Shown here: one piece after another, positions 1 through 64,000 of the stretch
How positions within the stretch are numbered: position 1 is the stretch's first letter
Layout: each line of letters begins with the position of its first letter
Origin: Novosphingobium beihaiense
GTDB taxonomy: Bacteria > Pseudomonadota > Alphaproteobacteria > Sphingomonadales > Sphingomonadaceae
Reading direction: 5' to 3'
DNA length: 64,000 nucleotides
NCBI RefSeq assembly: GCF_022832375.1
Contig: NZ_JALHLG010000013.1
Location: 1 to 64,000, forward strand
The notes under the pieces: model-generated
What the model was told of the DNA's origin: nothing
The model's input: the letters and a program-made list of their open reading frames with translations, nothing else
The model's database searches: none
Position numbers and translations under genes: made by a program

Positions 1-752
1 CCGGAGCGGCGGCGGCGGAAGCCTGGACGGGGCTGGTGCGCACCGATCTCAACCGCCCGCGCGTCGACGATGCGCTGGGCCGTCTGGAAGGCATGGCCTC
101 GCTGCCGCCGCGCGCGCCGCATCACAGCGAGATCGAACGTCTCGCCCGTGCGCCGCTGCGCTTCGTGAGCGAGGGCCGCGAATGCGTGGTGGAACCTGGT
201 GGCAGGCTGCTGATCGGCGGCCCTTCCGGCAAGGGCAAGACGCGCCTGCTCGGCACGCTGATGGGCCTGCGCGCCGATGCGCCGCAGCGCGTGGAGATCG
301 GCGGCGGAGACGTGCGCGATCTGGGGCTGGAGACACTGCGCAAGCTTTTCGCACAGGCTCCGCAGGATGCCAGTCTGATTGCCGGAACCGTGGCCGACAA
401 TTTGCGCCTCGCCCGGCAGGGCGTGACGGAGGCGGACATGTGGGCCGCGCTCGAAACCGCTTGCCTTGCCGAAACCGTGCGGGCCTTGCCGGACGGGCTG
501 GACCAGTGGCTTGGCGGCGATGGTGCGCGCTTGTCCGGCGGGCAGCGCAAGCGGCTGTCGCTGGCACGGGCCCTGCTGGCACAGCGCCCGTGGATCGTGC
601 TCGACGAGCCGAGCGAGGGGCTGGACAGCGCCACCGAGCAGCAACTGGCGCACAACCTTGCGGTATGGCTGGAGCGGACCGGAACCGGCCTGATCCTCGT
701 CAGCCACCGTGAAGGTCTGCATCATCTGGCGGGCATGACGTTCGAACTGTAG
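1..752 (+). CDS. cydC: Thiol reductant ABC exporter, CydC-type subunit (C-terminal part)
   Basis: The reading frame is open from base 3, so the gene begins upstream and only about 249 C-terminal residues are visible. They hold a complete ABC nucleotide-binding domain: Walker A GPSGKGKT, signature LSGGQRKR, Walker B WIVLDEPSEG and the H-loop histidine in LVSHR. The Glu-Gly after the Walker B Pro-Ser and the short tail fit CydC, which pairs with CydD to export cysteine/glutathione to the periplasm for cytochrome bd assembly. The GTG at 36 is an internal codon, not a start. The transmembrane half is outside the window, so the CydC call rests on the ATPase domain alone. Another exporter with a fused membrane domain is possible. 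Confidence 0.7.
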   Translation, partial: GAAAAEAWTGLVRTDLNRPRVDDALGRLEGMASLPPRAPHHSEIERLARAPLRFVSEGRECVVEPGGRLLIGGPSGKGKTRLLGTLMGLRADAPQRVEIGGGDVRDLGLETLRKLFAQAPQDASLIAGTVADNLRLARQGVTEADMWAALETACLAETVRALPDGLDQWLGGDGARLSGGQRKRLSLARALLAQRPWIVLDEPSEGLDSATEQQLAHNLAVWLERTGTGLILVSHREGLHHLAGMTFEL

Positions 753-822
753 CAGGCTTGCATATGTGAGGGCACACGCGAACGCGGGCCTCATCTCTCC
801 TCTGGCTCCCGAGCACACACAC

Positions 823-859
823 TCGTCATTCCCGTCTGCGCGGGAATGACGAAAGTTTT
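823..859. terminator. Palindromic repeat hairpin, likely shared terminator
   Basis: Perfect 12-bp inverted repeat (823-834 and 841-852, 6-nt loop) of the type CGTCATTCCCG, followed on the plus strand by a T-run (854-859). It lies between the converging cydC end and the alpha-glucosidase gene, where a terminator is expected. It belongs to the same dispersed repeat family as the elements near 18996, 44309 and 60874. Confidence 0.6.
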
Positions 860-902
860 TTGTGTGATGGCGGATTATGCTCCCTTCGTCGAAGGTGATC
901 CG

Positions 903-2522
903 TCAGTTTTCGATCATCCACAGCGCTCCCCACGGCGGCAGTGTGCCCGCAGCGGCACCGTTGACCGAAACGAGGACTTCGCCGTCCCGGGCGATGTCCG
1001 ATGGCCAGAGGGCCTCCGTGCCGCCGATGTTGAACAGGGCCAGCAAGTTTTGCCCCTCGCATGTGCGGCGCAGGACAAGCCGCGTTTCGTCCGCCACCAG
1101 CACCTCGCACTTTCCCCGGCGCAAGGCCGCAGAGCCCCGGCGCAAACGCAGCAACTGGCGGGTGAGGTGCAGCAGTGACGCGCCGTCCGCTTCCTGGCGC
1201 TCTACCGCACGGGAGAGGTTCTGCGCGCTTAGCGGCAGCCAGGGCGTGCCTCTGGTGAAGCCGCCACCGGGGGGCTCTGCAGTCCAGGGCAGGGGCGTGC
1301 GGACGCCGTCGCGCGAGAGGGTGAGCGGCCAGTTGGCGATGGCTTCGGGGTCCTGCAACTGCGCGAAAGGGATGTCGTCCTGCAGCAGGCCCAGTTCCTC
1401 GCCCTGAAACAGGATCGGATTGCCGCGGAGGGAAAGCAGCAGCAGCGCCTTCATCCGCGCGAAGGCCTCCCGGTCTTCGGCGGCGCACCAGCGGGAAAGC
1501 GCGCGCGGGGCATCGTGGTTTTCGAAAGCCCAGCTCGGCCAGCCGCTGCCGGGATCGTCCGGCCAGTCCTTCAGCGCCTGCGCGACGAGGGCGGGCGTCA
1601 GCGTTTCGGCATAGAGGAAGGCGAAGCTGTAGGCGCTGTTCAGCCGCTGCGGTCCTTGGGTGAAGGCCTTCATGTCGCGCGGTGCCTCTCGCCCGGCGAC
1701 TTCGGCGAGCGAGAAGGTGTCGGGATAGCTGGCGATCAGCGCCTGCAGCCGCTCGATAAACGGCACGATATCGGGGTGCGACTGGTTGTAGGTTTGAAGC
1801 TGGAAATCGAAAGGCCGCGTGCGTGGCGATCCGTCATCCGGCGCGGGCGGATTGTCGCGCAGCATGGGATCGTGCATGGCGAAGTTCAGCGCATCGAGGC
1901 GAAAGCCGGAAACGCCTCGCTCCAGCCAGAACTTTGCGACATCGAGCAGCGCCTGCTGCACGTCCGGACTATGCAGGTTGAGCTGCGGCTGCTCCGCCAG
2001 GAAATTGTGCATGTAATACTGCCCGCGCCGCGCGTCCCAGCGCCAGGACGGGCCCCCGAACACTGATTGCCAGTTGTTGGGCGGTGCACCGTCCGCCTTG
2101 GGATCGGCCCAGACGTACCAGTCCGCGCGCGCATTGTTGCGGTTGGCGCGGCTTTCGGCGAACCAGGGATGCCGGTCCGAGGTATGGGCATAGACCTGAT
2201 CGATCACGACCCTGAGCCCCAGTTCGCGGGCGCGGGCGACAAGCGCATCGAAGTCCGCCAGCGTGCCGAACACCGGGTCGACCGCGCGGTAGTCCGAAAT
2301 GTCATAGCCGAAATCGGCCATCGGCGAGGCATAGAACGGCGATATCCAGATCGCATCGACGCCGAGCGAGGCCACGTAATCCAGCTTTGCCGTGATGCCG
2401 GGCAGATCGCCGATTCCGTCTCCGTTCGAATCGCGAAAGCTGCGCGGATAGATCTGGTAGATCGCCGCGCCGCGCCACCATTCGGTGGGCTCGGGAGAAG
2501 GGGCAGGGGGAACGCGTTTCAT
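903..2522 (-). CDS. GH13 alpha-glucosidase / oligo-1,6-glucosidase
   Basis: A 539-residue alpha-amylase-family hydrolase that should cleave terminal alpha-glucosidic bonds of short maltose-type sugars in the cytoplasm. No signal peptide is visible. The GH13 landmarks are in order: WWRGAAIYQIYPRSF at the N-terminus, DSNGDGIGDL (residues 31-40), the nucleophile Asp210 in GFRLDALNF, the general acid Glu274 in SLAEVAG, and FENHDAPR with Asp337. Family region I reads VYAHTSD instead of the commoner VNHTSD, so the usual Asn is replaced. The ATG at 2522 was chosen because the conserved N-terminus begins 14 residues later; a longer frame to 2636 exists but its extra residues look non-homologous. It stands alone, without a visible sugar transporter or LacI regulator. 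Confidence 0.85.
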   Translation of the reverse strand: MKRVPPAPSPEPTEWWRGAAIYQIYPRSFRDSNGDGIGDLPGITAKLDYVASLGVDAIWISPFYASPMADFGYDISDYRAVDPVFGTLADFDALVARARELGLRVVIDQVYAHTSDRHPWFAESRANRNNARADWYVWADPKADGAPPNNWQSVFGGPSWRWDARRGQYYMHNFLAEQPQLNLHSPDVQQALLDVAKFWLERGVSGFRLDALNFAMHDPMLRDNPPAPDDGSPRTRPFDFQLQTYNQSHPDIVPFIERLQALIASYPDTFSLAEVAGREAPRDMKAFTQGPQRLNSAYSFAFLYAETLTPALVAQALKDWPDDPGSGWPSWAFENHDAPRALSRWCAAEDREAFARMKALLLLSLRGNPILFQGEELGLLQDDIPFAQLQDPEAIANWPLTLSRDGVRTPLPWTAEPPGGGFTRGTPWLPLSAQNLSRAVERQEADGASLLHLTRQLLRLRRGSAALRRGKCEVLVADETRLVLRRTCEGQNLLALFNIGGTEALWPSDIARDGEVLVSVNGAAAGTLPPWGALWMIEN

Positions 2523-2735
2523 CGTGGCCTCTAGGCGGCAGGCTTTTCGCCCCGTTGCGCAGGCTCTGCCGGGATGCCATTCTTGCGGGAGCGCGGGGCT
2601 TTCGTCCAGTTCTTCAACGGGCTCAGGGACGGGCAACTATACGTCTGCCTTACGCAACATTGCGTCTTTGCTGCGTATCGTTATTGCTCTGCGCGATAAG
2701 CGAGCGGCAGGAAGCCCGGAAAAGGATCATAAGAC

Positions 2736-3893
2736 ATGCGCGCAACCCCCGATTTCGATTTCGCGCTTGGTGAAAGTGCGCAGATGATCCGCGACAGCGT
2801 ATCGCGCTTCGCGGACGAGCAGATCGCGCCGCTGGCCGCGAAAGTGGACGCGGAGGACTGGTTTCCGCGCGATCTCTGGCCCGCGATGGGCGAACTCGGC
2901 CTGCACGGCATTACCGTGGAAGAGGAGTGGGGCGGGATCGGCCTTGGCTATCTGGAACATGTGATCGCGGTGGAGGAGGTCAGCCGGGCTTCGGCATCGG
3001 TGGGGCTGTCCTACGGCGCGCATTCGAACTTGTGCGTCAACCAGATCCGCCGCTGGGGCAGCGATGCGCAGAAGGCGAAATACCTGCCGAAGCTGATTTC
3101 CGGCGAGCACGTCGGCAGCCTCGCGATGTCGGAGACCGGCGCCGGTTCGGACGTTGTCGGCATGAAATTGCGGGCTGATGCGGTGGCGGGCGGTTTCCGC
3201 TTGAACGGCACCAAGTTCTGGATCACCAACGGCACTTATGCCGATACGCTGGTGGTCTATGCGAAGACGGGCGAGGGCTCGAAGGGCATCACCGCCTTTC
3301 TGATCGAACAGGGCATGGAAGGTTTCTCCATCGGCCAGAAGATCGACAAGATGGGCATGCGCGGCTCGCCCACCTGTGAGCTGGTGTTCGACGATTGCTT
3401 CGTGCCGGAAGGCAACGTGATGGGCCCGCTGCACGGCGGCGTGGGCGTGCTGATGAGCGGACTCGATTACGAGCGGGTAGTGCTGGCGGGCTTGCAGCTC
3501 GGCATCATGCAGGCCTGTCTCGACACGGTGATTCCCTATGTCCGCGAGCGCAGGCAGTTCGGCAAGCCGGTGGGCGCGTTCCAGCTCATGCAGGCCAAAG
3601 TGGCGGACATGTACGTTTCGCTGCAATCCGCGCGGGCCTATGTCTATGCCGTGGCCAAAGCCTGCGATGCCGGGCAGACGACGCGCTTCGATGCGGCAGG
3701 CGCGATCCTGCTCGCCAGCGAAAGCGCCTTTCGCGTGGCGGGAGAGGCGGTGCAGGCGCTAGGCGGGGCGGGTTATACCAGGGACTGGCCGGTCGAACGC
3801 TATCTGCGCGACGCCAAGCTGCTCGATATCGGCGCGGGCACTAGTGAAGTGCGCCGGATGTTGATCGGCCGGGAACTGATCGGGGCGGTTTGA
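2736..3893 (+). CDS. ivd: Isovaleryl-CoA dehydrogenase
   Basis: A 385-residue acyl-CoA dehydrogenase that should oxidise isovaleryl-CoA to 3-methylcrotonyl-CoA in leucine breakdown, passing electrons from FAD to ETF. The FAD-binding signature [11 protein letters not shown] (130-140), FWITNG (161-166) and the C-terminal signature [18 protein letters not shown]-type block are present. The catalytic base sits at Glu246 in [12 protein letters not shown], the position used by isovaleryl-CoA dehydrogenase and not by the short- and medium-chain enzymes, which supports the specific call. The ATG at 2736 has AAAGGAT upstream. The methylcrotonyl-CoA carboxylase genes that often follow are not here; the next genes are the mod genes on the other strand. 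Confidence 0.85.
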
Positions 3894-3922
3894 GGGGCGG
3901 CCAGCGTCTTCCACGCTGCGTC

Positions 3923-3995
3923 CCGTTCGTGTCGAGCGAAGTCGAGACACGCTTGCGCCGCGCCAACGTGTCTCGACTTCGCTCGACACGAACGG
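3923..3995. repeat. Palindromic intergenic repeat, 29-bp perfect arms
   Basis: Perfect inverted repeat, arms 3923-3951 and 3967-3995, 15-nt loop, core GTCGAGCGAAGTCGAGACAC. It lies between convergent ivd and modC and may also act as a transcription stop. A second, disrupted copy is at 16159-16269. Confidence 0.9.
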
Positions 3996-4024
3996 AGAGG
4001 GGAGCGGGGATGGATATTGAAGGC

Positions 4025-4660
4025 CTAACCGTGCACCGGTTCCACCGGGATGATCCGGTGGGCCAGCCGTTCCACTTCGGCGCGGTCGTGGCTGACGTAG
4101 AGGATCGGCAGTTTCAGCTCGTCGCGAATGCGCTCGATCAGGCTGAGGATTTCTCCGCGCCGGTGGGCATCGACCGAGGCGAGCGGCTCGTCCATCAGCA
4201 GGAAGCGGGGTGCCGAGAGCAGCGCCCGGCCGATGGCGACGCGCTGGGCCTCGCCGCCCGAAAGCGTCGCGGGCATGCGGTCGAGCAAGTGGCCGATCCC
4301 CAGCAGGTCCAGCGCGAGGTCTATCGAGAGCCAGCGCTCGGCGGGCCGCACCAGCCGCCAGCCGTAGAGCAGGTTGGTGCGCACGGTGCGATGCGGAAAC
4401 AGCCGGTGGTCCTGAAAGACATAGCCGCAGCGGCGCTTTTCGGGCTTGAGATTGATCTTGCGCGCGCGGTCGAACAGCGTGGTGCCCGAAACCGCGATAT
4501 GCCCCTCCGCCGGGCGGACCAATCCGGCCACGGCATCGAGCAGGCTGGTCTTGCCCGCGCCCGAGGGGCCGAACAGCGCCGTCAGCCCCGGGCCTGCGGT
4601 GAATTCGTAGACCATGCGCACAGTGCCGCGCTGCAGGGTCATGGCGATGTCAAAGGACAT
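4025..4660 (-). CDS. modC: Molybdate ABC transporter ATP-binding protein, short form
   Basis: A 211-residue ABC ATPase powering molybdate import with ModB. It has Walker A GPSGAGKTS, Q-loop FQDHRLFPHRTV, signature LSGGEAQRVAIGRALL and Walker B LLMDEPLASVD followed by the H-loop YVSHDR. Typical ModC proteins are about 350 residues because a molybdate-binding TOBE/Mop domain follows the ATPase. Here the protein stops soon after the H-loop with PVEPVHG, so that domain is absent. The start overlaps the end of modB by 11 bp, implying translational coupling. Identification rests on the neighbouring modA and modB. Confidence 0.88.
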   Translation of the reverse strand: MSFDIAMTLQRGTVRMVYEFTAGPGLTALFGPSGAGKTSLLDAVAGLVRPAEGHIAVSGTTLFDRARKINLKPEKRRCGYVFQDHRLFPHRTVRTNLLYGWRLVRPAERWLSIDLALDLLGIGHLLDRMPATLSGGEAQRVAIGRALLSAPRFLLMDEPLASVDAHRRGEILSLIERIRDELKLPILYVSHDRAEVERLAHRIIPVEPVHG

Positions 4661-5375
4661 GGCGGTCCTTCCCCTGAGCGTTGCGGCGCGCCAGCCATTC
4701 CGACAGCGCCAGCGCGCTGACCGAGAGCAGCACCGAAAGTCCGGCCAGCCGCGCCACCTGCAGCTCTGTGCCGGGAAGCTGCAAGGCGCTGTAGATCGCC
4801 AGCGGCAGGGTCTGCGTCTCGCCCGGAATGTTGGAGGCGAAAGTGATCGTGGCGCCGAACTCGCCCACCGAACGGGCCAGGCCCAGCACCAGCCCCGCCA
4901 TGATGCCCGGCGTCGCCAGCGGCAGAGTAATGGTGAAGAACGTGCGCCAGGGCCCGGCGCCCAGCGTGCGCGCGGCGTTCTCCAGCCGCCGGTCCACGGT
5001 CTCCAGCGACAGCCGCATCGCCCGCACCATCAGCGGCAGCGCCATGACGGCGGCGGCCAGCGCCGCGCCGGTCCAGCGGAACAGGAAGGTCAGGCCGATG
5101 GTTTCGGAAAGGAAATGGCCGACCGGCGCATTGGTGCCGAACGTCAGCAGCAGCAGCCAGCCGGTGACGACCGGGGGCAGCACCAGCGGCAGATGCACCA
5201 CCGCATCCAGCAGCACCTTGCCGGGAAACCGCCAGCGCGCCAGCATCCAGGCGAGTGCGAAGGCCAGCGGCAGGACAGCGGTAATGGCCACGCCGCTCAC
5301 TTTGAGGGAAAGCAGCAGGACCTGCCATTCTTCCGGTGACAGCCAGCCCATGTAGCCCCCGGTATATCCGCTCAT
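4650..5375 (-). CDS. modB: Molybdate ABC transporter permease
   Basis: A 241-residue inner-membrane permease with about five hydrophobic helices, starting near residues 20-40 (LSLKVSGVAITAVLPLAFAL). It carries the cytoplasmic EAA-type loop, LENAARTLGAGPWRTF followed by ITLPLATPGI, that contacts ModC. It forms the channel that moves molybdate (or tungstate) into the cytoplasm. The ATG at 5375 is preferred to the upstream in-frame ATG at 5402 because it begins just after the modA stop codon (7-bp gap), while 5402 would overlap modA. It overlaps modC at its 3' end. Confidence 0.9.
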   Translation of the reverse strand: MSGYTGGYMGWLSPEEWQVLLLSLKVSGVAITAVLPLAFALAWMLARWRFPGKVLLDAVVHLPLVLPPVVTGWLLLLTFGTNAPVGHFLSETIGLTFLFRWTGAALAAAVMALPLMVRAMRLSLETVDRRLENAARTLGAGPWRTFFTITLPLATPGIMAGLVLGLARSVGEFGATITFASNIPGETQTLPLAIYSALQLPGTELQVARLAGLSVLLSVSALALSEWLARRNAQGKDRHVL

Positions 5376-5382
5376 GCGCGGC

Positions 5383-6153
5383 CTATTTCGTGCCGAAGCC
5401 AAAGCGGCGGAATACCGCCTTGCCCTGGCTGGAGATCAGGAAACGGCGGAACCCTTCGGCTTCGGGGTTCTTCGAGGCGGCCAGCAGGGCGACCGGATAA
5501 CTAATTGGAGTATGGCTGGTCTGCGGAAACAGGCCGATGACTTTCACCGAAGGATCAGCCTGTGCGTCGGTGCCGTAAACGATCCCGAGCGGCGCGGCGC
5601 CCCGGCTTACCAGCGCCAGCGTGGCGCGCACGTTTTCGGCGGGGGCCAGCTTGTCCCGCAGCGAGTTCCAGATGCCCAGCTTGGTGAGCGCCTGCTTGGC
5701 ATAGATCCCGGCGGGCACGCCGCTCGGGTCCGCGATCGCCAGCCGGTTTGAGCCGAGCGCCTTGGCCAAAGGCATGTTCGCGCGAACCGGCAGCTTCATC
5801 TTGCTGCCGCGCGGGGCGATCAGCACCAGCGTGTTACGCAGGAACGAAACGCGCGTGCGGGGCTTCAACAGGTGGTCGCTCTGCAGCTTGTCCATCCACC
5901 GTTCGTTGGCCGAGACGAACAGGTCCGCCGGAGCGCCTGCCTCGATCTGCCGGGCAAGGGCGGAAGAACTGGCGAAGGAAATGCGCGGGCGGGGATGGCC
6001 CTTCTTGGCCCAGGCATCGGCGGCGGCGTTCATCGATTCCTGCAGGCTGGCCGCGGCCAGCACCAGCGGCGCCTGCGGCTTGCCTGCGGCCATCGCCATC
6101 GGCGCGGCCAGCATCATTGCGAACGTCAGGAAAAGGGCAAGTGCCTTGCGCAT
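5383..6153 (-). CDS. modA: Molybdate ABC transporter periplasmic binding protein
   Basis: A 256-residue periplasmic binding protein with a clear signal peptide (MRKALALFLTFAMMLAAP, cleavage near AMA-AGK at about residue 23). The mature part has the ModA-type fold signatures: VLAAASLQESMNAAADAW near the N-terminus, SFASSSALARQIEAGAPADLFVSA-type oxyanion-binding region, and YGTDAQADPSVKVIGLFP. It captures molybdate and hands it to ModBC. It is the first gene of modABC, transcribed leftward, with GGAG about 9 bases before the ATG. A hairpin at 6275-6295 separates it from the upstream modE-like gene. Confidence 0.92.
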   Translation of the reverse strand: MRKALALFLTFAMMLAAPMAMAAGKPQAPLVLAAASLQESMNAAADAWAKKGHPRPRISFASSSALARQIEAGAPADLFVSANERWMDKLQSDHLLKPRTRVSFLRNTLVLIAPRGSKMKLPVRANMPLAKALGSNRLAIADPSGVPAGIYAKQALTKLGIWNSLRDKLAPAENVRATLALVSRGAAPLGIVYGTDAQADPSVKVIGLFPQTSHTPISYPVALLAASKNPEAEGFRRFLISSQGKAVFRRFGFGTK

Positions 6154-6274
6154 ACAAAACGTCTCCGGGCAGGATCTGTATTGCAGTGTATATGGATGGG
6201 GCGGGATTGCCTAGCGCCCGCATGGACAAATTCATGCGGGGCGGCCGATGACGCTATGACAGTCCTGAATCGTC

Positions 6275-6295
6275 ACCCTGAACGTGTTTCAGGGT
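6275..6295. repeat. Short hairpin of CCCTGAA/TTCAGGG type
   Basis: 8-bp perfect stem (ACCCTGAA at 6275-6282, TTCAGGGT at 6288-6295) with a 5-nt loop between the modE-like gene and modA. It may attenuate readthrough between them, but no T-run follows. It resembles a common dispersed sphingomonad repeat. Confidence 0.55.
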
Positions 6296-6396
6296 CTGTC
6301 AGGCGGACTGCTCTGCCGGTGGGATCGTGCCTGTAAGTTGAGGCATCTGAGACATGAACGCCGCGCGGCATTCGAAGCATCGGTCACGTGGCGCGA

Positions 6397-6777
6397 TCAG
6401 GCCTTCTGGCTGACGCGCGGTTCCGTGAGAAGGAGCTGCGACAGGACGGCCTGGTCCTTGCCTTGCGCCGCGCCGCGCAGGGTCTGCTGCAGCGCGCGGT
6501 AGTGCATCAAGACCTGTTCGCCCATCTTGGTGAGCTGTGCGCCGCTGCCTTCCGCGCGGCCCGGGGCCGTGTGCACCAGCGGTTCCTGCCAGCACCGGTT
6601 CATGGCATCGACCAGCAGCCAGGCGCGGCGGTAGCTCATTTCCATGGCCCGGCCCGCGGCGGAGATGGAGCCGTGTTCGCGGATCGCGTCCAGCAGGTCC
6701 GCCTTGCCGGGGCCCATGGCGATCTCGTCCCCGCAATAGATCTGGATCTTGATCTTGAGTTGCATCTCACCGCTCAT
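6397..6777 (-). CDS. modE: ModE-like DNA-binding regulator lacking the molybdate-sensing domain
   Basis: A 126-residue protein matching the winged-helix N-terminal domain of ModE: ADLLDAIREHGSISAAGRAM followed by MSYRRAWLLVDAMN, the recognition-helix region typical of ModE/LysR-like folds. Classical ModE (about 260 residues) has two TOBE/Mop repeats after this domain that bind molybdate; here the sequence ends soon after the DNA-binding domain. It is encoded just upstream of modABC on the same strand, so it probably regulates molybdate uptake. How it senses molybdate is unclear. An in-frame ATG at 6765 is an alternative start. Confidence 0.82.
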   Translation of the reverse strand: MSGEMQLKIKIQIYCGDEIAMGPGKADLLDAIREHGSISAAGRAMEMSYRRAWLLVDAMNRCWQEPLVHTAPGRAEGSGAQLTKMGEQVLMHYRALQQTLRGAAQGKDQAVLSQLLLTEPRVSQKA

Positions 6778-7275
6778 GACCGGAGCCTAGGCTGCTCGCG
6801 CGGGCGCAGCAAGGCCTGCGCGCAGCGAATCGGCGAGCGCGGCCCGGCGGAATTTCGCGGCCGGGACGCGGGCACCGCCAATGGCTTGGGGCGCCTGTCC
6901 GGGGGCGGCCACACGCGGCGCGCGTTGCTGCCCTGCAACGAAAATTCCGTGAGCAAGCGCTGGCGAAGGCCGCCATCGTTTTCATTTCCGGGCCGAAGAA
7001 GAAGATTGTGCAGTGCAAAATCCACGCGGAGCGCATCTGCGTATTTCGCCTGATTTGACAGATTATTATCGTTGAACGACATTATCGATGTCTGTGGACG
7101 GGGCGAATTAAAATCAAGAAATACGTTAACGAAGTTCTGGTCCAAAATGACGTTTTTTGTTATAACTACTTGCACATTAGGGTGACGCCAAAAGGCGCAC
7201 GCATGGTGAATTGGGCAGGATACGCCGGGAAGAGCCGTTGGAATGTGCGGCTCACCGGCAGATCGAGGATGCAGG
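6778..7275. other. Intergenic region with AT-rich patch
   Basis: About 500 bases with no convincing gene. The first half has ordinary high GC. From about 7040 to 7170 it becomes AT-rich and contains TTGTTATAACTACTTG, which could be promoter DNA for the small ORF at 7276 (plus) or, less likely, for modE (minus). A mini-hairpin GCCAAAAGGC lies near 7188-7198. No RNA gene was recognised. Confidence 0.5.
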
Positions 7276-7482
7276 ATGAAGGTCGCAGAGGAAAATATCA
7301 TTCGGTTCGATCATCACGCGGACAGGGGCGTGGATCGCGATCAGGGCAACCGCGCGGGGACGGTCTATGCACCGCAGATTCCGCCGGGGCTTGAGCATGA
7401 GCACGATGCGCGCGGGCTGATCGTGGCGGTGCTGCTGTGCGTATGCTGCTGGGCGGCGCTGGGCTTTTTCCTGCTGTCCTGA
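7276..7482 (+). CDS. Small single-pass membrane protein, unknown function
   Basis: A 68-residue frame beginning MKVAEENIIRF. It has a charged, His/Asp-rich N-terminal half (FDHHADRGVDRDQ) and one strong C-terminal transmembrane helix (LIVAVLLCVCCWAALGFFLL). This is the layout of a C-tail-anchored or small inner-membrane protein. The ATG at 7276 follows GAGGATGCAGG; an earlier in-frame codon at 7243 adds eleven unpromising residues. I do not recognise the family. It is isolated, downstream of an AT-rich stretch that could be its promoter. Confidence 0.5.
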   Translation: MKVAEENIIRFDHHADRGVDRDQGNRAGTVYAPQIPPGLEHEHDARGLIVAVLLCVCCWAALGFFLLS

Positions 7483-7503
7483 CCACGCTTCGGGCGCGGT
7501 TCT

Positions 7504-7548
7504 CCATCCGTTTTCAGGCCATCCGCTTTCAGGCCATCTGTTGTCAGG
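7504..7548. repeat. Three tandem 15-bp repeats over the efflux gene stop codon
   Basis: Three copies of a 15-bp unit (7504-7518, 7519-7533, 7534-7548; consensus CCATCCGCTTTCAGG). On the minus strand each unit has TGA in the same phase. The first TGA is the stop codon of the outer-membrane factor gene and two more in-frame stops follow at 15-base intervals. Confidence 0.85.
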
Positions 7549-9043
7549 GGCGTTTCGGGCCGGGCGTATCCGTTCCGGCCTGCTGGACCGGCGCGTTTTG
7601 CGGAGGTTCCGGGATCCAGCCGCCTGCTGTTGCGACATAGAGCCGCGCGACGTTCTGGTATTGCCGGGTGCGCGTTTCCAGCAGGGCGAGCCGCGCCCGC
7701 TGGTAGGATCGGCTGGCGTCCAGAACCTGCAGGATGCCGCTGTTGCCCACCTGAAAACTGCGGCGCGACAAGTAGAGCGAACGGTCCGAGATTTCCGCAG
7801 TCTCGTGCCGCGCAGCCAGTTCGCGGCTGTCGCTTTCGAGCGATGAGAGCAGGCCGGATACCTGCCCGAAGGCCTCGGTCACGACTTGCTGATACTCGGC
7901 GGCGGCGGCGCGGGCTTCGGCTTCGGCGCCGCGCTTGTTGGCCTTGAGCGTGCCGCCGTGGAAGATCGGCGCGGTGAGCCCTGCGAAGATATCAAATGCG
8001 TTGAACTTGCTGCTGGTAATCCGGTCCGGATCGGATGTTGCCTGCGTGACCGATCCGCCCAGCGTGATGTCGGGATAGAGCTGCGCCGTGGCGACGCCGA
8101 CGGCGGCCGTGGCGGCATGGAGCCGGGCTTCGGCTTCGAGAATGTCCGGCCGTTTGTGCACCAGGGCGGAGGGCAGGGCGACCGGCACGCTGGCGGGCAG
8201 GATGAAATCGTCCAGCCCGAAACCGGTCGGCTCCAGTTCGGCTGGAGAAATGCCCAGCAGCACCGCCAGCATCGTGCGCCCTTCGGCCAGTTGCTGTTCC
8301 ATCGCAGGCAGGCTGGCCTTGTCGCTGGCGAGCTGGCCTTGTGCGCTCAGCACTTCCACCAGCGTGCCCGCACCCGCCTTGCGCCGTGATTGCGTGAGCG
8401 AGACATTGCGTTCGTCTTCGGAAAGCAGCTTGCGTTCGGTGGCGATGCGGTCGTTGAGCGCGGCGATCGCCAGCACTTGCGCGACGACACGCCCGGCGAT
8501 CACCAGATGCGCAGCCTGAGTGGCGCGCATCTGCGCCTGGGCCTGCGCGCGGGCCTGTTCCAGCGCGCGGCGGTTCTTGCCGAACAAGTCGAGATCGTAG
8601 GAGACCCCGCCGCCCACCGTGTAGAGATCGAATTCCGGGTTGGAGATATTCGCGCCGCCGAATCCATCGAAGCCGAAGGCGGCCAGATTGACCCTCTGGT
8701 ATTCGGCGCGGGCCTGCGCATCCACTTGCGGCAGCCGCTTGCCCGCAACGGCGGCGATCCGCTGGCGTGCCTCCTCCAGTGTCGCGCGGCTGGCGGCGAG
8801 GCTGTGGTTTCCGGCAAGGGCACGGGCGACGAAGCCGTCGAGCTGCTCCGAGCCGAACGCCTTCCACCATCCGGCGCCGGGCCCTTCGGCCAGCGCGGCA
8901 CGCACCCCGCCGTCACCGGCATAGCCTGCCTTGGCGGAAGGCTCCGCAGGCGGGGTGTAGTTCGGCCCCACGGTCGTGCACCCGGCGGCAGCAAGGCACG
9001 TGCCGAGCAGCAGAACGAGGGCGGAGGCATTCAGGCGCTTCAT
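7544..9043 (-). CDS. Outer-membrane factor of RND/MFS efflux system (NodT/OprM family lipoprotein)
   Basis: A 499-residue TolC-like outer-membrane lipoprotein: signal peptide with lipobox LAAAGC (Cys22), then the NodT-family start TTVGPNYTPPAEPSA. The two long helical repeats are rich in LEEARQRIAAV- and ALEQARAQAQAQ-type stretches, and the protein ends GGGWIPEPP-like. It provides the exit duct for the pump encoded upstream. The start at ATG 9043 was chosen over the TTG at 9055 because the SD-like GGGGA sits 5 bases before it, inside the end of emrB. The emrB stop and this start are one base apart, so the genes are translationally coupled. Confidence 0.9.
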   Translation of the reverse strand: MKRLNASALVLLLGTCLAAAGCTTVGPNYTPPAEPSAKAGYAGDGGVRAALAEGPGAGWWKAFGSEQLDGFVARALAGNHSLAASRATLEEARQRIAAVAGKRLPQVDAQARAEYQRVNLAAFGFDGFGGANISNPEFDLYTVGGGVSYDLDLFGKNRRALEQARAQAQAQMRATQAAHLVIAGRVVAQVLAIAALNDRIATERKLLSEDERNVSLTQSRRKAGAGTLVEVLSAQGQLASDKASLPAMEQQLAEGRTMLAVLLGISPAELEPTGFGLDDFILPASVPVALPSALVHKRPDILEAEARLHAATAAVGVATAQLYPDITLGGSVTQATSDPDRITSSKFNAFDIFAGLTAPIFHGGTLKANKRGAEAEARAAAAEYQQVVTEAFGQVSGLLSSLESDSRELAARHETAEISDRSLYLSRRSFQVGNSGILQVLDASRSYQRARLALLETRTRQYQNVARLYVATAGGWIPEPPQNAPVQQAGTDTPGPKRP

Positions 9044-9044
9044 G

Positions 9045-10586
9045 TCATTCCCCAACTGGAAGCGTGGCGTCCCCGCCCTTGACCTTGTCCACCCGCAGCA
9101 GAAGCACCAGCGGAATCAGGATCAGGGTGAGGAGGAAGACGAAGTGATAGATCGAGACGTTTCCGACCATGCTGGCCTGCCGCATCACTTCGCCATTGAG
9201 GCGGGCCAGCGCGCCGGTCGAGCTGAAATCGAGATCGGGGCGGGTGTACTGGACCACCGGATTGTCCGGCCGCAGCCCTTGCACCAGCCCGTTGCGCGAA
9301 GCGGCGATGTCCTGCACGAGTTTCACGTTCAGCAGTGAAATCCCGATGGCATTGCCGATATTGCGGGTGAGCGCATACATCGAGGCGCCCTCGTTGCGCA
9401 GCCTGGGCGCGAGCGTGGAGAACACCACGACCGAAAGCGGCACGAAGATCAGCCCGCTGCCCATGCCCTGCACGAAGCCCGTCACCAGCAGCGCCCGCTC
9501 ATCGACGTAAAGGTCCATGTGCGAGTACATCAGCATGCTGACGCCCATGATGGCGAGACCGGCGATGATGATCGCGCGCACGTCCACCAGCGCGACCAGC
9601 CGCGTCACGATCAGCATCGAAAACAACGTCCCGATCGCGCGCGGCAAGCCGACAATACCGGTGTGCAGCGCGGTATAGCCGAGCAGCGACTGGGTCATCA
9701 CCACGACCATCGGGATCGTCGCGAACGCCACGACGCCGATCATCATGGAGAAGACCGAGCCGACTGCGAAGTTGCGGTCGCGGAACAGTTCGGGCCGGAT
9801 GAAAGTGTCCTTGGCGGTGAACATGTGCACTATCGTGAGATAGCCGGAAATCGCCAGGATCAGGGTATAGATGCGGATCTCGGTCGATTCCCACCAGTCG
9901 AGATGTTCGCCCCGGTCGAGAATGAGCTGCAGCGAGGTGAGGGCGATCGACACGGTGACAAAGCCGAACAGGTCGAAGCGGGGGACATCGCGGTTATGCC
10001 GCCGCACCAGGAAGGCCAGCATGCCCAGGAACGAGAGAATGCCGAAGGGCACGTTGATGAAGAACACCCAGCGCCAGCTCAGCGTGTCGGTCAGCCAGCC
10101 GCCCAGTGTCGGGCCGATGATCGGGCCCGCCATCGATCCCAGCGCGAAGACCGCCATGGCCTTGGCGTGTTCCTCGGGCGGATTGATGTCGAGCAGGATC
10201 GCCTGGCTGAGCGGAACCAGCGCGGCCCCGCAGGCACCCTGCAGGAAGCGGGCGAGCACGATCATCGTCAGGCTGGTGGAAAGCCCGCACAGGGCCGAGG
10301 CGATCGTGAACCCGGCGACCGAGAACAGCATCACGTTCTTGCGCCCCACGCGCCCGGCCAGCCAGCCGCTGAGCGGCGTCGCGATGGCCCCGGCGACGAG
10401 GTAGGAGGTGAGCACCCACAGTACCTGCTCCTGCGAGGCGGAGAGGCTGGACTGCATGTGCGGCAGCGCCACGTTGGCAATCGTGATGTCCACCGCCACC
10501 ATGGTCGATGCGATCATCGAGGGGATCGTGATCAGCATCCGCCGCGCCTTGCTGGGATACTGGATGGGAAGGACTTCTGCCGTCAT
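9045..10586 (-). CDS. emrB: DHA2-family MFS drug exporter (EmrB-like)
   Basis: A 513-residue major-facilitator protein with about 14 hydrophobic helices, as in the DHA2/EmrB drug:H+ antiporters. Visible signatures are VAVDITIANVALPHMQ in helix 1 (family motif D), SYLVAGAIATPLSGWLAGRVGRKN (motif A) and GPIIGPTLGGWLTD with SWRWVFFINVP (motif C and the DHA2 hallmark). It exports hydrophobic toxic compounds, working with the membrane-fusion protein upstream and the outer-membrane factor downstream. Substrates cannot be read from the sequence. Confidence 0.92.
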   Translation of the reverse strand: MTAEVLPIQYPSKARRMLITIPSMIASTMVAVDITIANVALPHMQSSLSASQEQVLWVLTSYLVAGAIATPLSGWLAGRVGRKNVMLFSVAGFTIASALCGLSTSLTMIVLARFLQGACGAALVPLSQAILLDINPPEEHAKAMAVFALGSMAGPIIGPTLGGWLTDTLSWRWVFFINVPFGILSFLGMLAFLVRRHNRDVPRFDLFGFVTVSIALTSLQLILDRGEHLDWWESTEIRIYTLILAISGYLTIVHMFTAKDTFIRPELFRDRNFAVGSVFSMMIGVVAFATIPMVVVMTQSLLGYTALHTGIVGLPRAIGTLFSMLIVTRLVALVDVRAIIIAGLAIMGVSMLMYSHMDLYVDERALLVTGFVQGMGSGLIFVPLSVVVFSTLAPRLRNEGASMYALTRNIGNAIGISLLNVKLVQDIAASRNGLVQGLRPDNPVVQYTRPDLDFSSTGALARLNGEVMRQASMVGNVSIYHFVFLLTLILIPLVLLLRVDKVKGGDATLPVGE

Positions 10587-10607
10587 CGCCCGGGGCCGCT
10601 TGCCGCC

Positions 10608-11711
10608 TCAGCGCCGCTCGCTGCCGGACGGCGTGTCTGAGCCGAACAGATGACGCTCGTGCCCGGTATCGACTTCGACATCGGCGCTGAGGCCCGCGCT
10701 GAGCGGCAGGTCCTTCGGCGCGTCGTCGATGGCGATCTGCACCGGCAGGCGCTGCACCACTTTCACCCAGTTGCCGGTCGCGTTCTCGGCGGGCAGCACG
10801 GAAAAGCTGGACCCGGTGCCGGGGCTGAAGCTTTCGACATGGCCTTTCAGCGGGTGGCCGGGAAAGGCATCGACTTCGATTTCCGCAGGCTGGCCGGGGC
10901 GCATGTAGCGCAGCTGGTTTTCCTTGAAATTCGCCTGCACCCAGAAATGCAGCCCCGCCAGCATGAACACCGGCCGCCCCGGCGTCACGTAATTGCCCGG
11001 CTGAAGCTGGTTCACGCGCGTGACCACGCCGTCCTTCGGGGCGCGGACGATCGTATCGGCAAGGCTGATGCGGGCCTGCTCCAGCTTGGAGGTGGCTCTG
11101 CGGACATCGGGCTGCGCGGAAATGTTGCCGCCGGGGTTTCCGGCGAGATTGGCCAGCAGGCTTTCCGCCTTGGCCTCGGCCGCGGCGATGCTGTCCTGCG
11201 CGGTCTGTGCTTCGGTGACGGCTTCGTCGTACTGGGCCCGCGAGGAAATCCCCTCGGCCACCAGCGCTTTCTGCCGCGCCGCCTCGCTGGTGGCGAGCTT
11301 GTAGCGGGCCTTGGCCGCGCTCACTTGCGAAAGCGCCTCGCGATAGTCGGCGCGGGTGGCGCTGACATCGGCGCGGGCACTGGCCAGCTCGGCCTGCGCT
11401 TGGGCAACGGCGGTCTCGAAGCTGTCGGGCCGGATGCGGAACAGCACCTGATCCTTCAGCACGCGCTGGTTTTCCTTGACCTCCACCGAGACCACGGTGC
11501 CCGCTACACTGGGGCTGATCGCCACCATGCCGGTCTGCAGCGAGGCATTGTCGGTCGATTCGTAGCGGCCGCCTGTCAGGTAGAACCAGCCCGCGCCCGC
11601 CAGCACCAGCGCCGGGCCCGCAATCATCAGGATCGTGCGCAGGCTGCGCTTGCGGGGTGGAGAGACAGCGCCGTTTTCGCTATCTGCTGCGATCGTGCTC
11701 TCAGCGTTCAT
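10608..11711 (-). CDS. emrA: EmrA/HlyD-type membrane fusion protein
   Basis: A 367-residue periplasmic adaptor. It has one N-terminal membrane anchor (about residues 26-46, TILMIAGPALVLAGAGWFYL), the DNASLQTG and ISPSVAGTV biotinyl-lipoyl half, a long coiled-coil hairpin (about 95-205, Ala/Glu/Gln-rich), then the second lipoyl half IVRAPKDGVVTRV and a beta-barrel. It bridges EmrB to the outer-membrane factor. It is the first gene of a three-gene operon read leftward (21-bp gap to emrB). The promoter must lie in the divergent region shared with the phosphatase gene. Confidence 0.92.
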   Translation of the reverse strand: MNAESTIAADSENGAVSPPRKRSLRTILMIAGPALVLAGAGWFYLTGGRYESTDNASLQTGMVAISPSVAGTVVSVEVKENQRVLKDQVLFRIRPDSFETAVAQAQAELASARADVSATRADYREALSQVSAAKARYKLATSEAARQKALVAEGISSRAQYDEAVTEAQTAQDSIAAAEAKAESLLANLAGNPGGNISAQPDVRRATSKLEQARISLADTIVRAPKDGVVTRVNQLQPGNYVTPGRPVFMLAGLHFWVQANFKENQLRYMRPGQPAEIEVDAFPGHPLKGHVESFSPGTGSSFSVLPAENATGNWVKVVQRLPVQIAIDDAPKDLPLSAGLSADVEVDTGHERHLFGSDTPSGSERR

Positions 11712-11755
11712 GCAAATTCCTGTTGTGGCTGCCCGGTGGTGGTAGCTGGTGCGCA

Positions 11756-11777
11756 GATACTAAGCATGGCTACTATC
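11756..11777. promoter_or_regulatory. Imperfect palindrome in the emrA/phosphatase divergent region
   Basis: GATACTAAGC and GCTACTATC face each other across an ATG spacer (one base indel in the arms). This is the only palindrome in the 97-bp gap between the divergent efflux operon and phosphatase gene, so it is a candidate repressor site. No regulator gene is adjacent. Confidence 0.3.
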
Positions 11778-11808
11778 GGCAATAGGCGGGAATAGGAAGA
11801 CCGGGATC

Positions 11809-12591
11809 ATGACCGAACGGGTGCTGGCGTTGCAAGGCGTTCATAATTTCCGGGACTGCGGCGGTTATGCGGTGCGCGGCGGGGGGCGTTTGAAGCGCGG
11901 CCTGCTGTGGCGCTCGGGCCAGCATCACGGCGCGACCGATCCGGATCTGGCGGCGATTGCGGGGCTGGGGCTGGACAGCGTGTTCGATCTGCGCAGCTCG
12001 AAGGAGCGCCGCTCGCACCCTTGCCGCCGCCCACAAGATTTTGAAGCACAAGTATTTTTAAGCGACGATCCGGTCCGCGCACAGGCCCCGCACGTGGCTG
12101 CCGCCCGCACGGCGCGGCAGCGCACGCCGGAATCGACGCGTGAAAGCCTGCTGCGCAATTACTCCGGCATCTGTTTCCGCCCCGAACTGCAGGCGATGAT
12201 GCGCGGCTGGTTCACGCGCCTTGCCGAAGGAAGCGGGCCGAGCCTGATCCACTGCATGGCGGGCAAGGACCGCACCGGAATCGCGGTCGCGATGCTTCAT
12301 CTGGCCGCGGGCGTGCACCGCGACGATGTGATGGAAGACTACCTGCTGACGAACACTGCGGGCGATTCCGAAGCGCGTGTCGCATCGGGCGGCGAAACGA
12401 TCCGGGATATCGTCGGCGAAATGGACGATGCGGTCGTGCGTGTGCTGATGGCGGTGGAGCCCGAATACCTCGAAATCGCCTTCACCGTGGTGGAGGAACG
12501 GCACGGGACGCTGGATGCCTATCTGGAGGAGGTGCTGGGGGCTGATGCCGCTATGCGCGAGACGCTGCGCGCGGTGCTGGTGGAGGGGTAG
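11809..12591 (+). CDS. Tyrosine-protein phosphatase (IphP / Y_phosphatase3-like)
   Basis: A 260-residue protein-tyrosine or dual-specificity phosphatase. The N-terminus has the family opener NFRDCGGY (13-20) and LLWRSGQ (32-38). The catalytic P-loop HCMAGKDRTG (148-157) supplies Cys149 and Arg155 of the CX5R signature. The start has AGGAAG 10 bases upstream. No signal peptide is visible, so it is probably cytoplasmic. It is divergent from the efflux operon; whether it dephosphorylates the tyrosine autokinase at 24467 or other targets cannot be inferred from position. Lipid-phosphate or phosphoinositide substrates are known for some relatives. Confidence 0.85.
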   Translation: MTERVLALQGVHNFRDCGGYAVRGGGRLKRGLLWRSGQHHGATDPDLAAIAGLGLDSVFDLRSSKERRSHPCRRPQDFEAQVFLSDDPVRAQAPHVAAARTARQRTPESTRESLLRNYSGICFRPELQAMMRGWFTRLAEGSGPSLIHCMAGKDRTGIAVAMLHLAAGVHRDDVMEDYLLTNTAGDSEARVASGGETIRDIVGEMDDAVVRVLMAVEPEYLEIAFTVVEERHGTLDAYLEEVLGADAAMRETLRAVLVEG

Positions 12592-12701
12592 GAACTGTCC
12601 GCTTTCAGCGTATCTTGGCGATGCTTCCACTGGCAGTAAAGTCGAGGGAGTGCACTGACTGCTATGGCTACATCAAGCCGTTTTCTGCCACCCAACCAGC
12701 T

Positions 12702-13343
12702 TCAGTTGGAATATGGATTGGCATTAACTTGTCCTGGAAGTGAAAGCCAATGAACCAAGTCTATGCGATACTCCTCGTCCTTTTCATCTAAGGCTGCAAA
12801 ACCCTGTGGCATGTCAATGTTGAAAAATATCTCGGCAAATCGACCATTTGGGATGCCATCTTCGAGGAATAGCTTCAGCCGGACTACGTCATCAGTGATC
12901 AAGGCTGGGTCCGAATTTATGCCAACTGCAAAACATTCAATCCGGTTTGCGAACTTCCACGTCGCTGCCAGAGTATCAGATTTGTTTCCAAAAATTTTTT
13001 GGAACAAGCTGTGCTTTTCCGCCTCAGGCGCAGGAATATTGTAGTAGCTGGCGAGCAGGCCGAGCAATCTATCGCTTTCAGCGCCTCGGGAATGGAGGGA
13101 TATAGATCCCCAGAAGGTTGGGAAGGCTTCGTTTTCCACGTTGCCGATTTGTTTGCGCCATCCAGAAACAGGAATTTCCGCATCAAATCCAACAGGTTGA
13201 TATGGCGTCGCGTCTGCTCGGAACCCTAGCCGCCAGACATATGCAGTTTCATCGTATTCTCTTTCGATGATCTCGAAGGTCATGTCGCACATTGGTGTGG
13301 AACCATCTTCCATTTCTTCGAGATGGGAGAACACGTGAACCAT
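12702..13343 (-). CDS. Hypothetical protein, low-GC orphan
   Basis: A 213-residue soluble protein that I do not recognise. It is acidic and rich in aromatic residues (EYDETAYVWRLGFRAD, FPTFWGSISLHSRGAESDRL), with no signal peptide or membrane helix. Its DNA is clearly poorer in GC than its neighbours (roughly half GC against about two thirds) and codon choice differs, which suggests recent horizontal gain. Immunity proteins of contact-dependent or polymorphic toxin systems often look like this, but no toxin gene is next to it, so that is only a guess. An alternative start is the internal Met at residue 18. Confidence 0.6.
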   Translation of the reverse strand: MVHVFSHLEEMEDGSTPMCDMTFEIIEREYDETAYVWRLGFRADATPYQPVGFDAEIPVSGWRKQIGNVENEAFPTFWGSISLHSRGAESDRLLGLLASYYNIPAPEAEKHSLFQKIFGNKSDTLAATWKFANRIECFAVGINSDPALITDDVVRLKLFLEDGIPNGRFAEIFFNIDMPQGFAALDEKDEEYRIDLVHWLSLPGQVNANPYSN

Positions 13344-13472
13344 AACTGAGCTTTCGCCATTCGGATTTTAAGGTGTGTGTCGGTTTCCAGAGGGGCGCAT
13401 AAGGCTTGTGAATGGCAGTAACGCCGGATTAAGCTGAGAGCTCTCTTTGTCGAGGGAGAACTTCGACAAGGA

Positions 13473-14348
13473 TTACCCCAGAAACCCCTTCACATCGCCC
13501 ATGAACCGCTCGAACTGGTCATGGTGCAGCCAGTGTCCGGCGTTCTCGTATTCGATCAGCGTGGCGCCGGGGAAGTGCTTCAGGCGCCCGTCCGAGGCGG
13601 GGCTGGTGGCGAAGCTGTCCTTGCCCCACAGCAGCAGCACCGGGCAGGTGATCGCTTCCCACAAGGCCACGATGTCGCTGGTCGGCAGGTCGGAGCCGGA
13701 CCAGACGTTGACGTAATTGTCGAACTTCCAGCTCCAGGTGCCATCCTCGTTGCGGCTGGCGCCGTGGATCGTGAGGTGGCGGGCCTGTTCTTCGGTGAGG
13801 AAGGAATTCTCCTCCTTCATCCGCTGGTAGGCATCGCGGCGGGTGGCGTATTTGCGCGGGGTGCGGCCGGAGGCCTTGCGTTTGTCTTCAATCCACTGGC
13901 GCAGGCGCTCGCCCACGCTCTTTTCCTCCAGCTCGCGGCGGATCTGCGGCGGGGGGCCGAGCCCTTCGATATTGACGAACCTGGCCACCTTTTCCGGATA
14001 GAGCCCGGTGAAGCGCGTGGCGATGTTGCCGCCCAGCGAATGGGCGATGATCGTCACCTGATCGTGCCCCAGCGTGTGGACGAGCTGAGCGAAGTCATAG
14101 ACGAAGGCGTCCATGCCGTAGTGCCCCTCGGGCGACCATTCGCTGTCGCCATGGCCGCGCAGGTCCGGGCAGATCACGTGCCAGTCGTGCCGCAGTTCCT
14201 CGGCCACCCAGTCCCAGCTGCGGCAATGGTCGCGCCCGCCGTGCTGGAGAATCAGCGGCGGCGCGTCCGTATTGCCCCAGTCGACATAGTTGAGGCGCAG
14301 GCGCTGGGAGATGAAGCGGTTGGAGGTGGGGCCGAGTTGCGTTTTCAT
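13473..14348 (-). CDS. Alpha/beta-fold hydrolase
   Basis: A 291-residue alpha/beta hydrolase: oxyanion region LILQHGGRDHCRSWD (33-47), PDLRGHGDSEWS, nucleophile elbow IAHSLGGNIA with Ser104, and a C-terminal GHWLHHDQFERF that supplies the catalytic His. The Asp in LLWGKDSFATSP or the neighbouring loop is the likely acid. Substrate is unknown; esterase, lactonase or haloalkane-type activity are all possible. The ATG at 14348 is preferred because homologous sequence starts there. It lacks a clear SD sequence, and a TTG at 14384 is an alternative start. Confidence 0.78.
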   Translation of the reverse strand: MKTQLGPTSNRFISQRLRLNYVDWGNTDAPPLILQHGGRDHCRSWDWVAEELRHDWHVICPDLRGHGDSEWSPEGHYGMDAFVYDFAQLVHTLGHDQVTIIAHSLGGNIATRFTGLYPEKVARFVNIEGLGPPPQIRRELEEKSVGERLRQWIEDKRKASGRTPRKYATRRDAYQRMKEENSFLTEEQARHLTIHGASRNEDGTWSWKFDNYVNVWSGSDLPTSDIVALWEAITCPVLLLWGKDSFATSPASDGRLKHFPGATLIEYENAGHWLHHDQFERFMGDVKGFLG

Positions 14349-14491
14349 AGGGGCGAACGTGGAACGGCCACGGGCCAAGGTCAATCGAAGCTGTGATTTG
14401 CGGGGATGAAGTAAATCGATAGCGCTGCTGCGCTTGGCAAACCGGCCTCCAAGGCCCTATCTCGCCTGCCAACAGTTTCCGGAGGACAGAC

Positions 14492-15463
14492 GTGGCGACG
14501 ACGCACAAGACCCGCATGCTCATCATCGGTTCCGGCCCGGCCGGCCTTTCAGCCGCGATCTATGGCGCGCGCGCGGGGATGGAGCCGATCGTGGTGCAGG
14601 GCTTGCAGCCGGGCGGCCAGCTCACCATTACCACCGATGTTGAGAACTATCCCGGTTTCCGCGAAGTGATCCAGGGCCCCTGGCTGATGCAGGAAATGCA
14701 GGCGCAGGCCGAGCACGTGGGCACGCGGATGATGTGGGATACGATCACTTCGGTCGATCTCACCGGCGGCACCTTCAAGGCGATCGGCGACGGCGGCGAC
14801 ATCTACGAAGGCGATACCCTGGTGATCTGCACCGGCGCGCAGGCCAAGTGGCTGGGCGTGCCGGGCGAGCAGGAGCTTTCGGGCAAGGGCGTTTCGGCTT
14901 GTGCGACGTGCGACGGGTTCTTCTATCGCGGCAAGAAAGTGGTGGTGATCGGCGGCGGCAACACCGCTGTGGAAGAGGCGCTCTACCTCACCAACCATTC
15001 CGACGACGTGACGCTGATCCACCGCCGCGATTCGCTGCGCTGCGAGAAGATTCTTGAGGAACGCCTGCTGGCCAATCCCAAGATCTCGGTGGTGTGGAAC
15101 AAGCGCGTCGAGCGTTTCGTCGCGGGCGAGGCGGGCGACTTGCGCGCGCTGGCGCTGATCGACACCGAAACCGGCGCCGAAAGCGAGATCGAGACCGACG
15201 GCGCTTTCGTCGCCATCGGCCACGCGCCCGCGACCGAGCTGTTCAAGGACAAGCTGGCGATGGACGCGAGCGGCTATCTGCTGGTCCAGTCCGGTACGCC
15301 GAAGACGGACATCCCCGGCGTCTTCGCGGCGGGCGACGTTTGCGATCACACCTACCGTCAGGCGATCACGGCGGCGGGCATGGGCTGCATGGCCGCGCTC
15401 GATGCCGAACGCTATCTGGCGGAGAAGGAATTCAGCGGCGTAACCGAAACGGTTCAGGGCTGA
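14492..15463 (+). CDS. trxB: Thioredoxin-disulfide reductase
   Basis: A 323-residue low-molecular-weight thioredoxin reductase that uses NADPH and FAD to reduce thioredoxin in the cytoplasm. FAD-binding IIGSGPAGLSAAIYGARAG (11-29), redox-active CATC (Cys137, Cys140), NADPH-binding VVIGGGNTAVEEALYL and the C-terminal GVFAAGDVCDHTYRQAITAAG are all intact. The start is GTG at 14492 with GGAGGAC upstream; the family N-terminus (THKTRMLIIGSG) begins a few residues later. It is transcribed alone, followed directly by a palindromic repeat. Confidence 0.95.
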   Translation: MATTHKTRMLIIGSGPAGLSAAIYGARAGMEPIVVQGLQPGGQLTITTDVENYPGFREVIQGPWLMQEMQAQAEHVGTRMMWDTITSVDLTGGTFKAIGDGGDIYEGDTLVICTGAQAKWLGVPGEQELSGKGVSACATCDGFFYRGKKVVVIGGGNTAVEEALYLTNHSDDVTLIHRRDSLRCEKILEERLLANPKISVVWNKRVERFVAGEAGDLRALALIDTETGAESEIETDGAFVAIGHAPATELFKDKLAMDASGYLLVQSGTPKTDIPGVFAAGDVCDHTYRQAITAAGMGCMAALDAERYLAEKEFSGVTETVQG

Positions 15464-15464
15464 T

Positions 15465-15645
15465 CCTCTCCCTTGGGGGAGGGGGACCACCCGCAGGGTG
15501 GTGGAGGGGCACTCACGGTTTACGTGACGTTGCCCCTTTCAAACACGATTAGAGGCCTGGCGTCGCCACACGCATTCACCGTCCGGTAAAACGCCTGTGC
15601 CCCTCCACCATGCTTTGCATGGTTCCCCTCCCCGTGCCGGGGAGG
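15465..15645. repeat. Bipartite palindromic repeat (CCCTCCACCATGC type)
   Basis: Two complementary GC-rich blocks frame a spacer: 15465-15511 (CTCCC...GGTGGTGGAGGGGC) and 15597-15645 (GCCCCTCCACCATGC...GGGGAGGA). Each block also folds on itself. A close relative is at 56007-56141. It begins two bases after the trxB stop codon. Confidence 0.85.
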
Positions 15646-16158
15646 ATGGGCACGCCGCATCGCCCGCTGGCGAATGCGGGATAGCGCCGGGAAGAGGCAG
15701 GCGGCGGCGGTGCGGCCGGTGCAAAGCCGCCGGCATCGGGCGGTGTGGCCTGGATCGTGCCATTTCATCTGCGAACGGCCGGATGAGGGGCAGACCCGAA
15801 GGAAACTCACCGGCGCGGCCCTGTGGTGCGCGGGGATGGCGGGCCGGGCTCGCTCCCCTGCCGCCGGTCCCGGGGGCATACCCCCGTATTCGTCCGCGCA
15901 TCCAAATTTGCGAAAGGTGACCGGCAAATTCGCATCCGGGCACCGGCCGCGTGACGGAGGCGCCAAGGTGTCAGCTTCACACCTCCGTCCCGCCATGGCG
16001 CCGAGTGGTAATCGGCGGAGGGGTTTATAACCCATATGGTTATAATTGTCAAGGTTGATAGCCAGACCGCTATTTCCCCTTCCTCTTCAGAGGAGGGGAG
16101 CGAGACTTGGGCCTGCGCAGCAGGCCTTAGCGAGCTGGGAATATCTGCATCCCCCTTC
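15646..16158. other. Gene-free GC-rich stretch downstream of trxB
   Basis: About 510 bases without a credible gene: overlapping frames on both strands are short and Arg/Pro/Gly-rich. Local structure includes GGGGGCATACCCCC near 15870 and the AT-rich palindrome at 16025. From about 16070 there is one half of another palindrome (CCTCTTCAGAGGAGG), with its partner near 16364-16380 (CCTCTGAAGAGG). I see no tRNA or known riboswitch. Confidence 0.5.
16025..16045. promoter_or_regulatory. AT-rich palindrome TTATAACC-N5-GGTTATAA
   Basis: Perfect 8-bp arms (16025-16032, 16038-16045) around CATAT, in a sharp AT-rich island within GC-rich DNA. It looks like a dimeric repressor site or a promoter -10 region, but no gene starts within 300 bases on the minus strand or within 500 on the plus strand. 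Confidence 0.35.
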
Positions 16159-16269
16159 CGTTCGTGTCGAGCCCTTCGTCATGCTCAGGATAAACTTCGG
16201 GCTTTTAGCCCGAAGCCGAGACACATCAGCACCGGGTCAGCGTGTCTCGACTTCGCTCGACACGAACGG
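16159..16269. repeat. Palindromic repeat with a hairpin inserted in its left arm
   Basis: The right arm (16241-16269) is identical to that of the 3923-3995 repeat. The left arm starts identically (16159-16172). It is then interrupted by a block containing CTTCGGGCTTTTAGCCCGAAG, a self-complementary hairpin, before resuming CCGAGACAC. It looks like one small repeat inserted in another. Confidence 0.8.
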
Positions 16270-16383
16270 AACCGGAGCAGATTAAACCCACGATGCCTTG
16301 GTCGCAGCGGGGTAGCGGTTCACGTCTAGGCGCGGTGTGGGCGGCACGCCACCAACCCCACCTCCCTCTGAAGAGGACGGGGC

Positions 16384-17175
16384 TTATCCCCGCAGCATTT
16401 CCAGAACCTGCGCCACCAGCCAGTCCTGCGCGTGGGGCTCGACATAGCTGTGCGAGGCGCCGGGGCAGGTGCGGATGCGTTTGTCGGCCTTGTCCCACTT
16501 CGCCACGAAGGCGAGGCCGGTGCGGTCGCGCCCGGCGATCAGGAAGCGTACCGGGCCCTTGAACGGGGCGAGCCGCTGCGCGATTTCGGCAGCGAGCCCC
16601 GCGGCGGCCTTCGGAGAGGGGCGCAGGGCCGAGAGCAGGCTGCGGACGAGCTTGCCGATGGGCACTTGCCCGGTCAGCAGGCGCTTGATCGCCGCCGGAT
16701 CGGCCAGCCGCCGCCGGTAATGATCGCGCACCACTTCGGCCGGGGCTTCCTCATCCGCATCGTCGATGGTCCAGGGGTTGGACAGCACCAGTGCGTCCAG
16801 ACCGGCACCGCCCGCCAGCATCAGCGCGGCGGCGGCATCGCAATTGCCCATACCCGCCACGCGGGTGAGCTGCGGGCACTCGCGCCGGAACGCGGCGAGC
16901 GCGGCGGCGATGTCCGGCGCAGCCGATACGAATTCGCCGTTGGTGCCTTCGCTGTCGCCCACGCCGCGCCGGTCGAAACGCAGGACCGGAAACCCGGCCG
17001 CCGCGATCCGCGCCGCGAACCGGGCCTGCCCGTTCCACGCACCGCCGCGCACTTCGTTGCCGCCGGTGACGAGCAGGAGCCCCGCCGTGCCCGCTGCCTC
17101 GCGGCTTTCCGGCTCGTCCAGCGTGGCGGCCAGCCGCGCGCCCTGGCATTCGAAAGCGAAGTGGCGGCGCTTCAT
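16384..17175 (-). CDS. Exosortase A system-associated hydrolase 1, Cys nucleophile
   Basis: A 263-residue alpha/beta hydrolase of the family found only beside exosortase A clusters (hydr1). It has the strand-loop LLVTGGNEVRGG (34-45), FDRRGVGDSEG (67-77), and a nucleophile elbow GMGNCDAAAAL with Cys112 where Ser is usual. Asp217 (AGRDRTG) and His242 (GASHSYVEP) complete a plausible Cys-Asp-His triad. The true start is ATG 17175; the frame extends upstream, but that part is antisense-like noise within hydrolase 2. Its start overlaps the end of hydrolase 2 by 4 bases (ATGA). The reaction is not known; a thioester or ester of the ACP-linked product is a reasonable substrate. Confidence 0.9.
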   Translation of the reverse strand: MKRRHFAFECQGARLAATLDEPESREAAGTAGLLLVTGGNEVRGGAWNGQARFAARIAAAGFPVLRFDRRGVGDSEGTNGEFVSAAPDIAAALAAFRRECPQLTRVAGMGNCDAAAALMLAGGAGLDALVLSNPWTIDDADEEAPAEVVRDHYRRRLADPAAIKRLLTGQVPIGKLVRSLLSALRPSPKAAAGLAAEIAQRLAPFKGPVRFLIAGRDRTGLAFVAKWDKADKRIRTCPGASHSYVEPHAQDWLVAQVLEMLRG

Positions 17176-17846
17176 GCCGCAATCGCCTGGGTCAGGATGG
17201 CGGCAAGGGCATCGGCCTGCGCCGCGTTTTCGTCCGGCTCGGCGCGCATCCACAGGCCGCTGCCGCCCACCGCGTCCTGCCCGATCGTGGTTGCGCGCGC
17301 GCCGGGCACCATGGTTTCGAAATGGCGGAAGAAGCTGGCGCTGAGCCGGTAGCCGCTCAGCTCTATCCCTGAAATCGCGGCCGTCTCCGCCAGCAGCTCG
17401 CGCGTTTCCTCGTCTCCCGCCTCGCGCGCGGAGAGGATGCGCGCGCGCAGCATCTGGCGCAGGAGCGTGGCGGCTTTCACCGGGGCATAGTGCCACGCGG
17501 GCAGGCCGGGCGGCGTGAACAGGCAGCCGCCGCGCAGGCCCAGCACATGCGTGGCGCCAAAGTGCCGGGCAGCCGCCGCCGCGGCATCGAGCCAGTCCGT
17601 GGTATCCTGCCGTTCAAGCGGCTGCAGGCTCTCGTTGCAGCCGGGCAGGTCGGGCAGGAAACTGTCGATCCCGGCGGCATCGAGGCGGCGCATCACTTCC
17701 ACCGTGAAGCGGCGCAGGCGGTTGCTCTCTTCGAACAGGGCGGGGACAATCAGCAGGCGGGGTTCGCGCGCCTTATCGAAGACCAGGGCATATTCCCGGG
17801 CCTCGCCGCCGGCGGGCAGCGGGCAGGGCCAGGTTGCCGGGGTCAT
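17172..17846 (-). CDS. Exosortase A system-associated hydrolase 2, probable pseudoenzyme
   Basis: A 224-residue protein related to alpha/beta hydrolases and found with exosortase A (hydr2). The fold is visible (RLLIVPALFEESNRLRRFTVEVMRRLDAAG; IDSFLPDLPGCNESLQP). The nucleophile elbow reads LGLRGGCLF with Arg105 at the nucleophile position, and no triad His appears near the C-terminus. It is therefore probably non-catalytic and may pair with hydrolase 1, whose gene overlaps it by 4 bases. The start ATG 17846 lies 10 bases after the acyl carrier protein stop. The longer frame to 17936 is the carrier protein gene read in another phase. Confidence 0.85.
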   Translation of the reverse strand: MTPATWPCPLPAGGEAREYALVFDKAREPRLLIVPALFEESNRLRRFTVEVMRRLDAAGIDSFLPDLPGCNESLQPLERQDTTDWLDAAAAAARHFGATHVLGLRGGCLFTPPGLPAWHYAPVKAATLLRQMLRARILSAREAGDEETRELLAETAAISGIELSGYRLSASFFRHFETMVPGARATTIGQDAVGGSGLWMRAEPDENAAQADALAAILTQAIAA

Positions 17847-17856
17847 CGCGCCTGCC

Positions 17857-18120
17857 TCATGCTTCGGCGCGCTTGGCCTCGGCAAAGGCGAGCAGGCCGC
17901 CGAAAGTCTCCAGCATCTCGCCGTCGATCTCGTCATCCTCGATCACGATGTCGAGCCGGTCTTCCAGCTCGGTCAGCAGACCGGCGACGGCCATCGAATC
18001 CAGTTCGGGCAAATGGCCGAACAGGCCGGTACCGGCATCGAAACCTTCCGCCTGCCCCGGCTTGAGCCCAAGCACATCGGTGAGGATGTTGCGCAGCAGC
18101 TGGTCGGTATTGTCGGACAT
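17857..18120 (-). CDS. Acyl carrier protein of the exosortase A cluster
   Basis: An 87-residue acidic carrier protein. Ser42 in ELDSMAVAGLL is the phosphopantetheine attachment site, followed by the expected helix III region DIVIEDDEIDGEMLETFGGL. It is a dedicated ACP, distinct from fatty-acid AcpP, and would carry an acyl or aminoacyl group made by the AMP ligase across the divergent promoter (19353). It is encoded between the GNAT-like gene and hydrolase 2 on the same strand. The start is ATG 18120; an in-frame ATG at 18141 would add seven residues. The product itself cannot be deduced. Confidence 0.9.
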   Translation of the reverse strand: MSDNTDQLLRNILTDVLGLKPGQAEGFDAGTGLFGHLPELDSMAVAGLLTELEDRLDIVIEDDEIDGEMLETFGGLLAFAEAKRAEA

Positions 18121-18158
18121 GATTCCCCGGTTCCATGGCATGAATAACGGCGCGCGCT

Positions 18159-19322
18159 CTAGCCGCGCTTGGCCTTTGCGGCAAGGCGCGATAAGCCGCG
18201 CCGCAAGCCTGTCTTGGCCAGAAACGGCCAGTTCGCGGGCGCTGCGGGGCGGAACATGTCCAGCCTGAAGCGCGGGCGGACCTGTTCCATCCAGTCGCGC
18301 TTGTAGGGATCGCCGCCGGTCCCGAAATCGACCAGATCGACGGCATCGCCATCGATCACATGGCGGAACAGCGCGGCGGTGAGCACCGATCCGGGCGAAA
18401 ACGGCTTGGCGGCCTCGCGGTGGGCGAGCTTGTGGATGAAGGCGGTGCCGCCTTCCACGGTCCACATCTGCGCCGCCACGGCCTCTCCGCCCACGCGCGC
18501 CACGCCCAGCCGCAGACGGCCTGCGCCGCCCTCGGCGCGGGCAAAGGCGCGCAGGAAATCGGGCGAGCCTTCCTCGGGCTTCCAGCTTTCGGCGTAGATA
18601 TCCTCGTAAGCGGCCCAGACGTCCTCGTCGAAATGGGTGAGCACTTGCGTTTCGACTTTGCCGGACTTGCGCTTGAGCGTGGTGCGCAGCCTGCCGGGGC
18701 GGGCGGCGATATAGGCCTCGTAACTGCGGCCTTCGACCGGGAGCACATGGTTGGTGTCGCAGGCCTCGCGCAGCACCAGCCATCCGGCGGCGCGGAAGGC
18801 CTCTGTGAGCTGTGTGGCGCTGCCGTCTTCATCGGGCACGCCGGACAGTGTTACGCGGTGGCTTTGGCGCGCCAGATCGCGGGCGAGGGCGGTCAGGAGG
18901 GCCGGTTCGCCCGCGAGGATGGGGCGGAAGCGGAAGGTGTACCAGTTGGCAAGCGCGCTCAGATGGCCAAGTCCGGAGGTGCGGGTAAAACCACCCCGTC
19001 GCCCCCGCGCAGGCGGGGCCCCCGCTTCTGGTTCCAGCGCCGAAGAAAGCGGGGCCCCCGCCTGCGCGGGGGCGACGGATGTGTTGGGGGCAAAGGCCGT
19101 GCCGGATTGCAGGGCCAGCGGCAGCACCGCCGCCTGGTCTCCCTCGCGCGCCACGGCCAGCAGCGGGGGCAGTCCGCAATGTTCCTCCAGCATCTGCCAC
19201 CAGGCCAGCCGGTCGAACGGGGCGTGCTGGCAGGCATCGGACAGGAGCCGGGCAAGCTGGCCATCCGATTGCACTTCCTTAAGATCGGAGTGATATTCGA
19301 TCTTTACCACGTTACCTGCCAT
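18159..19322 (-). CDS. GNAT/FemAB-like acyltransferase of the exosortase A cluster, with repeat insertion
   Basis: A 387-residue transferase of the BioF2-like GNAT fold (Acetyltransf_6 type). Recognisable parts are the N-terminal APFDRLAWWQMLEEHCG, ALANWYTFRFRPIL (about 124-137), SYEAYIAARPGRLRTTLKRK and the acceptor-domain segment GTAFIHKLAHREAAKPFSPG followed by VDLVDFGTGGDPYKRDWM. Residues about 82-110 are encoded by a palindromic repeat (18996-19078) inserted in frame. The ATG at 19322 is 30 bases from the divergent ligase start. A GTG four codons downstream, with AGGTAA before it, is an alternative. Role: transfer of an acyl or aminoacyl group, perhaps from the nearby ACP; this is inference. 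Confidence 0.85.
   Translation of the reverse strand: MAGNVVKIEYHSDLKEVQSDGQLARLLSDACQHAPFDRLAWWQMLEEHCGLPPLLAVAREGDQAAVLPLALQSGTAFAPNTSVAPAQAGAPLSSALEPEAGAPPARGRRGGFTRTSGLGHLSALANWYTFRFRPILAGEPALLTALARDLARQSHRVTLSGVPDEDGSATQLTEAFRAAGWLVLREACDTNHVLPVEGRSYEAYIAARPGRLRTTLKRKSGKVETQVLTHFDEDVWAAYEDIYAESWKPEEGSPDFLRAFARAEGGAGRLRLGVARVGGEAVAAQMWTVEGGTAFIHKLAHREAAKPFSPGSVLTAALFRHVIDGDAVDLVDFGTGGDPYKRDWMEQVRPRFRLDMFRPAAPANWPFLAKTGLRRGLSRLAAKAKRG
18996..19078. repeat. Palindromic repeat inside the GNAT-like coding sequence
   Basis: Inverted arms of 32 bases (18996-19027 and 19047-19078; near-identical) with a 19-base loop. It is the same family as the intergenic copies at 44309-44394 and 60874-60960. 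It is read through as Ala/Pro/Gly-rich sequence with VAPAQAGAP and PARGRRG as the two arms, and the reading frame remains open on both sides. Confidence 0.9.
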
Positions 19323-19352
19323 ACCCCCCCGAGACGGAGATTTTCCCTTACG

Positions 19353-20879
19353 ATGCGCGGCACCCTCGAAAATCCGATCCTGCCGCTCGACCATCTGGCC
19401 CTTTGCGGGGCGGATGAGGCCGATGCGCTGGTGCTGCGCGAAGGTGTGCTTAGCTACCGGGAATTAAGATCGCGTATCTCGCGCCTCGCCGCGTGGCTGG
19501 CGCGCGAAGTGCCTGAAAAGGGCGCGCGGGTGGCGAGCTGGGCAGCCAAGGGCGAGCTGACCTGTCTGATGCCGCTGGCCGCCGCGCGCGCGGGGCTGGT
19601 CCATGTGCCGGTCAATCCGCTGCTCAAGCACGCGCAAGTGGCGCATATCCTGGCCGATAGCGGCGCGGCGCTGCTGATCGGCACGCCTGCGCGCCTGCGC
19701 ACGTTGAGCCATGCGGATATTCCGGCGCAGTGCCGTCTGATCGAGGAGGTGCAGGCGCTGGCCGATGCCGCCGCGCTGGGCGGGGATATGGCGCCTTCGC
19801 AGGCCGGACCCGATGATCTGGCAGCGATCCTCTACACCAGCGGTTCAACCGGGCGGCCCAAGGGGGTGATGCTCAGCCATGCCAACATGGTGCTGGGGGC
19901 GCAAAGCGTGGCGGACTATCTCGGCCTTGCGGCTGACGACCGCACGCTGGCGGTGCTGCCGCTGTCGTTCGACTACGGCCAGAACCAGCTCTTTTCGACA
20001 TGGTATGCTGGCGGCTGCGTGGTGCCGCTGGACTATCTGGTGCCGCGTGACGTCATGAAAGCGGTGGAGCGCCATGGCATCACCACGCTGGCAGCCGTGC
20101 CGCCGCTCTGGGTGCAGATCAGCGAGTTGAACTGGCCGGACGAGACGGCGGCGAAGCTGCGGCGGCTGACCAACAGCGGCGGCGCGCTGACGGTGGATCT
20201 CGTGCGCCGCTTGCGCGCGCTGTTCCCGCAGGCGCGGCTTTTCGCGATGTACGGCCTTACCGAGGCGTTCCGTTCGACTTATCTCGACCCGGCGCTGATC
20301 GATACCCACCCGACGTCGATGGGTAAGGCTGTTCCCCATGCAGAAGTGCTTGTTATCAATGATATGGGTGACATTGCTCAGGACGGGGAAGAAGGCGAGC
20401 TGGTCCATTGCGGGCCGCTTGTCGCGCAAGGGTACTGGCGCGATCCGCAGCGCACGGCGGAGCGTTACAGGCCCGCGCCGGAGGCTTCCGTCTATGGCGG
20501 CATGGCGGTGTGGTCTGGAGACCGGGTGCGGCGCGATGCGGATGGGCTGCTCTATTTCGCCGGGCGGCGCGATGCGATGATCAAGAGCGCGGGCAACCGC
20601 ATCAGCCCGCAGGAGATCGAGGACGCCGCGCTGGCGACGGGCCTTGTCGCCGAAGCGGTGGCGCTGGGTGTGCCTGACGAACGTCTCGGGCAGGCGGTCC
20701 ACCTGATCGCGCGGCCCGCGCCGGGTATTTCAGATGCAGAGGAAGAACTGCCACGTAAGCTTATGCAGGAATTGCCGAATTTCATGCAGCCCCGGGTCAT
20801 TCACTGGCGCGATGCGATGCCGGTGGGCCCCAATGGCAAGATCGACCGCACCGGCCTTCAGGCGGAGATTGCGGCATGA
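19353..20879 (+). CDS. Acyl-CoA ligase (AMP-forming), exosortase A system-associated
   Basis: A 508-residue ANL-superfamily ligase matching the ligase found with exosortase A clusters. P-loop ILYTSGSTGRPKGVMLSH, the YGLTEAFRSTYL region, hinge SGDRVRRDADGLLYFAGRRD, GNRISPQEIEDA and the C-terminal catalytic Lys in GPNGKIDRTG are present. It should adenylate a carboxylic or amino acid and load it on CoA or, more likely here, the ACP encoded at 17857. The start ATG 19353 fits the family N-terminus; the frame open upstream is antisense to the GNAT-like gene. It overlaps the decarboxylase by four bases (ATGA). Confidence 0.9.
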   Translation: MRGTLENPILPLDHLALCGADEADALVLREGVLSYRELRSRISRLAAWLAREVPEKGARVASWAAKGELTCLMPLAAARAGLVHVPVNPLLKHAQVAHILADSGAALLIGTPARLRTLSHADIPAQCRLIEEVQALADAAALGGDMAPSQAGPDDLAAILYTSGSTGRPKGVMLSHANMVLGAQSVADYLGLAADDRTLAVLPLSFDYGQNQLFSTWYAGGCVVPLDYLVPRDVMKAVERHGITTLAAVPPLWVQISELNWPDETAAKLRRLTNSGGALTVDLVRRLRALFPQARLFAMYGLTEAFRSTYLDPALIDTHPTSMGKAVPHAEVLVINDMGDIAQDGEEGELVHCGPLVAQGYWRDPQRTAERYRPAPEASVYGGMAVWSGDRVRRDADGLLYFAGRRDAMIKSAGNRISPQEIEDAALATGLVAEAVALGVPDERLGQAVHLIARPAPGISDAEEELPRKLMQELPNFMQPRVIHWRDAMPVGPNGKIDRTGLQAEIAA

Positions 20880-22102
20880 AACCGCTTGGCCCGATTCCCG
20901 CAGGCTATGACGCGATCGATGGCGTGCTGGCCGTGGGCGGCAAGCCGGTGACGCACTGGGTGGAGCAGGCGGGCGGAACGCCGCTGTTCCTCTACAGTGC
21001 GGACCTTGTAGGCACGCGCGTGGCCGAACTGCGCGCGGCGATGCCCGAACGGCTGGCGCTGCACTATGCGATGAAGGCGAACCCGTTTCCGCCGCTGCTC
21101 ACGCTGATGGCCGGGCTGGTGGACGGGTTCGATATCGCCTCGGGCGGGGAACTGGAGATGGCCGCCAAGGCCGGGCTGCCGCTGGACCGGGTCAGCTTTG
21201 CCGGGCCGGGCAAGCGCGACGGGGAACTGGAAGCCGCGATCCGTGCGGGCGTGACGCTCAACCTCGAATCCGAAGGCGAGGCGGCGCGGGCCATTGCCAT
21301 CGGGGAGAAGACCGGTGTGACGCCGCGTCTGGCGATCCGCGTCAATCCCGATTTCGATCTCAAGGGCTCTGGCATGAAGATGGGCGGCGGGGCCAAGCCC
21401 TTCGGCGTCGATGCCGAACGCGTGCCCGCACTGGTGCGCACGGTCCTTGCCAGCGGCGCGGAATGGCGTGGTTTTCACATTTTCGCGGGCAGTCAGGCGC
21501 TCGATGCCGAAGCGATTGCCGGGACTCAGGCGCAAACGCTGGCGCTGGCGGGGCGGCTGGCGGAGGAAAGCGGCGCAACGCTGCCGCACTGCAATCTGGG
21601 CGGAGGCCTGGGCATTCCCTATTTCCCCGGCGACACGCCCGCAGACCTCGCGCTGGTGGGCGAGCGGCTGGCGGAGCAGTTCGCGAAACTGCCCGATGTG
21701 CTGGCCGGGACCGCGTTCTGCATGGAACTCGGCCGCTATCTGGTGGGCGAAGCGGGAGTCTATCTGGCGCGTATCGTCGATCGCAAGGTTAGCCATGGCG
21801 AGGTTTTTCTAGTTACCGATGGCGGCCTGCATCACCAGCTTGCCGCGTCGGGCAACTTTGGAACGGTGGTGCGGCGCAATTATCCCTCCGCCATCGCCAC
21901 GCGCTTCGATGCGCCGGTGGAGGAAGAAGCTTCTATCGTAGGCTGTTTGTGCACTCCGCTCGATAAGCTTGCGGATAAAGGCGGTTTTCCCCGTGCGGAT
22001 GTGGGCGATCTGGCCGTGGTGTTCTGCGCCGGGGCCTATGGCGCCAGCGCTAGCCCGGCGGCATTTTTGGGGCAGGGCCCGGCCATGGAATTGCTGGTCT
22101 GA
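20876..22102 (+). CDS. PLP-dependent decarboxylase, exosortase A system-associated
   Basis: A 408-residue fold-III PLP enzyme related to diaminopimelate and ornithine decarboxylases. The PLP lysine is Lys67 in LHYAMKANPFP. Other sites are FDIASGGELEMA, FHIFAGSQ, GGGLGIPYF, MELGRYLVGEAGVYL and the active-site Cys in VGCLCTPLDKLAD. It should decarboxylate an amino-acid-like substrate. Its tight coupling to the AMP ligase suggests that an amine or decarboxylated amino acid is made or loaded on the ACP, but the substrate is unknown. The canonical lysA is normally elsewhere, and the divergent N-terminus argues against DAP itself. Confidence 0.88.
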   Translation: MKPLGPIPAGYDAIDGVLAVGGKPVTHWVEQAGGTPLFLYSADLVGTRVAELRAAMPERLALHYAMKANPFPPLLTLMAGLVDGFDIASGGELEMAAKAGLPLDRVSFAGPGKRDGELEAAIRAGVTLNLESEGEAARAIAIGEKTGVTPRLAIRVNPDFDLKGSGMKMGGGAKPFGVDAERVPALVRTVLASGAEWRGFHIFAGSQALDAEAIAGTQAQTLALAGRLAEESGATLPHCNLGGGLGIPYFPGDTPADLALVGERLAEQFAKLPDVLAGTAFCMELGRYLVGEAGVYLARIVDRKVSHGEVFLVTDGGLHHQLAASGNFGTVVRRNYPSAIATRFDAPVEEEASIVGCLCTPLDKLADKGGFPRADVGDLAVVFCAGAYGASASPAAFLGQGPAMELLV

Positions 22103-22276
22103 CGGCGGTTTAACGCTTTGGGGGGCGCGGCGTCCCGATTTGGGACCGGGTTGCAAATCGGCTGTCACGGCTAACGCAATGTTCACCCTTTTTTCGCATG
22201 ACGGAGGCTGGATTTTGCCAGCTCTCCCTTCGCACCCGATTGTGCGGAGGCGCTTGGCGCAGACAAGGAAGTGTCC

Positions 22277-22921
22277 ATGCCGCCTTTCCGCTTTGCCCGG
22301 CTCGTGGCCGGTTCAGCGCTTGCCAGCCTGACCCTGACGGGATGCATGGGCTCGGCATCGGGACCGGAACTGCCGCCCGCCTCGTTCGTGGCGATGCAGG
22401 AAGGGCCGGGCGAGGAATACGTGATCGGCCCGCTGGACACGCTGACGATCTTCGTCTGGCGCAATCCCGAACTCGGCGCGAAAGTGCAGGTGCGGCCGGA
22501 CGGGCGCATCACCACGCCGCTGATCACCGACATGCCCGCCGTGGGCAAGACCCCCTCGATGCTGGCCCAGGACATCCGCCTCCAGCTTTCGCAATATATC
22601 GAGGACCCGCTGGTCTCGGTGATCGTCGATAACTTCTCCGGCACCTTCAGCCAGCAGATTCGCGTGGTCGGTGCCACGGAAAAGCCTGCTTCGATCCCTT
22701 ACCGCGCGAACATGACCGTGCTTGACGCGATGATCGCGGTGGGCGGCCTGTCCGAATATGCGGCGGGCAACAAGGCGCGCCTGATCCGTTTCGACAAGTC
22801 CACCGGCAAGCAGAAGGAATACCAGCTGCGCCTGGGTGATCTGCTCAAGAAGGGCGACAGCAAGGCCAACGTGATGCTGAAGCCCGGTGATGTGATCATC
22901 ATCCCCGAAAGCATGTTCTGA
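22277..22921 (+). CDS. Wza-like polysaccharide export lipoprotein (XrtA system)
   Basis: A 214-residue outer-membrane polysaccharide export protein. The signal peptide ends with lipobox LTGC (Cys23). A poly_export domain follows (YVIGPLDTLTIFVWRNPEL, VQVRPDGRITTPLI), then an SLBB-type domain (IRVVGATEKPASIPYR, LKPGDVIIIPESMF). It should form the periplasmic/outer-membrane exit for the exopolysaccharide. It is shorter than E. coli Wza, as usual for the exosortase-linked form. The start ATG 22277 has AAGGAAG before it; a GTG six bases upstream is in frame. It follows a 170-bp gap that probably holds a second promoter. Confidence 0.92.
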   Translation: MPPFRFARLVAGSALASLTLTGCMGSASGPELPPASFVAMQEGPGEEYVIGPLDTLTIFVWRNPELGAKVQVRPDGRITTPLITDMPAVGKTPSMLAQDIRLQLSQYIEDPLVSVIVDNFSGTFSQQIRVVGATEKPASIPYRANMTVLDAMIAVGGLSEYAAGNKARLIRFDKSTGKQKEYQLRLGDLLKKGDSKANVMLKPGDVIIIPESMF

Positions 22922-22937
22922 GGAGCGCGCCGCCGCG

Positions 22938-24455
22938 ATGAATAACCTCTACGAAGAACTGCTATCGGCGGTCCACAGCGTCTGGACCCGGCGCTGGATC
23001 GCGCTGGGGCTGGCCTGGGTGATCTGCCTGCTGGGCTGGTTCGTGGTCGCGCTGATCCCGAACAGCTACGAATCGCAGGCGCGCATCTTCATCCAGCTCG
23101 ACGATGCGCTGGCCGAGCAGGTGGGCATCGGCGTGGCCGACAAGAAGCGCGATATCGAGCGCATCCGCCAGACGCTGACCAGCGCGGTGAACCTGGAAAA
23201 GGTGGTTCGCGGCACGCGCCTTGGCGATACCATCGAATCGCCCAAGCAGATGGAAGCGGCGGTTCTGGGGCTGGTCAAGAACGTGAAGATCGTCAGCCAG
23301 CAGGACAACCTGTTCCAGATCACCGCGACGGCGAACTACTCCTCGTTTTCCGATGCAGAGAACGCCAAGCTGGCGCAGGCCATGGCGCAGAAGCTGATCG
23401 ACATTTTCCGCGAAGAGAACCTCTCCGGCGACCGCGGCGAAATGGTCGAGACGCTGGAATTCGTGAACCAGCAGCTCAAGCAGCGCGAAAAGCAGCTCGA
23501 AAGTGCCGAGCAGAAGCGCACCGCGTTCGAAGCCGCGCATCCGGAGCTGGCGCAAGGCGGCGCGGCGGTGGTGCAGCGGCTGGAAACCTCGCGCTCGTCT
23601 TTGCGCGATGTCGAGGCCGATCTGGCGGCGGCGCAAAGCTCGCTCGCGGCGATAGACGGCCAGCTTGCCGGAACCCCGCGCACGATCGCGGGGGCGGGCG
23701 GCGGCGCGCAGGCGGCGCTGGCCAAGGCGCAGGGCGATCTGGCCTCGATGAAGGCCCGCGGGCTGACCGACAGCCACCCCGATGTGATCGCCACCCGCAA
23801 CCAGATCGCCGCGCTGAAAGGCCCGGCGGCGCAGGAAGCGGCGAACGGCGGCGGCACCGTCAACCCGGCCTATGCTTCGCTCCAGTCGATCCGGGCGGAG
23901 CGGCAGGCCAATGTTCAGGCGCTGCAGTCGCGCAAGGCGGCGCTGCAGTCCGATGTCGCTTCGCTGATGGCGTCGGCGATCAAGGACCCCGAACTCGCCA
24001 CCCAGGCTCAGCGCATCAACCGCGACTACGACGTGCTGCGCCGCCAGTACGACAAGCTTTTGCAGGACCGCGAGGAACTCAAGCTGCGCGGCGAGGTGAA
24101 GACCGAGCGCGAGGCGGTGAAGTTCGAAGTGGTCGATCCGCCGACGACGCCGCGCGCGCCGGTGGCGCCCAACCGTCCGGTGCTGCTCTTCGCCGTGCTG
24201 ATTGCCGGTATCGGCGGCGGCTGCGCGGGCGCCTTCGCGCTCAGCCGGGTACGGTCGGTATTCTCGACCACGGCCGGGCTGGAGCGGGCGACCGGCCTGC
24301 CGGTGCTGGGGGCGATTTCGCAGAACCTCACCGATGGCGCGCGCGCACTGCGGCGCAGGCGGCTGAAGTATTTCTATGGCGCCAGCGCGGCGCTGTGCGG
24401 GCTGTGCGTGGTGCTGCTCGCGATCGAATTCGTCCAGCGCGGAATGGTGGCGTGA
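22938..24455 (+). CDS. XrtA system polysaccharide chain-length determinant (Wzz/GNVR)
   Basis: A 505-residue polysaccharide co-polymerase. A transmembrane helix near residues 20-40 (WIALGLAWVICLLGWFVVAL) is followed by a Wzz domain (SYESQARIFIQLDD) and a long coiled coil (about 155-370, FVNQQLKQREKQLESAEQKR). A proline-rich segment PTTPRAPVAPNRP precedes a second helix, with a third at the C-terminus (FYGASAALCGLCVVLLAIEF). It sets exopolysaccharide length together with the tyrosine kinase encoded next. It starts 16 bases after the export gene. Confidence 0.9.
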   Translation: MNNLYEELLSAVHSVWTRRWIALGLAWVICLLGWFVVALIPNSYESQARIFIQLDDALAEQVGIGVADKKRDIERIRQTLTSAVNLEKVVRGTRLGDTIESPKQMEAAVLGLVKNVKIVSQQDNLFQITATANYSSFSDAENAKLAQAMAQKLIDIFREENLSGDRGEMVETLEFVNQQLKQREKQLESAEQKRTAFEAAHPELAQGGAAVVQRLETSRSSLRDVEADLAAAQSSLAAIDGQLAGTPRTIAGAGGGAQAALAKAQGDLASMKARGLTDSHPDVIATRNQIAALKGPAAQEAANGGGTVNPAYASLQSIRAERQANVQALQSRKAALQSDVASLMASAIKDPELATQAQRINRDYDVLRRQYDKLLQDREELKLRGEVKTEREAVKFEVVDPPTTPRAPVAPNRPVLLFAVLIAGIGGGCAGAFALSRVRSVFSTTAGLERATGLPVLGAISQNLTDGARALRRRRLKYFYGASAALCGLCVVLLAIEFVQRGMVA

Positions 24456-24466
24456 GGGAGCCCGAC

Positions 24467-25471
24467 ATGACCGAGCAGAGCAAAATCCCCGTGCCGGAAG
24501 GCTCCGGCCCTCCTCCCAGGTCCGGCGAATCGCTGATCGAACGCGCGGCGGGCCAGTTCGGGCTCAACAGCTTCATTGCCCGGCCCGCGCTGCTTCCGCC
24601 CGAGGCGCGCGCGCTGGCCAAAGCGCCCGTGGCCCGTCCGGCCGCCCCGGCGCCGCAGAGTGCTGAGAGCGTTGCGCAGCCTGCCACACCGGCCCCCGTG
24701 GCCGCCGGGCCTGCCGTGACGCCTGTGGAGTTCCACGGCGTGCGCCATCCCGTGGACCGCGAGCACTTGCGCGAGCAGGGGCTGATCGTTCCCGAAGGGG
24801 CGGTGACGGCGCTGCTGGAGGAATTCCGCATCATCAAGCGCCAGATCCTTGTCCAGGCGGCGGATCTGCGCCGCCAGAAGGCAGGCGCGATCGCGCAGCG
24901 GGTGCTGATCGGCTCGCCGCTTCCCGGTGAGGGCAAGACCTACTGCGCGCTGAATCTGGCGCTTTCGATCGCGGCGGAAAAGGAAAGCGAGGTTCTGCTC
25001 GTCGATGCCGATTTCGCCAAGCCGTCGATTCTCTCCGCGCTGGGGCTGCCGGGCGGCCCGGGGCTGATGGACGCGCTGATGGACGAGGACACCGACGTCG
25101 CCGATTGCGTGCTCGGCACCGATATTCCGGGGCTCTGGGTGCTGCCTGCGGGCGATACCAGCAACCATGACAGCGAATATCTGGCCAGTTCGCGCACGGC
25201 GCGCGTGCTCGACCGCCTGACCGAAGGCGCGCCGCACCGCATCATCATTTTCGATTCTCCTCCCGCGCTGGCCGCATCGCCTGCCGCCGAACTGGCGAAA
25301 CATGTGGGGCAGGCACTGGTGATCGTGCGTGCGGACCGCACCGGGCAAGGCGCGCTGGAAGATGCGATCTCGCTGCTCAGCGCCTGCCCGAACGTGCAAC
25401 TGCTGCTCAACGGCGCGCAGTTCAGCCCCAGCGGGCGCCGGTTCGGCACTTATTACGGATACAAGGGATGA
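24467..25471 (+). CDS. XrtA-associated tyrosine autokinase
   Basis: A 334-residue BY-kinase. It has a Pro/Ala-rich N-terminal extension (about 50-90), Walker A SPLPGEGKT (150-158), Walker A' VLLVDADF (176-183), Walker B IIIFDSPP (259-266) and a C-terminal tyrosine cluster GTYYGYKG (Tyr329, 330, 332) for autophosphorylation. It has no membrane helices, so the chain-length determinant upstream should act as its membrane activator. Phosphorylation cycles regulate polymer length and export. The start is ATG 24467; the longer frame to 24395 lies inside the previous gene. The stop overlaps the next ATG by four bases. Confidence 0.92.
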   Translation: MTEQSKIPVPEGSGPPPRSGESLIERAAGQFGLNSFIARPALLPPEARALAKAPVARPAAPAPQSAESVAQPATPAPVAAGPAVTPVEFHGVRHPVDREHLREQGLIVPEGAVTALLEEFRIIKRQILVQAADLRRQKAGAIAQRVLIGSPLPGEGKTYCALNLALSIAAEKESEVLLVDADFAKPSILSALGLPGGPGLMDALMDEDTDVADCVLGTDIPGLWVLPAGDTSNHDSEYLASSRTARVLDRLTEGAPHRIIIFDSPPALAASPAAELAKHVGQALVIVRADRTGQGALEDAISLLSACPNVQLLLNGAQFSPSGRRFGTYYGYKG

Positions 25472-27231
25472 CGGGCGTGACGCAGATGCGGCAGGCATCG
25501 ATCGGGCGGCGGCTGGCCGCGGGCGCATCGCTGGCGGCACTGGCTGTTTTCGCCGTGCCCGGCGCGGCGCAGGCCCAGTCCATCGGTTATGACGGCGTGG
25601 GCAGCAGTGCTGGCGGCGCGGGTGGCGGTCAGGACGGATCGCAGGCCTATCAGCCGCCCCAGTCCGGAAAGTCCGGCAAGTCCGCAAGGCGCGGCGGGAA
25701 GGGCAGCAAGCGGCTTGAAGTGACGCCCTATATCGAGATCGATCAGGTCGCCGATGCCCAGATTTCGCCGGGCAACGACGTGCTGACCTACACGCAGGTA
25801 GCGGCGGGCATCGATGCGGGCATTGCCGGGCGCAACAACGGGGCCTCGGTCTCGCTCCGCTACGAGCGCCAGTTCGGCTGGGGCAAGAAAACGCGCGACG
25901 GCGATGCGATCAGCGGCGTTGCGCGGGGCTATACCACGATTGTTCCGGGCGTGACGGTGGAGGCGGGCGGCCTTGCGACCCGCGCCTCGTTCGATGGCCG
26001 GGGGGGCTCGGTGGTTTCGGACAAGAGCCGGACCGATGTCTATTCGGTCTATGGCGGGCCTTCGGTGGCGACGCGGGCTGGGGCCGTGAATCTCTCTGCC
26101 AATTACCGCGCGGGCTTCACCAAGGTCGATCAGTCGAACGACTATGCGGCGGGCGGCAGCACGGCTTCGGCCAATGTGTTCGACAAGAGCGTGACCCAGG
26201 CCGCCGATGCCGAGGCGGGCGTGGCGCCGGGCGACGTGCTGCCCGTGGGGCTGGGCGTGGGCGGCAATTTCTATCAGGAAGACATTTCCAACCTCGACCA
26301 GCGCGTGCGCAATGTGCAGGCGCAGGCGATGGTGACAGTGCCGGTCAGCCGAACGGTGCAGGCCGTGGGTTCCATCGGCTATGAGGATGTCGAGGTTTCC
26401 AGCCGCGATGCCCTGCGCGATGCCGATGGCAATCCGGTGATCGGTTCCGACGGCCGCTACAAGACGGACAAGAGCGCGCCGCGCGTGCTGGCCTATGACG
26501 TCAGCGGGCTGAGCTGGGATGTGGCGGTGATGTGGCGCCCGAGCCACCGCACCTCGCTCTCCGCGCATGTGGGCCGCCGTTATGGCGCAACCAATTTCGG
26601 CGGGACGCTGGCCTATGCGCCCAACGACCGCAGCCAGCTCAGCGTCGCCGTCTACAACAACGTGGCGGGCTACGGCGGCCAGCTCAACCGCCTGATCGAC
26701 GAACTGCCCGACGATTTCGAGGCCGTGCGCGATCCGGTGACGGGAGAGCTGACGGGCTGCGTCTCCTCGCTCGACGGCAACAACTGCCTGTCCGGCGCGC
26801 TGGGTTCGCTGCGCTCCTCGGTGTTCCGCGCGCGGGGCGTTTCGGCGAGCTATGCGATGCGGATCGGGCGGCTCAATGCCGGGATCGGGCTCGGCTACGA
26901 CCAGCGAAAGTTCATCGCCGCGCAAGGCACGGTGCTGGCCTCTGCCAATGGCGTGATCGATGAAAACTACTGGCTTTCGGCCTATCTGAGCGGGCAGCTT
27001 GGCGAGAATGCGGGCTGGTCCACCAATGCCTATGCCGCCTGGCTGTCGAGCAATGACGGGCTGACAGGGGATGCCAATAACTATGGCCTCTCGGCCAGTT
27101 ACTACCGCTTGCTGACCCGGCGTTTGCACGCCAGGCTGGCCGTGGCGATCGACGGGACCACCCGTGACGATCCAGCCATCGACGATATCTGGACCGCGTC
27201 GGCCCTGGCCGGTCTGCGCTACAATTTCTGA
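25468..27231 (+). CDS. Outer-membrane beta-barrel protein, PEP-CTERM/XrtA system-associated
   Basis: A 587-residue secreted protein with signal peptide (cleavage about AAQA-QS near residue 38), then a low-complexity Gly/Gln/Ser/Lys linker and a long domain of alternating amphipathic strands ending in the terminal aromatic of AGLRYNF, typical of outer-membrane barrels. It matches the exosortase-associated outer-membrane family whose role is unassigned; passage or anchoring of the polysaccharide is inferred. It begins ATGA-overlapped with the kinase gene. Met7 (MRQASIG) gives a more standard signal peptide. Confidence 0.85.
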   Translation: MTGVTQMRQASIGRRLAAGASLAALAVFAVPGAAQAQSIGYDGVGSSAGGAGGGQDGSQAYQPPQSGKSGKSARRGGKGSKRLEVTPYIEIDQVADAQISPGNDVLTYTQVAAGIDAGIAGRNNGASVSLRYERQFGWGKKTRDGDAISGVARGYTTIVPGVTVEAGGLATRASFDGRGGSVVSDKSRTDVYSVYGGPSVATRAGAVNLSANYRAGFTKVDQSNDYAAGGSTASANVFDKSVTQAADAEAGVAPGDVLPVGLGVGGNFYQEDISNLDQRVRNVQAQAMVTVPVSRTVQAVGSIGYEDVEVSSRDALRDADGNPVIGSDGRYKTDKSAPRVLAYDVSGLSWDVAVMWRPSHRTSLSAHVGRRYGATNFGGTLAYAPNDRSQLSVAVYNNVAGYGGQLNRLIDELPDDFEAVRDPVTGELTGCVSSLDGNNCLSGALGSLRSSVFRARGVSASYAMRIGRLNAGIGLGYDQRKFIAAQGTVLASANGVIDENYWLSAYLSGQLGENAGWSTNAYAAWLSSNDGLTGDANNYGLSASYYRLLTRRLHARLAVAIDGTTRDDPAIDDIWTASALAGLRYNF

Positions 27232-27251
27232 GTCCCAGGGGAGGACCAACG

Positions 27252-28484
27252 ATGTTCGATGAATTCTACGGGCTCAAGGCCAGGCCGTTCCAGCTCACGC
27301 CGGACCCGGAATTCTATTTCGAGAGCCTGACTCACCGTAAGGCGCTGTCCTATCTGGGCTATGGCCTGGCGCAGGGCGAAGGTTTCGTGGTGATCACCGG
27401 CGAAGTCGGTTCGGGCAAGTCTACACTGGTGGCGCACCTGATGGAGACGATCGATCCCGCGCGGATGACGGCGGCCAATGTCGTGACCAGCGCGCTCGAC
27501 GGGGGCGAGATCGTCCATGTCGTGGCGCAGGCCTTCGGGCTGCCGGTGCCGGGGCATGACAAGGCCTCCGCACTGGGCGCTATCGAGGCGTTCCTGCACG
27601 CGGAAGCGCGGCTGGGGCGCCGCTGCCTCCTGATTATCGACGAGGCGCAGAACCTGTCCATCGGCGCGCTCGAAGAGCTGCGCATGCTGTCCAACTTCCA
27701 GCTCGGCTCGCATCCGCTGTTGCAGACGCTGCTGCTGGGCCAGCCGGAGTTTCGCGAAACGCTGGCGGACAGCGATCAGCTTGAGCAATTGCGCCAGCGC
27801 GTGATCGCCGCGCACCACCTCGGCCCGATGGAGCGCGAGGAAGTGCAGGCCTATATCGAGCACCGCCTTGGCCGTGCGGGCTGGAGCGGCAACCCCGGTT
27901 TCGATGCGGATGTCTTTGCCGCGATCCATGAAGCATCGGGCGGGATTCCGCGCCGGATCAACCAGATCGTCAACCGCCTGCTGCTGCTGGGCGCGGTCGA
28001 GCAGCGCGCGCATATCGACAGCGCCATGGTGGCGCAGGTGCTCGAAGAGATGAACAGCGACGGGGCCATGGCGCTGGCCCGCCCTCAGCCGCAGGCCGAG
28101 GCTCCGGCAACAGAGGAAACCGCTGGCGGCGAAGCGCCCGTGGCACCGCCCGCCGCGCCTGCCGGATTGGCCGGAGAGGCCGGGTTCGATGCCGCCGGCG
28201 TCGCGGCGCTGATCGAGCAGGCGCTGGCGGACCGCGATGCGCGGATCGGCGAACTGGAGCAGGCCATGCTCGAACTCGCCGCCGCGCCCGGAACGCGCGA
28301 ACCGGCCTGGGCGCCTGAGGGCGATGGCAAGGTGGCTGAGCTGGAGGCGCGTCTCGCCGAAGTCAGCGCCTATGCCGCGAAGCTCGAAGCGCGTCTGGAC
28401 GAGCAGGAGCACATGCTGCGCCACACGCTGACGATGCTGATCGAATGGATCGAAAGCGACGGCGGCCGGCGCGAGGCGGCCTGA
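27252..28484 (+). CDS. XrtA/PEP-CTERM system-associated ATPase (ExeA-like)
   Basis: A 410-residue AAA ATPase beginning MFDEFYGLKARPFQLTPDP, the ExeA/general-secretion ATPase opener. Walker A GEVGSGKST (50-58), Walker B CLLIIDEAQNL (125-135) and an arginine-finger-like RRINQIVNRLLLLG follow. After the ATPase domain comes a Pro/Ala/Glu-rich linker (about 277-305), then a predicted coiled coil to the C-terminus. Its part in polysaccharide export is unknown; it may assemble or energise the envelope complex. 20-bp gap after the barrel gene. Confidence 0.9.
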   Translation: MFDEFYGLKARPFQLTPDPEFYFESLTHRKALSYLGYGLAQGEGFVVITGEVGSGKSTLVAHLMETIDPARMTAANVVTSALDGGEIVHVVAQAFGLPVPGHDKASALGAIEAFLHAEARLGRRCLLIIDEAQNLSIGALEELRMLSNFQLGSHPLLQTLLLGQPEFRETLADSDQLEQLRQRVIAAHHLGPMEREEVQAYIEHRLGRAGWSGNPGFDADVFAAIHEASGGIPRRINQIVNRLLLLGAVEQRAHIDSAMVAQVLEEMNSDGAMALARPQPQAEAPATEETAGGEAPVAPPAAPAGLAGEAGFDAAGVAALIEQALADRDARIGELEQAMLELAAAPGTREPAWAPEGDGKVAELEARLAEVSAYAAKLEARLDEQEHMLRHTLTMLIEWIESDGGRREAA

Positions 28485-28510
28485 CGGATCCGGCCGGGGA
28501 GGTGCAACCG

Positions 28511-29383
28511 ATGAATGCCAGCGAGCCGGTCAACGGGCTCTCGGTCGATGTCGAGGACTGGTTCCAGGTCGGCGCCTTCGAGACGGTGATCGATCGCGAG
28601 AGCTGGAGCACGCTGGCCTGCCGCGTGGAGCGCAATTGCGATGAAATCCTGCGGCTGTTTTCCGAAACCGGGGTGAAAGGCACGTTCTTCACCCTGGGCT
28701 GGATCGCGCAGCGCCACCCGGCGATGATGCGCCGGATCGCCGCCGAAGGGCATGAGATCGCCAGCCACGGCTGGGACCACGAACGCGTGTTCCGCCTCGG
28801 CGCCGGAGGCTTCGCGCAGGACATCGCCCGGGCCCGCAAGGCGATCGAGGATGCCTCTGGCACGGCGGTGACGGGCTACCGCGCGCCGAGCTTTTCCATC
28901 GATGCGCGCACCCCCTGGGCGTTCGAGGTGCTGGCGGAGCAAGGCTATGCCTACAGCTCCAGCGTCGCGCCTATCGTGCACGATCACTACGGCTGGCGCG
29001 AGGCGCCGCGTTTCGCGTTTCACCCGCTGGCGGGGCATGACTTCGTGGAGATCCCGGTAACGACCGCGCAGTTCGCCGGGCGGCGGCTGGCGGCCGGTGG
29101 GGGCGGGTTCTTCCGGGTGCTGCCCTATGGCTTCTCGCGCTGGGCGATCCGGCAGGTGAACGGGCAAGAGCGGCGCCCGGCGGTGTTCTATTTTCACCCG
29201 TGGGAGATCGATCCCGGCCAGCCGCGTGTCGAAGGGGCTCCGCTGCGCTCGCGGGTGCGGCACTACACCAACCTCGGCGTGATGGAGCGCAAGCTGCGCC
29301 AGCTTCTCGGCGAGTTCCGCTGGGGGCGCATGGACGACCTCGCTGCCCGCGAAGCGGTGCAGGCCATGGCATTAGCGGCATGA
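28511..29383 (+). CDS. XrtA system polysaccharide deacetylase
   Basis: A 290-residue NodB-homology deacetylase, expected to remove N- or O-acetyl groups from the exopolysaccharide. Motif 1 reads LSVDVEDWF (metal/catalytic Asp), motif 2 SHGWDHERV supplies the metal-binding His pair, motif 3 YRAPSFSID, and VFYFHPWEIDPGQPR gives the C-terminal catalytic region. It has no signal peptide, so it may act before export. The start is ATG 28511 following GGGGAGG; the longer frame begins inside the ATPase gene. Its stop overlaps the FemAB-like start by four bases. Confidence 0.92.
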   Translation: MNASEPVNGLSVDVEDWFQVGAFETVIDRESWSTLACRVERNCDEILRLFSETGVKGTFFTLGWIAQRHPAMMRRIAAEGHEIASHGWDHERVFRLGAGGFAQDIARARKAIEDASGTAVTGYRAPSFSIDARTPWAFEVLAEQGYAYSSSVAPIVHDHYGWREAPRFAFHPLAGHDFVEIPVTTAQFAGRRLAAGGGGFFRVLPYGFSRWAIRQVNGQERRPAVFYFHPWEIDPGQPRVEGAPLRSRVRHYTNLGVMERKLRQLLGEFRWGRMDDLAAREAVQAMALAA

Positions 29384-30456
29384 CGGCGACTTATCCTCTG
29401 ACGCAGAACGGTGTGCGCGTGGCGCACCTCTACGATTCGCTGGAAGTCTCCCGGCTGGAGGCTTTCGTGGCGCGCCATCCGCAGGGCACGCCGTTTCACC
29501 GGCCCGCGTGGTTCATGTCCGTTGCCCAGGCGACCGGAAACGAGGCGCATGGGCTGGTGCAGACGCGGCAGGGGGAGATAACAGCTTTCCTGCCGTTCGA
29601 TGCCATTCACTCGCCGGTCTTCGGCCGGGTTCTTGCTTCCAGCGGCTTTGCCGTGGGCGGCGGACTGCTGGCCGCCGAGGGCGTGGACCCCAAGGAAATG
29701 TTCGTCGCGGCGGAGGAACTGGCGCGGCGCCTGTCCTGCCCGACCATCGAACTGCGCGGCGGGCTGCTGCCGCAGGCGCAAGGGGGCTGGGCGCTCAAGA
29801 GCGAATCGCACTGCAACTTCGCCCGCCCGCTCGCCGCGGACGACGAGGCCGAGCTTCTCGCCATCCCGCGCAAACAGCGCGCCGAAGTGCGCAAGGCACT
29901 GGCTAATGACCTGACCGTGGAAGTGGGCACCGGCGAGCGCGACCGCGCGGCGCATTACGAGGTATTCTGCGAAAGCTACCGCAACCTTGGCACCCCGGTG
30001 TTCCCGCGCGCGCTGCTGGACAGTGTGGTCGATGCCTTCGGCAAGGACGCCGATATCCTGACGGTGCGGCACGAGAGCAAGCCGGTGGCGAGCGTGATCA
30101 GCCTCTATCACGGCGGCGCGGTGATGCCCTACTGGGGCGGCGGCACCTGGGAGGCGCGGCGGCTGCGCGCCAATGACCGGATGTATTACGAGCTGATGCT
30201 CCATGCCCGGCGGCGTGGCTGCGCGACGTTCGATTTCGGCCGCTCCAAGACGGGCAGCGGCGCCTATCACTTCAAGCGCAACTGGGGTTTCGAGCCGGAG
30301 CCGCTGACATATGCCACCTGGACCCGCCCCGGCGCCGCAAAGCGCGAGGCCGATCCCACCAGTTCCAAGCTCTCCTTGCAGATCAAGGTCTGGCAGCGCC
30401 TGCCGCTCTCCGTCGCCAACCGGCTGGGGCCGCTGATCGCGCGCGGGATCGGCTGA
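29380..30456 (+). CDS. FemAB family XrtA/PEP-CTERM system-associated protein
   Basis: A 358-residue FemAB-like (GNAT-fold) transferase. Parts visible: FHRPAWFMSVAQATG near residue 40, ITAFLPFDAIHS, SESHCNFARPL, IPRKQRAEVRKALA, and the C-terminal ATFDFGRSKTGSGAYHFKRN with WGFEP typical of this family. FemAB proteins add amino acids to cell-wall precursors; here the acceptor is probably a sugar or lipid-linked intermediate of the exopolysaccharide. It is a second GNAT-like enzyme in the locus besides the one at 18159. The start at 29380 overlaps the deacetylase stop (ATGA). Confidence 0.9.
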   Translation: MTATYPLTQNGVRVAHLYDSLEVSRLEAFVARHPQGTPFHRPAWFMSVAQATGNEAHGLVQTRQGEITAFLPFDAIHSPVFGRVLASSGFAVGGGLLAAEGVDPKEMFVAAEELARRLSCPTIELRGGLLPQAQGGWALKSESHCNFARPLAADDEAELLAIPRKQRAEVRKALANDLTVEVGTGERDRAAHYEVFCESYRNLGTPVFPRALLDSVVDAFGKDADILTVRHESKPVASVISLYHGGAVMPYWGGGTWEARRLRANDRMYYELMLHARRRGCATFDFGRSKTGSGAYHFKRNWGFEPEPLTYATWTRPGAAKREADPTSSKLSLQIKVWQRLPLSVANRLGPLIARGIG

Positions 30457-31685
30457 TGGGCGAGATCCTGTTCCTGTCCCACCGCATCCCGTTCCCGCCG
30501 GACCGGGGCGACAAGATCCGCTCGCACCATGTGCTCAAAGCTCTGGCGCGGCTGGCGCCGGTCCACGTCGCGACCTTTGCGGACGATGGGGAGGATCACC
30601 GGTTCGAAAGCGATCTGGCTGCGCTGGCCGCCAGCTATTGCCTCGTGCACCGGCGCAAACCCTTGCCACTGGCCGGGCTGGAAGCGCTGGCGAAGGGCCA
30701 GCCGCTCAGCCTCACCGCCTTTCACGACCGCCGCCTTGCACAGTATGTCCGCGAGGTTCTGGCGCAGCGCGATATCGGCGTGATCTACGTCTTTTCCGGT
30801 CAGATGGCGCAATATGTGCCTGCCGGATTTCGCGGGCGTGTGGTGGCCGATCTGGTCGATGTCGATTCCGCCAAGTTCGAGGCCTATGCCGCCAAGGGCC
30901 GGGGCCCGCGCGCCTGGATGGAACGCCGCGAAGGCAAGCTGCTGCGCGCCGAGGAAGCGCGGATCGCGGCGGCCAGCGGCGTCACGCTGCTGATCAGCAA
31001 GGCCGAAGCGGACCTGCTGCAATCGCGCCTGCCCGGTGCGGGGCCGCGCGTCTGCGCGATGGGCAATGGCATGGACAGCACTTACTTCGATCCGGCTGAG
31101 GCCAGTCCAGAACCGCGCATGCTCGCCAAGGGTACGCCGCGCCTGATCTTCACCGGGCAGATGGACTACGCCCCCAATATCGAGGCGGCTACCCGTGCGA
31201 TCGAGCGGATCATGCCGCGCGTGCGCAAGCTGTGCCCGCAAGCGAGCCTGCACATCGTCGGCCGCAATCCGCCGCCCGCGCTTCAGGCCCGCAGCGGCCG
31301 GGACGGGATCGAAGTCTGGGGCCGGGTCGAGGACGTGCGGCCCTGGCTTGCCGCTGCCGATATTGCGCTCGTCCCGCTGGAAATCGCGCGCGGGGTGCAG
31401 AACAAGGTGCTCGAAGCCATGGCGATGGGCCTGCCCGTGGTGCTCTCGCCGGGAGCGGCGACCGGGATCGAGGCGCGGAACGGCCGCGATTTCCTGATTG
31501 CCGATAGCGACGAGGATCTGGCGAAAGCCGTGGTCTCGCTGGCCGCCGATCCGGTGCGGGCAGGGGCCATGGGCGCCGCCGCGCGCGAATGGATCGTGGC
31601 CCATGCCGCCTGGGATGCCGCGCTGGCGGCGCTGCCCGGCTATCTTGGTTTCGAAAGCGCCGGGAGCATAAGCGATGCCGCCTGA
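30456..31685 (+). CDS. Exosortase A-associated glycosyltransferase (Stp1-like)
   Basis: A 409-residue GT-B fold glycosyltransferase of the exosortase-linked GT4/Stp1 family. The N-terminus ILFLSHRIPFPPDRGDKIR is characteristic. The GT4 donor-binding half follows: PRLIFTGQMDYAPNIEA, LHIVGRNPPPALQ, GRVEDVRPWLAAADIALVPL and GVQNKVLEAMAMGLPVV (the E-x7-E like region). It should add a sugar to the polysaccharide repeat unit on its lipid carrier. It shares one base with the preceding stop codon (TGATG), and its own end overlaps xrtA by 11 bp. Confidence 0.9.
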   Translation: MGEILFLSHRIPFPPDRGDKIRSHHVLKALARLAPVHVATFADDGEDHRFESDLAALAASYCLVHRRKPLPLAGLEALAKGQPLSLTAFHDRRLAQYVREVLAQRDIGVIYVFSGQMAQYVPAGFRGRVVADLVDVDSAKFEAYAAKGRGPRAWMERREGKLLRAEEARIAAASGVTLLISKAEADLLQSRLPGAGPRVCAMGNGMDSTYFDPAEASPEPRMLAKGTPRLIFTGQMDYAPNIEAATRAIERIMPRVRKLCPQASLHIVGRNPPPALQARSGRDGIEVWGRVEDVRPWLAAADIALVPLEIARGVQNKVLEAMAMGLPVVLSPGAATGIEARNGRDFLIADSDEDLAKAVVSLAADPVRAGAMGAAAREWIVAHAAWDAALAALPGYLGFESAGSISDAA

Positions 31686-33237
31686 AATGCGCGCGATGAT
31701 GCACTCGTTTGCCGAGGCGGGACGGCGGCTGTCTCCGGTCTGGCGCGCCGCGCTGATCCGGTTGGCGCTGGTCTGGGCGCTGCTGCTGGCGGTCTTCGCG
31801 TCCGACTGGGCGGCGATGGTGCGGCAGTGGTGGGATATTTCCACGTACAACCACATCGTGCTGGTGCCCGCGATCCTCGCCTGGCTGGTGTGGCAGCGCT
31901 GGCCGGAGCTGGAAAAGCTGGAGCCGCGCCTTTGGTGGCCGGGGCTGGTGCCCTTTGCCGGGGCGGCCTTCCTCTGGCTGCTGGGCGCGATGTCCGGGCT
32001 GGATCTGGCAAAGCAGGCGGCGGCCGTGGCCATGTTCGGCGCGGTGGTGCCGCTGCTGCTGGGCGTGCGGGTGAGTGCCGGGCTGGCCTTCCCGCTAGCC
32101 TATCTGGTCTTCCTTGTCCCTGTTGGCGAGGAAATGGTTAACCTGCTGCAGACGATCACGGCCGGGATCACGGTCGCCTTGACGCACCTGAGCGGCGTTC
32201 CGGCGGAAATCGAGGGAGTGTTCATCAATACCCCCGCCGGGCTTTTCGAAGTGGCGGAGGCCTGTTCCGGCGTGAAGTTCCTGATCGCGATGATCGCGTT
32301 CGGGGTGCTGGCGGCCAACGTCTGTTTCATAAGCTGGCGCCGCCGTGCAGTGATGCTGGCGTCCTGCGTGGTGGTGCCGGTGCTGGCGAACGGCGTGCGG
32401 GCCTGGGGCACGATCTATGCCGCGCAGTTCTTCGGCGTCGAAGTGGCGGCCGGGTTCGATCATATCGTCTATGGCTGGATCTTCTTCGCGCTGGTGCTGG
32501 CGCTGGTGATCGCGGGGGCGTGGCGCTTCTTCGACCGGCCGCTGGATGCGCCGGTGATCGACGCGCAGGCCATTGCCAAAGCGCCGTGGCTTGGCCGTCT
32601 GGAGACGCGGCCCGTCCCGGCGCGCGCAGTGCTGGCGGCGCTTGCGGCCGTGATCGTGGCGGTGCAGGGCTGGGCCTATACGGCGGACCGGCTGGCCGCG
32701 CCGGTGCCCCGGCAGATCATGCTCCCCGCCGTTCCGGGCTGGACCCGCGTGGACTACAGCCCGCAGATCTGGTGGGAGCCACAGGCGCAAGGGGCCGATC
32801 ACCGGCTGCTGGGGCGCTACCGCGACGGACAGGGGCGGCAGGTCGATGTCTTCGTGGCGCTCTATGCGCGGCAGGGCGAAGGGCATGAAGCCGGCGGCTT
32901 CGGGCAGGGGGCCTTGCCCCCTTCCAGCCCCTGGGCCTGGCAGGCGCCGGGGCCGGACTTCGCCGGGGGCAAGAGCGAGCGTCTGCTGGGTGACGGCACC
33001 GTCCGGCGGCTGGCCGTGACGTGGTATCGCAACGGCAGCCTGCTGTCCGGCAGCAACACCCGGCTGAAGCTCGCCGTGATCGCCAATCACCTGTCCTTTC
33101 GCGCCCGGCCCACCACGATGCTGATCCTCTCGGCGGAGGATGCGGCGCAGGCCCCGGCCGAACAGGCCATCCGCCGCTTCCGGGCGTCCACAGGCCCGCT
33201 GGGGCCGTGGATGGACCGCATGACTCGCGTCCGGTAA
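31675..33237 (+). CDS. xrtA: Exosortase A with C-terminal EpsI domain
   Basis: A 520-residue membrane protein joining an exosortase (about 1-290, some 8 helices) to an EpsI-like domain (about 310-515, with helix near 315-335). The transpeptidase-type catalytic residues are all present: Cys197 in VAEACSGVKF, Arg242 in ANGVRAWGTIY and His263 in GFDHIVYGWIFF. Exosortase A recognises PEP-CTERM tails at the membrane and, by analogy with sortase/archaeosortase, cuts and attaches them to a cell-surface acceptor; EpsI is associated with the polysaccharide. No gene for a PEP-CTERM substrate protein is visible in this window. Confidence 0.93.
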   Translation: MPPEMRAMMHSFAEAGRRLSPVWRAALIRLALVWALLLAVFASDWAAMVRQWWDISTYNHIVLVPAILAWLVWQRWPELEKLEPRLWWPGLVPFAGAAFLWLLGAMSGLDLAKQAAAVAMFGAVVPLLLGVRVSAGLAFPLAYLVFLVPVGEEMVNLLQTITAGITVALTHLSGVPAEIEGVFINTPAGLFEVAEACSGVKFLIAMIAFGVLAANVCFISWRRRAVMLASCVVVPVLANGVRAWGTIYAAQFFGVEVAAGFDHIVYGWIFFALVLALVIAGAWRFFDRPLDAPVIDAQAIAKAPWLGRLETRPVPARAVLAALAAVIVAVQGWAYTADRLAAPVPRQIMLPAVPGWTRVDYSPQIWWEPQAQGADHRLLGRYRDGQGRQVDVFVALYARQGEGHEAGGFGQGALPPSSPWAWQAPGPDFAGGKSERLLGDGTVRRLAVTWYRNGSLLSGSNTRLKLAVIANHLSFRARPTTMLILSAEDAAQAPAEQAIRRFRASTGPLGPWMDRMTRVR

Positions 33238-33248
33238 GCCTGCCTGCC

Positions 33249-35144
33249 ATGTGCGGTATCGCCGGTATCTTTCATCTGGAAACGCCCAAGCCGGTCGATC
33301 CCGCACGGGTTGAGGGCATGTGCGATGCCATCGCGCACCGCGGGCCGGACGGGCAGGGGGTGTGGACCGCGCCCGGCGTGGGGCTGGGGCACCGCCGCCT
33401 CTCGATCATCGATCTGGCCGGTTCGCCGCAGCCGATGGCCTCGCCCGATGGCCGCGCGATGCTGGTGTTCAATGGCGAGATCTACAATTACCGCGAGCTG
33501 CGCCAGGAACTGAAAGAGGCAGGCGCCCATTTCCGCACCGATGGCGACAGCGAAGTGATCCTGGCCGCCTGGCAGCGCTGGGGCCCCGATTGCGTCACCC
33601 GGCTGCACGGCATGTTCGCCTTTGCGGTCTACGACTGCGATGCCCGCACGCTGTTCCTCGCGCGCGACCGGCTGGGCGTGAAGCCACTCTACTTCGCGCC
33701 GCTCAGCGATGGCAGCCTGGCTTTCGGGTCTGAACTGAAGGCGCTGCTGGCGCATCCGCTGCTGCGGCGGGAGATCGATCCGCTGGCGGTGGAGGACTAT
33801 CTGGCGTGGGGCTACGTCCCCGATCACCGCGCGATCCTGAAAGGCGTGGCGAAGCTGCCCGCGGGGCATTCGCTGCTGCTGCGCCACGGCGCGCCGATGC
33901 CGTCTCCCCGCCAATGGTGGGACATCTCCTTCGAGCACAGGCACAAGGGCAAGGCCGCCGATCTGGAGGCCGAACTGCTGCACCTGATGCGGCAGGCGGT
34001 CTCCTCGCGCATGGTGGCGGACGTGCCGCTGGGTGCCTTCCTTTCGGGCGGGGTGGACAGCTCCAGTGTCGTCGCGCTGATGGCCGAGGCCAGCGCGCAG
34101 CCGGTGCGGACGTGTTCGATCGGCTTCGATGTCGCCGCGCTGGACGAGAGCGCCTATGCCTCCAAGGTCGCGCAGCAGTATCACACCGATCACGCCTCCC
34201 GGCTCGTCTCTCCCGACGATTTCGAGGCGGCGGACCTGCTGGCGGGCATGTTCGGCGAGCCTTTCGCCGATGCCTCGGCTCTGCCAACCTGGCGGGTGTG
34301 CCAGCTTGCGCGGGAATCGGTGACGGTCGCCTTGTCCGGAGACGGGGCGGACGAGGCGCTGGCGGGCTATCGCCGCCACATGTTCCAGTACAACGAGGAT
34401 CGCGTCCGCTCGCTGCTGCCGCAAGGGCTGCGCGGCCCGGTGTTCGGCGCGCTGGGGGCGGTCTATCCCAAGGCTGACTGGGCGCCCCGGCCGCTGCGCG
34501 CCAAGACGACGCTGCTCTCGCTGGCGGGAGACAGCGCCGAAGGCTATGCCTGCGCCCTGTCGGTGACGCCGCCGGAACTGCGCGAAGGCCTCTATTCCGA
34601 GGCTTTCCTGCGGCTGCGCGGCGATTACCGGGCAGAGCAGCCGCTGATGGACGTGATGCGCTCAGCGCCTGCGCGCTCGGGGCTGGACCGGGCGCAATAT
34701 GCCGACCTCAAGGTCTGGCTGCCGGGCGATATCCTCACCAAGACCGATCGCACCAGCATGGCCGTCAGCCTCGAAGCGCGCGAGCCGCTGCTCGATCACC
34801 GCCTGCTCGAATTCGCCGCTGCGCTGCCGGAATCGATGCGGGTGCGCAGCGGGCAGGGCAAGTGGCTGATGAAGCAGACGATGCGGCGTTTCCTGCCCGA
34901 CGATGTGCTCTACCGGCCGAAGCAGGGCTTCGTCACGCCCATCGCCCAATGGTTTCGCGGCCCTCTGGCGCAGACCGCGCGGGATATCGCCGCCAGCACA
35001 ACCCTGGCCCGCACCGGCTGGTTCGATACGCGGCGGATGGGCGCGCTTGTTGACGCGCATCTGTCCGGAATATCGGACAATTCCCGTCTGCTGTGGCAGC
35101 TTTTGATGCTGGAAAAGGCGTTCGTCCGGCTGGGCATCGGGTGA
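33249..35144 (+). CDS. Asparagine synthase-like amidotransferase, exosortase A system-associated
   Basis: A 631-residue class-II glutamine amidotransferase/asparagine synthetase homologue (amidotransferase 1 of the exosortase A locus). N-terminal MCGIAGIFHLE gives the nucleophile Cys2, with RGPDGQG and EIYNYRELR. The synthetase half has the pyrophosphatase loop FLSGGVDSSSVVAL, LSGDGADEALAGY and DRTSMAVSLEAREPLLDH. It likely amidates a carboxyl group of a uronic acid or of an attached amino acid in the polymer. The start ATG 33249 lies 11 bases after xrtA; upstream frame sequence is within xrtA. It ends the plus-strand operon. A small palindrome (CCGCTG...CAGCGG, 35151-35165) follows the stop. 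Confidence 0.92.
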   Translation: MCGIAGIFHLETPKPVDPARVEGMCDAIAHRGPDGQGVWTAPGVGLGHRRLSIIDLAGSPQPMASPDGRAMLVFNGEIYNYRELRQELKEAGAHFRTDGDSEVILAAWQRWGPDCVTRLHGMFAFAVYDCDARTLFLARDRLGVKPLYFAPLSDGSLAFGSELKALLAHPLLRREIDPLAVEDYLAWGYVPDHRAILKGVAKLPAGHSLLLRHGAPMPSPRQWWDISFEHRHKGKAADLEAELLHLMRQAVSSRMVADVPLGAFLSGGVDSSSVVALMAEASAQPVRTCSIGFDVAALDESAYASKVAQQYHTDHASRLVSPDDFEAADLLAGMFGEPFADASALPTWRVCQLARESVTVALSGDGADEALAGYRRHMFQYNEDRVRSLLPQGLRGPVFGALGAVYPKADWAPRPLRAKTTLLSLAGDSAEGYACALSVTPPELREGLYSEAFLRLRGDYRAEQPLMDVMRSAPARSGLDRAQYADLKVWLPGDILTKTDRTSMAVSLEAREPLLDHRLLEFAAALPESMRVRSGQGKWLMKQTMRRFLPDDVLYRPKQGFVTPIAQWFRGPLAQTARDIAASTTLARTGWFDTRRMGALVDAHLSGISDNSRLLWQLLMLEKAFVRLGIG

Positions 35145-35370
35145 AGTTGGCCGCTGCTGCAGCGGTGCGCGCGCCGGGACACCGTCGTTCTTGCTATATT
35201 AACGATACTGATTCTTAGGAAATTTGCCCTACCGGTGAAATCTGAGCGTCAATACGGGACGTGCATGAACCAATGTGAACGCCATCTTTGCCAGCAAAAG
35301 CGGACGCTTTCCGCGGCGATGGCGCGTGCCGGCATGACATTGCCCAGCCTTGCGGAAAGCCCTTTCGGCC

Positions 35371-37674
35371 ATGGCTGAACTCTGGACCAACTTCACCCGG
35401 CTCTGGAAGAGCGCCCGCGCCCGGATCGTGTTCTGGGCCGCGCTGACAGGCCTGCTGATCGGCGTGACCGGTTTTGCCGAGCCGGCGGAAGATGCCCTGC
35501 GCAACTTGCGGTTCTGGGCGCAGGAAAAGGACGCCAGCGGCGATATCGTTGTAGTGACGATAGACAACCACACGCTGGAGGGCCTTGGCGCAATCGACGT
35601 CAATCATGGCAATGACGCAGACGTTCTCACGTCCCTGTTCAAGGCTGGCGCATCGCGCGTGTTTTTCGACCGCCCGTTTGCCGTGCCCGGCAGCAAGGAA
35701 CAGGACAGCAAATTCGTCGATACCTTGAAAGCCCATCCTGGGCAGGTTTTCCTCGGCGCCATTCCGGGCGGCAAGGGCGAAGCAGGCAATTATGCCAGCC
35801 GGCTGCCGCTTGAGAAGTACCGTGAGCACGCCGGTGTTGTTTCGCTGCTGATCTATCATGCGCCGTTCAATTTGAACGTCGGGATGCCACTGGCTTCCGA
35901 TAGCCCGATCGGAAAGATTCCATCGCTTTCGGCGGCCATATCGGGTGTCGATGGTTCCACCAACCGGCTGTATTTTCCGGATTATTCGATCCGGGTGCGC
36001 ACGTTCCCGGCGCTTAGCTACGTCGATGTGCTTCGCGGGCAGTTCAAGTCTTCGGTGGTGAAAGGGAAGACGGTCCTGATCATCCCCGCATCGGCGGTGT
36101 TCAACGATACCCAGTACATTCCGGGCCAGAGGATCGATGCTCCGGGCGGCTATCTCCATGCCATCGGGGCAGAGACGCTGCGAGCCGGAGTGCCCAGGGA
36201 ACTGGGCTGGTTTCCGCCGTGGCTTATGGCGCTGATTATCATCGCTTCGGGGCTGCAGCGCGGGCGCGTGCTCGACGTGTACCGGTTTACCGGTCTCGTC
36301 TTCATTCTGGTCGCCGTGCCCTTCCTGCTCGACATGATCAGAATGTCGGTGGAAGTGGTGCCCGCCTTTGCTTCGGCGCTGGTCGCCGTCATCCGCATGC
36401 GAAATCTCGATCGCGTGGAAGTGGCGGGTGAGACGAATGCCGGATCGGGGCTCCCCAGCGTTCAGGCGCTGCGGAACTCGGAAGTGCTTTCGCCCAAGAT
36501 TCTCGTTGCACTGAAAATCCGCAATTATGGCGCGATCATCGGCAGCTTCGCCGAACATGTCGAAGCGGAATTTGCCAACGAAATCGTGCGCCGCATCCGC
36601 ATCAGCGATGAGCCGGTTGCCGTCTATCACGAGGGCGGCATGTTCGTCTGGCTTTCGAACATCCGCAGCACGTTCGACCTGTTCGAGAACCTGGAAGGCC
36701 TGCACCGCATCGTCCAGAACGGCATTCAGGTCGGCGGGCTAGACATCGATCTGTCGTTCAATTGCGGGATCGATTCCGAGTTCGACCGGCCGATGGCGAG
36801 CCGTATCGCCAGCGCCATGCAGGGCGCCGAAGAGGCAGTGCGCAACGACGAACTGGTCTATCAGAACGACAACCGCAAACACGAGGCGCAGTGGGAAATC
36901 TCGCTGTTGACCTCGCTGGATCGTGCCATCGACAATGGCGAGGTCTGGGTTGCCTATCAGCCCAAGCTGGACTTGAAGGCCAATCGGATCACCGGCGCCG
37001 AGGCGCTGGTGCGCTGGACGCACCCGGAACGCGGGCCGATCAGCCCCGAAAAGTTCATCCGCATTGCCGAGGAATTCCACCGGATCGAACGGATCACGCG
37101 GTTCGTGATCAACGATGCCGTCCGCACGGGGGTGGAATTGCAGCGGATGGGCCACGATCTGACCATTTCCGTCAATATTTCGGCCCAGCTGCTCCGTAAC
37201 CCGGGGCTTCCGGGCATGATCTCGGATATTCTCGTGGAGCACGGTCTTCCCACGGACCGGCTGATTCTGGAAATCACAGAGACCGATCGTCTGGATCGCA
37301 GCTCGCGCACATTCCAGATGCTGCAGCGCCTGGTACGATCAGGACTTCGCCTGTCGATCGACGACTTCGGCACTGGAAACGCGACGATCGATTATCTGCG
37401 CTACCTGCCGGCCAGCGAAGTGAAGATCGACAAGGTCTTCGTTTCCTCGATGGAAACGAACAAGGAAGATCTGCTGCTGGTGCAGTCGATCATCGACATG
37501 GCCCATTCGCTCGATCGCACGGTGGTGGCGGAGGGTGTCGAAACCGCGACGGCGCTGGAAATACTCAAGGAACTGCACTGCGACGTGATCCAGGGCTATT
37601 TCCTCAGCCGCCCTGTCCCGTTTCGGGAATTGCTTGAGCAGATTGCCCAGCCCAAGGTTCTTAAGATTGGTTAA
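35371..37674 (+). CDS. CHASE2-degenerate GGDEF-EAL cyclic-di-GMP phosphodiesterase
   Basis: A 767-residue membrane sensor. N-terminal helix near 18-33, a periplasmic CHASE2 domain (about 35-270; DIVVVTIDNHTLEGLG), then hydrophobic helices (about 280-345). Next is a GGDEF-like domain whose signature reads HEGGMFVWL and is therefore inactive, and last a complete EAL domain. The EAL residues are all there: EALVRW, SVNISAQLL, EITETD, DDFGTGNATI, EVKIDKVFV, AEGVETA and VIQGYFLSRP. It should therefore hydrolyse c-di-GMP in response to an envelope signal. ATG 35371 is preferred to TTG 35350. Its position directly after the exosortase locus suggests c-di-GMP control of polysaccharide output. Confidence 0.87.
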   Translation: MAELWTNFTRLWKSARARIVFWAALTGLLIGVTGFAEPAEDALRNLRFWAQEKDASGDIVVVTIDNHTLEGLGAIDVNHGNDADVLTSLFKAGASRVFFDRPFAVPGSKEQDSKFVDTLKAHPGQVFLGAIPGGKGEAGNYASRLPLEKYREHAGVVSLLIYHAPFNLNVGMPLASDSPIGKIPSLSAAISGVDGSTNRLYFPDYSIRVRTFPALSYVDVLRGQFKSSVVKGKTVLIIPASAVFNDTQYIPGQRIDAPGGYLHAIGAETLRAGVPRELGWFPPWLMALIIIASGLQRGRVLDVYRFTGLVFILVAVPFLLDMIRMSVEVVPAFASALVAVIRMRNLDRVEVAGETNAGSGLPSVQALRNSEVLSPKILVALKIRNYGAIIGSFAEHVEAEFANEIVRRIRISDEPVAVYHEGGMFVWLSNIRSTFDLFENLEGLHRIVQNGIQVGGLDIDLSFNCGIDSEFDRPMASRIASAMQGAEEAVRNDELVYQNDNRKHEAQWEISLLTSLDRAIDNGEVWVAYQPKLDLKANRITGAEALVRWTHPERGPISPEKFIRIAEEFHRIERITRFVINDAVRTGVELQRMGHDLTISVNISAQLLRNPGLPGMISDILVEHGLPTDRLILEITETDRLDRSSRTFQMLQRLVRSGLRLSIDDFGTGNATIDYLRYLPASEVKIDKVFVSSMETNKEDLLLVQSIIDMAHSLDRTVVAEGVETATALEILKELHCDVIQGYFLSRPVPFRELLEQIAQPKVLKIG

Positions 37675-37754
37675 AAATCCTTGAAAACCTCTTAACTCAT
37701 TGTTAACCATTGCATCAGCCGCGCTGGTTGCGGCTGTTCACATGGGGAAATACA

Positions 37755-37796
37755 ATGGTTGAAGGTTTCTGGGGCGGTGGTCACTGGGGTCTCTGA
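37755..37796 (+). CDS. Possible 13-residue peptide MVEGFWGGGHWGL
   Basis: A 13-codon frame (ATG 37755, TGA 37794-37796) with the SD-like GGGGAAA 5-8 bases upstream. Upstream, TTGAAAACC...TTAACC resembles a promoter, a small hairpin CAGCCGC...GCGGCTG follows, and downstream a strong hairpin (37848-37900) ends the unit. The peptide is strikingly Gly/Trp-rich with His. Whether the peptide or the roughly 200-base RNA itself is functional cannot be told. It is not a fragment of a larger frame. An overlapping ATG at 37742 gives only six codons. Confidence 0.35.
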   Translation: MVEGFWGGGHWGL

Positions 37797-37847
37797 TCCT
37801 ACCACTTGCCAGGTAAAGCTGTTCTTCGGAGCAGTTTTCCGCAACAA

Positions 37848-37900
37848 ACAGAAAGGCGCTTTTGAGAAGGTTCAGGCCTTCTTGAAGGCGCCTTTTCTGT
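37848..37900 (+). terminator. Strong hairpin, likely intrinsic terminator
   Basis: Outer stem ACAGAAAGGCGC (37848-37859) pairs with GCGCCTTTTCTGT (37888-37900, one extra T). An inner stem AGAAGG/CCTTCT (37865-37870, 37877-37882) extends it. U-rich bases in the right arm and after it favour termination of the short upstream unit or of the EAL gene. Confidence 0.65.
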
Positions 37901-38065
37901 TTCGAGGTCGATATTTATATTCGACTATTCTTGGAATAGTGCGGAATACTCCCCTGGAACGGGTGGAGGCCGTTCTCATGTTTTGCGTGAGGCAGGGGAT
38001 ACTGTCCGGAAATGGGCGCCGAAATAGCCGGTGCACGCTGCCCCGATTCGGGACTCGTTAACCAA

Positions 38066-39181
38066 TCAGCCTTCGCCGTGGCCCATCGCAAGGTAGTCGG
38101 CGCTCTGCATTTCGTTCAGGCGGCTGACGGTGCGCTCGAATTCGAAGCGTCCGGTTCCGGCCTGGTAGAGTTCTTCCGGTGAGGCATCGGCGGCCACGAT
38201 CAGCTTGACCTTGTTCTCGTAAAGCGCGTCGATCAGCGTGACGAAGCGCGCGGCCTCGTTGCGCCGGTCCGGGCCCATTTTCGGGATGCCGACCAGAATG
38301 ACCGAGTGATAGGCCCGCGCAATGGCGAGATAGTCCGATGCCCCGCGCGCTTCCCCGCACAGGCGTTTGAAGCTGAATACGCCCACGCCTTTCAGGCTCT
38401 TGGGAACGTGGAGCAGGCGTCCGCCGCCCACGTCGATATCGGCGGACGGCACATGTTCAGCGTCTTCGGGCGGATAGTCGGTCAGGCGGTAGAACGCCTC
38501 GCGCGCCTGTTCGGTGGCGGGTTCGCCCAGCGGCATGTGCCAGGTCGCCATGCCGCCCAGGCGCTGCAGCCGGTAATCGGTGGGGCCGTTCAGCGTCATC
38601 ACGTCGAGATCGCGCTCGATCAGCGCGATGAACGGCAGGAAGTGCTCGCGGTTGAGCCCGTCCTTGTAGAGTTCGGACGGCGCGCGGTTGGAGGTGGTGA
38701 CGATCGTCACGCCCTCGTTCTCGATCAGGTGCGTGAACAGCCTGCTCATGATCATCGCATCGGCCGAATTGTTGACGACCATTTCGTCGAACGCGAGGCA
38801 GCGGATATTGCGGGCAAGGGCGGCGGCAACCGGCGGGATCGGATCGCCGGTTTCCTTCTTGCGCTCCTCGCGCAGCAGACCGTGGACTTCCAGCATGAAG
38901 GCGTGGAAGTGCACGCGGCGCTTTTCCGGGATATCGAGCGTCTGGACGAACAGGTCCATCAGCATCGACTTGCCGCGCCCGACGCCGCCCCACATGTAGA
39001 TGCCGCGCGGCGGTGCGGGCTTCTTGCCCAGCAGCTTGCCGATCAGGCCGGTCGATGCGGTCGCCTTGTAGAGTTCGCGTTGCAGCCGGTTGAGCCGTTC
39101 GGCCGCCGCTTCCTGCTCGGGATCGGAGCGCAGCTCGCCGGTGGCCACCAGCGCCTCGTAGCGTTCGAGCATGGCGGTCAT
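38066..39181 (-). CDS. zapE: Cell division protein ZapE (AFG1-like ATPase)
   Basis: A 371-residue AFG1/ZapE ATPase. PRGIYMWGGVGRGKSMLMDL gives Walker A, RCLAFDEMVVNNSADAMI gives Walker B, and IVTTSNRAPSELYKDGLNRE is the family block after it. In E. coli ZapE acts on the Z ring under low-oxygen or stress conditions; mitochondrial AFG1 homologues act in respiratory-complex quality control. The gene overlaps the upstream thioesterase by four bases and follows sdhB, so it is the third gene of an sdhB operon. This neighbourhood suits a link to respiratory-complex biogenesis, which is inference. Confidence 0.92.
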   Translation of the reverse strand: MTAMLERYEALVATGELRSDPEQEAAAERLNRLQRELYKATASTGLIGKLLGKKPAPPRGIYMWGGVGRGKSMLMDLFVQTLDIPEKRRVHFHAFMLEVHGLLREERKKETGDPIPPVAAALARNIRCLAFDEMVVNNSADAMIMSRLFTHLIENEGVTIVTTSNRAPSELYKDGLNREHFLPFIALIERDLDVMTLNGPTDYRLQRLGGMATWHMPLGEPATEQAREAFYRLTDYPPEDAEHVPSADIDVGGGRLLHVPKSLKGVGVFSFKRLCGEARGASDYLAIARAYHSVILVGIPKMGPDRRNEAARFVTLIDALYENKVKLIVAADASPEELYQAGTGRFEFERTVSRLNEMQSADYLAMGHGEG

Positions 39182-39636
39182 CGCGCGCTGGGCTTTCTGA
39201 GGGTGCCGATGAAGTTCGCGACCAGATGATCGCCCTGTTCCACCGTGCCGCGCAGGAACACCAGGCGGCGGGTTTCCTTCACCACTTCCACAACCGCATC
39301 GAGCGGCTGGCCAACAATGCCCGCGCCGACGAACTGGTTGTGAAGATCGAGCGTTACCGCACCGGCCGCGTCGGCGCCCAGCGTAACGTAGATGCCCGCG
39401 AACATGGCAACGTCGATGAGCGCAAGGGTGGCGCCGCCGTGGATATTGTCATGCACATTGCTGTGCTGCCGGCCCGGCGCGATCAGGCGCAGGCGGGCGG
39501 AGCGTTCGCCCTCGGCGCGCACCAGCATCGGACCCAGTGCGGCGCTGTTGAAGCGCGTGGGGTCCGTCAGATTCCACGTGTGCCACCCCGGATAGTCCGG
39601 CGATGGCCCGTAGGCGAAAACGCTATTGTCCGTCAC
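39178..39636 (-). CDS. PaaI-family hotdog thioesterase
   Basis: A 152-residue single-domain hotdog protein. The active-site helix region HDNIHGGATLALIDVAMFAGI carries the GG-x-x-A-L-I-D motif of PaaI/YdiI-like thioesterases, followed by AGAVTLDLHNQFVGAGIVG. It should hydrolyse an acyl- or aryl-CoA in the cytoplasm. It sits between sdhB (20-bp gap) and zapE (4-bp overlap). The substrate is unknown. Confidence 0.85.
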   Translation of the reverse strand: MTDNSVFAYGPSPDYPGWHTWNLTDPTRFNSAALGPMLVRAEGERSARLRLIAPGRQHSNVHDNIHGGATLALIDVAMFAGIYVTLGADAAGAVTLDLHNQFVGAGIVGQPLDAVVEVVKETRRLVFLRGTVEQGDHLVANFIGTLRKPSAR

Positions 39637-39656
39637 TTAGGAAGCCGCAGGGAGCC

Positions 39657-40439
39657 TCAGACCTGACGCTCGGCCTGCATCTTCTTGATTTCTGCGATGG
39701 CGCGTGCGGGCGAGAGGCCCTTGGGGCACACGTTGGCGCAGTTCATGATGGTGTGGCAGCGGTAGAGGCGGAAGGGATCTTCCAGCTCGTCGAGACGCTC
39801 GCCGGTCGTTTCGTCGCGGCTGTCGGCCAGCCAGCGGTAGGCCTGCAGCAGGATCGCCGGGCCGAGGAACTTGTCCGAATTCCACCAGTAGCTCGGGCAC
39901 GAGGTGGAGCAGCAGGCGCACAGGATGCACTCGTAGAGGCCATCCAACTGCTCGCGCTGTTCGGGGCTCTGCAGGCGCTCCTTGCCCGAGGGCGTGGTCG
40001 AGACGGTCTGCAGCCAGGGGCGGATCGAGGCGTACTGCGCATAGAAATGCGTGAAATCGGGGACGAGGTCCTTGACCACGTCCATGTGCGGCAGCGGCGT
40101 GATGCGCACGTTGCCCTTCAGATCCTCGATCGCGGTGGTGCAGGCAAGGCCGTTGGCGCCGTTCATGTTCATGGCGCACGAACCGCAGATGCCTTCGCGG
40201 CAAGAGCGGCGGAACGTCAGCGTCGGGTCCATCTCGCTCTTCATCTTGATGAGCGCGTCGAGGACCATCGGGCCGCACTTGTCGAGATCGATCTCGAACG
40301 TGTCGTAACGCGGGTTCTCGCCCGAGTCCGGATCGTAGCGGTAGACGGTGAACTTCTTCACCTTGGTCGCACCTTCGGCCTTGTGGACCTTGCCCTGCTT
40401 CTTGATCCTGCTGTCGGCCGGGAGAGAGAACTGCGCCAT
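39657..40439 (-). CDS. sdhB: Succinate dehydrogenase iron-sulfur subunit
   Basis: A 260-residue SdhB that carries electrons from the flavoprotein SdhA to the quinone site of complex II. Cys80, Cys85, Cys88 and Cys100 ([12 protein letters not shown] ... LAC) bind the [2Fe-2S] cluster. [15 protein letters not shown] and [15 protein letters not shown] bind the [4Fe-4S] and [3Fe-4S] clusters. The ATG at 40439 gives the normal N-terminus; the upstream frame to 40472 is not needed. sdhC, sdhD and sdhA are not adjacent: the next upstream gene, beyond 310 bases, is unrelated. The rest of complex II must be encoded elsewhere. Confidence 0.95.
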
Positions 40440-40752
40440 GAAAAAATCCCCGTGATCTCGCAACTGCGGCATAAACCGCGACTACCGGTCCCCTCTAGCG
40501 ATTCAGCCGCGCGGGGCAAGAGGCAGAGTGGCGGAATCGCAGATCGGCTTTCGATGGACCGTGGCGGACGCCGGGATGTGGGATGTTATGTTAACTATCT
40601 GATATAGAATAGTTTAATGTCTGGGTGCAGGGCCTTTCCGTGCGTGAAGCATCGAACCGGGAGCACGCAGCGCGGATTGGCCGGTACGCGAAAGCACCGT
40701 TCTCATTGTCATTTTTTCGTGGAGTCGCGCGGTCTTGGACGGCAGCCGGGCG
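40440..40752. other. Intergenic region upstream of sdhB
   Basis: 313 bases without a gene, lying between the sdhB start and the 3' end of the TPR/TonB gene. An AT-rich stretch around 40588-40625 (GTTATGTTAACTATCTGATA) is a plausible sdhB promoter region on the minus strand. The remainder shows no repeat or clear terminator. Confidence 0.5.
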
Positions 40753-42711
40753 TTACATGTGAAAGATGATCGTGTTGGAATTGGCGCTGCACGCGGTGGC
40801 GCCGCCGGGACGGTAGCTCCATTCGTACTTCACATTCTCGCCGATCGCCTGAGCGGCTTTCACGAAAATCAGCGCCGGATAGGCAATGACCGGGCGGACA
40901 TTGGCCGTGTTGCCATCCGCGCCGATATCGTATTCGAGCTGGACCCAGCCTTCGAAACCCATTGCCGCCGCCGATTGGGGGTAGTCGCCATAGCCGACGT
41001 TGGTGCGGCGGATGGCGGGGGGCAGGCTGAGCAGGGCGCATTGCTCTTCCGTCAGCCCCGTCTTCTGGAAATTGGCCTTCGCGGCGGCCAGATCGCCGTC
41101 CTTTGCGGCCTTGTTCGCCAGCGTCATCCAGGCGATCTGGCGCAGCGGATGGTGCGCGTCGAGCCGGTCATCGTGCGCGACTTCGCCGATAACCTCGTCA
41201 GACTGCTTCAGCTTCTGTTTGATCGAGGTTCCTGCCGCGTAGAGGCGCAGGGTATCGGCCGCCAGCGGGTCTCCGGCGATTTCCGGCTGCTGCGCCAGCG
41301 CCAGCAAGGCTTCGCGTGTCCGGTCTGACATGCGGCCGTCTTCCTTTGCCAGCGCGACCTGGCGGGAAATGCGCAGCCAGTTCGCCTGCTCCACCGGAAT
41401 CGGGCCGGTCCCGGCAAGGCTCAGCGCCGTGTCGATCCAGCCGGTCCGCTGTGTGACGGGGGCAATCGTGTCGTGGGCGAACAGCATCCCCAGGGCGGCA
41501 ATGCGTGCATGCGCCGTGCCGCTTTCGTCCGAGGCGAGCCGGTGCAGCGTTTCCAGCATCGTCGCGCGATCCGGGATGCCCTGCGTGCCTGCGGGCAGCT
41601 GTTTGGCGGCCCAGGTCTGAAAGCGCCCGTTCAGCGGGGACCATAACCCCGGCCGGTCTGCAAAGGCCGTGCTGCACCGCAATTCGATACGGGTGAGCAG
41701 GCGGTAGAACGCGGGAATTTTGGCGGCGTCCTGCGGGTCCCAGTACCATTGCGACACGGCGCGTTCGAAAGCGGCGGCGACTTGCGGCCCCCCGCGCGAA
41801 TAGACCGTGTGGGCATTGGTGACATAGCCATCCTCGCCAATGCCGAATTCCACGACGGCCACGTCATCGGGGCGCAGGCCGGTTTCGGTGCCGCACAGGG
41901 GCGGGGTCATCGATTTGCCCTTGGTGAAGGAGGCTTCCTCGAAACGCCCGGCGCCCGTGTAGGCGAGGTACTTGCGGGCCGCGTCGGTCTTGCCGGTGAG
42001 CATGGCCGCCATGGCCAGATCGCTGCGCAGCGAGACTTCGTTCAGCGTTGTGCGCAGGGACAGCCCGCCGCTGAGCGAAAGCGCTTGCTTGAGTTCGGTG
42101 TACGCCTCCTCGGACTTGCCCTGATTGAGCAGCACGCGGGCGTGCAGGGTGTGAAAGGCGGCCAGCGTGTCCTTGTTGGGTTCTTTTTGGGCGGAGAGGA
42201 TCCGCAACCCTTCTGCTGCCGGTTCCAGCGCGGCGGCATCGCCATCGAACGCGGTCACTTTGGCCAGGCGGGAAAGAATGGTGAGGCGCGCAGGCCCTTT
42301 CCGTTTTTCCAGCGCCATTTGCAGATAGTGCTTGGCGCGCGGATAGTCGGAGCGTGCATAGGCCAGGACGCCCAGCATCTGCAGCGCTTCGGAAACGTCT
42401 GCGTCGAATTGCGGCCCGGCCTTCTGCAAGACAGGAAGCCCCAGGGCTATCGCCCGCTCGCCTTCGTCATGGCGGCCGAGCTTGGCCAGGCAAACGCCCT
42501 TGCGCACTGCGATCGCGGCGGCGGGCAGCGTGCCCGGTTTGACTTGGGGATTGCGCTCCAGCGCTTCGAACTGAGGCACTGCCTCGGCGCACTTCTCTGA
42601 CAGGGCAAGATCGGTGGCCGTGTCGAAGCGCTGTTGCAGTGTGGGGGCCTTGGTCTCAGCCGGTGCTGCAGTTGTGGCGGCAGCTGCTGCAAGCAGCATC
42701 AGCGAAAGCAT
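40753..42711 (-). CDS. TPR protein with two TonB C-terminal-like domains
   Basis: A 652-residue secreted protein. A short signal peptide (MLSLMLLAAAAATTAAPA) is followed by helical TPR-like repeats (about 25-250; RAKHYLQMALEKR, EEAYTELKQALSLSG). A first TonB-C-like segment lies near 280-345 (VAVVEFGIGEDGYVTNAHTV), then a helical middle, and a second TonB-C-like domain at the C-terminus (GWVQLEYDIGADGNTANVRP). TonB C-terminal domains normally contact outer-membrane receptors or serve as periplasmic binding modules. There is no N-terminal anchor typical of TonB itself, so this is not the energy transducer. It is divergent from a thioredoxin-like gene; function unknown. Confidence 0.75.
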   Translation of the reverse strand: MLSLMLLAAAAATTAAPAETKAPTLQQRFDTATDLALSEKCAEAVPQFEALERNPQVKPGTLPAAAIAVRKGVCLAKLGRHDEGERAIALGLPVLQKAGPQFDADVSEALQMLGVLAYARSDYPRAKHYLQMALEKRKGPARLTILSRLAKVTAFDGDAAALEPAAEGLRILSAQKEPNKDTLAAFHTLHARVLLNQGKSEEAYTELKQALSLSGGLSLRTTLNEVSLRSDLAMAAMLTGKTDAARKYLAYTGAGRFEEASFTKGKSMTPPLCGTETGLRPDDVAVVEFGIGEDGYVTNAHTVYSRGGPQVAAAFERAVSQWYWDPQDAAKIPAFYRLLTRIELRCSTAFADRPGLWSPLNGRFQTWAAKQLPAGTQGIPDRATMLETLHRLASDESGTAHARIAALGMLFAHDTIAPVTQRTGWIDTALSLAGTGPIPVEQANWLRISRQVALAKEDGRMSDRTREALLALAQQPEIAGDPLAADTLRLYAAGTSIKQKLKQSDEVIGEVAHDDRLDAHHPLRQIAWMTLANKAAKDGDLAAAKANFQKTGLTEEQCALLSLPPAIRRTNVGYGDYPQSAAAMGFEGWVQLEYDIGADGNTANVRPVIAYPALIFVKAAQAIGENVKYEWSYRPGGATACSANSNTIIFHM

Positions 42712-42765
42712 GGCATGTTCCCCTTGTACTTGCCCAACAGGCTTCGTTGGACGTAGTAATAAGGC

Positions 42766-43191
42766 ATGCCGGAACTGTCTATCACGCGTTTGATTTTATT
42801 GGGCTTTGCCATGATTTCGTCATCTGTTCCGTCATGGGCGGCAAGCCGTTCGCACACGCTTGTCCTGTTTGGGGCGAGTTGGTGTGCACCTTGCCTCGTG
42901 GAACTGCGCGGCCTGAAAGCGCTGGCAGCGGCCGCGCCTTCAGACCGCATCGTGATCGCGTGGAGCGATACCGGTATCGAACGCCTCCGGTTCGACCGGC
43001 CGGAAACGGCCGAGATCGCCTCGATGGAACGGGCAGGGCGGTTGCGGCAGACTTATGCGCCGGACCTGGCCGGGTATCCTTATGCCGTGCTGCTCGATGC
43101 ACAGGGCAGGGCATGCGCGCGCTGGGCCCGCCCGGTGACGCCAAAGGCCCTGACCGCCATGCGCCGCACTTGCGATCGCCGCGTGCCGTAA
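42766..43191 (+). CDS. Secreted thioredoxin-like protein
   Basis: A 141-residue TlpA/thioredoxin-fold protein. A signal peptide (LILLGFAMISSSVPSWA) is followed by the active site FGASWCAPCLVEL, giving a CAPC redox pair. AGYPYAVLLDAQGRACARW supplies the cis-Pro region and a further Cys. It should reduce or shuffle disulfides in the periplasm. The start at 42766 has AAGG almost directly before it; Met16 at 42811 would still leave a usable signal peptide. It is 54 bases from the divergent TPR/TonB gene, so the two may be co-regulated. Confidence 0.8.
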   Translation: MPELSITRLILLGFAMISSSVPSWAASRSHTLVLFGASWCAPCLVELRGLKALAAAAPSDRIVIAWSDTGIERLRFDRPETAEIASMERAGRLRQTYAPDLAGYPYAVLLDAQGRACARWARPVTPKALTAMRRTCDRRVP

Positions 43192-43286
43192 CCGCAGGAG
43201 CGATGTGCCCGGGCGGCAAGGCTCTTGCGCGGACGGCCTGCGAAGTGCTTGCCTTGCGGCGGTATTTTATCGGGAGAGGTTGCGAA

Positions 43287-44039
43287 ATGAGCGAATGGAA
43301 TGCGCGCACGGCGGTGATCACCGGCGGCGGCCGCGGTTTCGGCAAGGCATTCGGTGTGGCGCTTGCGAAAGAAGGCGCGCATGTGGTGCTGGTGGATATC
43401 GATGCGGCGGAAGCGGACGCCGCCGCGGCGGACATCCGCGCCTCGGGCGGTTCGGCCGAAGGGCTGGGCGGCGATGTCACCAATGAAGCGCGCATGGCCG
43501 AAGTCATGGCGCAGGCGGCGAAGGCGAATGGCGGGATCGATCTGCTGGTCAATAACGCCGGGCTGCATTCGGACGAGTATGGCCAGCCGATCCTGAAAAT
43601 GGGCCTGTCCAAGGTGCGCCGCCTGTTCGAGGTGAACGTGATCGGCGTGGCATGCTGCACACTGGCGGCGCATCCGCACATGAAGGGACGGGCAGGGGCC
43701 TCGATCGTCAATATTTCATCGAGTGCGGCGCATATGGGCGGTTCGGCCTATGGCGACAGCAAGCTGGCGGTGGCCGGGCTGACGATCACTTTCGCGCGCG
43801 AACTGGGCGTGGACGGCATTCGCGTGAATGCGATTTCGCCGGGCCTCATGCTGACCGACACGATCCGCAAGGAATTGCCCGAAGCGACCAAGGCGCGGGT
43901 GCAGGCGATGCAGCTTATCGCCGGAGACGGGCTGGAGCAGGATATCGTCGATGCGCTGCTCTATCTGGCTTCGAACAAGGCCCGCTTCGTGACCGGCGAA
44001 ACGCTGCGCGTGACGGGCGGCATGGCAGCGGGCGTCTAG
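43287..44039 (+). CDS. SDR family oxidoreductase
   Basis: A 250-residue classical short-chain dehydrogenase. The NAD(P)-binding TGGGRGFGKAFG (about 11-22), the Asp36-region VLVDID favouring NAD(H), NNAG (about 90-93), catalytic Ser in NISSSAAHMGG and YGDSK (Tyr-x3-Lys) are all present. Substrate is unknown; a secondary alcohol or 3-hydroxyacyl compound is typical. ATG 43287 follows GGGAGAGG; the frame open upstream is another gene out of phase. The last base of the TAG stop codon is contributed by the terminal repeat of the MITE that begins at 44039. Confidence 0.87.
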   Translation: MSEWNARTAVITGGGRGFGKAFGVALAKEGAHVVLVDIDAAEADAAAADIRASGGSAEGLGGDVTNEARMAEVMAQAAKANGGIDLLVNNAGLHSDEYGQPILKMGLSKVRRLFEVNVIGVACCTLAAHPHMKGRAGASIVNISSSAAHMGGSAYGDSKLAVAGLTITFARELGVDGIRVNAISPGLMLTDTIRKELPEATKARVQAMQLIAGDGLEQDIVDALLYLASNKARFVTGETLRVTGGMAAGV

Positions 44040-44274
44040 GCCGTAAACTCATAAACGGCACCACCGAGGTTTGAGGCAAAATGGCTCAGCGCAAGGAGAG
44101 AAGGCGAAGGAATATGTCGATATTTCAAGACTTCTCGACGCAGCGATGGGCCATTTTGGTCAAATCCCTTCGGGACGCCCGATTGGCTTCCATCTCGAAC
44201 CAAAGCGCCCTTGAAAAGGCAACCAGCCTTCCCGGCGGGCGCCTCGGTGGTGCCGTTTATGAGTTTACGGCCTA
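44037..44274. mobile_element. 234-bp MITE with 31-bp terminal inverted repeats and TA duplication
   Basis: Perfect 31-bp inverted repeats (44039-44069 and 44242-44272; ends GGCCGTAAACTCATAAACGG) bound a 172-bp interior. TA flanks both ends (44037-44038, 44273-44274), as for IS630/Tc1 or IS5-group insertions. An inner pair CAAAATGGC/GCCATTTTG (44077-44085, 44150-44158) adds structure. No transposase is encoded; the interior frame at 44081 is only 64 codons and unlike a transposase. It therefore needs a transposase in trans. Confidence 0.85.
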
Positions 44275-44308
44275 GTATGACGGAACTGAACTTCGCATCA
44301 CGATTTTC

Positions 44309-44394
44309 CGTCATCCCCGCGCAGGCGGGGATCCCGCTCTTGGCGGTATAGCGTAAGAAAAGATAGCGGGGCCCCCGCCTGCGCGGGGGCGACG
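44309..44394. repeat. Palindromic repeat of the CGTCATCCCCGCG type
   Basis: Left arm 44309-44340 and right arm 44361-44394 are complementary (CCCCGCGCAGGCGGGG and its mate). Looser outer complementarity extends into the flanks (GAACTTCGTTTCC at about 44405). It is the same family as 823-852, 18996-19078 and 60874-60960. Confidence 0.85.
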
Positions 44395-44424
44395 ACTTAT
44401 GATATGAACTTCGTTTCCATCACA

Positions 44425-44565
44425 CTAGAGCGTGATCACCTTTGAGTGAACTACTCGTCATTGCGAGCGAAGCGAAGCAATCCAGATTGGTGCCACTGCG
44501 CTTTGGATTGCTTTGGCCATTCGGGCCTTGCAATGACGATTCAAAGTAAAACTATCACGCTCTAG
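44425..44565. repeat. 141-bp palindromic element bounded by CTAG
   Basis: CTAGAGCGTGAT (44425-44436) faces ATCACGCTCTAG (44554-44565). Inside, TCGTCATTGCGAGCGAAGCG (from 44455) is matched by CAATGACGA ending near 44539 and TGGATTGC near 44504. Like the MITE before it, it is bounded by CTAG/TA, so a similar insertion mechanism is likely. Confidence 0.8.
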
Positions 44566-44640
44566 GACGAATTCGCAAACCTCCCGCGCATCTTCTCGAT
44601 GGGCCGGCGCGGGGAAAACATGTGCGTACCAAAGAGAAAG

Positions 44641-44666
44641 GGCCCCTCGCAGGAGCGAGAGGCCCT
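44641..44666. terminator. Bidirectional intrinsic terminator after rne
   Basis: GGGCCCCTCGC (44641-44651) pairs with GCGAGAGGCCC (44656-44666) across AGGA; one G-U/A-C mismatch position is tolerated. T-rich tracts follow on both strands. It lies 29 bases past the rne stop codon, read on the minus strand. Confidence 0.8.
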
Positions 44667-44694
44667 TTTTCGATTTCAGGCGTTGACGCCCGGC

Positions 44695-47541
44695 TTAGTT
44701 GCCAAACGTGCGCTGCCACCAGCCGCGGCGCGGGGCTTCGCCGTCTTCGGATGCGTTCTCCGAAGCGGTTTCGGCACCGGCCTCGCTGTTGCCGTTGGCG
44801 TCGTTCGCAGCGGCCGGAACCTCGGCGGTTTCGGCGGCAGGGGCCTCTGCGGGTGCTTCCGGAGCCGGTTCGGCAGCCGGAGCGGCCTCTGCGGTATCGG
44901 CCTTCTTGCGGCGGGTGCGCTTGGGCTTGCCCGGAGCTTCCTCCGCAGCGGCTTCGGCGGCCGGAGCCTCGGCAGCCGGAGCAGCCTCTGCAGTGTCGGC
45001 CTTCTTGCGGCGTGTGCGCTTGGGCTTGGCCGGAGCCTCCTCGGCGGGCGCGTCAGCGGCAGGAGCCTCGGTGGCCGGAGCGGCCTCTGCGGTGTCGGCC
45101 TTCTTGCGGCGTGTGCGCTTGGGCTTGGCCGGGGCTTCCTCCGCAGGGGCTTCGGCGGCCGGTTCGGCAGCCGGAGCTTCCTCTGCCGCAGGGGCCGCCT
45201 TCTTGCGGCGGGTGCGCTTGGGTTTGGCCGGAGCCTCTGCCACAGGCGCCTCGGCTGCCGGAGCTTCCTCCGCAGGGGCTTCGGCGGCAGGCTCGGGAGC
45301 CGGAGCTTCCTCGGCAGCCGGTGCTTCCGCTGCAGGTTCGGAAACCTCTGCGGCTTCGGCGGTTTCATCCGCGTCTTCGCTGCCCTCTGCGCCTGCTTCG
45401 CCGTTCTCGCCATTGCGGCGGCCACGGCGGCGGCGGCCACCCCGGCGGCGGCGCTTGCGCGGTGCCTCGCCGTCTTCGCCTTCGGCGCTTACGGTCTCGG
45501 CGTCAGCTTCGTCCTCGGCGCCGTCTTCCTCGCTTTCGGCCTCGCTTTCGGCGGTGTCTTCGGCGCCCTGTTCGTCGCTGCGGTTGCGGTTGCGGCCACC
45601 CCGGCGGCGCTTGCGGCGCTTGCGGCGGCCCGAGCCATCGCCGTCATCGGACGCGCGATCCTGCGTGTCCTCGGCCTCGTCCTCATCCTCATCCTCTTCG
45701 GGATAGTCCTCGTCGATGTCTTCGGTAATCGGCTCGAAGCGGGGCACGAACTCGTTGCGCGGGCCCGACGACATGACGCGCATCTTGGCGCCTTCGTTCT
45801 CGCCTTCGGGGATCACTTCGACCGAAACGCCATAGTGCGCCTCGATGTCGGCGAGGTCCGAACGCTTGGCATTGAGCAAGTAGACGGCCGCTTCGGTGGA
45901 AGCGAACAGCGTGACGATCACGCCCTTGCCCTTGGCCGCTTCGTCCTCGATCAGGCGCAGCGCCGAAAGCCCGGCGGAGCTGGCGGTGCGGACCAGACCC
46001 GAACCGTCGCAGTGCGGGCAGGAGCGGGTGGTGGCTTCGAGCACGCCGGTGCGCAGGCGCTGGCGGCTCATTTCCATCAGGCCGAAGCTGGAAATGCGGC
46101 CGACCTGAATGCGCGCGCGGTCGTTCTTGAGCGCGTCCTTCATCGCCTTCTCGACCTTGCGGACGTTGGAGCCGTACTCCATGTCGATGAAGTCGATGAC
46201 GACGAGGCCGGCCATGTCGCGCAGGCGCAGCTGCCGGGCGATTTCATGCGCGGCTTCGATGTTGGTGGCGACCGCCGTCTGCTCGATGCCGTGCTCCTTG
46301 GTCGAGCGGCCCGAGTTGATGTCGATCGAGACCAGCGCCTCGGTCGGGTTGATGACGATGTAGCCGCCGCTCTTGAGCTGCACGACCGGATCGTACATCG
46401 CGGTAAGCTGATCCTCGGCGCCATAGCGCTGGAACAGCGGCACCGGATCGGCATAGGGCTTCACCCGGCGCGCATGGCTGGGCATCAGCAGCTTCATGAA
46501 GTCCTTGGCGGCGCGGTAGCCTTCCTCGCCTTCTACAACCACTTCCTCGATATCGCGGTTGTAGATGTCGCGGATGGCGCGCTTGATCAGGTCGCTGTCC
46601 GAATGGATCAGCATGGGCGCGGCCGAATGGAGCGTCTTTTCGCGCAGCTCGTCCCACAGGCGGGCGAGATAGTCGAAATCGCGCTTGATCTCGGTCTTGG
46701 TGCGCTGGAGGCCGGCGGTGCGCACGATGCAGCCCATCGAGCGGGGCAGGCTCAGTTCCGAAATGATCGTCTTGAGCCGCTTGCGGTCGCTGGCCGAGCT
46801 GATCTTGCGGCTGATGCCGCCGCCATGGCTCGAATTGGGCATCAGCACGCAATAGCGGCCCGCGAGGCTGAGGTAGGTGGTCAGCGCCGCGCCCTTGTTG
46901 CCGCGCTCTTCCTTGACGACCTGCACCAGCAGCACCTGGCGGCGGTGGATGACGTCCTGGATCTTGTAGCGGCGGCGCAGGGCCAGACGCTTGGCGCGCG
47001 CTTCGTCGGCTTCCTTGGAGCGGCCCGAATTGCGGCGGCCACGGCCCCGGCCGCGGCGGCCGCGGTTGCCGGTGTCCTCGGCAGCGTCTTCCTCGCCTTC
47101 GCCGTTTTCGGAAAAGCCGTTTTCGACGTTGCCGTCCTCGATCGTGGCGACTTCGTCCTTTTCGGAAGTGTCGACTTCGGTCAGGCCGCCGTCGTCGAAG
47201 TCCTCGTTCTCGGCGTTGTCGTCATCGTCGTCGTCTTCCTCTTCGCTCGCGCGCAGTTCGGCTTCTTCGGCCAGCAGCGCGTCGCGGTCTTCCTTCGGAA
47301 TCTGATAGTAGTCGGGGTGGATTTCGCTGAAAGCCAGGAAACCGTGACGGTTCCCGCCGAAATCGACAAAGGCCGCCTGCAGCGAAGGTTCGACGCGCGT
47401 CACCTTCGCCAGGTAGATGTTACCCTTTATCTGTTTGCGTTCGGTCGATTCGAAATCGAACTCTTCAATGCGGTTTCCCTTGAGTACCGCCACCCGCGTT
47501 TCTTCCGGGTGGCGCGCATCGATGAGCATGCGCGTTGCCAT
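44695..47541 (-). CDS. rne: Ribonuclease E
   Basis: A 948-residue RNase E/G endonuclease, the core of the RNA degradosome. The N-terminal ATRMLIDARHPEETRVAVL and S1 domain (about 37-215) are split by an acidic Asp/Glu-rich insertion of about 75 residues and a basic GRRGRGRGRR patch, as in alphaproteobacteria. The catalytic DNase I-like domain has GGYIVINPTEALVSIDIN and LVVIDFIDME for metal binding, and CPHCDGSG for the Zn-link. The C-terminal third (after about 670) is disordered: KRRKRRRGGRNRNR, Ala/Glu/Pro-rich stretches and four copies of KPKRTRRKK, ending GWWQRTFGN. ATG 47541 gives the family N-terminus. A long 5' gap precedes it. Confidence 0.95.
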   Translation of the reverse strand: MATRMLIDARHPEETRVAVLKGNRIEEFDFESTERKQIKGNIYLAKVTRVEPSLQAAFVDFGGNRHGFLAFSEIHPDYYQIPKEDRDALLAEEAELRASEEEDDDDDDNAENEDFDDGGLTEVDTSEKDEVATIEDGNVENGFSENGEGEEDAAEDTGNRGRRGRGRGRRNSGRSKEADEARAKRLALRRRYKIQDVIHRRQVLLVQVVKEERGNKGAALTTYLSLAGRYCVLMPNSSHGGGISRKISSASDRKRLKTIISELSLPRSMGCIVRTAGLQRTKTEIKRDFDYLARLWDELREKTLHSAAPMLIHSDSDLIKRAIRDIYNRDIEEVVVEGEEGYRAAKDFMKLLMPSHARRVKPYADPVPLFQRYGAEDQLTAMYDPVVQLKSGGYIVINPTEALVSIDINSGRSTKEHGIEQTAVATNIEAAHEIARQLRLRDMAGLVVIDFIDMEYGSNVRKVEKAMKDALKNDRARIQVGRISSFGLMEMSRQRLRTGVLEATTRSCPHCDGSGLVRTASSAGLSALRLIEDEAAKGKGVIVTLFASTEAAVYLLNAKRSDLADIEAHYGVSVEVIPEGENEGAKMRVMSSGPRNEFVPRFEPITEDIDEDYPEEDEDEDEAEDTQDRASDDGDGSGRRKRRKRRRGGRNRNRSDEQGAEDTAESEAESEEDGAEDEADAETVSAEGEDGEAPRKRRRRGGRRRRGRRNGENGEAGAEGSEDADETAEAAEVSEPAAEAPAAEEAPAPEPAAEAPAEEAPAAEAPVAEAPAKPKRTRRKKAAPAAEEAPAAEPAAEAPAEEAPAKPKRTRRKKADTAEAAPATEAPAADAPAEEAPAKPKRTRRKKADTAEAAPAAEAPAAEAAAEEAPGKPKRTRRKKADTAEAAPAAEPAPEAPAEAPAAETAEVPAAANDANGNSEAGAETASENASEDGEAPRRGWWQRTFGN
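44902..45225 (-). repeat. Four 99-bp-spaced repeats in the RNase E tail
   Basis: KPKRTRRKK is encoded at 45199-45225, 45100-45126, 45001-45027 and 44902-44928, exactly 99 bases apart. Ala/Glu/Pro linkers (AEAAPA, APAEEAPA) separate them. The repeat is both a protein repeat and a DNA tandem repeat, so copy number is probably variable among strains. Confidence 0.9.
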
Positions 47542-48164
47542 TGTGTGATCTCCATACGCGCCCGGTCCCGGCCGGATCAGCCTGGGAGGCGCGGTTCTGT
47601 TCAATGAGGCCCGATGGACGAATGCGGCCCGCGCCGGATGCGGCGGGAGGCTTCGTTCCAGGGGCTGAGGTAAAAACGAATTCGGGGCAATCCAGCGCCC
47701 CGGATGTAGCTAACGTATCGGCTGCAACGAAGGCAGCGTGCGTGTCTGCGAGAGGAAGATCGCGCGGCGAAATCGAACGCGCGGAGAATTGCGGCCATAC
47801 CGCCCACGCCCTTTCGGGCATCGGCAGACAAAGCGGCAATTGACTTCTCATGGCTCGCATCAACCTGTTCGGATCCGGAAACGGATTTTCCGGTATCGAA
47901 GGCCCCGGGTTTGTGTGCCTGGCGGGTCCTTGTGTCCGGTGTCATCTGGTGATGCTTGTGCCGGATTGCTAGGACCGAAGGGCGTCATGGGCCCCGGGAT
48001 GGGAATGGCCTAGCATTCAAGGCCGGTGACGGCAAGTTACTTGGCTGCGGCGCTTTTACCCTTGCGATGGTTACCCATTCCTTACCAGAGGTCTGGCCCA
48101 AAACCGTGGGAAGCCGCCAGGGCAGGATTGCCGTGTGCGCAATCTGTTCCTAGCAAGGCGGCCA
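47542..48164. other. Divergent region between rne and the amidase gene
   Basis: About 620 bases with no convincing gene on either strand. It must hold the promoters for rne (minus) and the amidase (plus). rne genes commonly have long 5' untranslated leaders that the enzyme itself cleaves for autoregulation, which could explain the length; no specific leader structure was recognised. Confidence 0.5.
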
Positions 48165-49034
48165 ATGTCGCGCATAATACAAACACTGGTGATCCTTTCC
48201 GCGCCCCTGGCGGTGCTGGTTGCCGTGTTCGTGATCGACAGGGCGGCGGGGATCGCCGGGGGCGGCGGCCGCTATGTGGTGCGCTTCGATTTGCCTAGCG
48301 TGAATGCGCCGGTGGGGCTGCCGCGGGTGGACGGGCCGCCCGATTCCAGCCGCCCGCTGGTGGTGATCGATCCGGGACACGGCGGTTTTGACCCCGGTGC
48401 GGGCGCGGATGCGGTGCGTGAAAAGGACGTGGCGCTGCAAATCGCGCGAGCGATCCGTAAGGATTTGCTGGACGGCGGCGGCATCCGCGTGGCGCTGACC
48501 CGCGATGCGGACCGTTTCGTGTCGCTGGGAGACCGGCCGGATATCGCCCGCAGGCTTCATGCCGATCTGTTCATCTCGATCCATGCCGACAGTGCGGAAA
48601 ACGATTCGGCGCGCGGGGCGAGCGTCTATGTCCTGTCCGAGAAGGGATCGAGCCAGGCAGCCCGGCGCATTGCCGAGCGCGAAAACGGCGCCGGCCGGAT
48701 CAACGGCGTTCCGATCTCTCAGGAAAATGCCAATGTCGGCGCGATCCTGCTCGATCTGTCGCAGCGCGGCGCGCAGGCGGGATCGGCCGATCTGGCCGGC
48801 CTGATCCTGCGCGAACTGCGCGAAGCGGATATCCGGCTGCACCATGGCCGGGTGGAAACCGCCGCGCTGGCGGTTCTCAAGGCGCCGGATATTCCCTCCG
48901 TCCTGTTCGAGACCGGCTATATCAACAATGCGCAGGACTATGCCTTCCTCAGTTCGAAGAAAGGGCAGGCCGTCATTGCCGGTGCGGCGGCGCAGGCCGT
49001 GCGCATCTATTTCGCCCGCAAAGCAGGCGTTTAA
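48165..49034 (+). CDS. N-acetylmuramoyl-L-alanine amidase
   Basis: A 289-residue peptidoglycan amidase (Amidase_3) that splits the bond between muramic acid and the peptide stem, mainly for daughter-cell separation. An N-terminal membrane or signal helix (IIQTLVILSAPLAVLVAVFVI) precedes the catalytic domain. Zinc ligands are visible in VVIDPGHGGFDPGA, VREKDVAL and ISIHADS, with the catalytic Glu in LFETGYINN. There is no AMIN domain. ATG 48165 has AAGGCGG in front; a GTG at 48135 is in frame. PBP1a follows after an 84-base gap, giving a cell-wall pair. Confidence 0.92.
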   Translation: MSRIIQTLVILSAPLAVLVAVFVIDRAAGIAGGGGRYVVRFDLPSVNAPVGLPRVDGPPDSSRPLVVIDPGHGGFDPGAGADAVREKDVALQIARAIRKDLLDGGGIRVALTRDADRFVSLGDRPDIARRLHADLFISIHADSAENDSARGASVYVLSEKGSSQAARRIAERENGAGRINGVPISQENANVGAILLDLSQRGAQAGSADLAGLILRELREADIRLHHGRVETAALAVLKAPDIPSVLFETGYINNAQDYAFLSSKKGQAVIAGAAAQAVRIYFARKAGV

Positions 49035-49118
49035 GATACTTCGTGTGGAGACGCTCATCGCATTTTCGCTCTTGGCATCTGGCCTTGCGCGAAACGGGCG
49101 TGCTAGAGGACCCGCGCA

Positions 49119-51665
49119 ATGAGCGATCCGACCCAGAGTAACGGCGCCGGTTCCGGCGAGCAGCCGCCCGAAGACGCAAGCTTCCGCATCCGCCGCGAGG
49201 GCTCCGGCCCGTTCGGCGCGGTGGGCCGGATCTGGCGCGGCAGCAAGTGGCTGCGGCGTTTCAGCTATCTGTGCGTGCTGGGCCTGGTCGGGCTCGCCGG
49301 GTTCTGGATCGTGCTCACCCGCGATCTGCCCGATGCGCACAAGCTGCTGGAATACCAGCCGCCGCTGCCGACGATGGTGCGCGGCAGCGATGGCGAGATC
49401 ATCTACAGCTATGCGCGCGAGCGGCGCGTTCAGCTGCGCTTCGCCGATTTTCCCAAGCCGCTGATCAATGCGTTTCTCTCGGCCGAGGACAAGACGTTCT
49501 GGAGCCATGGCGGCGTCGATGTGACCGGCCTTGCCGGAGCCGTGATCGATTATATTTCCAAATATGGGTCCGGGCAGCGCGCCCGCGGCGGCTCGACGAT
49601 CACCCAGCAGGTGGCCAAGAACATCCTGATCGGGGACGAATATTCCGTCACCCGCAAGCTCAAGGAAATGATCGTCGCGCACCGTATCGAGGGGGTGCTG
49701 ACCAAGCAGCAGATCCTCGAACTCTATCTCAACGAGATTCCGCTGGGGCGCCAGAGCTTTGGCGTGCAGGCTGCGGCACGGGCCTATTTCGGCAAGGACG
49801 TGAGCGATCTCGACCTGCACGAGACCGCGTTTCTGGCGATCCTGCCCAAGGCGCCTGAACGCTACGGCCGCAAGAAGTACGAGGACATGGCGATCACCCG
49901 GCGTAACTGGGTGCTGGACGAGATGGTCAAGAACGGCTGGGTTTCGCGCGCCGATGCCGATGCCGCCAAGGCCAAGCCGCTGGGCCTGATCCCGCGCCAG
50001 TCCGAAAGCTACGATCCGGCCAACGGCTATTTCGTCGAGGAAGTGCGCCGCCGCCTGATCGACCGCTATGGCGAAAAGGCCGAGGATGGCCCGAACAGCG
50101 TCTATGCCGGCGGGCTGTGGGTGCGCACCTCGCTCGATACGCAGATGCAGAAGGCCGTGCGGGCCTCCCTGCGCAAGGGGCTGCTGAGCTTTCATGGCCG
50201 CCGGGGCTGGAGCGGCGCGGTCGCGCATATCAAGAATCTGGAAAACTGGCAGACCCAGCTGATCGTTTCGAACAAGACGATCCACTACAAGAACTGGCGC
50301 GTCGGCGTCATTCTCGACAAGTCGGGCGATACCGGGCGGATCGGCTTTTCCGATGGCAATATCGCCACGCTGACGGACATTGCCGAAAAGGCGCGTGCCG
50401 GGGACTTCGTCGTCGCCGAGCCCGTGTCCGCGGGAACCTGGGCGCTGCGCACGATCCCCGAGGCTTCGGGCGGCATGATTATCGAGCAGCCCGCGAGCGG
50501 GCGCATTCTGGCGATGCAGGGCGGGTTCGATTTCGGGCTTGGCTCGTTCAACCGCGCCACGCAGGCCGAACGCCAGCCGGGCTCGACGATCAAGCCGTTC
50601 GTCTACGCCACCGCGCTGCAGAACGGCATGACACCGGCCACGCAAGTGCTCGATGGCACGTTCTGCGTCTATCAGGGCGCGAAGCTCGGCAAGAAGTGCT
50701 TCCGCAACTTCGGCGGTGAAGGCGGAGCAGGCAGCCATACCATGCGCTGGGGCCTGGAGCAGTCGCGCAACCTGATGACGGTGCGCATCGCCGATGACAC
50801 CGGCATGCCCAAGGTGATCAAGACGTTCCACAACATGGGGATCGGTGATTACAAGCCGTACCTGTCCTTCGCGCTCGGCGCCGGGGAAACCACGGTGGCG
50901 CGCATGGTCAATGCCTATGCCTCGCTGGCGAACAACGGCGTGCAGTATCCTTCCTCGGTGATCGACTATGTGCAGGACCGTAACGGCAAGGTGATCTGGC
51001 GCTCCGATCCGCGCCATTGCGACGCGTGCAACATGCCCGAATGGGACGGCAAGCCGATGCCGCGCATCCAGCGCAAGGGCAAGCAGGTGATCGATGCGGA
51101 TACCGCCTATCAGGTGATCCACATGCTCGAAGGCGTGGTCACGCGCGGCACCGCGGTGCGTCTGCGCAGCCTGAACCTGCCGCTGTTCGGCAAGACCGGC
51201 ACCACCAACGGCCCGACCGACGTGTGGTTCATGGGCGGCAATCAGGACTACGTGGGCGGCGTCTACGTCGGTTACGACACGCCGCGCTCGCTGGGCGGCT
51301 GGGCGCAGGGCGGGCGCATTTCCGCGCCGATCTTCAAGGATGTGGTCGAAGCCACGCTGCCGCGCTGGAGCCACGATCCGCTGCTGGCGCCGCCGGGCAT
51401 CCGCATGGTGCGCATCGACCGCGTGACCGGCAAGCCGGTGATGGGCGTGGAACCCAGCAATGCGCCCAAGGCTTCGGTGATCTGGGAAGCGTTCAAGCCG
51501 GACAGCGATCCGAACCAGTACGCCGCCGAGGATGAATTCACCCGCCGCCGGGACGCTCTGGTTGCGCAAGTCTCGCAGGCGCGTGAAGAGCGCGAAGCGG
51601 CAAAGGCGCGTGCCGCCGGAGTTCAGGCACAGGACTTTGCGGAGGAGCAGGGCGGGCTATACTGA
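49119..51665 (+). CDS. mrcA: Penicillin-binding protein 1A
   Basis: An 848-residue bifunctional peptidoglycan synthase. A cytoplasmic tail and single helix (about 50-70) are followed by the GT51 glycosyltransferase (AFLSAEDKTFWSHGGVDVTG, RGGSTITQQVAKNIL). An OB-like domain comes next, then the transpeptidase with SxxK in GSTIKPFVYATA, SRN in EQSRNLMTV and KTGTTNGPTDVWF. The C-terminal tail is a charged Ala/Arg-rich helix. It polymerises and cross-links glycan in the periplasm and is the target of beta-lactams. It is probably co-transcribed with the upstream amidase. Confidence 0.95.
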   Translation: MSDPTQSNGAGSGEQPPEDASFRIRREGSGPFGAVGRIWRGSKWLRRFSYLCVLGLVGLAGFWIVLTRDLPDAHKLLEYQPPLPTMVRGSDGEIIYSYARERRVQLRFADFPKPLINAFLSAEDKTFWSHGGVDVTGLAGAVIDYISKYGSGQRARGGSTITQQVAKNILIGDEYSVTRKLKEMIVAHRIEGVLTKQQILELYLNEIPLGRQSFGVQAAARAYFGKDVSDLDLHETAFLAILPKAPERYGRKKYEDMAITRRNWVLDEMVKNGWVSRADADAAKAKPLGLIPRQSESYDPANGYFVEEVRRRLIDRYGEKAEDGPNSVYAGGLWVRTSLDTQMQKAVRASLRKGLLSFHGRRGWSGAVAHIKNLENWQTQLIVSNKTIHYKNWRVGVILDKSGDTGRIGFSDGNIATLTDIAEKARAGDFVVAEPVSAGTWALRTIPEASGGMIIEQPASGRILAMQGGFDFGLGSFNRATQAERQPGSTIKPFVYATALQNGMTPATQVLDGTFCVYQGAKLGKKCFRNFGGEGGAGSHTMRWGLEQSRNLMTVRIADDTGMPKVIKTFHNMGIGDYKPYLSFALGAGETTVARMVNAYASLANNGVQYPSSVIDYVQDRNGKVIWRSDPRHCDACNMPEWDGKPMPRIQRKGKQVIDADTAYQVIHMLEGVVTRGTAVRLRSLNLPLFGKTGTTNGPTDVWFMGGNQDYVGGVYVGYDTPRSLGGWAQGGRISAPIFKDVVEATLPRWSHDPLLAPPGIRMVRIDRVTGKPVMGVEPSNAPKASVIWEAFKPDSDPNQYAAEDEFTRRRDALVAQVSQAREEREAAKARAAGVQAQDFAEEQGGLY

Positions 51666-51723
51666 TTGCCGAGGGGCTCAGGACGGCAAACGTCCGGGTC
51701 CGGTTTTTTGGGAGAAAAGCACG

Positions 51724-53304
51724 ATGCCCGGCCATCATCCGTCCTGTCATGCCCGCACTGCGCCCGATGCGCTGGCGCTGGTGGTTGCGGATACCGGCGA
51801 GACGCTGACCTACCGCCAGCTTGACGAAGGCTCCAACCGGGTGGCGCAACTGCTGCGCGCGCTGGGGCTGAAGCCGGGTGACCGCATCGCCGTGATGCTG
51901 CGCAACTCGCCCGAATTCGCCATGGTCTATTGGGGGGCGACGCGCTGCGGCTGTTTCGTCACGCTGCTTTCCACACACCTGAAACCGGCCGAAGCGTCCT
52001 ACATTGTTGGCGATGCGGGGGCGAAAGTGCTGATCCTCTCCGCCTCGATCGGGGAAACGCCGCGCGCGCTGGCCAGTGACAGGGCGAGCCTCGCGCCGGG
52101 CGTGAGCCGGGTCTACTACGCGGGCGATCCCGTGGGGGAAGGGGGGCTTGCAGGCGCCGAGCCGCTGGCGGAGGCCCTGGCGGCGATGCCCGCCAAGCCG
52201 GTGGCGGACGAGATTTCCGGCTTTCACATGATCTATTCGAGCGGCACCACCGGGCGGCCAAAAGGCATTGTCCTGCCCTTCACGCCGGGCCCGATCGACG
52301 AGTTCAATGTGCTGGAAGGCGTGATGCCAATCTACCGCGAGCTGGACCCGCTGGTCTCGCTCAATGCCGGGCCGCTCTATCACGGCGCGCCGCTGTCCTG
52401 CATGGTCACGGCGCAGCGGCTGGGCGGGCTCTTCGTCACCCAGCGCAAGTTCGATGCCGAAGGTGTGCTCGCCGCGATCGAGAAGTACAAGGTGGGCGTG
52501 GCGCAGTTCGTGCCGACCATGTTCGTGCGGATGCTGGCGCTGCCGGACGAGGTGCGGGCAAGGTACGATCTCTCCTCGCTGCGCATGGCCGTCCATGCTG
52601 CCGCGCCGTGCCCGGTGGAGATCAAGCGCCGCATGATCGCGTGGTGGGGGCCGATCATCTTCGAATATTACGGCAGCACCGAAGGCGTGGGCGCCACCGC
52701 GATTACCTCACAGGAATGGCTCGAACGGCCGGGCTCGGTGGGCAAGTCCTCGCTCGGCCCGATCCATATCTGCGGCGAGGACGGGCGCGAACTGCCGCCC
52801 GGCGAAAGCGGCGTGGTCTATTTCGAGGCGCCGGGCGGGCGCAGTATCAACTACCTCAACGATGCCGAGAAATCGCGCAAGGCCACACATCCCGAACACG
52901 ACACCTGGTTCGCGGTGGGCGACATCGGCAGGCTGGACGAGGACGGCTATCTCTACCTCACCGACCGCAAGGACTTCATGATCATTTCGGGCGGGGTGAA
53001 CATCTATCCGCAGGCGATCGAGGATTGCCTGATCGTCCACCCGCAAGTGCTGGACGTGGCGGTGCTGGGCATTGCCGATCCCGAATATGGGGAGAAAGTG
53101 AAAGCGGTGGTTCAGCCCAAGGACTGGGCCGATGCCGGGCCCGTGCTGGAACAGGCACTGAAGGACTGGTGCCGCGAGCGTATTTCGCCGGTCACGGCAC
53201 CGCGCGAATATGAATTCGTGCGCGAACTGCCGCGCCTGCCTTCGGGCAAGCTGGCCAAGCACGAGTTGCGCAAGCTTTATGGCAATCCGGTTGCCGTTGT
53301 CTGA
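51724..53304 (+). CDS. Acyl-CoA synthetase (AMP-forming)
   Basis: A 526-residue ANL ligase. FHMIYSSGTTGRPKGIVLP is the P-loop, IIFEYYGSTEGVGATA the A5 region, VGDIGRLDEDGYLYLTDRKD the hinge, FMIISGGVNIYPQAIED the A8 motif and LPSGKLAKHELRKL holds the catalytic Lys. It activates a fatty, aromatic or sterol-type carboxylate to its CoA thioester. ATG 51724 has GGGAGAA 8 bases upstream. It heads a run of plus-strand lipid/ester catabolic genes and is followed 10 bases later by an esterase. Confidence 0.9.
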   Translation: MPGHHPSCHARTAPDALALVVADTGETLTYRQLDEGSNRVAQLLRALGLKPGDRIAVMLRNSPEFAMVYWGATRCGCFVTLLSTHLKPAEASYIVGDAGAKVLILSASIGETPRALASDRASLAPGVSRVYYAGDPVGEGGLAGAEPLAEALAAMPAKPVADEISGFHMIYSSGTTGRPKGIVLPFTPGPIDEFNVLEGVMPIYRELDPLVSLNAGPLYHGAPLSCMVTAQRLGGLFVTQRKFDAEGVLAAIEKYKVGVAQFVPTMFVRMLALPDEVRARYDLSSLRMAVHAAAPCPVEIKRRMIAWWGPIIFEYYGSTEGVGATAITSQEWLERPGSVGKSSLGPIHICGEDGRELPPGESGVVYFEAPGGRSINYLNDAEKSRKATHPEHDTWFAVGDIGRLDEDGYLYLTDRKDFMIISGGVNIYPQAIEDCLIVHPQVLDVAVLGIADPEYGEKVKAVVQPKDWADAGPVLEQALKDWCRERISPVTAPREYEFVRELPRLPSGKLAKHELRKLYGNPVAVV

Positions 53305-53314
53305 GGGGAACGAG

Positions 53315-54415
53315 ATGATGACACGATCCGCAAAGCGCGCCGCGCGGCGCTGGACCGCCACGGGCGCGGCGCTGCTGGCGCTGGCCTGCGCGCTTCCGGC
53401 GGTGGCCGATGCTCCCGCCATTGTGCCCTCCCATCCGCAGGCTGCCGAAGCGGATGCGCCTTACGTGCGGCCTGACGTGGCGGCCTATCTCAAGGCTTTC
53501 TACGCCGCGCCGAGGCCGCCGTTCTCGCGCGAGATGGTGATGAAGATCCACCAGATGCCGCCAGAGGCGCTGGCGGCCATGTCCAGGCAGGACCTGCCGG
53601 TGGGCGAGATGGCCGTGGTCAAGGACGTGACGATGCCCGGTCCCGGCGGACCGATGGCGCTGCGCCTGTTCGATACCCGCGCGGCCCGCGCACCAGGGCC
53701 GGTCGTGGTGTTCTACCACGGCGGCGGATACGTGCTGGGCAGCATCGACAGCCATGCGGGGATCGCGGCGGAAATCGCCCGCCAGCTCGATCTTCCGGTG
53801 GTTTCGGTCGAATACCGCCTCGCCCCGGAAAACCCGTTTCCCGCTGCCGTCGATGATGGCGAAGCGGCGGCGCGGTGGATCGCCGCGAACGGCAAGGCCT
53901 TCGGCCGCATGTTCACCGGCCTGATCCTCAGTGGAGACAGCGCGGGCGGCAATCTGACGCTGGTGACGGCGGCGGCGCTGCGTGACAAGCCTGCCGCGTT
54001 GCCGCTGGTCATGCAGATCCCGATCTATCCCGCCGCCGATTTCAGCCGGAAGTACCCTTCGGACAAGGCCTTTGCCGAAGGGTACATGCTCGACGAGAAG
54101 AGCATGGGGAATTTCGACGCACTCTATGCCGCCGATCCGCAAAGCCTGCGTGCCTCGCCGCTGCTGGGCGATCTTCACGGGCTGCCGCCGACGGTGCTGG
54201 TGACGGCCTCGCTCGATCCGTTGCGCGATCAGGGGCGGGCCTATGCCGCCAAGCTGATCGAGGCGGGCGTGCCCACGGCCTATTACGAAGGCAAGGGGCT
54301 GATCCACGGCTTCACGACCTTCCGCAAGGCGATCCCTTCGGCGCAGGACGATACCGTGGCCTTTCTTCGCATCGCCCGGACGATGCTGGATGAGACCTCA
54401 GCGCATTCAAAATGA
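53315..54415 (+). CDS. Secreted alpha/beta hydrolase (HSL/type IV esterase)
   Basis: A 366-residue esterase of the hormone-sensitive lipase family. A signal peptide (GAALLALACALPAVA, cleavage near ADA) leads to the mature enzyme. The oxyanion motif FYHGGGYVLG, nucleophile elbow SGDSAGGNL, the acid in TASLDPLRDQGR and His in KGLIHGF form the complete catalytic set. It should hydrolyse short acyl esters in the periplasm, and the released acid could feed the acyl-CoA synthetase encoded upstream. Its stop codon lies within the first of two palindromic operators for the next gene. Confidence 0.9.
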   Translation: MMTRSAKRAARRWTATGAALLALACALPAVADAPAIVPSHPQAAEADAPYVRPDVAAYLKAFYAAPRPPFSREMVMKIHQMPPEALAAMSRQDLPVGEMAVVKDVTMPGPGGPMALRLFDTRAARAPGPVVVFYHGGGYVLGSIDSHAGIAAEIARQLDLPVVSVEYRLAPENPFPAAVDDGEAAARWIAANGKAFGRMFTGLILSGDSAGGNLTLVTAAALRDKPAALPLVMQIPIYPAADFSRKYPSDKAFAEGYMLDEKSMGNFDALYAADPQSLRASPLLGDLHGLPPTVLVTASLDPLRDQGRAYAAKLIEAGVPTAYYEGKGLIHGFTTFRKAIPSAQDDTVAFLRIARTMLDETSAHSK

Positions 54416-54428
54416 CATGATCGTGTCA
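54413..54428. promoter_or_regulatory. Operator 1 upstream of marR-like gene
   Basis: TGACATGATCGTGTCA: 5-bp perfect arms with a near-symmetric centre, overlapping the stop codon of the esterase (TGA at 54413-54415). It is a direct 19-base repeat of operator 2. The pair is a likely site for MarR dimers. Confidence 0.7.
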
Positions 54429-54431
54429 AAA

Positions 54432-54447
54432 TGACATAATCATGTCA
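54432..54447. promoter_or_regulatory. Operator 2, overlapping the marR-like start codon
   Basis: TGACATAATCATGTCA is a near-perfect palindrome (TGACAT/ATGTCA) whose last base is the A of the ATG at 54447. Centre-to-centre spacing from operator 1 is 19 bases. Binding here would block both transcription and ribosome access, the classical MarR autoregulation layout. Confidence 0.75.
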
Positions 54448-54911
54448 TGGAGAGAGGGCCCTTCGAGTCGCGTCACCCCCTCGTCGGTCTGGTCGATGAG
54501 ACCATCCGGTTGAACAGCCGGTTGCGCAGCGTGTTCGCCGCCGCGCGGCAGGACAGTTCGCTCAACGATTCCGAGCAGATGGTGCTCAATGCCGTGGTAG
54601 AGGCCGGGAAGGCCCCCACAGTGGCCCAGATCGGCCGTTCGATGGGGCAGGCGCGCCAGCTTGTGCAGCGCGCGGCCAATGCCTTGCGCGATGGCGGGCT
54701 GATCGAAATGGCGGACAATCCCGATCACAAGCGCGCGCCGCTGCTGCGCCCGACCGCGCAGGGGCTGGCGCTCAAGCGCGAACTGGATGCGCGTGCCGAT
54801 ATCATTGCCGAAGAGCTGCTGCCCGCCGCCGATCTCGATTCGGTGCGAGAGGCGGCGCAGGCGCTGCGGGCCATACGCAGAAAGCTGGAAGCGCAGCTTC
54901 GCACGCGCTGA
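54447..54911 (+). CDS. MarR-family transcriptional regulator
   Basis: A 154-residue winged-helix regulator. The dimerisation helices flank the wHTH region VLNAVVEAGKAPTVAQIGRS followed by MGQARQLVQRAANALRDGGLIE, with the basic wing NPDHKRAPLLRPTAQG. It probably represses itself and the following catabolic genes until an acyl or aromatic ligand binds. No SD precedes the ATG at 54447, because the operator occupies that spot. Translation may be leaderless or coupled to the esterase stop 32 bases upstream. The next gene begins 25 bases after its stop. Confidence 0.85.
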   Translation: MERGPFESRHPLVGLVDETIRLNSRLRSVFAAARQDSSLNDSEQMVLNAVVEAGKAPTVAQIGRSMGQARQLVQRAANALRDGGLIEMADNPDHKRAPLLRPTAQGLALKRELDARADIIAEELLPAADLDSVREAAQALRAIRRKLEAQLRTR

Positions 54912-54936
54912 AGCGGAGAGGATGCCGGAGAGAACA

Positions 54937-56004
54937 ATGGAAGCCGATCTCGACAAACTGGCGCCGGTGGGGCCGCTTACCGAATGGCTCGATGCCCATG
55001 TGCCCGAACTGGGCAGCGGGCCGCTCAGGACTTCGCTGCTTTCGGGCGGCACCTCCAATGTCGTGCTCACGCTCGACCGCGGCGAAAAGCCCATGGTCAT
55101 GCGCCGCCCGCCCGAAGTGCCGCCGCCGGGCGCCGAGCGGGGCGTGCTGCGCGAGGCGCGTATCCTTACTGCGCTCAATCAGACGGATGTGCCGCATCCG
55201 GTCTGCTATGGCTCCTGCCCGGACGATAGCGTGGCGGGCGCGCCGTTCTATGTGATGGAGAAGGTCGATGGCTGGGCTCCCAACCTGCGCGACGAGAAAA
55301 TCCATAACGAGCCGCCGTTCGACCGGATGCCTTATGAATACGGCATCCCCTTTGCCATCGTCGATGGCCTCGTGAAGCTGGCGAACGTCGATTACGAAGC
55401 GATTGGCCTTGGCGATTACGGCAAGCCGGGCAAGTTCCTCGAACGGCAGGTGGACCGCTGGTCCGGCCAGCTCGCGAGCTACAAGGAGCGCTACGGCTAT
55501 GAAGGGCGCACGCTGGAAGGTTATGCCGAAACCGAGGCATGGCTGCGCGGTGCCAAGCTGCCCGAGGAAGTGCGCGGCATCATCCACGGCGATGTCGGCA
55601 CGCCCAACATGATGTTCCAGTGGGGCCCGCCCGCGCGCCTTGCCGCGATGATCGACTGGGAGCTTTCCACCATTGGCGATCCGATGATCGACATCGGCTG
55701 GTTCACTGGCGGCATGCGCGACGAGGAGAACCCGGACAAGGAATTCCCGGGCGCGCTCAACAATCCCGGGCACTTCCCCACCCGGCAGGAACTGGCGCGC
55801 TACTACTGCGCCGGGACGGGCCGGAATATAGAGGATTTCCGCTGGTTCTCGATCCTTTCGCGGTTCAAGTCGGGCTGCCTTCTCGAATACAAGGTGGCGC
55901 AGGCCGAGGCCGGAATCCTCTCGAAGGACACCGGGCGCTTCTTCGCGCGGATTGTCGAGAACGTGTTCGGGGAAACCGCCGCCGAAGTGCGGAGGCTGTC
56001 ATGA
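54937..56004 (+). CDS. APH-family phosphotransferase (ACAD10/11-like)
   Basis: A 355-residue aminoglycoside-phosphotransferase-like kinase. The nucleotide loop LLSGGTSNVVLTL, catalytic GIIHGDVGTPNMMF (HGD...N) and metal-binding AMIDWELSTIGDPMIDIG are clear. In mammalian ACAD10/11 the same domain is fused to an acyl-CoA dehydrogenase and phosphorylates 4-hydroxyacyl-CoAs. Here an acyl-CoA dehydrogenase gene follows immediately, which supports that role over drug resistance. ATG 54937 has GGAGAGA 5 bases upstream; an in-frame ATG at 54922 is too close to its own SD. Confidence 0.85.
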   Translation: MEADLDKLAPVGPLTEWLDAHVPELGSGPLRTSLLSGGTSNVVLTLDRGEKPMVMRRPPEVPPPGAERGVLREARILTALNQTDVPHPVCYGSCPDDSVAGAPFYVMEKVDGWAPNLRDEKIHNEPPFDRMPYEYGIPFAIVDGLVKLANVDYEAIGLGDYGKPGKFLERQVDRWSGQLASYKERYGYEGRTLEGYAETEAWLRGAKLPEEVRGIIHGDVGTPNMMFQWGPPARLAAMIDWELSTIGDPMIDIGWFTGGMRDEENPDKEFPGALNNPGHFPTRQELARYYCAGTGRNIEDFRWFSILSRFKSGCLLEYKVAQAEAGILSKDTGRFFARIVENVFGETAAEVRRLS

Positions 56005-56006
56005 AA

Positions 56007-56141
56007 TCCTCCCCGGTACGGGGAGGGGGACCGTCCGCGAAGCGGATGGTGGAGGGGACTCTCGTACGCACGCAAGGCTGCGCATGGACGCCAATCCCCT
56101 CCACCATGCTTCGCATGGTCCCCCTCCCCCGCAGGGGGAGG
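56007..56141. repeat. Bipartite palindromic repeat (CCCTCCACCATGC type)
   Basis: Starts two bases past the phosphotransferase stop. Left block 56007-56057 (CTCCCCGGTACGGGGAGG ... GGATGGTGGAGGGG) and right block 56095-56141 (CCCCTCCACCATGCTTCGC ... GGGGGAGG) are mutually complementary. Same family as 15465-15645, in the middle of a probable operon. Confidence 0.85.
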
Positions 56142-56155
56142 ACAGGAGAGATGCC

Positions 56156-57460
56156 ATGATCGATTTCAGTGTCGAACCCGAATTCCAGGCCAAGCTGGAC
56201 TGGATGGACCAGTTCGTCCGCACCGAATGCGAGACGATGGACCTGCTGTTTCCCGAACAGGGCGCGCAGTTCGATCCGGGGTACACGGCAGCCAAGCGCC
56301 ATCTGAAGCCGCTGCAGGAGGAAGTGAAACGTCAGGGCCTCTGGGCCTGCCACCTCGGCCCGCATCTGGGAGGGCCCGGTTACGGGCAGGTCAAGCTGGC
56401 GCTGATGAACGAGATTCTCGGCCGCGCACAATGGGCGCCCACGGTCTTCGGCACCGCCGCGCCCGATACCGGCAATGCCGAAATCCTCGCGCTGTTCGGC
56501 ACGCCCGAGCAGAAGCAGCGCTATCTCGGCCCGCTGATGGACGGCGAGATCGTCTCGTGCTTTTCGATGACCGAGCCGCAGGGCGGGTCCGATCCGGACG
56601 TGTTCACCTGCTCGGCCACGCTGGATGGCGACGAATGGGTGATCGAGGGGGAGAAGTGGTTCTCCTCCAACGCCAAGTTCGCGTCGTTCCTGCTGGTGAT
56701 CGCCGTCACCGATGCCGATGCGCCGCTGACCGAGCGTATGAGCATGTTCGTGGTCCCCACCGAAACGCCGGGGATAGAGATCGTGCGCAATGTCGCCATC
56801 GCGGGCGACTTCGATCCAGAGAACGGTCACCACGCCCATATCCGCTACAACAAGGTGCGCGTGCCGCGCGATCACATGCTGGGCGAACGCGGCGGCGGCT
56901 TCAAGGTGGCGCAGGCGCGGCTGGGCGGCGGGCGCATTCACCACGCCATGCGCACGGTGGGCATGTGCAACCGCGCGCTCGACATGATGCTCGAACGGGC
57001 GGTCTCGCGCACCACCAAGGGCAAGATGCTGGGCGAGCACCAGATGGTGCAGGAAAAGATCGCCGATGCCGTGATCGAGCTGGAGCAGTTCCGCCTCCTG
57101 GTGCTCAAGACCGCATGGATGATCGACGAGGTCGAGGCGGGCCGCATGAAGCACGGCGCGCCGCGCAAGCATATCGGCATGTGCAAGGTGGCGATGGCAT
57201 CGGTCTATGCCAGCGTGGTGGGCAAGGCGCTGGAGATCCACGGATCGCTGGGCATCTCGCTCGATATGCCGCTGGCCAAGTGGTATGGCGGGCACATGTC
57301 GCTCGCCTTTGCCGATGGCCCGACCGACGCGCACAAGTCGCAGCTTGCCCGCGCCTACCTGAAGCGCCCGAAACCGGCGGAGGGGATGTTCCCCAGCGAA
57401 CATATCCCGACGCGCACGGCGGCCGCACTGGCGCGCTATCCGCATGCGCGGGAGTCTTGA
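56156..57460 (+). CDS. Acyl-CoA dehydrogenase (ACAD11-like)
   Basis: A 434-residue flavoprotein. FSMTEPQGGSDPDVFTCSAT (FAD loop), EKWFSSNAKFASFLLV, RVPRDHMLGERGGGFKVAQARL and the C-terminal LEIHGSLGISLDMPLAKWY are the family landmarks. Catalytic Glu is not obvious at the common medium-chain position; the long-chain or ACAD11-type enzymes use a different arrangement or Asp. It should act on the 4-phosphoacyl- or other acyl-CoA product of the preceding phosphotransferase, passing electrons to ETF. Start ATG 56156 follows AGGAGAG. Confidence 0.88.
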   Translation: MIDFSVEPEFQAKLDWMDQFVRTECETMDLLFPEQGAQFDPGYTAAKRHLKPLQEEVKRQGLWACHLGPHLGGPGYGQVKLALMNEILGRAQWAPTVFGTAAPDTGNAEILALFGTPEQKQRYLGPLMDGEIVSCFSMTEPQGGSDPDVFTCSATLDGDEWVIEGEKWFSSNAKFASFLLVIAVTDADAPLTERMSMFVVPTETPGIEIVRNVAIAGDFDPENGHHAHIRYNKVRVPRDHMLGERGGGFKVAQARLGGGRIHHAMRTVGMCNRALDMMLERAVSRTTKGKMLGEHQMVQEKIADAVIELEQFRLLVLKTAWMIDEVEAGRMKHGAPRKHIGMCKVAMASVYASVVGKALEIHGSLGISLDMPLAKWYGGHMSLAFADGPTDAHKSQLARAYLKRPKPAEGMFPSEHIPTRTAAALARYPHARES

Positions 57461-57482
57461 AGGTGGCGTTCAACATCCCCCT

Positions 57483-57571
57483 CGTCATGGCGAGGCCGCA
57501 GGCCGAAGCCATCCAGGGCGGTTTGCCTGTGCTCTGGATGGCCGCGTCGGCTTCGCCTCCTCGCCATGACG
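57483..57571. repeat. Palindromic repeat of the CGTCATNGCGAG type
   Basis: CGTCATGGCGAGG at 57483 to CATCCAG (57516) faces CTGGATGG (57533) to CGCCATGACGA (57571), a bipartite palindrome. It is a diverged relative of the element at 44455-44539. It lies between the acyl-CoA dehydrogenase and the SDR gene. Confidence 0.8.
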
Positions 57572-57596
57572 AAGCCTTGAGGATCGGAGAATAGAT

Positions 57597-58337
57597 ATGG
57601 ACCCGCTGTTCGATTTCACCGGCAAGGTCGCGCTCGTCACCGGCGGTTCGCGCGGGCTGGGCTATCAGATGGTGAAAGCCTTCGCCGAGCGCGGCGCCGA
57701 CGTGATCATCGTCAGCCGCAAGCTCGAAAACTGCGAGGCGGTGGCGGAGGAATGCCGCGCGCTGGGCGTGCGGGCCATGGCGCTGTCCGCTCATGCCGGC
57801 CGCTGGGACGAATGCACCGAACTGGTCGAGCGGGCGTGGGAAGCCTTCGGGCGTGTGGATATCCTTGTGAACAACGCGGGGATGAGTCCGGCACAACCGA
57901 GCCACGAAGTCACCGAGAAGCTGTTCGACTCCGTGGTGAACCTCAACTTCAAGGGGCCGTTTCGCATCGCCAGCCTGATGGCGCACCGCATGGCCGAAGG
58001 GGAGGGCGGGTGCATCATCAATGTCTCGTCCTCGGGATCGATGATGCCTTTGCCGAAGACCGTGCCTTACGGTTCGTCCAAGGCGGCGCTCAATGCGATG
58101 AGCAAGAGCCTCGCCTGGGAATACGCGCCCAAAGTGCGGGTGAACACGCTTTCGCCCGGGGCCTTCCGCACCGATATCGTCGAGGCCTGGCCGGACAAGG
58201 GCAGGGGCCCGATCCCCACCCCGCGCGGCCATGCCGCCGAGCCGGAAGAGATCGTCACCGCCGCGCTGTTTCTGGCGAGCCCGGCTTCGGCGAACGTCAC
58301 GGGTTCGCTGGTCCGCTGCGATGGTGGCCAGCATTGA
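57597..58337 (+). CDS. SDR family oxidoreductase
   Basis: A 246-residue short-chain dehydrogenase. GKVALVTGGSRGLG binds the dinucleotide, IVSRK at the end of beta-2 favours NADP(H), NNAGMSPAQPS, catalytic Ser in INVSSSGSMM and Tyr-x3-Lys in PYGSSKAALN follow. It probably oxidises the 3-hydroxyacyl or a cyclic alcohol intermediate of the catabolic set. GGAG lies 8 bases before the ATG. It is in the same direction as the acyl-CoA dehydrogenase but separated by a palindromic repeat. Confidence 0.88.
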   Translation: MDPLFDFTGKVALVTGGSRGLGYQMVKAFAERGADVIIVSRKLENCEAVAEECRALGVRAMALSAHAGRWDECTELVERAWEAFGRVDILVNNAGMSPAQPSHEVTEKLFDSVVNLNFKGPFRIASLMAHRMAEGEGGCIINVSSSGSMMPLPKTVPYGSSKAALNAMSKSLAWEYAPKVRVNTLSPGAFRTDIVEAWPDKGRGPIPTPRGHAAEPEEIVTAALFLASPASANVTGSLVRCDGGQH

Positions 58338-58372
58338 ACAACGCGCCGCCCCGAAGGCGGTGGCTCATCGAT

Positions 58373-58459
58373 CTCCCCTCCCGCTTGCGGGAGGGGCCGG
58401 GGGAGGGCCTGTCCCCAAGCACCGCGCCGCGAACACGCCTTCCCGCAAGCGGGAGGGGG
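58373..58459. repeat. Palindromic repeat (CCCGCTTGCGGGAGG type)
   Basis: Left CTCCCCTCCCGCTTGCGGG (58373-58391) and right CTTCCCGCAAGCGGGAGGGG (58439-58458) face each other. Each block is itself a hairpin. It lies in the 162-base gap before the MDR gene. Confidence 0.8.
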
Positions 58460-58499
58460 ATGGGTTGACCAGGTCACTGCGTTTCTTGGGAGATTTTCG

Positions 58500-59477
58500 A
58501 TGCCTCTTGCTGTAATCGGCCACCAGTTCGGCCCACCCGAAAGCTACACGCTCGAACCGTTCGACCCCGGTCCGCCACAGGAAGGCGAAGTGCGCGTGGC
58601 GATCAAGGCGGCGGGCGTGTCCTACGTCGATGTGCTGACGGCCATGGGCAAATACCAGTTCAAGCCGCCGCTGCCCTTCATCCCCGGCAGCGAGGCGGCG
58701 GGCGTGGTCGAGGCGGTGGGGCCGGGCGTCACCCATTTGGCCGAGGGGGACCGTGTGTTCTGCGGCGGACTGGGCGGACTCTTTGCGCAGGCGAACAATT
58801 TCCGCGCCGCCAACATGGCCAAAGTGCCCGATGCGATGAGCTTCGAGCAGGCCGCCGTCTTCCCGGTCAACTACCAGACCGCCTATTACGCGCTGGCCGA
58901 TCGCGGCCGCGCGCAGCCGGGCGAGACGCTGCTGGTGCTCGGCGCGGCGGGCGGGACGGGCTATGCGGCGATCCAGGTGGGCAAGCATCTGGGCCTGCGC
59001 GTCATCGCCTCGGCCTCCAGCCCGGTGAAGCAGATGGCCGCGCGCGAAGGCGGGGCCGATGCCGTGGTAACGACGGGCGCGGAAGACTGGCGCGATCAGG
59101 TGATGGCGGCGAACGGCGGAAAACCGGTCGATCTGGTGTTCGATCCGGTCGGCGGCGAGGCGCTGGAACCGGCCTTCCGCTGCCTCGGCTACGACGGGCG
59201 TCATCTGGTGATCGGCTTTACCGCCGGGATCGCCTCGCTCAGGACTAATCTGGCGCTGCTCAAGAGCGCCAGCCTCGTTGGCGTACAGATGCGCGATCAC
59301 GCGCTCAAACGGCCCGAAGAAGCAGAGGCGATGCGGCGCACGGTTATCGAACTGGCGGGAGAGGGCACCTTCCGCCCGCTGATCGCCCAGCGCTATCCGC
59401 TGGCGGACTATGCGGCGGCCATGAATGCGGCGTTTTCCGGCAAGGCGGCGGGCCGCGTGGTTATCCTGATGGATTGA
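58500..59477 (+). CDS. Zinc-independent quinone oxidoreductase-like MDR protein
   Basis: A 325-residue medium-chain dehydrogenase/reductase of the quinone oxidoreductase type. VKAAGVSYVDVL-like region, PFIPGSEAAGVVEAVG, the GDRVFCG segment, nucleotide-binding VLGAAGGTGYAAIQVG and LVFDPVGGEALEPAF are visible. The catalytic and structural zinc Cys/His sets of alcohol dehydrogenases are absent, so it is a zinc-free NADPH-dependent reductase of enones or quinones. It may remove an unsaturated intermediate in the neighbouring catabolic set. Start ATG 58500. Confidence 0.87.
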   Translation: MPLAVIGHQFGPPESYTLEPFDPGPPQEGEVRVAIKAAGVSYVDVLTAMGKYQFKPPLPFIPGSEAAGVVEAVGPGVTHLAEGDRVFCGGLGGLFAQANNFRAANMAKVPDAMSFEQAAVFPVNYQTAYYALADRGRAQPGETLLVLGAAGGTGYAAIQVGKHLGLRVIASASSPVKQMAAREGGADAVVTTGAEDWRDQVMAANGGKPVDLVFDPVGGEALEPAFRCLGYDGRHLVIGFTAGIASLRTNLALLKSASLVGVQMRDHALKRPEEAEAMRRTVIELAGEGTFRPLIAQRYPLADYAAAMNAAFSGKAAGRVVILMD

Positions 59478-59553
59478 AGGTCCGGAATAGGGCATTTTGT
59501 TCCAACGTAACCGGACAATTAACCGGCTGCATTAAAACCGCGTTACCTGCGTG

Positions 59554-59567
59554 CCCATAGATATGGG
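59554..59567. promoter_or_regulatory. Perfect palindrome CCCATAGATATGGG
   Basis: 14-base palindrome (6-bp arms, GA centre) 30 bases before the start of the diguanylate cyclase gene, in a locally AT-rich leader. It may be an operator or overlap the promoter. Confidence 0.4.
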
Positions 59568-59596
59568 TAAGGTTCGTTAACACCCGGGGAGCAGCG

Positions 59597-60802
59597 ATGC
59601 CGGCATTGACTGCACGCAGTTTGACAGTGCGCTATCTTGCGGCGCTGGGGCTGGTCGCTTTCCTGTCCATCACCTTGCATTTCGTCGTGAAGGACATGTT
59701 GCGGACCAGCGAAGGTTCGGCGGAAATCATCAACATGAGCGGGCGCCAGCGCATGCTCTCGCAGCGGATCGTCAGTCTGGCCCTGGAACTGGACAAGGGG
59801 GACGAGGCCGCGCGGGCGCCGATGAAAGCGGCGATAGAGCAGTTCGGCACCGCCCATGGCAAGCTGTTGCGTGCGGCGGGAGAGGACATCGGAAACTCGG
59901 CGGAGCAAGCACGTCTGCGGGATACCTATTTCGGAGCGGCGGGGGTGGACAAGGCCCTGAAAGCCTATCTCGCTGCAGCCCGGCGCATTGCCGCCAGCCC
60001 GCAGGACGCGGCAGGGCCCGAGGCGGAGCAGCGCGCGGCCGATCTCGCGTTTCTGGTATCCTCCGCGCGCGGGCCGCTGCTCGATGGGCTGGAACAGGTC
60101 GTGGCGATCCATCAGGCCATAAGCGAGGAGCACATACGGCTTCTGCAACTGATTCAGCGGGGCATCGTCACGGTTATCGTGCTTACGCTGCAGATCGAGG
60201 CGTTGTTTATTTTCCGGCCGATGGTGAAGCGCATTTCCGGCTATGTCCGCCAGTTGATGGAGCTGGCGGACCGCGATTATCTGACCGGCGTCTCCAACCG
60301 GCGGGCTTTCACCGATCTGGCGCGAACCGAAATCCAGCGCGCGCGGCGGTACAAGCGCAGTCTGTCGATCCTGCTGGTCGATGCCGATCATTTCAAACAG
60401 ATCAACGATGTCCATGGCCATCTGGCAGGCGATGCGGTGCTGGTGTCGCTGGGCAAGGCGCTGGAGAACGGCGCACGCCGCGAAGACATTCTGGGGCGCA
60501 TCGGCGGCGAGGAATTTGCCATGCTGCTGCCGGAAACGCCCTTGCCGGAAGCGCGCGAAGTGGCCGACCGTCTGCGCCGCGCGATCGCGGGGCAGCCGGT
60601 CAATGCTCATGGCAAGTCGATCGAAGTGACAGTCAGCATCGGCATTGCCAGCGTTCCGCTCGACGCCGAGGATCCGCTGACGGCGGCCATGGGGACGGCG
60701 GATTCGATGCTTTACAAGGCCAAGGAGGCCGGGCGGAACTGCGTTTGGCCGCAGCTGACGCAGGTCGATGCCGATAGCGGTGTGCGCAACTTGCGTGGCT
60801 GA
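59597..60802 (+). CDS. Membrane PilJ-like sensor diguanylate cyclase
   Basis: A 401-residue protein. Helix 1 (about 13-30) is followed by a periplasmic PilJ-type N-terminal domain (INMSGRQRMLSQRIV at about 45-60, the nitrate/nitrite-type sensor motif), a second helix (about 188-208), then a GGDEF domain. The active site is GGEEF and the inhibitory I-site is RRED five residues before it, so an active, product-inhibited c-di-GMP synthase is expected. SRRAF-like SNRRAF and VDADHFKQINDVHGHLAGD complete the domain. It could counterbalance the EAL enzyme at 35371. GGGGAGC precedes the ATG. Confidence 0.92.
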   Translation: MPALTARSLTVRYLAALGLVAFLSITLHFVVKDMLRTSEGSAEIINMSGRQRMLSQRIVSLALELDKGDEAARAPMKAAIEQFGTAHGKLLRAAGEDIGNSAEQARLRDTYFGAAGVDKALKAYLAAARRIAASPQDAAGPEAEQRAADLAFLVSSARGPLLDGLEQVVAIHQAISEEHIRLLQLIQRGIVTVIVLTLQIEALFIFRPMVKRISGYVRQLMELADRDYLTGVSNRRAFTDLARTEIQRARRYKRSLSILLVDADHFKQINDVHGHLAGDAVLVSLGKALENGARREDILGRIGGEEFAMLLPETPLPEAREVADRLRRAIAGQPVNAHGKSIEVTVSIGIASVPLDAEDPLTAAMGTADSMLYKAKEAGRNCVWPQLTQVDADSGVRNLRG

Positions 60803-60873
60803 GGGGCCCTGATTGTGCCGTTTGTGCGTTTACGGCCGAATATAGTGAAAACGAAGTTCCGATCCCTATTCTT

Positions 60874-60960
60874 CGTCATCCCCGCGAAGGCGGGGATCCC
60901 GCTCTTCGTGGCGTGATCTAAGAAAAAGGGAGCGGCCCCCCTGCCTTCGCAGGGGCGGCG
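60874..60960. repeat. Palindromic repeat of the CGTCATCCCCGCG type
   Basis: CGTCATCCCCGCGAAGGCGG (from 60874) faces the right arm ending at about 60960. Outer flanks ACGAAGTTC and GAACTTCAG extend the palindrome on both sides, the same outer pattern as at 44309-44394. It separates the diguanylate cyclase from the AraC gene. Confidence 0.85.
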
Positions 60961-61007
60961 AACATGCAGTGAACTTCAGTTCCAGACGATTAGTCGTCAG
61001 ATCCAGA

Positions 61008-62057
61008 TCAGTTCTCCGCCCGGTATTGCTGCGGCGTCATCCCGGTCCAGCGTTTGAAGGCGCGCCCGAAGCTGGTCTGTTCGCCATAGCCGAGCCGGTC
61101 GGCGATCTCGTCGAGCGAAAGGCGGCGGCCGGACAGATGCGCCTTGGCCAGCGTTTCGCGCTGTTTCTCCACCAGTTCGGAAAACTTCGCGCCTTCGGCC
61201 GAGAGGCGCGATTGCAGTGTGCGCACGGACATGCCGGTCTTTTCCGCGCAGCGCTCGATCGAGCAGGTGCCGCGAGCGAGAGAGCCGCGGATGAAGCTGT
61301 TCACCTTGTCGATGATCGACTGGCTGTGTTCTGATTTCACGCGCTGCAGATAAGAGCCCAGCAGCTTGTAGAGCAGGCGGTTGGCGCTTGGCACCGGCTG
61401 TTCGAGCGCGCGTACCGGAAAGGCCACAGAATTGCGCGGCGAGCGGCCCAGGACCCGGCAGCCCAGCGTCTTTTCGATCTCCGGCAAGTCCCGCGCCAGC
61501 GGATCGGCGGAGAGGCTCACCCAACTCGGATGGAACGCGGGGCCGCCGATCGCCTGCAACAGCTTCAGGTTGAGCATCGCCGCCTGATAATTGGCCTGGT
61601 CGTTCACGCCGATATCGGTGTTGACCAGCCAGGTCAGTTCGGCGGTTTCGCGTCCCTCGATCAGCACTACCTCGCAATCGGGCGCATGGGCGACGGGCAG
61701 GAACTCGATCAGGCAGCGGATCCCCGCGCGCACCGTAGGGGCGGAGCGGCACAGAGCGGTAACGCAGCCGAATACTTCGGGGTCCTGCACCGTGGCGATG
61801 TGGAGGCCGAACAGCGGATCGTCGAACAGGGTGCCGCAATATTCGAAAGTATCGGCCATCTGTTGCGGCGTAATCAGGCTCTCGGGATCGGTCAGCACCC
61901 GCGCTTCCATGCCGTGCCGCTCGACGATGCCGCGCGCGTCCCGCCCGTAATTGCGCGCCATCTGCGCCAGCCCGCTGAAATTGGCCGAGCGCACCTGGCC
62001 GCTGCCGGGCGCGACGTCCAGCGGTCCATCCAGACTGAAGAAGCTGCTTTCGCCCAT
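61008..62057 (-). CDS. AraC-family transcriptional regulator
   Basis: A 349-residue regulator. It has an N-terminal arabinose-binding-like (PF12625-type) domain (about 20-205; FDDPLFGLHIATVQDPEVFG) and a C-terminal AraC HTH (about 250-345) with CSIERCAEKTGMSVRTLQSR and LSLDEIADRLGYGEQTSFGR followed by AFKRWTGMTPQQYR. It is divergent from the enoyl-CoA hydratase gene at 62255, which is a likely target. The ATG at 62057 is chosen over the longer frame because earlier residues look antisense-like. Ligand unknown. Confidence 0.88.
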   Translation of the reverse strand: MGESSFFSLDGPLDVAPGSGQVRSANFSGLAQMARNYGRDARGIVERHGMEARVLTDPESLITPQQMADTFEYCGTLFDDPLFGLHIATVQDPEVFGCVTALCRSAPTVRAGIRCLIEFLPVAHAPDCEVVLIEGRETAELTWLVNTDIGVNDQANYQAAMLNLKLLQAIGGPAFHPSWVSLSADPLARDLPEIEKTLGCRVLGRSPRNSVAFPVRALEQPVPSANRLLYKLLGSYLQRVKSEHSQSIIDKVNSFIRGSLARGTCSIERCAEKTGMSVRTLQSRLSAEGAKFSELVEKQRETLAKAHLSGRRLSLDEIADRLGYGEQTSFGRAFKRWTGMTPQQYRAEN

Positions 62058-62254
62058 GGCTGTCCTCACCACCGTTCGCGGGGTGCGGATGGCCTCTGCG
62101 TGCCCATTCCGCCTGTCCCGCCTTTCCTGTCCGCGGCACGCAATATCGAGAACGCCGCGCGAAATGCCAATACCCTCCAGCTTGCCTGTGGCAGCACGCG
62201 GGCCAGCACGAACAAGCCAGATATGAAAAGCCATAAAGGCGGGAGAGAGAACCG

Positions 62255-63238
62255 ATGACGATACCCCGGAAGACCATCGCCGATCACAAGAAGGCCGCCG
62301 AAGCGCACGTCCTCTATGAGAAAGACCCGGCGACGAAGATCGCGACGATCACCTTCAACCGCCTCGAAAAGCACAACACGGCGACGATCGGCATGCGCGC
62401 GCGGTTCGGCGAACTGGTGTTCAAGGCGAACATCGACGACGAAGTGAAAGTGCTGGTGATCCGCGGCATGGGCGACAACCTGGGCAGCGGCGGCGATCTC
62501 GACGAGCACGGCGATCTCTATCTGAACCCGGGCCCTGACGATAACTTTCTGGTCGACATGGAGATCGACGATCCCAGCGTGAAATATCCGCCCGCAGGCT
62601 CCTACCGCTACCTGCATGGGCTGACCGACTATTATGCCAAGGCGCGTTCGGGCAACCGGCCGCTGCAGGAATTCAAGAAGATCTCGATCATCGAGGCCAA
62701 GGGCTATTGCTATGGCTGGCACTTCTACCAGTGCGCCGATGCGGATCTGATCGTCTCGTCGGATGATGCATTGTTCGGCCATCCCTCGTTCCGTTACGCC
62801 GGATGGGGGCCGCGCATGTGGCAGTGGTTGGAAACCGTGGGCCTGCGCCGCTTTTCCGAAATGCTCTTCACCGGCCGCCCGTTTACGGCGGACGAGATGT
62901 TCCAGTCCAACTTCGTCAATTCGGTGGTGCCGCGCGATCAGCTGGAGGCGGAAACCGCCAAGTACGCGCACGCTTGCTCGATCACACGGCCGACCGACGT
63001 GGTGGTGGCGCAGAAGACTTTCATCGAGGCCTACAAGCAGTATCGCGGCGAATATTTCGGCTCGCTGCTCACCGGCTGGCTGGAAGGCATGCTGCCGCTG
63101 ATGAAGGACGATGGTGCCGGCGACGTCAATCTGGGCAAAGGCGACACCTTCCAGCAGGGCATCGGTCAGGTCGTGAAAGGCCACGATCTCAACTATCCGC
63201 CCGAATGGCGCCTCTCGAAGAAAGGCCGGATGGGCTGA
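62255..63238 (+). CDS. Enoyl-CoA hydratase/isomerase family protein
   Basis: A 327-residue crotonase-fold protein, longer than the usual 260. IATITFNRLEKHNTATIG, the oxyanion region VLVIRGMGDNLGSGGDLDEHGD and the second oxyanion loop KGYCYGWHFYQCADADLIVS are recognisable; ALFGHPSFRYAGWGP follows. An insertion of about 50 residues (Pro/Asp/Tyr-rich, about 88-140) precedes IIEAKGY. The specific reaction (hydration, isomerisation, ring cleavage or decarboxylation) is not determinable. The SD GGGAGAGAGA is strong. AraC is divergent. Confidence 0.83.
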   Translation: MTIPRKTIADHKKAAEAHVLYEKDPATKIATITFNRLEKHNTATIGMRARFGELVFKANIDDEVKVLVIRGMGDNLGSGGDLDEHGDLYLNPGPDDNFLVDMEIDDPSVKYPPAGSYRYLHGLTDYYAKARSGNRPLQEFKKISIIEAKGYCYGWHFYQCADADLIVSSDDALFGHPSFRYAGWGPRMWQWLETVGLRRFSEMLFTGRPFTADEMFQSNFVNSVVPRDQLEAETAKYAHACSITRPTDVVVAQKTFIEAYKQYRGEYFGSLLTGWLEGMLPLMKDDGAGDVNLGKGDTFQQGIGQVVKGHDLNYPPEWRLSKKGRMG

Positions 63239-63406
63239 CGGCGCGAAGAGACTTCGACAATGCGCGCAATGCAGATCGTTCTGCATCCGCTGTAGAGTAA
63301 CCGGCCCCTGTCATGGTAGAACGGTGAAAGTCCGGACCGGCAAGAGTCGGCTGGGGGATCGGACGGGGGTGTGAAAACGACACAAACCCGTGGACGGGAG
63401 AGAGCC

Positions 63407-64000
63407 ATGACAGAGACTTTGTTCTCATTCGACAAGCGCAATTACCGCGATTGCCAGCAGATGTTTCGCGGCACGCGCGATCAGGAATACTATCGCGGCG
63501 ACTTCTGGATCGAGGAATCCTCGAACATGGACGTGCGCTCCGAGCGCAAGACGGTCGGCCCGATTTCGATCATCAGGCAGCGTTCGGCGGCCAACCTGTT
63601 CTTCCGCCGTTCGCGCCAGCATATCCGCGAGGATGCGACCGACCTTTCGATCCTGTGGTTCGTCAAGCACGGCGAAATGGCCTTTTCGAACCAGTGCGGC
63701 AACAAGGTGGCCAAGCCCGGCGACTTCGTCATCACCCGCTCGATGTCGCCGTTCTTCATCGAATGCCGCACCGACGGCGACAACGGGCACGAAGTGCTCC
63801 ACGTCACCGTGCCCACGCATATCCTGCGCGCCTATATCCAGCAGGATCTGAGCACGGGCCTGTTCATGCCGGTCGAGCGTGCGGAAATGGCGGTTGCCGA
63901 AAACCTGCTCACCGGCGTGTTCGATGACGACGGCGCTCTGGGCGAGGATTCGGCGCGGCTGCTGGTGGAAACCGCCTTCGCGCTGATCGGCAATGCCGTG
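63407..64000 (+). CDS. AraC-like regulator, N-terminal part (runs off the window)
   Basis: The frame begins ATG 63407 (GGGAGAGA upstream) and is open to base 64000, 198 codons with no stop. It starts MTETLFSFDKRNYRDCQQMF. The segment LSILWFVKHGEMAFSNQ with KPGDFVITRSMSPFFIEC is a cupin-like ligand-binding domain of the AraC_binding_2 type seen in AraC regulators of aromatic and sphingomonad catabolic genes. The HTH would be beyond the window edge, so the AraC call is an inference from the N-terminal half. The gene follows the hydratase, 168 bases downstream. Confidence 0.65.
   Translation, partial: MTETLFSFDKRNYRDCQQMFRGTRDQEYYRGDFWIEESSNMDVRSERKTVGPISIIRQRSAANLFFRRSRQHIREDATDLSILWFVKHGEMAFSNQCGNKVAKPGDFVITRSMSPFFIECRTDGDNGHEVLHVTVPTHILRAYIQQDLSTGLFMPVERAEMAVAENLLTGVFDDDGALGEDSARLLVETAFALIGNAV

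Follow-up and report, generated by a model that had tools for sequence, protein, structure and literature searches.

An in-frame CGTC-REP insertion in an exosortase-cluster GNAT gene of Novosphingobium

Results

The window, meaning the whole 64,000-nucleotide stretch of Novosphingobium beihaiense DNA analyzed here, carries a gene for a GNAT/FemX-like protein within an exosortase A cluster (Table 1). The product matches PF13480 (E = 1.1e-19), its predicted fold returned FemX and aminoacyl-tRNA-dependent peptide synthases as top Foldseek hits, and profile matches identify neighboring genes as the exosortase A-associated ligase TIGR03098 and decarboxylase TIGR03099. The open frame comprises 411 aa (18159-19394, minus strand). 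The first ATG of this frame overlaps the divergent ligase gene, so the internal ATG at 19322 is the more likely start.

A palindromic repeat lies inside this gene. The first-pass annotation had described it as an in-frame element within an exosortase-cluster gene, and both the hairpin and the open frame bear this out. Its arms are 32 nt long and 97% complementary around a 19-nt loop; folded as RNA, the hairpin scores -82.4 kcal/mol versus -46.4 kcal/mol for shuffles (z = -9), and the repeat, read in frame on the minus strand, encodes VAPAQAGAPLSSALEPEAGAPPARGRR. An Rfam search with the hairpin gave sub-threshold matches only, mostly microRNA-like. The palindrome resolves into two inverted REP units, each starting with an unpaired CGTC tag, followed by an 8-bp stem (CCCCGC plus two more pairs, with one mismatch in one unit) around a 4-nt GCAG loop and by a CCC tail.

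Table 1. Features of the inserted gene and of the glyS locus compared with it. Positions are those of the window unless preceded by G031 (N. naphthalenivorans NBRC 102051).
Feature	Position	Strand	Remarks
Host gene, GNAT/FemX-like (Pfam Acetyltransf_6), exosortase A cluster	18159-19322	-	387 aa if translated from the more likely start, 19322
Inserted block in full (135 bp, 45 codons)	18967-19101	-	Delimited against N. album, N. mangrovi, and others (DNA and protein)
Non-palindromic insert part, 29 nt	18967-18995		Repeat-proximal 14 nt fit the family flank consensus, P = 0.001
CGTC-REP head-to-head dimer (hairpin)	18996-19078		Inverted repeat 18996-19027/19047-19078
REP unit 1	18997-19026	+	CGTC tag, 8-bp stem, GCAG loop, CCC tail; GC type
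REP unit 2	19048-19077	-	Layout as unit 1, GC type, opposite orientation
Non-palindromic insert part, 23 nt	19079-19101		Repeat-proximal 14 nt fit the family flank consensus, P = 0.003
glyS of N. naphthalenivorans (L275)	G031:C38:19297-21843	-	Others compared: L259-L274
tRNA-Asn-like piece in the N. naphthalenivorans glyS insert (L278)	G031:C38:20571-20597	-	

The repeat belongs to a dispersed family. A census of this genome, built from search hits and fetched stretches, placed CGTC-REP dimers at 32 sites in a first search and at about 34 after a second query. A full copy consists of two units (CGTC, stem, 4-nt loop, stem, tail), inverted so that the tags face outward. Other window copies had been proposed at 823, 44309, and 60874; the latter two (44308-44394 and 60873-60960) do belong to the same dimer family as the copy in the GNAT gene, but at 823 there is one short palindrome (CGTCATTCCCGTCTGCGCGGGAATGACG) and no dimer. 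Distribution across the genus is patchy, with dozens of dimers in two relatives (G005 and G007), more than 20 in N. naphthalenivorans NBRC 102051 (G031), and one partial match in another relative (G006). Among the 71 distinct dimers gathered from four genomes, which are arranged head to head and dispersed, most are of the AT/GC type, with AT in one unit, and the GNAT copy is the sole GC/GC dimer.

When flanking DNA was scored for codon phase, coding in the same phase to either side was seen at only 1 of 33 scored copies in this genome, namely, the GNAT copy; the 34th copy also lies outside genes, and the same scoring gave no in-frame intragenic copies among 57 in G005 and G007. Long frames of up to 1,043 aa span other copies, but codon scores showed these frames to be antisense or out of phase, and the copies were rejected as intragenic. 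A second flagged N. naphthalenivorans copy (L255) was not counted because it matches copy L052 of genome G000 and shares its antisense-like frame. We likewise rejected the idea that the repeat is built to be stop-free, given that 4.79 of its six frames are open versus 4.91 in shuffles of its composition.

The window holds other repeats as well. One further palindromic family (CCGTTCGTGTCGAGCGAAGTCGAGACACG...) has two copies (3920-3996 and 16211-16272), a CCCCTCCACC/GGGGAGGGGG family occurs at 15476-15646 and 56007-56142, with similar sequence in some of the glyS inserts treated below, and a perfect 34-nt inverted repeat (44036-44069/44242-44275, 172 nt between arms) sits immediately to the left of the 44308 REP dimer.

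Comparison of orthologues identifies the repeat in the GNAT gene as an insertion. We located the gene in 36 same-genus genomes, nearly all of which align query residues ~1 to 98 straight onto residues ~140 to 411. Junction sequences came from these same-genus loci and from 59 loci in named genomes, provided that the two sides were alignable. In all of the more than 50 orthologues alignable over the junction, a short loop takes the place of the insert (N. mangrovi has AAILPLAGTSGHLSALANWYTF and N. album has AAVLPLTAQSGHPTALSNWYTF, for instance), with the sole exception of N. naphthalenivorans, whose gene carries this repeat at the identical codon, in the same frame, and with flanks and spacer homologous to those of the window copy (there the repeat sits at two contig ends, and the insert was joined through a 44-nt overlap). 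The first-pass annotation had named such an alignment as the way to tell an insertion from ancestral coding sequence, which would appear in orthologues as the same segment made of non-repeat DNA; the segment is absent as the insertion predicts, and in none of the orthologues does non-repeat coding DNA take its place. N. album may be nested between the two carriers, in which case its lack of the segment would be consistent with loss of ancestral sequence from one lineage. Even so, all other orthologues examined, from several genera, have the same short loop, so that the outgroups contradict an ancestral segment lost from most lineages, and the segment consists of a genome-wide mobile repeat with flanks typical of that repeat. 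We therefore regard ancestral coding sequence as an exceedingly improbable source. In two strains, PhB165 and IC081, a CGTC-REP dimer (L203 and L221) lies ~1.8 kb past a GNAT gene that is itself uninterrupted.

The empty sites also define how much was inserted, to within an ambiguity of about one base. Some 28 added residues had been suggested at first; the repeat itself is in frame as claimed, but the inserted block is 45 codons long and comprises 23 nt, the 83-nt repeat, and 29 nt. On each side, the 14 nt adjoining the repeat match a flank consensus derived from 84 flanks in G005 and G007 (P values are against random 14-mers of the window), as do the corresponding 14-nt flanks of the GNAT repeat in N. 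naphthalenivorans. Because of this match, the flanking bases most likely came in together with the repeat. A search of four genomes for a donor copy sharing the 5' flank found none.

Substitution patterns between the two carriers differ sharply inside and outside the insert. Outside it, dN/dS is 0.22 (0.089/0.412); inside, it is ~1 (0.314/0.300), a value based on 35 changes in a short segment whose palindromic arms may stay alike by gene conversion. The carriers also differ by a 9-nt in-frame indel within the insert. AlphaFold2 (46-sequence alignment) modeled the protein with a mean pLDDT of 88.9, placing residues 75 to 110 (pLDDT of <50) in a loop between strands 63-71 and 119-123, and the length of the loop at this site varies naturally among species. 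The surface loop anticipated for the insert is thus what the model predicts, in the form of a disordered loop in a confident fold. The further suggestion that the repeat adds peptide without destroying function gains support from the dN/dS of 0.22 outside the insert versus ~1 inside.

These data bear on whether the gene still works. It could be a pseudogene in the making that tolerates anything, its product being a predicted one; but a gene that died on insertion would not be expected to keep a dN/dS of 0.22 between two insert-bearing lineages, and the GNAT domain is intact with its invariant residues kept. Incipient decay is accordingly a very unlikely explanation. With constraint outside the insert, near neutrality inside it, and a predicted disordered loop around it, the gene is probably working, and the simplest reading of the insert is a tolerated, disordered, neutrally drifting peptide.

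A second host gene provides a comparison. N. naphthalenivorans has a further in-frame CGTC-REP copy in what its sequence identifies as glyS (glycyl-tRNA synthetase beta chain), a single-copy gene there, and the repeat is read in a different frame than in the GNAT gene; it is therefore no fixed peptide module. Palindromic insertions of several repeat families follow the same VEEGIV codon of glyS in 9 of 17 genus genomes, with none in the other 8 (for some of these inserts, the inverted repeat taken by itself does not differ significantly from shuffles). Four genomes have a second glyS insert, in another loop. By this comparison of sequences, glyS is an insertion hotspot in Novosphingobium. Beside the CGTC-REP, the N. 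naphthalenivorans insert includes ~30 nt of a tRNA-Asn 3' end, matched to tRNA genes of three relatives, which suggests that donor flanking DNA was captured along with the repeat.

The glyS copy also speaks to the possibility that the GNAT insert was recruited, its peptide or its very stable mRNA hairpin tuning the enzyme or its translation and being kept by selection. The insert has persisted over a dS of ~0.4 in two lineages, its RNA hairpin is indeed very stable, and it is the one GC/GC dimer among the 71. Against this stand a dN/dS of ~1, an in-frame indel between carriers, and predicted disorder; in addition, the repeat is translated in another frame in its other host gene, and its six-frame openness does not exceed that of shuffles. 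Recruitment is, in our judgment, improbable.

Discussion

Taken together, our results make it very probable that a mobile CGTC-REP dimer with its flanks was inserted once in a common ancestor and left a working protein with a neutral 45-residue peptide. A non-autonomous dimer with flanking DNA would have entered the GNAT gene as a single 135-bp block in an ancestor common to this strain and N. naphthalenivorans. The block is a multiple of three in length, has no stops in the reading frame, and would have landed in a length-variable loop between two beta strands; for these reasons the protein could have gone on folding and working, and presumably being expressed, with an unconstrained, disordered peptide of 45 residues. 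The gene tree does not bring the two carriers together; insert-free N. album pairs weakly with N. naphthalenivorans (support, 84/76), so that either N. album lost the insert, or the gene was transferred, or the branch is wrong. The homologous flanks and spacer of the two carriers argue for one insertion followed by loss or exchange.

How the repeat moves is a related question. Its dimer architecture resembles that of REPINs, which are likewise inverted dimers of short palindromes scattered through a genome, and IS200-like Y1 transposases are present in this strain's genome. Movement by a RAYT (Y1 HUH) transposase would be compatible with the single insertion proposed above. REPINs, however, combine a GTAG tag with a linked tyrosine transposase, whereas the tag here is CGTC, and the relatives richest in dimers, G005 and G007, have no match to the Y1_Tnp profile (the Y1 type alone was searched), so that Y1 transposases do not track the repeats. 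The 2013 survey by Di Nocera et al. describes CGTC REPs as having no associated transposase (PMC3733652), and the boundaries of the insert differ from the ends of the repeat. A RAYT mover thus seems unlikely. The glyS loci raise another possibility, which we offer tentatively and think may well be wrong: palindromes of unrelated families, with bits of donor DNA, may be captured repeatedly into a few permissive loops in Novosphingobium, the GNAT insert being another product of copying of variable extent, such as template switching, rather than of an element with fixed ends. The empty site, in showing that the inserted unit exceeds the REP dimer, bears on how repeats without transposases move.

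The comparison with Rickettsia palindromic elements drawn at the outset turns out to be more than an analogy. As set out in the 2013 survey, the CGTC superfamily takes in Rickettsia RPE-4 and RPE-6, with RPE-6 equated with CGTC-1 and RPE-4 with CGTC-4, and the Neisseria dRS3 element is named as a CGTC-1 REP (PMC3733652). The CGTC-1 dimers described there share with ours the outer CGTC tag, 8-bp stem, 4-nt loop, 3-nt tail, and head-to-head arrangement, as well as a mostly intergenic location, some in-frame copies within genes, and no linked transposase, the last of which agrees with our dimer-rich relatives as far as Y1_Tnp is concerned. The GNAT copy departs from CGTC-1 in having terminal G-C pairs in both units, where the first two pairs are almost always A-T, and a CCC tail, where CCA prevails. 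The likeness to Rickettsia would then be a family tie, a kinship that rests on the layout given in that survey. Neisseria dRS3 is found mostly in large clusters, whereas the Novosphingobium dimers are dispersed.

The likeness to Rickettsia extends to the insertions themselves. RPE-4, RPE-6, and the extended eRPE-4 elements belong to the CGTC superfamily and lie in frame in genes; their insertions occupy solvent-exposed sites, exceed the palindrome, and can be shared at one site by orthologues (PMC3767692, PMC3733652). The GNAT gene likewise has an in-frame insertion while still under purifying selection, and in the predicted model the insert falls in a surface loop. Our case differs in its Novosphingobium host, in being GC rich, and in that only one intragenic copy was detected among ~34. 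The study of Rickettsia japonica that reported extended RPE-4 insertions at solvent-exposed sites left their hotspot status open (PMC3767692), and the 2013 survey records REP-bearing tRNA synthetases from two other Sphingomonadales, glyS not being named in its main text (PMC3733652). The glyS hotspot thus offers material for the question of hotspot or common origin posed for RPE-4/6/7 (PMC3767692).

The phenomenon is of a known kind, and the GNAT gene is a well-documented new case of it in Novosphingobium, supported by an empty site, a second carrier of the insert, dN/dS values, and a predicted structure. It indicates that insertion of a CGTC-REP into a chromosomal gene is possible in a free-living alphaproteobacterium and can supply what is probably a neutral peptide, which would extend the Rickettsia case beyond obligate intracellular hosts.
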